This document shows, in pieces, positions 1 to 27,172 of a stretch of 27,172 bases of DNA (the stretch's first letter is position 1; every line of letters begins with the position of its first letter). The notes beneath the pieces were generated by a model, which saw nothing but the letters and a program-made list of their open reading frames with translations, was not told where the DNA came from and searched no databases. The DNA is from a virus. The stretch spans positions 1 through 27,172 of IMG/VR virus record IMGVR_UViG_3300013132_000213; one strand, written 5' to 3'. A program made the translations under genes and the position numbers.

Positions 1-408
1 ATAATCAACAACTACGTTTTTAACTTCATTATCTTTTATAAGTGCTGTTTTTGGAACCCAAAAGTCATGTAAAGTTTCACCACTAAATATTTTACCCCAA
101 ATGTGATATGATTTATCTTTTTCAACTAATAACTTCTCAACGTATATTTCTGACGGTTCCTTAGTATACATTTTATCTTCCATCATTTTTTTTCCAAAGT
201 ATGAGTCAAGTTTGACCCATTTTTTTGCAACCTTTGGTGTTCGTCCGTGAAAGTTAATTATGTATTCTGCTTGAGATCTTGTTGGTGTAAATGACTTGCT
301 ATTTTGTTTTTTGTGTTTTAACGCTAAGATATAGTTATTTGACCCTACATAATTATCTAACATTTGAAGGGCCCTTGTTTCGGGAGTTTTTGAAATTAAT
401 TCTTCCAT
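1..408 (-). CDS. Unrecognised phage protein, N-terminal 136 residues (cut by left edge)
   Basis: An uninterrupted minus-strand frame runs from an ATG at 408 to the window edge without a stop, giving 136 residues that begin MEELISKTPETRALQML. I do not recognise the family. The visible part is Lys-rich and soluble-looking, with no signal peptide or membrane segment. A Trp/Lys-rich stretch (KVAKKWVKLDSYFGKKM, about residues 58-74) is followed by a beta-rich stretch around EIYVEKLLVE and YHIWGKIF and ending near FWVPKTALI (about residues 116-124). The last piece loosely resembles small beta domains appended to phage DNA-metabolism proteins, but that is only an impression. The gene is divergent from the neck-like gene at 467, with 58 bp between them. 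No Shine-Dalgarno sequence is present. A DNA-metabolism role is possible but cannot be supported from this fragment. Confidence 0.8.
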   Translation of the reverse strand, partial: MEELISKTPETRALQMLDNYVGSNNYILALKHKKQNSKSFTPTRSQAEYIINFHGRTPKVAKKWVKLDSYFGKKMMEDKMYTKEPSEIYVEKLLVEKDKSYHIWGKIFSGETLHDFWVPKTALIKDNEVKNVVVDY

Positions 409-411
409 TAT

Positions 412-421
412 ATTATAAATA
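412..421 (-). promoter_or_regulatory. TATTTATAAT-type element upstream of the left-edge gene
   Basis: Read on the minus strand this is TATTTATAAT, ending three bases before the ATG at 408. It matches the element in front of many plus-strand genes here. The short distance to the start codon would imply a leaderless or nearly leaderless transcript if it is a -10 element, so a role in translation or as an operator is also possible. Confidence 0.35.
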
Positions 422-455
422 AAAATAGTAAATAATATAAAAAAATCAATCAAAG

Positions 456-466
456 TATTTATTTAT
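456..466 (+). promoter_or_regulatory. TATTTATTTAT element abutting the start codon at 467
   Basis: The bases immediately before the ATG read TATTTATTTAT, a variant of the recurrent TATTTATAAT element. It lies in the 58-bp divergent gap between the left-edge gene and the neck-like gene. Its direct contact with the ATG argues against an ordinary -10 box unless the true start of translation or transcription differs. Confidence 0.25.
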
Positions 467-982
467 ATGTCACAGAATAAAGTTCCAATTACAAGATTAA
501 ATAAGTTTTTCTCTGAAGAAGACTTTAATTTAGATATTTCTATGGGAGAAGAATGGTTACACGGAGATATGAATTTCACTCTTGTGTTATATAAAGTAGA
601 TAAACAAAGAACAAATAATGACGATGTTTATGGCGAAGCATTAGAAGACGGGATACAATTTTTACCTCCTGTTGAGTTTAAAGGGTATGTACAAGTTGAG
701 GCACCAACAAATACAGACTTAGGTAGTTCAAAATTATCACAAATGGAGCCAGGTAACTTAAAGGTTGGTGTTTATCAAAAACATTTAGATGAGATGGGAA
801 TTGAAATTGAGTTTGGTGATTATATTGGGTACTACGAAACTGAAGACAGGGTTAGATATTATTCAGTTGTAAATGACGGTCGTATATTTACAGACAATAA
901 ACATACTTATGCCGGATATAAAAAGTTTTATAGATCTATTATCGCGGCACCTGTCAATGAAAACGAATTTAAAGGAATATAA
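467..982 (+). CDS. Putative neck / head-completion protein (T4 gp13/gp14-like)
   Basis: A 171-residue acidic protein with no signal peptide or membrane segment. Its position, directly before a tail-completion-like gene and then the sheath gene, is where T4-type phages keep their neck genes (13, 14, 15, then 18). The segment DDVYGEALEDGIQFLPP (about residues 52-68) and the later FGDYIGYYETEDRVRYY (about 116-132) recall the 'YGE ... fG' pattern I associate with neck proteins that close the filled head. It would then be a virion protein at the head-tail junction. The start at 467 is the first ATG of the frame and follows an A/T-rich leader without Shine-Dalgarno sequence. The next gene begins two bases after its stop, so the two are co-translated. 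The family assignment is an inference from context and weak similarity; another small connector or completion protein is equally possible. Confidence 0.5.
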   Translation: MSQNKVPITRLNKFFSEEDFNLDISMGEEWLHGDMNFTLVLYKVDKQRTNNDDVYGEALEDGIQFLPPVEFKGYVQVEAPTNTDLGSSKLSQMEPGNLKVGVYQKHLDEMGIEIEFGDYIGYYETEDRVRYYSVVNDGRIFTDNKHTYAGYKKFYRSIIAAPVNENEFKGI

Positions 983-984
983 TA

Positions 985-2025
985 ATGGCTTTACCTAAAA
1001 ATTTAAGAAAAAACTTAGCTCTAACCCCTGTTAAAGTTTTAACGGAAAGAAGACAAGAACTTTTGGATAAAATCCAAGACAAAGGAACTTATTTACCAAA
1101 AGGAGTTTTACACGCAGATTTAGATAAAGGAATGTTAGAATTTGTAAAAAACGATCTATTACTTTCTGTTGATGGTAAAAAAGTACCAGTCATTGATAAA
1201 ATTATCACAAATCAAAGTTGGTCACAATTTACCGAAACTTGGAATTTTAAAGACTTAGATGATAATGTTAAACTACCATTTATCTCTACCGTTAGAATGC
1301 CCGAAGTTAAATTTGGTACAAGTCTTATTACACAATACAAAATTCCTGACAGGAGACAATTTTTATACGCTCAAGTTCCAACATGGGATGGACAACGTAA
1401 AGGTTTTGATGTATACACAATACCGCAACCAATACCTGTTGATATCACATTTAACGTAAAAATATTTTGTAACAGAATGAGGGAGTTGAATGAATTTAAT
1501 AAAATAGTAAATCAAAAGTTTGCATCAAGGCAGGCATATACTGTGGTAAAAGGACATTATATTCCTATCATATGGGAAGATGTTTCTGACGAATCATCTA
1601 AAGAATTAGAAAAAAGAAAATATTATATTCAAAATTATAAATTTTTAATGCAAGGCTTTTTATTAGACGAAGAAGAGTTTAAAGTAAGTCCAGGTATTAC
1701 AAGACAAGTCTCTATGTTTGAGGTTGATGTTTTAAATAAAAATAAAAAGGTAAATCCCCAACCTGAAAGACCTAATTTTTTTGATTTTAATTTTCCTTAT
1801 TTAAATGGTGTTACCGGAATTACTGAACCATTTTTTTATACCGCCGATTTAAAAGTTAAAGATTTAGAAAACGTATCATCATATTCTGTTTACATAAATA
1901 ATGATTATGTTGGTGATGACATAGAAACAATACAGGTAAATAATGGGGATGTAGTTACTATTGATATTATAAAAACCTTTACAGGAGCTACTTCATACAT
2001 AAGAACAACCGCTTATTTACAGTAA
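985..2025 (+). CDS. Putative tail completion / sheath stabiliser protein (T4 gp15-like)
   Basis: A 346-residue protein that starts two bases after the neck-like gene and precedes the sheath, the place of gene 15 in T4-type phages. The core (about residues 70-240) is rich in conserved-looking blocks: KVPVIDKIITNQSWSQFTE, then FISTVRMPEVKFGT, VPTWDGQRKGFDVYTIPQP and RMRELNEFNKIVNQKFASRQ, followed by a YYIQNY...GFLLDEEEF segment. The 'VPVI... W' opening and the late 'K.YY..Y.f...G' region are what I would expect of a gp15-type tail terminator, which caps the tail tube and joins it to the neck. The last 60 residues look like an appended small beta-sandwich (SSYSVYINNDYVGDD...). An AAGGA sequence inside the preceding gene could aid re-initiation. 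The function is inferred and not proven by sequence alone; a baseplate or connector role remains possible. Confidence 0.5.
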   Translation: MALPKNLRKNLALTPVKVLTERRQELLDKIQDKGTYLPKGVLHADLDKGMLEFVKNDLLLSVDGKKVPVIDKIITNQSWSQFTETWNFKDLDDNVKLPFISTVRMPEVKFGTSLITQYKIPDRRQFLYAQVPTWDGQRKGFDVYTIPQPIPVDITFNVKIFCNRMRELNEFNKIVNQKFASRQAYTVVKGHYIPIIWEDVSDESSKELEKRKYYIQNYKFLMQGFLLDEEEFKVSPGITRQVSMFEVDVLNKNKKVNPQPERPNFFDFNFPYLNGVTGITEPFFYTADLKVKDLENVSSYSVYINNDYVGDDIETIQVNNGDVVTIDIIKTFTGATSYIRTTAYLQ

Positions 2026-2026
2026 A

Positions 2027-2176
2027 CTATTCACCATATATATCTTTTTCTTTACTACAAGTCTTATGTATTAAAGACTCCAAAAATTTATAAATTTTAA
2101 AACCTTTATTTTCGCAATATTCTTTAAGTAATTTGTGAGACTCTAAAGAAATCTTTATATTTTTAATTTTTTTCAT
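2027..2176 (-). CDS. Small ribbon-helix-helix-like protein (candidate regulator)
   Basis: A 49-codon minus-strand frame starting at the ATG at 2176 and ending with TAG at 2027-2029, one base after the stop of the convergent gp15-like gene. The product reads MKKIKNIKISLESHKLLKEY followed by CENKGFKIYKFLESLIHKTC. The pattern of a short basic beta strand (KNIKISLES), a helix (HKLLKEYCENKG) and a second helix (KIYKFLESLIHKT) fits ribbon-helix-helix DNA-binding proteins of the MetJ/Arc type, which dimerise and bind palindromes. It is the only complete minus-strand gene supported in the window and sits between the neck and sheath genes, with a perfect palindrome a few bases upstream of its start. 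That suggests an autoregulated repressor, which is inference. It could instead be a fortuitous small frame, but the amphipathic, Lys/Glu-rich composition and lack of rare stops favour a gene. Confidence 0.6.
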   Translation of the reverse strand: MKKIKNIKISLESHKLLKEYCENKGFKIYKFLESLIHKTCSKEKDIYGE

Positions 2177-2182
2177 ATTTAA

Positions 2183-2196
2183 TATAAATATTTATA
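2183..2196. promoter_or_regulatory. Perfect 14-bp palindrome TATAAATATTTATA, candidate divergent promoter or operator
   Basis: The sequence TATAAATATTTATA is its own reverse complement and carries TATAAATA, the T4 late-promoter consensus, on both strands. It lies six bases upstream of the minus-strand small gene at 2176 and about 120 bases upstream of the sheath gene. It can be a bidirectional late-type promoter, an operator for the neighbouring small protein, or both. Confidence 0.45.
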
Positions 2197-2276
2197 AAGT
2201 ATGAAAAAAGGTAGAATTTTTTCCTACTGTACTCTAAATAATTATCTACAACAAAATTTTTTACATAATTTCCAAG

Positions 2277-2286
2277 TATTTATAAT
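2277..2286 (+). promoter_or_regulatory. TATTTATAAT element upstream of the sheath gene
   Basis: An exact TATTTATAAT ends 32 bases before the sheath ATG at 2319, a spacing compatible with a promoter and a short A/T-rich leader. A second partial copy (GTTTATAAAAA) lies directly before the ATG. The 294 bases between the gp15-like gene and the sheath otherwise hold only the small minus-strand gene and the palindrome. Confidence 0.4.
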
Positions 2287-2318
2287 AAAAAAATAAATTT
2301 CAAATACGTTTATAAAAA

Positions 2319-5300
2319 ATGGCTAGTGGAAAAGTTTTTGTATCTCCTGGTGTTTATACATCTGAAAGAGACTTAACATTTGTAACACAAAGTGTTGGTG
2401 TTACTACTTTAGGTATTGTTGGTGAGACCTTACAAGGTCCGGCTTTCGAACCTATTTTTATTACAAATTATGATGAATTCGTTTCAGTTTTTGGAAACGG
2501 AGATAAAGGGACTAGTCCTGTAAAGTTTGTAGAAACAAGCATACCAAAGTATGAGGCTTCATATATTGCAAAGGCCTACTTAGAAGAATCAAATCAACTT
2601 TATGTTACTAGAGTATTAGGTCTTTCAGGTTACGACGCCGGTCCGTCTTGGTCAATTACTACAATTGGTGACTTAGATAATACAACAGTTAGTAGTGTTC
2701 TTGCAGGATATCCGGCATCTTTACAAACACTAACATTTACCGGAACTACAGGTGGTACAACTACGATTGGTTATACATCTTCAATACCATCTTTTATTTC
2801 ATCTCAATTTTATCAAACGTACACAGGAGCTGACCAATCATCTTCGAGTCTTTCTGAAAATTTTGCATCATTCATTTCAAACGAAATAAGTGCATTTTCA
2901 ACATCAGCAAGTACATCAGGAAGAACCGCAGCATTCTTTGGTTCGGTTTCTCAAGCAACCTATGATACAATAACAGGTTCTTCTTATAATCCTAGTGGTG
3001 TAAATAGTGTTGATAATATTTATGAAGTACCTGAAATTATAAACACAGACACAGATTACACCTCAGGTTTAAATGATGTTTGGTATTACAACCAATTTGA
3101 ATCTCCAATATCGGGGGCTTATTCAGGTTATGGTTTTGGTATTGTGGTTTCTGCGATAACCTCAACTGGTGGTGGTTCTTACTCAGGTACCGTTAGATTA
3201 GCAGGAACATCATATACCGCAGACACTCATTCTGATTATGATAATGTGGTAGTTGCGACATTACGTTCTAGAGGAGTTGCGACTTATGCAAGTGATAATG
3301 GTCCTGTTTATAAAGTTAGTGGAACAAGTTCTGTAACAATGATTGGTACTGGAACATACTCAGGAATAACAAAGAACCCATTTGGTAATTTCCAAATATC
3401 GGGAGTAACAACCGATGGCACAAATAGTACGTTTACTTTTACGGTTTCTATGGATTCCGATGTAACAAATTCAATAACCAAAACTTTAGGAATAGATAAT
3501 TTTAATGGAACATTAGATTCTGACGATTTTCCACTTTTTGTTGAGGAGGCGTACCCAACATTCCTAAACGAAGGCTATTTACAACATAAGATTAGAGGCC
3601 TTAACACTACCTTAGTTGCATTACCTGGTTTAAGGAATAGTCCTAACACAAATACCATAGCGTATAGTTTAGAAAAATACCAAACACCTGAAACACCATT
3701 TATTGTTTCCGAGCTTAGGGGTAATAAAGTTTACAAATTGTTTAAATTCATAACAATTTCCGACGGTACTTCAGCTAATTTTAGATTTAAAATAACAATA
3801 GCAAATATTGATTTAGATAATAATACTTTTGATGTTTTAGTAAGAGATTTTAATGATACTGATTCTAATAGAAATGTAATACAATCATTCACAAACTGTT
3901 CTATGGATCCAACATCAAATAGTTATATTGCTAAAAAAGTAGGTACATCAAATGGTGAGTTTCCACTAAAATCTAAATTTGTTATGTTAGAAATGAGTGA
4001 TGAAGCACCAACAGACGCAGTACCTGCAGGTTTTGAAGGTTTGGTACAAAGATCTTATGGTTCAGCAAAACCACCGTTTTTAGACTTTAAAACACTTTAC
4101 TACGGACCAAACGCACTAAGATACAGTCCACCATTCTCTTCTTTTTACGGTGGTGAAATAAGAGCGGGAGCAAGTGGTGATAGAAAAAATAGAGTCTCTC
4201 TTGGGGTATCTTCACAAGTAGGTTTTGATACTGATCAGTTACTTTATAGAGGTAAACAAGCACCTACAAATTTAGCAACCGGTGAAGGTACCGAATGGAA
4301 CTATTTAACAAAAGGGTTCCATATGGATAGTGGAGCGACAGTTGTATTAATTGGAGGTAACGGACCAACTTCAGGTGAATCCAAATTCTTTGTAGGAGAT
4401 GCTAGTTTCCAAACTAACCCAACAAGCACATCAGACCCTTACTATGGTTTAAATGCTAGAAAATTCACATTATTATTTGCTGGTGGATTTGACGGTTGGG
4501 ACATTTATAGAAAATGGAGAACGAATGGTGACGGTTTCGCGTTAGGGGGTACAAACTTCCTTAAAGGTTATAAATCTGACGCAACTTATTCAAACGCAAC
4601 CGGATGGGGGGCATTTAAAAGAATAACAGGACCTAATCAAGAAATATGGGCAAATACCGATTATTACGCATACTTGTGGGGTCAGAAAACATTTGCAAAT
4701 CCAGAGGCGGTAGATATAAACATTTTTACAACACCAGGTATTGACACATATAATAACAGTAATTTGGTTGAGGAAGCAATCGAAATGGTTGAAGCAGATA
4801 GAGCGGATTCAATCTACATATGTACAACACCTGATTATAATTTGTTCACCACCGCAGCAATTAACAATTTAAATGATAATCTAATATTTCCTGAGTCAGC
4901 GGTTGAAAATTTACAAGACACTGGAATTGACTCTAACTATACTGCCACTTATTACCCATGGATTTTGAAAAACGATTCTGAAAATAATGAATCAGTATGG
5001 ATTCCACCAACATCTGAGGTTGTTAAAAATTTAGCTTACACAGATAAGATTTTTAAACCATGGTTCGCATCTGCGGGTTATACAAGAGGTATTGTTAATG
5101 CTATACAAGCGAGAAAAAGGTTAACACAAGACGACAGAGACACACTTTATAAAGGTAGAATTAACCCGATTGCTACATTCACAGATATTGGTACAGTAAT
5201 ATGGGGTAACAAAACTCTACAAATAAGAGAGTCCGCATTAGATAGGATTAATGTTAGACGTTTACTATTACAGGCTAGAAAATTAATTTCAGCAGTAGCG

Positions 5301-5552
5301 GTAAGATTACTTTTTGAACAAAATGATGATAGAGTAAGACAACAGTTCTTAGACTCAGTTAACCCGATACTTGATGAAATAAGAAGAGAAAGAGGTTTAA
5401 TTGACTTTAGAGTTCAAGTATCAAGTGATGCTGAAGATTTAGATTCAAACACAATGACAGGTAAAATATTCTTGAAACCAACAAAAGCGTTAGAATACAT
5501 TGATATTGAGTTTGTGATTACACCGGCAGGAGCATCTTTTGATGATGTTTAA
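2319..5552 (+). CDS. gp18: Tail sheath protein (T4 gp18-like), enlarged
   Basis: The contractile tail sheath subunit, which polymerises around the tube and contracts to drive it through the host envelope. The N-terminus, SPGVYTSERDLTFVTQSVGV (residues 9-28), then LGIVGETLQGPAFEPIFITN (31-50) and the YDEFVSVFG block, is the typical start of myovirus sheath proteins. The C-terminal domain (about residues 885-1077) has the expected WIPPTSEVVKNLAYTD, then AIQARKRLTQ, RINPIATFTDIGTVIWGNKT, RINVRRLLLQARKLI and a final beta strand pair around KALEYIDIEFVITPAGASF. At 1077 residues it is much longer than T4 gp18 (659 residues). The extra length is mainly a Ser/Thr/Gly-rich insertion (about residues 110-400), which probably forms extra surface domains on the outside of the tail. 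No Shine-Dalgarno sequence is present; the ATG follows TTTATAAAAA. A terminator follows the stop. Confidence 0.93.
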   Translation: MASGKVFVSPGVYTSERDLTFVTQSVGVTTLGIVGETLQGPAFEPIFITNYDEFVSVFGNGDKGTSPVKFVETSIPKYEASYIAKAYLEESNQLYVTRVLGLSGYDAGPSWSITTIGDLDNTTVSSVLAGYPASLQTLTFTGTTGGTTTIGYTSSIPSFISSQFYQTYTGADQSSSSLSENFASFISNEISAFSTSASTSGRTAAFFGSVSQATYDTITGSSYNPSGVNSVDNIYEVPEIINTDTDYTSGLNDVWYYNQFESPISGAYSGYGFGIVVSAITSTGGGSYSGTVRLAGTSYTADTHSDYDNVVVATLRSRGVATYASDNGPVYKVSGTSSVTMIGTGTYSGITKNPFGNFQISGVTTDGTNSTFTFTVSMDSDVTNSITKTLGIDNFNGTLDSDDFPLFVEEAYPTFLNEGYLQHKIRGLNTTLVALPGLRNSPNTNTIAYSLEKYQTPETPFIVSELRGNKVYKLFKFITISDGTSANFRFKITIANIDLDNNTFDVLVRDFNDTDSNRNVIQSFTNCSMDPTSNSYIAKKVGTSNGEFPLKSKFVMLEMSDEAPTDAVPAGFEGLVQRSYGSAKPPFLDFKTLYYGPNALRYSPPFSSFYGGEIRAGASGDRKNRVSLGVSSQVGFDTDQLLYRGKQAPTNLATGEGTEWNYLTKGFHMDSGATVVLIGGNGPTSGESKFFVGDASFQTNPTSTSDPYYGLNARKFTLLFAGGFDGWDIYRKWRTNGDGFALGGTNFLKGYKSDATYSNATGWGAFKRITGPNQEIWANTDYYAYLWGQKTFANPEAVDINIFTTPGIDTYNNSNLVEEAIEMVEADRADSIYICTTPDYNLFTTAAINNLNDNLIFPESAVENLQDTGIDSNYTATYYPWILKNDSENNESVWIPPTSEVVKNLAYTDKIFKPWFASAGYTRGIVNAIQARKRLTQDDRDTLYKGRINPIATFTDIGTVIWGNKTLQIRESALDRINVRRLLLQARKLISAVAVRLLFEQNDDRVRQQFLDSVNPILDEIRRERGLIDFRVQVSSDAEDLDSNTMTGKIFLKPTKALEYIDIEFVITPAGASFDDV

Positions 5553-5566
5553 TAAAAAATAAAAAG

Positions 5567-5590
5567 TGGGCGGTAATAAATTATCGCCCA
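5567..5590 (+). terminator. Hairpin terminator after the sheath gene
   Basis: The arms TGGGCGGTAAT and ATTATCGCCCA pair over 11 positions with one G-U pair around a minimal loop (realistically 9-10 bp with a 4-base loop). A T-rich stretch (TTATATTTATAA) follows. It is 15 bases after the sheath stop and is one of few GC-rich spots in the region. The weak U tract makes the exact efficiency uncertain. Confidence 0.7.
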
Positions 5591-5593
5591 TTA

Positions 5594-5603
5594 TATTTAT
5601 AAT
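5594..5603 (+). promoter_or_regulatory. TATTTATAAT element upstream of the small gene at 5615
   Basis: An exact TATTTATAAT directly follows the terminator hairpin and ends 11 bases before the ATG at 5615. The same 11-base spacing recurs at 8372 and 24207. The arrangement of terminator followed by this element suggests a new transcript begins here. Confidence 0.45.
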
Positions 5604-5614
5604 AAAGATTAATT

Positions 5615-5755
5615 ATGAAAATTCAAAAAAAACTTGTTAAAGAGAGTATTGGGTTAGAAACTCAAAACAAAAAAAGTTTTTCAGAAAAAAAACAAAATAT
5701 TGTGATAACTGAAAAACAACTTGAAAAACTTTTAGAAAAATTAAATAAGAAATGA
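5615..5755 (+). CDS. Small Lys-rich protein coupled to the HAD-like gene
   Basis: A 46-residue frame beginning MKIQKKLVKESIGLETQNKK and ending in a Leu/Lys/Glu amphipathic helix (ITEKQLEKLLEKLNKK). Its TGA overlaps the ATG of the next gene in the arrangement ATGA, a classical translational-coupling overlap, and it has its own upstream promoter-like element; together these make it a real gene rather than a chance frame. I do not recognise the family. The C-terminal helix could form a coiled coil or bind a partner. The phrase ITEKQ recurs in the small protein encoded at 24228. The N-terminus loosely resembles short capsid-targeting peptides of T4 internal proteins, but without a clean match to the usual cleavage motif. 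Confidence 0.7.
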   Translation: MKIQKKLVKESIGLETQNKKSFSEKKQNIVITEKQLEKLLEKLNKK

Positions 5756-6777
5756 ATTTTAAAAAACACATAAAAGAACAGGTTTTTAAAAATAAAATTA
5801 GAAACCAAATTTATAAATACGCAATTTCTGAAGGTATATATAATGTTGGGTCTGAAGAATCTGAAGATTTAAGACCTGATTTAAAATATTACGCATTTGA
5901 CTGGGACGATAATTTAATGTACATGCCAACAAAAATAATGGTAATGACTGAAAATGATGATGAAATAGGTATGTCAACCGAAGATTTTGCGGAACATAGA
6001 CATCAAATAGGTATTGAAGACTTTAAATATAAGGGGTCTACAATTGTTGGGTACTCACCCGACCCATTTATTTATTTTAAAGAGGCGGGTGAAGATAGAT
6101 TTATTATTGATTCAATGATTGCTCCTGTTGGACCTGCATGGAATGATTTTGTGGAGTGTTTAAATGGTGGATCACTTTTTGCGATTATTACAGCAAGAGG
6201 ACATAGCCCACAAACACTAAGAAAGGCTATCTTTAATTTAATTGCAAAAAATCATAACGGTATAAATAAAAATGAGATGATAAAAAATCTTAAAATATAC
6301 CACGAAATGGTTTCTAAACCAAAAAGTTTAAAAGAAGATATAGATATAAAAAAATTTGAGGCGAATTTTAATGATAGTGATTTGGTTATTGATTATTTAG
6401 ACAGATGTTTAATGTCTCCCGTAACATACGGTCAAGGAAGTGCGGCCAACCCAGAAGAAGGTAAAAAAGTCGCTTTAAGAAAGTTTATTAATGATTGTAG
6501 ACAATCGGCAAAAGAGATCATTCAGTCTTTATTAGAAAAAAACCCAAATTTAAAATTAAAGGATTTGATCCCAACTTTTAAAATGGACGTTGCATTTCTT
6601 GAGGTTATGGACGATATAAATATAGATGATTTTATCACACAAAATGTTAAGATAGGATTTTCAGATGACGATTTGAAAAATGCAGAAGCTCAAAGAGATA
6701 TGTTAAGTCAAGAATATCCAAATGAACCAATTAATGTATACTATACTAAAGGAGGAGAAAAAAGAAAATTTAATTAA
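5752..6777 (+). CDS. HAD-superfamily phosphatase-like protein in the tail gene cluster
   Basis: A 341-residue protein with the hallmarks of the haloacid dehalogenase fold. Motif I is YAFDWDDNL (residues 47-55; Asp50 nucleophile and Asp52 acid/base). Motif II is FAIITARGH (143-151; Thr147). A candidate motif IV is KIGFSDDD (300-307), which would bind Mg2+. The motif III lysine is not certain; Lys241 is one possibility. Enzymes with this set remove phosphate from small molecules, nucleic acid ends or proteins. The substrate cannot be told from sequence. The first 30 residues (MNFKKHIKEQVFKNKIRNQI...) are a basic helical extension outside the HAD domain. The gene overlaps the stop of the small gene before it by four bases and lies between the sheath and tube genes, an unusual place for an enzyme. 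It could be a virion component or a tail-assembly factor. Confidence 0.75.
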   Translation: MNFKKHIKEQVFKNKIRNQIYKYAISEGIYNVGSEESEDLRPDLKYYAFDWDDNLMYMPTKIMVMTENDDEIGMSTEDFAEHRHQIGIEDFKYKGSTIVGYSPDPFIYFKEAGEDRFIIDSMIAPVGPAWNDFVECLNGGSLFAIITARGHSPQTLRKAIFNLIAKNHNGINKNEMIKNLKIYHEMVSKPKSLKEDIDIKKFEANFNDSDLVIDYLDRCLMSPVTYGQGSAANPEEGKKVALRKFINDCRQSAKEIIQSLLEKNPNLKLKDLIPTFKMDVAFLEVMDDINIDDFITQNVKIGFSDDDLKNAEAQRDMLSQEYPNEPINVYYTKGGEKRKFN

Positions 6778-6844
6778 ATTAACTTATAGCTAATATATAA
6801 TTTTAAAAAAAAAGAAAGTAAATAGAAAAAAAATTAAACTCAGA

Positions 6845-6856
6845 TATTTATAAATA
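6845..6856 (+). promoter_or_regulatory. Palindromic TATTTATAAATA element upstream of the tail tube gene
   Basis: TATTTATAAATA is a perfect 12-bp palindrome, containing the recurrent TATTTATA on one strand and TATAAATA on the other. It ends 28 bases before the tube ATG at 6885. It is a candidate late promoter or operator for the abundant tube protein. The 107-base gap around it (6778-6884) otherwise shows only A/T-rich sequence. Confidence 0.45.
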
Positions 6857-6884
6857 AAAAATAAAAATTTAAACACAATAAGAA

Positions 6885-7373
6885 ATGGCTGATTTATTAA
6901 TGAAAATGCCCCTAACGTATGAACCTAAAAAGAAAAACAGGTTTATTTTATCGTTTCCATCTGATTTAGGTATCAACTCTTGGTATGTAACAAGTACCTC
7001 AAGACCAAAAATAAAAATTGGTGAAGTTGAGATACCTTTTTTAAACACATCAACATATGTTGCTGGAAGATTCAATTGGGAATCAATGGATGTAACTTTT
7101 TTAGACCCTATTGGTCCTTCCGCCGCACAAGCACTTATGGAGTGGGTTCGTTTACATGCTGAATCAATAACAGGTCGTATGGGATATGCTGCTGGTTATA
7201 AAAGAGACCTTACGTTAGAAATGTTAGACCCAACAGGGGTTGCTGTTGAAAAGTGGATCCTACAAGGAACTTTTTTAACTGGTGTTGATATGGACTCTCT
7301 TGATTATAGTGATGAAAAGATTGTAACAGTAAAGGCAACTTTAAGACCCGATAGATGTATATTAGTTTACTAA
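6885..7373 (+). CDS. gp19: Tail tube protein (T4 gp19-like)
   Basis: A 162-residue protein, nearly the same length as T4 gp19 (163 residues), located downstream of the sheath gene as in T4. It begins MADLLMKMPLTYEPKKKNRF and contains features of the tube family: a beta strand near the start that carries FILSFPS, the SRPKIKIGEVEIPFLNTSTY stretch (about residues 43-62), WESMDVTFLDPIGPSAAQAL (about 67-86) and a C-terminal YSDEKIVTVKATLRPDRCIL. These form the beta-barrel ring that stacks into the inner tube. The start at 6885 follows A-rich leader sequence without a Shine-Dalgarno site. It is monocistronic, with its own upstream palindromic element and a strong terminator downstream, which suits a protein needed in high copy. 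Confidence in the family is high. Confidence 0.9.
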   Translation: MADLLMKMPLTYEPKKKNRFILSFPSDLGINSWYVTSTSRPKIKIGEVEIPFLNTSTYVAGRFNWESMDVTFLDPIGPSAAQALMEWVRLHAESITGRMGYAAGYKRDLTLEMLDPTGVAVEKWILQGTFLTGVDMDSLDYSDEKIVTVKATLRPDRCILVY

Positions 7374-7399
7374 TTTAAATTTATTAAATATTTTAAAGA

Positions 7400-7425
7400 A
7401 CCTCACTAATAAAGTGGGGTTTTTT
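7400..7425 (+). terminator. Rho-independent terminator after the tail tube gene
   Basis: The arms ACCTCACT and AGTGGGGT pair over 8 bp (one G-U pair) around an AATAA loop and are followed by six T residues. This is a classic intrinsic terminator, 26 bases after the tube stop. Confidence 0.9.
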
Positions 7426-7470
7426 GTTTACATAATATATATATGAATTATTTTTTTATTAAAAAAAGAA

Positions 7471-8223
7471 ATGGAAAATTTAGCAAATTATGGACAAATG
7501 GATTTTAACTTACCACACGATGTAATTAAATTACCAAGTGGAGGTAAATTTTACAGAAATAAAAAAGAATCACTTAAAGTAGGTTATTTAACTGCTGAAG
7601 ATGAAAATATCTTAATGTCTCCAAATTTGGGTTATGATGGTTTGATAACAAGATTATTGAGACAAAAAATTTACGAACCAAATTTTGACATTAATGAACT
7701 AATAGATGCCGATGTACAGGCTATTTTAGTATTTCTAAGAAACACATCTTTTGGGCCTGAATACAATTTTACATTAGTTGATCCATTAACTGGAAAACCA
7801 TTCGAAGGATCAATTGTTTTAGACGCCGTTAATTACGTAAAACCTAAACATGAACCAAATGAAAGGGGTCATTTTACAACAACCTTACCAAAAACCGATC
7901 ACAAAGTAACTGTTAAGATATTAAATATGGGGGAACAAAGAGAGTTAGAAAAAATAATTTCTAGTTACCCTAAAGGAATGGTTGCTCCTGTAGTAACAAA
8001 AAAACTTGAAAAACAAATCATATCTGTTGACGACAATGACAGTAGAGATTTTATAAATAAAATGATTCCACAATTACCAATTGCAGACTCAAAACACATA
8101 AGAAATTTTTTATCTGAGTGTGAACCAAAAGTTGATTTAATAAGAGAAATTGAAGCCCCGTCTGGAGAAAAGGTAACATTGAATGTTGCTTTTGGGGCTG
8201 AATTTTTTCGTCCTTTCTTCTGA
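7471..8223 (+). CDS. T4 gp26-like tail/baseplate assembly protein
   Basis: A 250-residue protein matching the pattern of the T4 gp26-type baseplate family: an opening IKLPSGGKFYRNKKES (about residues 19-34; the usual form is 'LPSkGkfY'), then VGYLTAEDENILMSPN, a helical segment with NELIDADVQAILVFLRNTSFG (about 75-95), and an acidic middle. The end is NVAFGAEFFRPFF, and these proteins typically finish with an 'FFxP' motif. In T4, gene 26 lies in the baseplate hub cluster and is followed by gene 51. Here the gene lies directly before a tape-measure candidate, the position held by tail assembly chaperones in other tailed phages. That chaperone role, binding the tape measure before tube polymerisation, is an inference. 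A second frame overlaps its end (8183-8362). No Shine-Dalgarno site is present; the ATG follows AAAAAAAGAA. Confidence 0.75.
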   Translation: MENLANYGQMDFNLPHDVIKLPSGGKFYRNKKESLKVGYLTAEDENILMSPNLGYDGLITRLLRQKIYEPNFDINELIDADVQAILVFLRNTSFGPEYNFTLVDPLTGKPFEGSIVLDAVNYVKPKHEPNERGHFTTTLPKTDHKVTVKILNMGEQRELEKIISSYPKGMVAPVVTKKLEKQIISVDDNDSRDFINKMIPQLPIADSKHIRNFLSECEPKVDLIREIEAPSGEKVTLNVAFGAEFFRPFF

Positions 8224-8362
8224 GTATCAAAAAAATTTATTAGACGAAATATTTTACTTAGTAAAATATGCTAACTTTTCTTATAAAGATTTACTTTGTA
8301 TGCCGACATACGAAAGAAAATACTTCATAGATAAACTAATAAAAGAATATCAAAAAAAATAA
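8183..8362 (+). CDS. Overlapping gp51-like small protein, possible +1 frameshift extension of the gp26-like gene
   Basis: In the +1 frame relative to the gp26-like gene a frame runs from an ATG at 8183 to TAA at 8360-8362 (59 residues). The part beyond the upstream stop reads SSEYQKNLLDEIFYLVKYA then NFSYKDLLCMPTYERKYFID, a compact helical pattern with 'mP..eR..fi..L' like the small proteins that follow gp26 (gp51) or extend tail assembly chaperones. A TGA at 8180-8182 closes the frame upstream, so translation must either initiate at the ATG (an AAAAGG lies nine bases before it) or shift frame within 8183-8220. A shift at CCT TTC (8212-8217) would join FFRP directly to SSEYQKNLL, making a natural-looking fusion, while the residues encoded from the ATG to that point (MLLLGLNFFVL) look non-native. 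Both mechanisms are inferences. Confidence 0.7.
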   Translation: MLLLGLNFFVLSSEYQKNLLDEIFYLVKYANFSYKDLLCMPTYERKYFIDKLIKEYQKK

Positions 8363-8371
8363 TTTACAATC

Positions 8372-8380
8372 TATTTATTA
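8372..8380 (+). promoter_or_regulatory. TATTTATTA element upstream of the tape-measure candidate
   Basis: CTATTTATTAAATAA lies between the gp51-like frame and the next gene. TATTTATTA ends 11 bases before the ATG at 8392, the same spacing as at 5615 and 24228. One base differs from the consensus seen elsewhere. Confidence 0.3.
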
Positions 8381-8391
8381 AATAAAAAAAT

Positions 8392-10494
8392 ATGATGTTT
8401 CTTTTATCGGCTAAATCAACCGGGGCTTATACTGATAACGTTGGGGAAACCGAAGGCGTATCAAGTTTTAAAACTAATTTAAAATCAGCGTTAGAGGACT
8501 CTTTAAATTATAATAGATACCAAACCTTTTTTGTTAAATTAGAAGAGGGTGCTCAACAATTTTCAAGAACTTTTGCCCAAGGAGCAACTGATTTTGGTAC
8601 AGTGATGGAAGAACAGATTTTTGATGTAATGAAAGATTTGCAAGATTTAAATGTCGAAATGAAGGATGTTACCGAAATCATGAGCGAATTTGCGGGTGAA
8701 ACAGGTAGAGTACCTACTTTACAAAAAGAAATGTTAGAAAATACAATTGCGCTCTCAACAGTAACTGGAATTGCGGCTAAAGAATTAGCAAAATACACTG
8801 CCCAATTTGCACAGATTGGTATGGGACAACAACAAGCCCAAATTTATTTGACAAAAATGTACAAAACAGCCCAAGGATTTGGTTTGAACGCATCTAAACT
8901 AACCGCTGAAGTAATGTCACACATTAATAAAGCGAATACATATCAATTTAAAGGAGGGGTTCAAGGACTAACAAACATGGTTGCAAGAGCACAACAATTG
9001 GGTATTAAGTTTGAAGAAATAATGAAAACCGCAGAAAAGGCTTTAGATCCTGATAAAGCGATTGAAATGGCCTCGGGTATGCAAATGTTAGGTGGTAATG
9101 TTGGTGCACTTGGAGATCCATTTAAACTTTTATATATGGCTCAAAACGATGTTGAGGGATTACAAAAAGAATTTATAAAAGTCGCGGCATCATCTGCTGA
9201 ATTTAATTCTGAAACCGGTCAGTTTAAAATTGGTACACAACAAATGTACAGATTAAAACAAATGGCAGATGAATTGGGTATGGAATACAATGAATTGGCT
9301 AAATCCGCAATACGAGCAGCAAAAGAACAAAAAATAATGTCTGAAGTTGGATTTGCTAATGGTTTAAAAGAGGAAGATAAACAACTTTTGGCTTCAATGG
9401 CTGAATTAAAAGACGGAGTATATAAAGTACAATTACCAGGAACCGAAAATTGGGAAAAATTAAGTCAAATTCAGGATAACCAACTACAAAGTTTTAGAGA
9501 GGCACAGGCGGAGGCAAATAAAACTGATAGTGAAAAATTAACAAAGATAGACGGAACCTTAAATAATATGATGAATAACAACATTGCGGATGCAAGAGCC
9601 CAATTATCTTCATCTGAAAAGGCTGCCGCAGAATTACAAAAAATGGCAAATTCAATAATATTTAGTCGGGGATACGATGCGGGTAAAGATTTTGCTGATG
9701 AAAAATATTATGATAAAACAAGAATAGATATGGTAGGTACAATGACAAGTACAGTTATCGCCGAAGGGGGTAAAATATTTACTGCAATTGCAAAACACGT
9801 CGAATCAATGAACACAGCAATGGTTGCCTATAGTGACCCAGAATTTAAAAAAGACTTAAAAAATATTATTGATACAATGACAACTACATCAATGCAAATT
9901 CACAACGTTTTTAGTAATTTGAAAACTCAGATAACAGGTACGGACAAAGACGATCTTTACGTACCATCAAATTTTAAAGGAGGAACAATACTTAGTGGTA
10001 GTTTTGGGCAATTTACACTTAACGCAAAAGATGACTTTTTAGCTGCGCCAGGAATTGATGAATATATTAGTGATGCTCAAGGTGCATTTTCTATACTTAA
10101 TAAAATTTCAGAAGATGAAAATATTAGAAAAATGTCACCAATTATTGAAAATATAATAAACCCATTATCTGAAAAAAACAAAGAAGAAAACCCTGAATTA
10201 ATAACAACTGAATCACCAAAGATAATAAGTACACTTCAAGATTTATTAACAAGAAATATGAGTTCAGAAGAAATGTCAAAAAGTATCAACATCACAAATA
10301 CTACAACAAATGAAGTTAAAGGTGACGTAGGAGTTAATGGTGAGGTAACAATAAAAGTAGACGGTATAAGTGGTAATTTATCAACAATATTAGAATCTGA
10401 CCCTAACTTTCAAAGAATGTTTAAAGAAAATGTAATGAATATTGTTAATGAAAGATTAAGTAAATCATATGGTGAAAAATTAGGTAACCTGTAA
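8392..10494 (+). CDS. Putative tape measure / baseplate hub protein (T4 gp29-like role)
   Basis: A 700-residue, largely alpha-helical protein placed directly after the gp26/gp51-like pair and before the baseplate genes, the normal position of the tape measure protein that sets tail length. Residues about 60-330 are helix-rich with many Ala, Gln and Met residues (ELAKYTAQFAQIGMGQQQAQ, VQGLTNMVARAQQLGIKFEE). The last 70 residues form a distinct beta-containing tail, NEVKGDVGVNGEVTIKVDGI and then NFQRMFKENVMNIVNERLSK, as seen at the ends of many tape measures. I see no clear transmembrane segment, although many tape measures have one. With the usual rule of about 0.15 nm per residue, 700 residues would span roughly 100 nm. 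Two adjacent ATG codons (8392 and 8395) compete as starts and there is no Shine-Dalgarno site. The call rests on context and composition more than on a diagnostic motif. Confidence 0.65.
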   Translation: MMFLLSAKSTGAYTDNVGETEGVSSFKTNLKSALEDSLNYNRYQTFFVKLEEGAQQFSRTFAQGATDFGTVMEEQIFDVMKDLQDLNVEMKDVTEIMSEFAGETGRVPTLQKEMLENTIALSTVTGIAAKELAKYTAQFAQIGMGQQQAQIYLTKMYKTAQGFGLNASKLTAEVMSHINKANTYQFKGGVQGLTNMVARAQQLGIKFEEIMKTAEKALDPDKAIEMASGMQMLGGNVGALGDPFKLLYMAQNDVEGLQKEFIKVAASSAEFNSETGQFKIGTQQMYRLKQMADELGMEYNELAKSAIRAAKEQKIMSEVGFANGLKEEDKQLLASMAELKDGVYKVQLPGTENWEKLSQIQDNQLQSFREAQAEANKTDSEKLTKIDGTLNNMMNNNIADARAQLSSSEKAAAELQKMANSIIFSRGYDAGKDFADEKYYDKTRIDMVGTMTSTVIAEGGKIFTAIAKHVESMNTAMVAYSDPEFKKDLKNIIDTMTTTSMQIHNVFSNLKTQITGTDKDDLYVPSNFKGGTILSGSFGQFTLNAKDDFLAAPGIDEYISDAQGAFSILNKISEDENIRKMSPIIENIINPLSEKNKEENPELITTESPKIISTLQDLLTRNMSSEEMSKSINITNTTTNEVKGDVGVNGEVTIKVDGISGNLSTILESDPNFQRMFKENVMNIVNERLSKSYGEKLGNL

Positions 10495-10513
10495 TAAAAA
10501 TTACTTCATGTTC

Positions 10514-10523
10514 TATTTATAAG
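10514..10523 (+). promoter_or_regulatory. TATTTATAAG element upstream of the 2267-aa baseplate gene
   Basis: TATTTATAAG lies in the 47-base gap after the tape-measure candidate and ends 18 bases before the ATG at 10542. It matches the recurrent element at nine of ten positions. Confidence 0.4.
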
Positions 10524-10541
10524 AAAACAAAACAATATAGA

Positions 10542-13500
10542 ATGGAAAGCCCATTATCATTTGACGCAACTGAGAATTTTAGAAAAAAACTTCTATCTAT
10601 TAATCTACCACCATATAAAACTAAGGGAGGACCTAGTTTTAATGACAAAGTAGCTGAAAATGAAATCATTTTACTAAACTATAGCGTTACAGACACACCA
10701 TCAGTTGAAGATATCGGTGAACAACAAGAAAGAATATTGATTACTAAAAATCAATACGGACCTGAAGATATCTCATATGGAAATACCATAACAATAAATG
10801 ATGATAAAAATTATAAATCACCTGAAGGATTATATAATTTATCTAAAACAATTAATAATCAATTAGAAAGAGATAGTCAAAACCAAGAAACACTACTTTA
10901 TATAAAAAATATATATGTACCTAATTCTGGTGGACAAGATTACGGAATCTCAAGATATGACATTAATAATGATTTACAAAAATCTAATAAAAATGACATA
11001 TATGATATAACTGATACGTTTAGTAATAAGTTAGAACAGGTTGGAAACCAACAAGAAATAATTTTAAAAGATAAAAACGTTTATTTCCCCAATGGTACAG
11101 ATTACGGAGACACCAATTATCAAATAAATGACGATCAAATTATTGATACTACTGGTTTTGGAAACTACACCGAAAGAGGTTTAGATCCTATTTGGGTTGG
11201 AAATAATAAACTTTCAATAAACAGTGAATTATTATATTACCCGAATAACACATTAAAAAATAAATTTAGACAACCTGTTTGGGGAGGGGTTGAGTATGAT
11301 GTTAATGACGATCAAGAAGGACTTTTTGGTACACCTGGGAACGGATTGTTTTTTTACAATAACACAACACAATCACAACCAGTAATTGAATCAAACCTTT
11401 TGTCAATATATGGAAATATTGAAGAAGCCCAACTATACACAATAAACATTTATAAACCAACATCTTTAGGGTTATCTCAACAATTTTACGGCAATGTTAA
11501 ATGGGGGGTTAACGATGACGAATTTAATTCACTTACAACAGGTTTTGGTGAGTATGACATTAGAGGTAATGACTTAAATTGGATTTATAATAATTATGTT
11601 TCAACAAAAGGTAATCAAAAAGAAGGTGAAGCATATAATATAAACCCTTATAAACCATTAGGTAACGGTAATAATTTTTATGGAGTACCAAGATGGGGTA
11701 TTAATTCTAATTTCCCAATTATAACATCATTAGGTGAAGGTGAATATAATGTATTAGCGGGAGACCAAAATTTAATCGATGGTAATACATTATCTGATGA
11801 TGCTGGGTCAAGAAGATTTAATCAATACACTGCGAACCAATATAAACCACAATCAAATTATGGGCCGACGCAATATGACGTTAATGACGATTTACAAGGA
11901 CTTAGAGAAAGTATAGGTGAGGGTGAATACGACTTTCCGGATACTGTTGGAAATTATTTACAAAATAAAGGCACAACAGAAAGACAAACATTGTTTGATA
12001 AAAATGAATACAGACCTGAAAATAGTCAAAGTCAAAGTGAAATTGTTCCGTTCACTTTAATACCAAAACCAATACAATCTAAAGGTAATTATGAACTTTC
12101 AGACACTGATAAAAATCAATTAGAATCAAAAGGTATAGAGGAAAGAATTGATTTGAACATAATAAACCAGTACGGACCTGAAACGATAAATAGGGTTGAA
12201 GCACCAAATTTTAATCAACAGGTTAAACCAAATGAAGGCGAATATTGGTTTGATGATCAAAAAGATAGTGATTTAGAAAATAAAGCAGATACTGAACAAG
12301 CAAAGGCATACTTAAATAACAAATATGTTCCTGAAAATTCATATGGTAATTCAGAACTTGTTGAAGTTGAAAACCTACCCGCGATATTATTAAACCAACC
12401 GTATTCAAATGAAACAGGAGTGAGCCCACGTACTTTTGTTTCTTCTTTTTATACACCATATTCTATTTTAATACAAGAAGACCCTAAAGGAGATTCGGGT
12501 AAAGTTAGTGAAGACTCTACTTTGATGGCGATCGCAAGCAAGAGACTAAAAAGAGAATTCGCATATAGAGTTACCGCCGAGTTACTACAACAAACATTAG
12601 GTAAATTAAATTTTTTAGATTCCTCTTTTACACAACCTGACGGTATTGCGTCAACACAACTATCAGTTAAACCTAATACTGATCCGTTTGATGTGTTAGG
12701 TATTGCAACAGGAAAGATACCATTAATACAAAGAAATTGGGGTATAAGTGTGCCTGATTTAATCATAGGTAAAACATTAAATTTTGCGGCAAAATTAGCG
12801 GGACTTTATTCACCCTATTCCTTTATACCTGGTGAGTATTTTGACTACCCCGAGCAAAGATTTTTAACAAGTGTTACTGATAACCCTGTTAGTGCATTAT
12901 TTACTAAACCTTTGATTAATAGTTGGAATGAAATAACATCGTTAAATATTGATACTGCTTCTGAATTATTTTTAGCAAACACAGGATCCGGAACACAAAA
13001 ACAACTTTTCACACAACTTTACTATAATAAATATGTTCCTGATTATAGACTTAACTCATTTAGAGACCCAAATATTTTTGCACCGGCACCTAATTTTTAT
13101 ATAGGTAAAAGAAAAAATTTCATAAAAGGACTTATAAAGAAAAATGAATTACCAAAAATAAAAGACGATTTTAATCAAACAAAAAGGGCACAAGTCAATG
13201 TTTATGGTTATTCAGAATGGTCTAAAATTTACGAAGGTGATTTGTATGAAGAAACTAGGTTTGGTGTTGAAACAATTAATGATTTTGATACAGGAGATTT
13301 ACAAGGTGGATTTACTTGGGGTACCAACTATAATACTAATGAACCACAAATAGGTAAAAAAGTAGGTAAAAAAGGTCAAGAGTATGATGATAATAATAAA
13401 AATTTAAAATCCCCTTCTTTTAATGATGCGTTAAAAAAGAATTTATCGGGAAAATTAGAAAAAACATTCACTAAAGGATCTATACTAGACTACACCCAGA

Positions 13501-16500
13501 GCATTGTTGAAGTTGCTAACGACATCAATCAAAATGAAAAAAGACTAAGACACGTAGGTACTGCAATTAATCAAATATCAAAAGTGTTTAATGACGGTTA
13601 TACTGAAATGACAAAAGGTTCTAGAGTTTTAAAATGGAGAACAAAAAATTCTGTAGACAAATCTAAGAAATCAGGAGGAATTCCAGAAGGTTTAGAATAT
13701 TGTAGGGTATGGACTAAAGATGATCCATATTCACAAATTTACAACTTACAAAAAACACAAGGTAATATAAGAAAATATGATTCTTCTGTTTTTAATAACA
13801 CTTATAATTTGAATATTGGTCCTATGAGAAATTCTGCGGACGGTTCTTCAACAAACATATTTTCAAAAGGAGTAAAAAAATATATGTTATCTTTAGAAAA
13901 CTTAGCTTGGAGAACATCAAATAGACCTGGTCTAAAATACGAAGATTTGGCACTATGTGAAAGAGGACCTAACCGAGGAAGAATAATGTGGTTCCCACCT
14001 TATGACGTAACTTTTGATGAAAGTATTAGTACAGATTGGAACTCTAATGCGTTTTTAGGCAGAACAGAACCAATTTATACTTACACAAATACTAAAAGAA
14101 GTGGTAAAATAGGGTTTAAAATAGTTGTAGATCACCCATGTATTTTAGATAAATTAGTACAGGAAGAATTAAGTAAAGAACAAGAATCAAATTTTACATC
14201 AATACTAAATTCGTTTTTCGCTGGTTGTTTAACATATGATCCATACGAATTGGCTAGTAGATATCAAACATTTAGTTTGTCTGACATACAAGAAGTTTTG
14301 GAAGTTAAGGAGTTAAACCCACAGGAATTCAAACAATTAGTTGGAGAATCTGGAATACAGTCTAATAACCAACCAAAAGAAGAAGTAATAAAGGGCGGAG
14401 AATTAGAAGAAACTGAACCTAAAAGTACTGAAGAAGAATTAATATCATTCCAAAAAAATAATCCAGTTTTTTATTTTGAACACGGTAAGCCAAGTAAAAG
14501 GGACTGTAGGTTAACTGAAGGAGGACAAAGTTGTGAAACAAAAAGAAAGGCAACTAGTGCGTTCACATCTTATGACGTTTATTATGCGCAATATTTAGAA
14601 CAAGATTATTTAATTTCTCAAAACAGTACGCCACAAATCTACAAACCTTATTTTTCAAGTGATAATCCATGGAATAATGCAATACCAAAAAGTGTTGAAA
14701 ATCTTTATATCGATAGAGTAAAAGATCTTAACGGAGATACATCATCTAAAATGGGAGTGTATCCACCAACATCACCTGTAAGTGCGGTTCAAAACAGAAA
14801 ATTTGTAAATTTTAGTTTATCAGAAAAACAAAAACCAGACTTCTATGAAAAATATATAGACATAAATGAAAACTCATTAAAAGAATTTTTTTCTTACGCA
14901 AGACAATCATATAATACGGTCAATGATTTCTTGATAAAAGTATTAGATTGGTTAGATGACGGAAATAAAATAGTATGGGACTTTGCATCCTCGGCATCTG
15001 CTGGAAATTACAATGATGCTGCAAATGTAGAATTATCAAAAAGAAGAATAAGTTCGTTTGTACAATTTATGGAAAAATTTCAAACACAATCTAAAAACGG
15101 AAAATTTCTTAGAGATTTTTTTAAATACGACCATGATAAAGCAGAAGCCGACAAAAACAAACAACTTAGTTTTAACCTTAGCTTCAAAGGTTTCAATGAT
15201 GTAACTGCGCAAGGAAAGTTTTCTGGAGTTAAATGTAATTTACCATTTCCTAGATCTGATTATCGTGATACGGGTACCGATTATCCGGAATCTAGATTTT
15301 CTTTAAATGGTGCTGCTTGTCGTAAAGTAACTATAACAAATATACAACCAATAAAAAAACAAGAAGAAAAAAAAGAAACAGGAGAACAACAAAAATCAGA
15401 TCCTGGTAATAATACAACAAAAACAACAACAGAACAACCACCTAAACAGGAAGAAATAATTAAAATAATAAAACCGGAACCTGTTTATACCGGTGCGTTA
15501 AAACAAAACTTAAAAGGTAAATTAGTTAAAAAATTGTTATGTGAGTGTGATTACTTCGAAATGTTACAAAAAGATTCACCATTAGTCTTCAACGGACTAA
15601 AAGAAAAATTAAAATATTTTCATCCAGCTTTTCATGCTATTACACCTGAAGGGTTAAACAAAAGATTAGTCTTTTTACAACAGTGTATGAGGCCTGGTGA
15701 CACGATACCGACAGTTGTAGAAACAGGACCGGGAACCACAGAATTACTTTATAAAGATGCATTTAACAGTGCTTTTGGTGCACCACCAATTTGTGTTTTA
15801 AGGGTAGGTGACTTTTGGCATTCTAAAATAGTAATCGATTCTATATCATTACAGTACCCAAAAGAAGGGCAATGGGATATAAATCCAGAAGGGATTGGAT
15901 TACAACCAATGATTGCTGAAGTAAGTATAAATTTTAACTTTATAGGTGGACAAGGACTTGAAAAACCAATAACACAATTACAAAACGCACTTTCATTTAA
16001 TTTTTATGCGAATACTGAAATGTATGATGAAAGATCAACACCTACAGAAATAATAAAAGGAGATTATGACAAAGAGGCGATTGAAAAATTATTAAACGAG
16101 GTTGGAATAAACGACAACATACAAAGAGACAAAAAAAATCAAAATGATTTTGGAATTCCTTTTGGTACCGTGGTTAGTAAAAGTCTTGATATACCAAATA
16201 ATTCAATAAAAGGAACAATTAACTACAAAAAAAATATAAACGATTTTGCAATTAAATATAAAGAATATAATCAACTAATCACTCAAGAACTTTCTTCATT
16301 AAGAGAAACATATGGTTTCGGAGCCTTATCACTATTTAACGATTCTAGAAAATATTCAACAGGAAAAATAGGGTCAAACACTAATTCTAAAATGTTTGGA
16401 GTATCAACAAAAGTAGAATCTAATTTAAAAAAACTTGAAAAAGATGCTTTAAAAGATGTTGCGGATGATTTAAACCCTATTTTAGCCGGAATGGACATAG

Positions 16501-17345
16501 AAGATTTTAAATTTCTAAATAAATTTAACGTGAAACTTAATCTTAAAGACTTAATTAAGAAAAAAGTAGAGTTATTAAAACAAGATATGTTAGAGAGAAA
16601 TAATAGGATTACAACCAAAGCTTTAGAGTTAATAAAAATAATAGATCAAACTAATTTTATATATGACGCAAAAGACGGTTACATTAGAGATAATGGAGAA
16701 GTGTTTATTTTTGACATATCAGGAGGTACTGCGTCAATAACAACTTACAGTTCAGCATTTCAAGAACTACAATCAAATGTTGATTCTATAACATCTTCCG
16801 GAAATACATACCAAAGTAAATTAGATACATATAATTTATACACTAATGGTAACTATAAGTTTTCTAACGATTTTAATTTTGATGCAACTATAGAATATGA
16901 AGACACAGATATAGATATAGGTCCAGAAAACCGATTATTTACTTTATTTTATAAAGATATTGTTGAAGATTCTGAATTTGCTAAAAATTTTATTAAAACG
17001 TGTATTAATAATTCAGGTACTTTTGATAGAATCAAAGATGAAGATAAACCGGCTTGGGAATTTTTTATTAAAAATAATACTGATGAACTTAAAAATATAT
17101 ATACTAAATCAAAAGAAAAAACTAAAAAAGATTTAGACGACCTTAAAAATACAGATGAATATAAAACATTTAACACATCGAATGACACCTTTCAAAAATC
17201 TTTTAGGATTGATATTGAAAGAGTTATGGACTTCAAAAGACAAAACCCAACCAACCAAACTGATAAAGAAAATTATAAAAAACTTGCGCCACCACAAAAT
17301 TTACCTGGAGACAAGTTTAATTTCAAAAATAAATTTACTTACTAA
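10542..17345 (+). CDS. Giant multidomain baseplate/tail protein with N-terminal repeats
   Basis: A 2267-residue protein in the baseplate part of the tail module. Residues about 55-612 are a degenerate repeat array (separate entry). Residues about 1149-1200 hold WFPPYDVTFDESISTDW and FLGRTEPIYTYTNTKRSGKI followed by VVDHP, a pattern I associate with tail-tube-like baseplate proteins. Residues about 1440-1600 include NVELSKRRISSFVQFME and a later ACRKVTI and may be an OmpA-like domain. A Lys/Glu/Thr/Pro-rich linker (about 1604-1646) separates this from a second tube-like block, FGAPPICVLRVGDFWHSKIV to INFNFIGGQGLEKPITQLQN (about 1744-1810), which recalls tube-initiator or baseplate cap proteins such as T4 gp48/gp54. 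The C-terminal 450 residues are Lys/Asn/Asp-rich and mostly helical. Together this suggests a fused cap, hub and envelope-contact protein. The frame is open throughout, with no sign of frameshift. Exact homology is uncertain. Confidence 0.7.
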   Translation: MESPLSFDATENFRKKLLSINLPPYKTKGGPSFNDKVAENEIILLNYSVTDTPSVEDIGEQQERILITKNQYGPEDISYGNTITINDDKNYKSPEGLYNLSKTINNQLERDSQNQETLLYIKNIYVPNSGGQDYGISRYDINNDLQKSNKNDIYDITDTFSNKLEQVGNQQEIILKDKNVYFPNGTDYGDTNYQINDDQIIDTTGFGNYTERGLDPIWVGNNKLSINSELLYYPNNTLKNKFRQPVWGGVEYDVNDDQEGLFGTPGNGLFFYNNTTQSQPVIESNLLSIYGNIEEAQLYTINIYKPTSLGLSQQFYGNVKWGVNDDEFNSLTTGFGEYDIRGNDLNWIYNNYVSTKGNQKEGEAYNINPYKPLGNGNNFYGVPRWGINSNFPIITSLGEGEYNVLAGDQNLIDGNTLSDDAGSRRFNQYTANQYKPQSNYGPTQYDVNDDLQGLRESIGEGEYDFPDTVGNYLQNKGTTERQTLFDKNEYRPENSQSQSEIVPFTLIPKPIQSKGNYELSDTDKNQLESKGIEERIDLNIINQYGPETINRVEAPNFNQQVKPNEGEYWFDDQKDSDLENKADTEQAKAYLNNKYVPENSYGNSELVEVENLPAILLNQPYSNETGVSPRTFVSSFYTPYSILIQEDPKGDSGKVSEDSTLMAIASKRLKREFAYRVTAELLQQTLGKLNFLDSSFTQPDGIASTQLSVKPNTDPFDVLGIATGKIPLIQRNWGISVPDLIIGKTLNFAAKLAGLYSPYSFIPGEYFDYPEQRFLTSVTDNPVSALFTKPLINSWNEITSLNIDTASELFLANTGSGTQKQLFTQLYYNKYVPDYRLNSFRDPNIFAPAPNFYIGKRKNFIKGLIKKNELPKIKDDFNQTKRAQVNVYGYSEWSKIYEGDLYEETRFGVETINDFDTGDLQGGFTWGTNYNTNEPQIGKKVGKKGQEYDDNNKNLKSPSFNDALKKNLSGKLEKTFTKGSILDYTQSIVEVANDINQNEKRLRHVGTAINQISKVFNDGYTEMTKGSRVLKWRTKNSVDKSKKSGGIPEGLEYCRVWTKDDPYSQIYNLQKTQGNIRKYDSSVFNNTYNLNIGPMRNSADGSSTNIFSKGVKKYMLSLENLAWRTSNRPGLKYEDLALCERGPNRGRIMWFPPYDVTFDESISTDWNSNAFLGRTEPIYTYTNTKRSGKIGFKIVVDHPCILDKLVQEELSKEQESNFTSILNSFFAGCLTYDPYELASRYQTFSLSDIQEVLEVKELNPQEFKQLVGESGIQSNNQPKEEVIKGGELEETEPKSTEEELISFQKNNPVFYFEHGKPSKRDCRLTEGGQSCETKRKATSAFTSYDVYYAQYLEQDYLISQNSTPQIYKPYFSSDNPWNNAIPKSVENLYIDRVKDLNGDTSSKMGVYPPTSPVSAVQNRKFVNFSLSEKQKPDFYEKYIDINENSLKEFFSYARQSYNTVNDFLIKVLDWLDDGNKIVWDFASSASAGNYNDAANVELSKRRISSFVQFMEKFQTQSKNGKFLRDFFKYDHDKAEADKNKQLSFNLSFKGFNDVTAQGKFSGVKCNLPFPRSDYRDTGTDYPESRFSLNGAACRKVTITNIQPIKKQEEKKETGEQQKSDPGNNTTKTTTEQPPKQEEIIKIIKPEPVYTGALKQNLKGKLVKKLLCECDYFEMLQKDSPLVFNGLKEKLKYFHPAFHAITPEGLNKRLVFLQQCMRPGDTIPTVVETGPGTTELLYKDAFNSAFGAPPICVLRVGDFWHSKIVIDSISLQYPKEGQWDINPEGIGLQPMIAEVSINFNFIGGQGLEKPITQLQNALSFNFYANTEMYDERSTPTEIIKGDYDKEAIEKLLNEVGINDNIQRDKKNQNDFGIPFGTVVSKSLDIPNNSIKGTINYKKNINDFAIKYKEYNQLITQELSSLRETYGFGALSLFNDSRKYSTGKIGSNTNSKMFGVSTKVESNLKKLEKDALKDVADDLNPILAGMDIEDFKFLNKFNVKLNLKDLIKKKVELLKQDMLERNNRITTKALELIKIIDQTNFIYDAKDGYIRDNGEVFIFDISGGTASITTYSSAFQELQSNVDSITSSGNTYQSKLDTYNLYTNGNYKFSNDFNFDATIEYEDTDIDIGPENRLFTLFYKDIVEDSEFAKNFIKTCINNSGTFDRIKDEDKPAWEFFIKNNTDELKNIYTKSKEKTKKDLDDLKNTDEYKTFNTSNDTFQKSFRIDIERVMDFKRQNPTNQTDKENYKKLAPPQNLPGDKFNFKNKFTY
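10704..12377 (+). repeat. Array of about ten degenerate 51-71 residue repeats in the giant baseplate protein
   Basis: A motif of the form K/N-N-x-Y-x-P recurs at Tyr72, 125, 181, 233, 304, 370, 434, 490, 544 and 595, with spacings of 53, 56, 52, 71, 66, 64, 56, 54 and 51 residues. Each copy is usually followed by a YG and then Y-x-[IV]-N-D-D (INDD, INND, INDD, VNDD, VNDD, VNDD in different copies), then a G-x-G-x-Y and an L-x-x-x-G-x-x-Q-E block. An eleventh motif-like copy (NKYVPDY) occurs later, near 13030. The copies have diverged at DNA level, so the array is old. Confidence 0.85.
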
Positions 17346-17367
17346 ATAAAAAAATTATATAATTAAT

Positions 17368-17685
17368 ATGGAATTTTATAATAGATACCAGCAGTTTTTA
17401 ATAGATGGAAAACAGACTATGGTTCCATTTGTTAGAATACCAACAAGACCATCCGATCAAAGATATATTTACAAAAAAAATCAAAGTAGATTAGATAAAA
17501 TAAGTTTTGAAAAATATGGTTCAGAGGCCTTTGTTTGGTTAATACTTTTGGCTAATCCACAATACGAGGGAATTGAATCTAATATACCATCAGATACTAT
17601 TTTAGTAATACCATTTCCTTTAGTTGCAGCAATTCAAGATTATAAATCAGCATTAGAAACACACTTCTTCTATTATGGCAGATAA
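17368..17685 (+). CDS. gp53/LysM-like baseplate wedge protein
   Basis: A 105-residue protein lying between the two giant baseplate genes and overlapping the start of the second by 11 bases. The stretch RYIYKKNQSRLDKISFEKYG, then AFVWLILLANPQYEGIESNI and PSDTILVIPFPL (about residues 32-84), has the helix-helix order of LysM-type domains with the 'D.is...YG....W.lI...Np' pattern that is also found in baseplate wedge protein gp53 of T4. T4 gp53 is longer (196 residues); this protein is essentially the domain alone. In phage baseplates such domains join wedges or bind a hub protein. In other settings LysM binds peptidoglycan. The overlap suggests that this gene and the next are translated together. 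No Shine-Dalgarno site is present. I am fairly confident of the fold and less so of the exact baseplate position. Confidence 0.72.
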   Translation: MEFYNRYQQFLIDGKQTMVPFVRIPTRPSDQRYIYKKNQSRLDKISFEKYGSEAFVWLILLANPQYEGIESNIPSDTILVIPFPLVAAIQDYKSALETHFFYYGR

Positions 17686-20600
17686 GTTTAGTAGTGAAGA
17701 CATTTATGTTGAAACGGGTTATGATAACATAATCTTAATAGACCCAAATAGAATAAATTCTAAAACAAATCCAGATGGGGATGCTAGATTGGTTCAGCAT
17801 GAAAATTTAGTTTACTATGCTAATTTAGAAACTAAAGTCATACCAAGAACAAAATTAGCAATTGGAGAGGCAGTGGATAGTCCTGTAATAAACACAACTA
17901 TAGCTAGTTTAGGTAGTGGAGACGAGGATTTAAATTTAAACTTTTTAAGACCAAAAGGAAAAGAATCTTTTGATACTAGTTGGTCAGATCAAATAACCGG
18001 TAAAGGTTCTAAAGAAGGAAAATCATTAAATCAAACTAGTGAATATGCGGTTACAAATAATGGTAAAACACAATTTAGAAGAAAAGTATTAAATTACGAA
18101 GATACTCAAATGCTTGGTATAAAATCTATAAATGTTACTATCACTCCTGCCGGTACACCAAAAGTAAATATGACTTTAGTTGATATTCAAGGAAGAAGTT
18201 TGTTTGAACAAGGGGATAATTCAATGTATTCTGTTTTTTTTAATTTACCATATCCCGCATTTTACTTAACACTAAAAGGTTATTATGGAAAGGCAATAAG
18301 ATTACAACTTATGTTAAGATCTTTTAATGCTAAATTTTCACCTGACAGTGGTAATTTTGAAATAGACATAGAATTAATCGGTAGATTAAATGCGTTATTA
18401 TTTGATACAGTTTTAGGATATGCTAGAAATTCACCTAAGATGACACCAATGTATGTAAACAAAACAATCAATCAAGGTAATGGGTCAACAACAACAACAC
18501 AAACAACACAATACTTGGGTAGACAGAAATTAGAAGAAGTTTATAAACAATATAAAAGTAAAAAATTAATAGCTCAAGATTTTGATGAAATAGATTTACA
18601 AGAGTTTATAAACAGACTTGAAAATTATGAAAAAAACGCACTAGAAAGATCTCAAAAAGCGGACTTTAAAATTATAAACCATATTGCTGATTTTGATGAC
18701 AATCTAAAAAACTTAGAATCGGTTATTTATACAAACAGTAAAAGTAAATTTTTAGACATAACAAAACCATATGTTTTAAAAAATGAAAATAATATATATT
18801 ACTTCTTTAAACCCTCTATAAATAAATCCGATAGAGATCTAAGAATAAAAAACATCAAATCTGCTTTTAAAAATTATTTAGAAAAATTAAAATTGAATCC
18901 TGCATTTGGGCAAACTGCTTTTTTTGAAGTAGTACAAAATGACGGTAAGAAAATAAATTTCGGAATTAAAATAGATCCATTCAACTATAATGAAAACACA
19001 GGATTTGACAGTATCAATAAAAAAATAAACGTAGATACAGATTTTACACCAAAAATTGATTGGATTCAAACATTTAGATATAGATTTTCTAGAGATCCTG
19101 TTGACAATAATGAACTTATTAATTTTGAAAACACAGAAAAAGGCGCACTTTCAATAAGTTCCAAAGTTTGGGACGGTATAAATTTGAAAACAGTTCCAGT
19201 AGATCTTTTTAATTTTGGTGAACCAGTTGATAAGTCAAATATTTATTCTCCTAATAGTTTTTTGGATATCATTCAAAAAAAGAAAAAAATACTAAATGAT
19301 CAAAAAATAGTTATAGAGGAAAATTTATCATCTATTTTAGGTGGTTTAATTACTGATAAAAATAATTTAGGGTTTGAACCAACAATAAGAAATGTTTTCT
19401 GTGTGATTTTAGCGGGTATCGATGCGTTTTTAAAACTTATGGATGATGTACATGAAAAGGCTTGGGCACAAAGAAAAAATAAAAAAAGGTTAGATTTAAT
19501 AGTTAATAATAAACAGGGACCTGATTATAATAAATCTGTAGAACTTAGTTCTGGCGTTTTAAATAACGAATCAATTGTCTATCCTTGGCCACTATATTAC
19601 GAAAGAAAAACAGATAAAAATAATAGAGAATTATACGAAATAAGATATCCGGGCGAAGTAACCTCGGTTCAAAATAACCCAACAGTATGGCCTGAAGTTC
19701 AATTTACCGAACAATATATAGAAGCATCTAAACAAACTTTTTCTCCGGCACCTACAAACAAATACAATAACCCAACAAATCAAATAAAGTTTGCAACATT
19801 CAACGCTTTGGAATTCCCATTCAAGTATGTACCATATAGTAACTTAGGTCCTTCTAGTTTTGTTTATGAATTATTTGAAAGATGTTTTTTAAATACCAAT
19901 TACACTAAACTAATTAGAAATAATAAAATACCAGGTTTGGCCGAAGTTATAGGTGAGTTTGAGGCTGAAAACGCGTTAGATGAAGTTTTAACGGACTCCA
20001 CATTATCAAATATATTTTTAAACCAAGTAACCGATTATGATAAGCTAATTAATGAAATGCAAAGTCAAAGTGTTAGTTTGTTTAAAACATATAAAATAAA
20101 TAAGTTTGTTACAAATTATATTAATAATGAAATAGGAATAGATAATTCCGTTTACAGTGTTGATACTATTGCCGCAACATCTAAAACATCTACCGGCAGT
20201 TTAGAAACGTCAAAGAAAATACAGGATTATTTAAAAACAACGGCCTCTAACAAAACATCATTTTTAGACACTTACCCATTCACCAACCTAAATTGGTTAA
20301 AAAACAATTTAAGTAACGGATCATCAATTTCAAGCATAGAAGATGCTAATCAGACTATTAGTAGTTTTGATTTTGACACCCAAAAAAAAATAATTTCTAG
20401 ACTAACTCAAAGCGGACCAAATAAAATAACAATGTTATCATCTAAAGATGCGTATTTTAATAGTTCACAATTAGTATTAGCAAATCAATCAAGTACTTCT
20501 AAATACTCTATTTTAAGTAGAAATGATTTAAAAAGTTATTATTCAGATAGGACAAATTATTTAACAAATAAGTCTAAATATTTGTATTTTACTGAAATGC

Positions 20601-23600
20601 CTGTAAATTACAAATCTACATATAATGGAAAAGTTTTGGCCACAAAACAGACAACATCTATTTTTAATACGCCATATTTTTATAACGCACTACAAGTAGG
20701 GGTTCAAAAATATAAAACAGGTACGGATAAAAATCCTTATGTTGCGCTTGGTTATCTTTATGTTAATTCATTACCTCTTATAACAACTAGAGATAAACTT
20801 AAAAAAATAAATTCAGACGGTGTTTCATTGACAGATACCGATTATTTATATGCCACACTTAATAAATTTTCAGCAATACATCAAGTACCGTTTAGTTGGA
20901 TACTAAAATACGGATCAATATGGCATAGATATAAAAAATGGGTAGACTCTAATTACAGTCAAGATATATTAGATAATGTATGGACTGATTTTGATTACGC
21001 AAAAAATTATGATCCAGTCAGTAATAATATATCACACACATATAATTTAAAGGATCAAGACAATAAACCTTTATCTATAAAACTACAAAATTCAACAACA
21101 CAAACAATAAATAACTTACAAATCCAAAATGACTCAATTAATTTGGGAATCTACCCAAAACTAATTAATGATTTTCATTATTTTTTTACATCTAAAGACT
21201 TATTTACATCTTACGGAACAAACGATATTAGTGGAGTATGTCAAACAAAAAAAATAAAAATAGCAAAAAATAATGAATCCTCCTTTGAACTACCTATAAA
21301 TGGAGATACTACAGAACCAAATAGACAGATAAATCTACAAAATTTTTTCACATATATGGATGTTGAAGGTAATTTAGATTTTAACGTAGGTAGTAAATAT
21401 TTGTTATTTCCATCTGCTGGAGGAATAAATATAAATCAATCCGTTTTAGAATGTTACTCAGATACTAAAAACAAAAATGAAGAATTGTTGAATAATAAAA
21501 AAATGTTCAACGGGTCAGTAAGAGGTGCGTGGTTTTCATCTAATTTTGGTTATTTTGATTCTTCATCGTTAACAATACCAAAACCTAACGAGTATGTAAA
21601 AGTGCTTAATGAAACATTAAACAATGGAAATGCTACACCATCATTTGGTAATGATACAAATCAAAAATATATGAATATAGAAGAAATATTTTCTATATTT
21701 ACTCCTGAATTACTAGACGAATTTGAAAAATACTTTTTAGATTTTTGTAACCCAACATCAACAACTATTGTATTAAAAGAAGAGGACATTAGTACCGGTA
21801 ATAAAAATACAGAGCAAAAATCATTATTATCACAACTTAAAAATATATTTTTTGTTGATAAAAATAACATATCAACATTCCCCGATCAAGACTCAACGGG
21901 TAAAAGTTTATTAGAAAATCAGATTAAAAATTTTGTTTCCGGTATATCTAATTTTTTGGATTTTGAATGTATCTTAAAAATGGGAAATCCAGGGAACTTT
22001 AATAGATTAAATTTTTCAGATTTTACAAATGACCCCAATTTTGTTGAAGCTAATTCCAAAATAAATTACGATACGTATTCTAGTGATAAAAATTTACCGA
22101 CAGACATACTTAGGACAGTATCAATTTCAAATTATCCGGCCGAATGGAGAACTTTGTACAAGTATGTAGGTGACTCAACTATAACCTCTCTAGGTATAGA
22201 TTCAACACAATCATATGTGTATGACTTCTTTAAAGATTTTGATATAAAATTTACACAAAATAATATAAAAAACTTATCAAAATTATTAAAAATATATGTA
22301 ACAAAAAAATCTGATAACTCATCATATAATACTGTAAATTTTAAGAGTGATTTAGTTAGTTATTTAAAAGAGGTAAGTGGTGAAACAAAAACTAGTGTTA
22401 ATTCTGCACTATCTTATTTAAATTCTAAATTAAAAAATAATAGTACAAATAGTAGTTTACCCAAAACTCCAAACACCACTTACGGAAATGTTTTAAAGTT
22501 AGAAACCTATACTGTTTTAAAAAATTTTAACGATAAATGGGTTGCTGGGAGTGATTTTAAAAATAAATTACTTTTCGAAGATTTTTTATTTCACGACAGA
22601 GCAAACGTAGATATTGGTGATGAGTACACTGTTGATATTACTAAAGTTTTAGGTTTTATAAAAAATAACGACTCAAAATCTATTATGGACGTATTAAGTA
22701 ATATTTTAACTGATAATAATTTTATTTTTTTCGCCCTCCCATCATACATTAATTTTTATGGAATACAAAGCGCGGTTATTAAAAACCAAACAATACCTGT
22801 TGAGATTCCTAATTCTATGTTTGCTACATATCTTAATGTCGATTATTTGAATTCTAAACCTAAATTTTTATGTATATATGTTGGTAAACAATCTGAGTAT
22901 TTACAAACTACCGACACTACATTTTCTAAATTTGGTGACGATTCATTTGATATGAGAAACCAATCAACTAATCCTTTAAGAGTACCTGCCAGTAGTATTG
23001 ATTATGATAAATCTAGTCCGGTTGTAGGATTCAATGTTGATTTTGGAATATTAAATCAAAACATCTTCAAAGATGTTACTTTAGACATGTCAGAGAAAAA
23101 AAATACCGCAGAAACTTTTGCGGTTAACGAACAAATGGGAAAGGCGGGTGCTGGTGATAGTGTTGCACAACAATCCGTATCTTTATATAGTATATATAAA
23201 AGTAGATCCTACACATGTGATGTTAAATCAATGGGTTGTGCAGTTATACAACCAACCATGTATTTTAATTTAAGACACGTACCTTTATTTAGGGGACCTT
23301 ACTGGATATCTGAGGTTAAACACACTATATCTGAAAGAGGTTTTGATACAAATTTTAAAGGTATTAGAATGCCATTGTTTTCTTTACCAAAACCTGAAAG
23401 TTTTTTAATGGGAGTAAATAAAATTTTTGTAGAAAAATGGAAAAAAGACATATTAAAAACAAGAGTACCAACGGAAGTTGAGTCCGTTACTAAATTTGAG
23501 TCAAAAATAAGTACTGCCCCTAATCCCGCAACAAATGGGGGGTGTATTGATGCTACACTATATAAAACCATAGAATTTATAACGGAAGAAAGAAAAACAA

Positions 23601-24199
23601 ATTCAGAAAAAGAACTTTACGATGCTATAACGGCAAATACTACTAACAACGTATTTAGGTCTTATTTATATGGTTTAGTTTTTACAGACACAACAAATAC
23701 AATAACGACTAATGATATAACATCTAGTAATTATAATATCTTTGGGATTGTAAATACTGGAGACACGGGTCAACTTATAAATTTTTTAGAAAAACAAACT
23801 TGTAAAGTAATAGATGGAGTGGACAAACCCATACCAACATTTACGGATATTAATAAACCTGTTAAATATTTAGTAGAAAAAGACCAACCAGCGGTAGTGC
23901 CTATAGCAACAAATTTATATAACATAAACACCGCTTCATTATGTCAGAATGATACGGATCTTTCAGGTATTACTGCAACGACAGATGTTAAAGTTTTAAG
24001 ATTAGCATGTTCTTTGGCTCAGATTAAATTTATTTTGAATGATACTGATTTACCTAATAATACTCCTGTATCTGAAATTTATGACAAAGTTAAACAACAA
24101 AGAATAAATGGTTTAATATATGGTGAATTATATTTAAGTATTGTAAGTGCTTTTGTTAGATCAATAGATATTTTTGATGCTGAATCCACATTTCCATAA
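17675..24199 (+). CDS. Giant baseplate hub-like protein
   Basis: A 2174-residue protein that starts inside the end of the gp53-like gene. Two regions look like tail hub domains. Near the N-terminus (about residues 146-260) there is GIKSINVTITPAGTPKVNM, FNLPYPAFYLTLKGYYGKAI and SGNFEIDIELIGRLNALLFD, reminiscent of gp27/gpD-type hub barrels. Near the C-terminus (about 1775-1905) are VGFNVDFGILNQNIFKDVTL, SRSYTCDVKSMGCAVIQPTM, then FNLRHVPLFRGPYWISEVKH and a GFDTNFKGIRMPLFSLP block, again typical of hub proteins below the tube. The 1500 residues between are Asn/Ser/Lys-rich without recognised motifs and could hold adhesin, spike or wedge functions. The last 250 residues are Thr/Asp-rich. T4 gp27 has only 391 residues, so this is a hub greatly enlarged by insertion. 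I cannot see a lysozyme or peptidase signature. The function is inferred from these blocks and the location. Confidence 0.68.
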   Translation: MADKFSSEDIYVETGYDNIILIDPNRINSKTNPDGDARLVQHENLVYYANLETKVIPRTKLAIGEAVDSPVINTTIASLGSGDEDLNLNFLRPKGKESFDTSWSDQITGKGSKEGKSLNQTSEYAVTNNGKTQFRRKVLNYEDTQMLGIKSINVTITPAGTPKVNMTLVDIQGRSLFEQGDNSMYSVFFNLPYPAFYLTLKGYYGKAIRLQLMLRSFNAKFSPDSGNFEIDIELIGRLNALLFDTVLGYARNSPKMTPMYVNKTINQGNGSTTTTQTTQYLGRQKLEEVYKQYKSKKLIAQDFDEIDLQEFINRLENYEKNALERSQKADFKIINHIADFDDNLKNLESVIYTNSKSKFLDITKPYVLKNENNIYYFFKPSINKSDRDLRIKNIKSAFKNYLEKLKLNPAFGQTAFFEVVQNDGKKINFGIKIDPFNYNENTGFDSINKKINVDTDFTPKIDWIQTFRYRFSRDPVDNNELINFENTEKGALSISSKVWDGINLKTVPVDLFNFGEPVDKSNIYSPNSFLDIIQKKKKILNDQKIVIEENLSSILGGLITDKNNLGFEPTIRNVFCVILAGIDAFLKLMDDVHEKAWAQRKNKKRLDLIVNNKQGPDYNKSVELSSGVLNNESIVYPWPLYYERKTDKNNRELYEIRYPGEVTSVQNNPTVWPEVQFTEQYIEASKQTFSPAPTNKYNNPTNQIKFATFNALEFPFKYVPYSNLGPSSFVYELFERCFLNTNYTKLIRNNKIPGLAEVIGEFEAENALDEVLTDSTLSNIFLNQVTDYDKLINEMQSQSVSLFKTYKINKFVTNYINNEIGIDNSVYSVDTIAATSKTSTGSLETSKKIQDYLKTTASNKTSFLDTYPFTNLNWLKNNLSNGSSISSIEDANQTISSFDFDTQKKIISRLTQSGPNKITMLSSKDAYFNSSQLVLANQSSTSKYSILSRNDLKSYYSDRTNYLTNKSKYLYFTEMPVNYKSTYNGKVLATKQTTSIFNTPYFYNALQVGVQKYKTGTDKNPYVALGYLYVNSLPLITTRDKLKKINSDGVSLTDTDYLYATLNKFSAIHQVPFSWILKYGSIWHRYKKWVDSNYSQDILDNVWTDFDYAKNYDPVSNNISHTYNLKDQDNKPLSIKLQNSTTQTINNLQIQNDSINLGIYPKLINDFHYFFTSKDLFTSYGTNDISGVCQTKKIKIAKNNESSFELPINGDTTEPNRQINLQNFFTYMDVEGNLDFNVGSKYLLFPSAGGININQSVLECYSDTKNKNEELLNNKKMFNGSVRGAWFSSNFGYFDSSSLTIPKPNEYVKVLNETLNNGNATPSFGNDTNQKYMNIEEIFSIFTPELLDEFEKYFLDFCNPTSTTIVLKEEDISTGNKNTEQKSLLSQLKNIFFVDKNNISTFPDQDSTGKSLLENQIKNFVSGISNFLDFECILKMGNPGNFNRLNFSDFTNDPNFVEANSKINYDTYSSDKNLPTDILRTVSISNYPAEWRTLYKYVGDSTITSLGIDSTQSYVYDFFKDFDIKFTQNNIKNLSKLLKIYVTKKSDNSSYNTVNFKSDLVSYLKEVSGETKTSVNSALSYLNSKLKNNSTNSSLPKTPNTTYGNVLKLETYTVLKNFNDKWVAGSDFKNKLLFEDFLFHDRANVDIGDEYTVDITKVLGFIKNNDSKSIMDVLSNILTDNNFIFFALPSYINFYGIQSAVIKNQTIPVEIPNSMFATYLNVDYLNSKPKFLCIYVGKQSEYLQTTDTTFSKFGDDSFDMRNQSTNPLRVPASSIDYDKSSPVVGFNVDFGILNQNIFKDVTLDMSEKKNTAETFAVNEQMGKAGAGDSVAQQSVSLYSIYKSRSYTCDVKSMGCAVIQPTMYFNLRHVPLFRGPYWISEVKHTISERGFDTNFKGIRMPLFSLPKPESFLMGVNKIFVEKWKKDILKTRVPTEVESVTKFESKISTAPNPATNGGCIDATLYKTIEFITEERKTNSEKELYDAITANTTNNVFRSYLYGLVFTDTTNTITTNDITSSNYNIFGIVNTGDTGQLINFLEKQTCKVIDGVDKPIPTFTDINKPVKYLVEKDQPAVVPIATNLYNINTASLCQNDTDLSGITATTDVKVLRLACSLAQIKFILNDTDLPNNTPVSEIYDKVKQQRINGLIYGELYLSIVSAFVRSIDIFDAESTFP

Positions 24200-24202
24200 A
24201 TG

Positions 24203-24227
24203 AATATATTTATATATAAAATATATT
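24203..24227. repeat. Inverted repeat overlapping the leader of the small gene at 24228
   Basis: AATATATTT (24203-24211) and AAATATATT (24219-24227) are a perfect 9-bp inverted repeat separated by 7 bases. The right arm touches the start codon at 24228. In RNA this could form an A-U hairpin that limits ribosome access; in DNA it could be an operator. In such AT-rich sequence it may also be chance. Confidence 0.35.
24207..24216 (+). promoter_or_regulatory. TATTTATATA element upstream of the small gene at 24228
   Basis: TATTTATATA ends 11 bases before the ATG at 24228, repeating the spacing at 5615 and 8392. It lies inside the inverted repeat of the same region. Confidence 0.35.
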
Positions 24228-24452
24228 ATGAACGTAAAAAATTTATTAGATGATTACTTGAAAAAAGATACAAGAATCACAGAGAAACAAATTGATAATG
24301 ATCATAAACAAGTTTGTGATTTAGATAGCGGTGAATGTTATACGGTTAGAATGAAAGACGGTTTAATAGAAAGGTTTGACAATACTGTAAAATTAAACAG
24401 AACCTTGAAAGTAGAAACACCAACAGGAAATAAAACATTATTGAATGGTTAA
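24228..24452 (+). CDS. Small unknown protein
   Basis: A 74-residue protein between the hub gene and the Ala/Pro-repeat gene. The first part, MNVKNLLDDYLKKDTRITEK, is helical and charged. A Cys pair in VCDLDSGECYTVRMKDG (about residues 29-45) sits in a probable beta hairpin, and a second beta unit follows (NRTLKVETPTGNKTLLNG). The two cysteines six residues apart could form a disulphide or hold a metal with a partner. I do not recognise the family. The short spacing (12 bases) to the next gene and the upstream promoter-like element suggest a two-gene transcript ending at the terminator near 25209. The phrase ITEKQ also occurs in the small product of 5615. Confidence 0.7.
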   Translation: MNVKNLLDDYLKKDTRITEKQIDNDHKQVCDLDSGECYTVRMKDGLIERFDNTVKLNRTLKVETPTGNKTLLNG

Positions 24453-24464
24453 TAAAAAAATGAT

Positions 24465-25202
24465 ATGAAAATAGACGTAAAAATTTTAGAAGAATTAAAA
24501 AGGTTTAATCAAATAAATCGATATATCTTAAAAGAGCAAGGCGAAGATGCGACTACACCACCAACACCCGGTGGAGAAGGAAGTGAAGTTCCTCCCGCCA
24601 TAGGAGCAGATCCAGCGGCAGGTGCAACACCCCCAGCAGACCCGGCAGCAGGTGCAGATCCAGCGGCAGGTGCAGATACAGCGGCAGGAGGGACTGAAGT
24701 ACCTGAACCTATTGACGTGGCCACAGACCCTGATGTAGAGGAAGTTGGTAAAGATACAAGTGGTGGTGAAGGTGAAGATACTGAAGAGATTGATATTACT
24801 GATTTAGTAAGTACACAACAAGAAATGAAAGAAAAACAAGATGAGATAATGGATAACCTTTTTTCTAAATTAGATGATTTACAAAGTAAGTTAGCCAATA
24901 TGGATCAAATAATGAACAAAATAAATTCTTTAGAAAATAAACTAGATAAATATAGAGATAAGACACCAGAAGAAAAATTAATGTTAAGGTCTTTAGATTC
25001 GTACCCATATAATCAAAAACTCACAGATTTTTTTGACGACAAAAAAATTGATATGGAAAAATCAGGTAAGAATGAATATGTATTAACATCTGATGAAGTA
25101 GAAAATTTTTCACCAAACGAAATTAAAGGAACTTTTAATGTCTTTGATGAAGAAGAAGAAAAATTACAAGAAAGAAGATTTAGAAATAAAAGACGTATCT
25201 AA
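24465..25202 (+). CDS. Unknown protein with ADPAAG repeats and a coiled coil
   Basis: A 245-residue acidic protein of unknown family. Order of parts: a basic helical N-terminus (residues 1-24, ending in NRYILKEQ), a Pro/Ala/Gly/Asp low-complexity linker (about 28-80) with four ADPAAG-type units, an acidic segment (about 80-112), a probable coiled coil (about 113-165, EMKEKQDEIMDNLFSKLDDL and KINSLENKLDKYRDKTPEEK), and a mixed C-terminus that ends in basic residues ERRFRNKRRI. Helical start, disordered linker and coiled coil is a layout seen in phage scaffold or internal head proteins and in virion assembly factors. The N-terminus contains L-K-E|Q, compatible with the T4 prohead-protease cleavage form [LI]-x-E, but no protease is visible here. 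A virion or assembly role is an inference. The gene is followed by a strong terminator. Confidence 0.7.
   Translation: MKIDVKILEELKRFNQINRYILKEQGEDATTPPTPGGEGSEVPPAIGADPAAGATPPADPAAGADPAAGADTAAGGTEVPEPIDVATDPDVEEVGKDTSGGEGEDTEEIDITDLVSTQQEMKEKQDEIMDNLFSKLDDLQSKLANMDQIMNKINSLENKLDKYRDKTPEEKLMLRSLDSYPYNQKLTDFFDDKKIDMEKSGKNEYVLTSDEVENFSPNEIKGTFNVFDEEEEKLQERRFRNKRRI
24606..24689 (+). repeat. GC-rich 18-bp direct repeat (four ADPAAG units)
   Basis: Units at 24606-24623, 24636-24653, 24654-24671 and 24672-24689 follow the pattern GCAGATCCAGCGGCAGGT with a few differences; two of the four are identical. A 12-bp spacer (GCAACACCCCCA) lies between the first and second. The block is conspicuously GC-rich against its AT-rich surroundings, so it may have been acquired or expanded by slippage. 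Confidence 0.9.
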
Positions 25203-25208
25203 AATAAG

Positions 25209-25231
25209 AGGGACCACAAGGTCCCTTTTTT
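25209..25231 (+). terminator. Strong rho-independent terminator before the gp32 promoter
   Basis: AGGGACC and GGTCCCT pair perfectly over 7 bp around an ACAA loop and are followed by a T run (25226-25231). It closes the tail-side transcript, only a few bases from the -35 box of the next promoter. Confidence 0.95.
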
Positions 25232-25233
25232 AT

Positions 25234-25261
25234 TTGACATTATATCAAATTCACTTATAAT
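25234..25261 (+). promoter_or_regulatory. Consensus sigma70-like promoter for gp32
   Basis: TTGACA (25234-25239) and TATAAT (25256-25261) are separated by 16 bases; both hexamers are exact consensus. TATAATTG also matches seven of eight positions of the Bacteroidota -7 form TAnnTTTG, so either sigma type could read it. Transcription would start near 25268. It is unlike the TATTTATAAT elements of the tail module and so probably serves early or middle expression. Confidence 0.8.
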
Positions 25262-25300
25262 TGTTATAGATAAAAGAGTTAAAAATTAAAAACAAAATCT
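25262..25300 (+). promoter_or_regulatory. A-rich leader of the gp32 gene, candidate autogenous operator
   Basis: The leader before the ATG contains GTTAAAAATTAAAAACAAAA, a largely unstructured A/U-rich stretch. In T4, gp32 represses its own mRNA by binding a similar run of UUAAA-type repeats next to the start. The resemblance is suggestive only; no pseudoknot is apparent in the roughly 30 transcribed bases. Confidence 0.3.
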
Positions 25301-26149
25301 ATGGCAAATTCAATTGACGCAGTACTAGCACAGTACGAAAAGAACTCACAACCAAGTGGTTCACAGAGACAAAACATCTCACAAGAAGACAGAATGAAAA
25401 AGTATTTTTCAGCAATTCTTCAAAAAAATGAAAAATCAGCACAAAAAAGAATTAGAGTGTTACCTACAAAAGATGGTTCTTCACCATTTGTTGAGGTTTG
25501 GTATCATGAGATTCAAGTTAATGGGCAATGGGTTAAGTTGTACGACCCTGAAAAAAATGACAACGAAAGATCCCCTTTAACCGAAGTGTATAATGAACTT
25601 ATCTCAACAGGTAAAAAAGAAGATAAAGAATTAGCGTCACAATACCGTTCACGTTTATTTTACATCGTAAAAGTTATTGATAGAGACAACGAACAAGATG
25701 GTGTTAAATTTTGGAGATTTAAACACAATTACAAACAAGAAGGTGTATTAGATAAAATTCTTCCTATTTGGAAAGCAAAAGGTGACGTAACTGATTCAGA
25801 AAAAGGTAGAGACCTTATTATTGAACTTATTAAAGCAAAAACACCACAAGGTAAAGAGTATACAGTTGTTCAAACAATTATGTATGATGACCCAGCACCA
25901 TTACACACAGATAAAGAAATCATGGAAGGATGGTTACAAGATGAGTTATCATGGAATGATGTTTATTCTAAAAAACCTGTCGAGTATTTAGAAGCGGTTG
26001 CCGTAGGTGAAACACCTATGTGGAATTCTGAACTTAAAAAATATGTTTATGGTGAAGAGGCTGAAATCTCATTAGGTGGACAAAAAGAAGAAACACCAAT
26101 AGTTGACTCACAAGCGGATGAAGACCCATCAGAAGAATTACCTTTCTAA
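25301..26149 (+). CDS. gp32: Single-stranded DNA-binding protein (T4 gp32-like)
   Basis: A 282-residue protein resembling T4 gp32 (301 residues), which coats single-stranded DNA at replication forks and during recombination. The order is a polar N-terminus with a basic patch (KNEKSAQKRIRVLP, about residues 42-55), an OB-fold core with YHEIQVNGQWVKLYDPEKND (about 68-87), SPLTEVYNELI and SRLFYIVKVIDRDNEQDGVK plus FWRFKHN (about 116-143), and an acidic tail. T4 gp32 has a zinc site (one His, three Cys) in the core; this protein contains no cysteine at all, so the zinc site is lost. The C-terminus is SQADEDPSEELPF, resembling the acidic Pro-Phe tip of bacterial SSB. It starts a cluster with a small unknown gene and uvsX, driven by a consensus promoter. 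UvsX and gp32 act together in T4 recombination. Confidence 0.85.
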   Translation: MANSIDAVLAQYEKNSQPSGSQRQNISQEDRMKKYFSAILQKNEKSAQKRIRVLPTKDGSSPFVEVWYHEIQVNGQWVKLYDPEKNDNERSPLTEVYNELISTGKKEDKELASQYRSRLFYIVKVIDRDNEQDGVKFWRFKHNYKQEGVLDKILPIWKAKGDVTDSEKGRDLIIELIKAKTPQGKEYTVVQTIMYDDPAPLHTDKEIMEGWLQDELSWNDVYSKKPVEYLEAVAVGETPMWNSELKKYVYGEEAEISLGGQKEETPIVDSQADEDPSEELPF

Positions 26150-26160
26150 TTTAAAATATT

Positions 26161-26457
26161 ATGAATAAGATATCAGAAAAAATGTATGAAGCCCTGACCT
26201 TGAAATATAGGTCAGAAATGGCTGAAGCGGAAGCGACACTTTTAGTTTACTTTAATAATTCTGTAGGTATTGGAGAACACCCACAACATTTAGAGGAAAT
26301 GGATAAGTTTGTTGAGAAAATGACAAACGCAAAAGATAAACTTGAAATGTTGGAAACAGTATACAAATATAATGTCAAAAGAGATGAGAAGTTTGAAATC
26401 ACTGAAGACATGTTAAAAGTTTTAAATGAACAAAAAGGAGAAGAAGATGGCAATTAA
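26161..26457 (+). CDS. Small helical protein of unknown function between gp32 and uvsX
   Basis: A 98-residue, Glu/Lys/Met-rich protein, predicted mostly helical: KISEKMYEALTLKYRSEMAE, then ATLLVYFNNSVGIGEHPQHL (about residues 26-45) and a long charged helix MDKFVEKMTNAKDKLEMLET. I do not recognise the family. Its 3' end overlaps the uvsX start by 11 bases and carries that gene's ribosome-binding site, which implies co-translation. Placement between gp32 and the recombinase suggests a replication or recombination accessory role (for example loader or mediator), but nothing in the sequence proves this. It begins 11 bases after the gp32 stop. Confidence 0.75.
   Translation: MNKISEKMYEALTLKYRSEMAEAEATLLVYFNNSVGIGEHPQHLEEMDKFVEKMTNAKDKLEMLETVYKYNVKRDEKFEITEDMLKVLNEQKGEEDGN
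26437..26440 (+). promoter_or_regulatory. Shine-Dalgarno site of the UvsX-like gene
   Basis: AAGGAG ending at 26440 lies six bases before the ATG at 26447. It is one of very few canonical Shine-Dalgarno sites in the window, where nearly all other genes have only A/T-rich leaders. It is within the upstream coding sequence and supports the chosen start. Confidence 0.6.
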
Positions 26458-27172
26458 AAAGAATGATTTTAGTTCACTAAAGAAAAAGTTTTCCACATCT
26501 GCAAAATATAAACCACAAAGGTTTTTTGATTTAGGAGAACCTTTCTTAGATGCGGTTGGTTTACCCGGTCCTGCAATGGGACACATCAATATGTTTTTAG
26601 GACACAGTGATACAGGAAAGACCACTGCTTTAGTTAAAACTGCGGTTGATGCACAAAAGAAAGGAATACTTCCTGTGTTTATTATTACTGAACAAAAATG
26701 GTCTTTTGAACACGCAAAACTTATGGGTTTTGAATGTGAGGAAGTTGTTGATACTGAAACAGGAGAATTAGAGTGGGATGGATTTTATATCTTCAATAAT
26801 AACTTTGACTACATTGAACAAATTACAGATTACATTAATGATTTGTTAGATGCGCAAGAAAAAGGTGATTTAGATTATTCACTTTGTATTATGTGGGATT
26901 CTGTTGGTTCTGTTCCTTGTAAGATGACTTATGAAGGTAAAGGAGGTAAACAACATAATGCGAGTGTTTTAGCTGACAAGATTGGTATGGGAATCAACCA
27001 AAGAATATCAGGTTCTCGTAAAGCGGATTCAAAATATGAAAATACTTTGATTATTGTAAACCAACCTTGGGTAGAATTACCTGACAATCCATTCGGTCAA
27101 CCAAAAATTAAAGCAAAAGGTGGAGAAGCTATTTGGTTAAACTCATCTTTAGTTTTCTTGTTTGGAAATCAA
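26447..27172 (+). CDS. uvsX: UvsX/RecA-like recombinase, N-terminal 242 residues (cut by right edge)
   Basis: An open frame from the ATG at 26447 to the window edge (242 codons, no stop). The product catalyses homologous pairing and strand exchange on single-stranded DNA in recombination-dependent replication and repair. Walker A is GHSDTGKTT (residues 52-60); a probable catalytic Glu82 lies in IITEQKWSFEHAKLMGF (about 79-95); Walker B is LCIMWD (146-151). The IIVNQPW strand (202-208) and KAKGGEAIWLNSSLVFLFG (222-240) correspond to the L2 region and the following strand of RecA-type cores. UvsX is a better fit than cellular RecA because of its phage gp32 neighbour and the GHINMFLG opening. 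A RadB-like or KaiC-like ATPase is a lesser possibility. The C-terminus lies beyond this window. Confidence 0.85.
   Translation, partial: MAIKKNDFSSLKKKFSTSAKYKPQRFFDLGEPFLDAVGLPGPAMGHINMFLGHSDTGKTTALVKTAVDAQKKGILPVFIITEQKWSFEHAKLMGFECEEVVDTETGELEWDGFYIFNNNFDYIEQITDYINDLLDAQEKGDLDYSLCIMWDSVGSVPCKMTYEGKGGKQHNASVLADKIGMGINQRISGSRKADSKYENTLIIVNQPWVELPDNPFGQPKIKAKGGEAIWLNSSLVFLFGNQ

Follow-up and report, generated by a model that had tools for sequence, protein, structure and literature searches.

The window analysed here is the whole of the IMG/VR viral record IMGVR_UViG_3300013132_000213, complete in 27,172 nucleotides. Its tail genes include a tail tube gene, a gp26-like gene and a probable tape measure gene, in that order, with a tail sheath gene and a CDS of unknown family further upstream (Table 1). 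The sheath protein has roughly double the length of the sheath profile phrog_23 (496), the match to which is spread across residues 7-1074, implying large insertions in the sheath. Profile matches to the product of the downstream neighbour are weak, as with phrog_14441 (E = 0.034); the equivalent position is annotated as a tape measure in phages immuto and LIS04.

The gp26-like protein matches PF12322 (T4_baseplate) across residues 20-235, with an E value of 5.6e-6 and a score of 26.6 bits that exceeds the curated cut-off of 24.5, and also phrog_150 (baseplate hub; E = 3.6e-10), matches that place the predicted product within the T4 gp26 family. The 3' end of the gene reads GAA TTT TTT CGT CCT TTC TTC TGA. 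In the +1 frame a TGA occupies 8180-8182 and is followed at 8183 by an ATG, from which the frame is open through to a TAA at 8360-8362; the coordinates that an earlier note, made from this sequence, gave for this ATG and the TGA preceding it, and for the end at 8362, are correct on re-check.

Table 1. Features in and around the gp26-like gene of the window, and annotated small genes probably lying within the corresponding extension of relatives
Feature	Position	Strand	Product or sequence	Remarks
Tail sheath	2319-5552		1077 aa	
Protein of unknown family	5752-6777		341 aa	Between sheath and tube; no significant Pfam match
Tail tube protein	6885-7373	+		Upstream neighbour; phrog_4542, E = 3.5e-25
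gp26-like gene, frame 0	7471-8223	+	Short product, 250 aa, ending ...AEFFRPFF*	
Hairpin as a whole	8155-8198	+		Ends 8 nt 5' of the P-site UUU
Stem 1, 5' arm	8155-8160	+	GCCCCG	Pairs with 8193-8198
Bulge	8161-8169	+	TCTGGAGAA (9 nt)	Synonymous conservation
Stem 2, 5' arm	8170-8174	+	AAGGT	RNAalifold and pair counts; pairs with 8188-8192
Stem 2, 3' arm	8188-8192	+	GCTTT	RNAalifold and pair counts
Stem 1, 3' arm	8193-8198	+	TGGGGC	Covariation
Proposed +1 slip site	8206-8211	+	UUU_CGU	UUU 104/104; CGN 104/104
+1-frame extension	8210-8362	+	VLSSEYQKNLLDEIFYLVKYANFSYKDLLCMPTYERKYFIDKLIKEYQKK (50 aa), then TAA	Long product, 296 aa
Frame-0 stop	8221-8223	+	TGA	
Probable tape measure	8392-10494	+	700 aa	Downstream neighbour; G/GT-type position
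GAP32_242	L205:2298-2474			Annotated small gene in extension
KVP40.0327	L215:2019-2186			Annotated small gene in extension
Syn19_013	L214:1965-2102			Annotated small gene in extension
SmphiM12_164	L216:1914-2075			Annotated small gene in extension

A protein homology search with the frame-0 protein retrieved 69 loci, 65 of them complete. In all 65 complete loci frame 0 ends in EFFRPFF or a near variant, and all 65 have a +1 extension at the same place, a domain with the pattern LSS.Y....LDE.YYL.K..NFSY.DLL.MP.YERKYFI.KL. Scanning 2.9 million viral contigs with a codon-degenerate EFFRPFF* pattern gave at least 120 matches; each of the 120 listed has gp26-like sequence upstream and the same +1 extension, which in two is cut off by the end of the contig. 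In a representative set of 104 non-redundant family members (less than 90% amino acid identity), the extension, approximately 50 aa long and overlapping with the 3' end of the gene, is kept without exception. This conservation is far beyond chance, and so many independent contigs share the arrangement that an isolated sequencing error can be excluded. The suggestion in the earlier note that the extension resembles a conserved small helical protein holds both in its retention by all relatives and in an AF2 model of the fused relative L006 (61% identical, with CGG at the site; mean pLDDT 82.6), in which it forms three helices. In BFVD, the model matches baseplate hub proteins of the gp26 type; a Foldseek search of the fused model against the PDB gave nothing significant, and no sequence relatives of the fused family or of T4 gp51 were found in the PDB.

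The start of the open +1 frame does not share this conservation. An ATG is found at the position equivalent to 8183 in 28 of the 104 representatives and anywhere before the shift site in 35, nine have no ATG, GTG or TTG in the +1 frame before the site, and loci L006-L011 have a +1 stop directly 5' of the conserved part. Alignment with the relatives thus uncovers no conserved, well-separated start for a small gene, and separate initiation is therefore unlikely. The combination of a conserved extension with no conserved start codon argues strongly for a programmed +1 ribosomal frameshift on the gp26-like gene, the possibility that the earlier note had raised.

At the end of frame 0, the codons of the 104 representatives are TTT (102), TTT (104), CGN (104), CCT (104) and TTC (103). 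Arginine is encoded in the same genes by AGA or AGG in 85% of cases and by CGN in 15%, with CGG at 1.3% and CGC at 0.3%, whereas CGG (43) and CGC (27) together make up 70 of the 104 codons at the site, a contrast which shared ancestry inflates but which is clear in its direction. UUC was not seen at the slip codon of any of the 104 representatives, and the version of the same peptide with AGR had no matches in the scan of 2.9 million contigs. An in-frame UUU_CGN is found at a single place in the ten large genes that the window encodes, 8206-8211, where the putative site is followed by an open +1 frame leading to the extension. CGN varies freely at its wobble base, allowing the next +1 residue to be A, D, G or V, and CCT and TTC are fixed, as would be expected were translation to run in both frames after UUU; part of the constraint on CGN could nevertheless act on the protein, since the choice of CGN alters the +1 residue. 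Slippage is most likely to take place at UUU_CGU, joining the frames as ...AEFF-V-LSSEY.

The junction proposed in the earlier note, at CCT_TTC (8212-8217), would instead have tRNA-Pro slip from CCU to CUU, with a product reading ...EFFRP-SSEY. Both codons are almost invariant, and in Listeria phages +1 slippage does occur at proline codons (PMC5009743). This placement is nonetheless improbable: it leaves the invariant UUU and CGN unexplained, the re-pairing of CCU to CUU is poorer, and there is no CCU in phages GXN1 (CGT CCC), SP-15 (CAC GCC) or RM378 (TGG AAT). The invariance of CCT and TTC instead reflects their dual coding, as they are read within CTT TCT TCT in the +1 frame. A shift driven by the stop codon was also considered and rejected. 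Frame 0 ends with TCA GTA TAA in loci L030-L034 and with TTC TAT TGA in L064, and reads FFG in L219, L220 and L228; the loci in which frame 0 continues imply that the shift does not depend on the stop codon. It is not conserved at the site, and the A-site codon, CGN, is a sense codon.

There is very little chance that the extension is instead a separate overlapping gene, initiated at ATG 8183 (or at a GTG or TTG) and coupled to the translation of gp26. The window does have an AAGG stretch upstream of this ATG, but the start is not conserved across the representatives, as detailed above, the invariant UUU_CGN would have no explanation, and a fused protein is favoured by T4 gp51 and by the cross-lineage alignment described below. 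Similarly slight is the probability that the ribosome slips by -2 on UUUUUU, a shift of the kind seen in phage Mu, which would enter the same reading frame with one extra phenylalanine. Such a run permits tRNA-Phe to re-pair at -2; however, the TTC TTT found in L070, L096, L134, L178 and GXN1 spoils this re-pairing and leaves that of UUU to UUC at +1 unaffected, and selection for CGN fits a +1 shift with a slow A-site codon. Transcriptional slippage at the T6 run (8203-8208), making some mRNAs one base shorter and yielding the same product, can be set aside as extremely unlikely, given that the run is short, reads TTCTTT in several relatives and TTTCTTTGG in immuto, and offers no explanation for CGN.

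Upstream of the UUU_CGU site is a hairpin with two stems separated by a bulge on the 5' side, which is likely to act as a stimulator of the shift. Before the shift, where codon choice does not have to serve a second frame, synonymous positions are constrained at GCC CC., TC. GGA and GGG: the glycine codon in the bulge, part of a Shine-Dalgarno-like GGAGAA, is GGA in 102 of 104 representatives, and that in the 3' arm of stem 1 is GGG in 101 of 104, against an expected 11%. Stem 1 has undergone compensatory changes (C-G to A-U in two lineages, U-A and G-C), and stem 2 covaries both between G-C and A-U and between G-C and C-G. In three lineages, a scan aimed at loci without GGG identified partners that compensate, GCA..GGT in two of them and TGTCC..GGACC in the third; uncompensated changes in stem 1 were found in L220/L221/L235, L238 and L060. 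Over 65 sequences, 92.2% of cells were paired, compared with 87.2 after shuffling, and changes on both sides affected 37 cells, compared with 11.3; none of 500 shuffles had as high a covariation score, and slid controls scored far lower. The hairpin is unable to form fully while the P site is on UUU, and it may push the ribosome forward. Two further roles for these nucleotides were rejected. The GGGG covaries as part of a stem, becoming GGUG or GGAC, hence a Shine-Dalgarno function was dismissed because the covariation indicates pairing. A pseudoknot between the GGAGAA of the bulge and the downstream UUCUUC is argued against by GGUGAA variants that have no compensation.

The profile of the window family's extension matches the extensions of cultured relatives. 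A +1 arrangement is present in Flavobacterium phage immuto (CUU_UGG), Microcystis phage Mel-JY01 (UUU_UGG), Streptococcus phage GXN1 (UUU_CGU), Bacillus phage SP-15 (UUU_CAC), Listeria phage LIS04 (UUU_AGU) and Rhodothermus phage RM378 (UUU_UGG), as well as in the uncultured 484-kb phage LR756508 (L193; UUU_CUA). CGN is absent at the site in LIS04 and in the 484-kb phage, and in none of the cultured relatives is the arrangement annotated as a frameshift. The extension is in the -1 frame in the jumbo phages PBECO4, CBB, GAP32, BF, RaK2, Munch, XaC1, XacN1, RAS14, Vibrio 2.275, Atu_ph07, Phosso, PA5oct and SCTP-2, and in the T4-superfamily phages Syn19, C48C1, KVP40, phiM12, Mendera and AS-szw, the last being a large Aeromonas phage of the Straboviridae whose copy of the extension is unannotated. 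These -1 phages have a classical heptamer, U_UUU_UUC or U_UUU_UUU, in the same place as the +1 site. Vibrio phage K493 (L218, 1048-2004) has a gp26-like gene ending CTT TTC AAG TAA, with no U6 run, followed by a -1-frame extension.

By profile comparison, the fused products of the +1 and -1 lineages align from end to end (97.6%, E = 4e-12). It also links the extensions, although some pairs, those of jumbo phages and cyanophages for instance, had no direct match to one another. A quick tree requires two changes in the direction of the shift. Two very large uncultured phages have opposite directions, the 595-kb LR756511 (L212) being -1, with GGT TTT TTC at its site, and the 484-kb LR756508 being +1, near TTT CTA. 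The four annotated small genes listed in Table 1 probably belong to frameshift extensions and are not genes in their own right.

In T4, gp26 and gp51 both match PF12322 (E = 8.8e-64 and 3.9e-52, respectively) and phrog_150, covering positions 14-235 and 13-280 of its 282. T4 gp26 ends in EFFELL and a stop, with no extension in any frame. T4 gp51 additionally matches phrog_634, a family of small -1-frame ORFs from KVP40, Syn19 and phiM12, and is the only match among 106 T4 ORFs to an extension profile built without T4 (E = 8e-5). Against the same 106 ORFs, the fused profile matches gp26 (E = 4e-15), gp51 (E = 5.5e-4) and nothing else. The fused cyanophage and KVP40 set matches T4 gp51 (97.9%, E = 6e-13), and a direct hhalign comparison of the window family with T4 gp51 alone was not significant (0.5%); on these comparisons, the homology between the window family and gp51 runs through intermediates. 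Genes 26 and 51 of T4 are adjacent and on opposite strands, and in the quick tree their products are sisters inside the -1 group, although the two branches are long and their joining insecure. Judged by their sequences, gp26 and gp51 are PF12322 paralogues, gp26 having the short form and gp51 a long form with the extension in frame. As gp51 comprises a gp26-like domain and the extension, it would correspond to the long product, and T4, in which gp26 has no extension, would have divided the two forms between separate genes. The earlier note was thus right to describe 26 and 51 as separate genes in T4; where it called the small extension gp51-like, gp51 proves to be a full gp26 paralogue carrying it in frame.

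We consider it very probable that the gp26-like gene of this large and mostly uncultured group of phages with contractile tails has two products, the longer arising through a +1 slip at UUU_CGU, and that the same pair comes from a -1 slip in jumbo phages, cyanophages, KVP40 and the Aeromonas phage, and from paralogous genes in T4. We infer that most ribosomes would terminate at the TGA at 8221, giving the short gp26- or G-like form, and that a minority would slip to give the GT-like form with its conserved helical end. The P-site tRNA-Phe would re-pair from UUU (8206-8208) to UUC (8207-8209) with the slow, rare CGU waiting in the A site, and the hairpin would be able to refold just behind the ribosome, aiding the slip. 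By analogy with lambda gpG and gpGT, the short form would coat the tape measure protein, the long form would recruit tube subunits, and neither would stay in the virion. Both T4 proteins are described as chaperones of hub assembly (PMC3004832), gp26 being known also as a hub subunit and gp51 as the hub assembly catalyst, and the database record of Acinetobacter phage Konradin labels its gp51 homologue 'tape measure protein assembly chaperone'. Together with the homology, the position between tube and tape measure genes and the match to a gp26-type hub fold, these listings suggest that a G/GT-like chaperone role is the most likely one for the pair.

More broadly, it is probable that the T4 superfamily has a G/GT system of its own, consisting of a PF12322 chaperone with one ancestral poly-U site at which ribosomes shift either +1 or -1, and which in T4 has been duplicated. 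The +1 shift at UUU_C would operate through a rare CGN and a forward-pushing hairpin, and the -1 shift at U_UUU_UUY; gene duplication in T4 would have replaced the frameshift, the two forms becoming gp26 and gp51. The direction of shifting appears to change at a single homologous site, the window family having a putative upstream stimulator supported by covariation, and many small-gene entries in the databases are probably not independent genes. Neither a frameshift nor a paralogy of gp26/gp51 was found to have been described before in the open-licence papers searched.

The motif itself is known from influenza A PA-X and the amalgaviruses, in which UUU in the P site re-pairs to UUC with CGN, where N is any base, in the A site; changing UUU_CGU to UUC_AGA abolishes PA-X shifting (PMC3498833, PMC5052127). 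The window family likewise has UUU able to re-pair to UUC and a CGN codon with all four bases at N, but in a DNA phage, on bacterial ribosomes and with a covarying hairpin upstream. No cellular or phage example of a UUU_CGN frameshift was found in the literature searched; judged by that literature, the motif would here be seen in a bacterial setting for the first time. Programmed +1 frameshifts are known in the tail genes of Listeria phage PSA and of SPP1 (PMC5009743, PMC3498833), that of PSA being at CCC_UGA on the major tail protein, unlike the UUU_CGN of the window, and a +1 case in the archaeal myovirus HSTV-2 is inferred only (PMC3498833); for none of the three has a UUU_CGN site with a hairpin before it been described.

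As in lambda gpG/gpGT (PMC5009743), a gene lying between those for the tail tube and the tape measure would have short and longer forms, with a conserved putative frameshift near its end; unlike in lambda, the shift in the window would be +1 rather than -1, and the gene is a T4 gp26 homologue (PF12322). T4 itself is named in a review as the exception to the conserved G-T frameshift (PMC5009743), whereas its family would here have its own version, and T4 would lack the frameshift because its short and long forms are made by gp26 and gp51. A puzzle from 2010 can be explained in the same way: cyanophage gp51 was found to have around 20% of the T4 length, without the first ~200 aa (Sullivan et al. 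2010, PMC3037559), and vibriophage gp51 likewise to be without the first ~200 residues (PMC3037559), which would be because these small ORFs are the -1-frame tail of gp26, as in Syn19, KVP40 and phiM12. The absence of gp51 from Aeh1 alone (PMC3037559) would also follow from a frameshift, the Aeromonas phage examined here being AS-szw. The window resembles T4 in its short form, which matches gp26, and in its predicted long form, which matches gp51 in its domain and extension; it would differ from T4 in encoding both through one frameshifted gene, where T4 has a neighbouring pair of genes on opposite strands.
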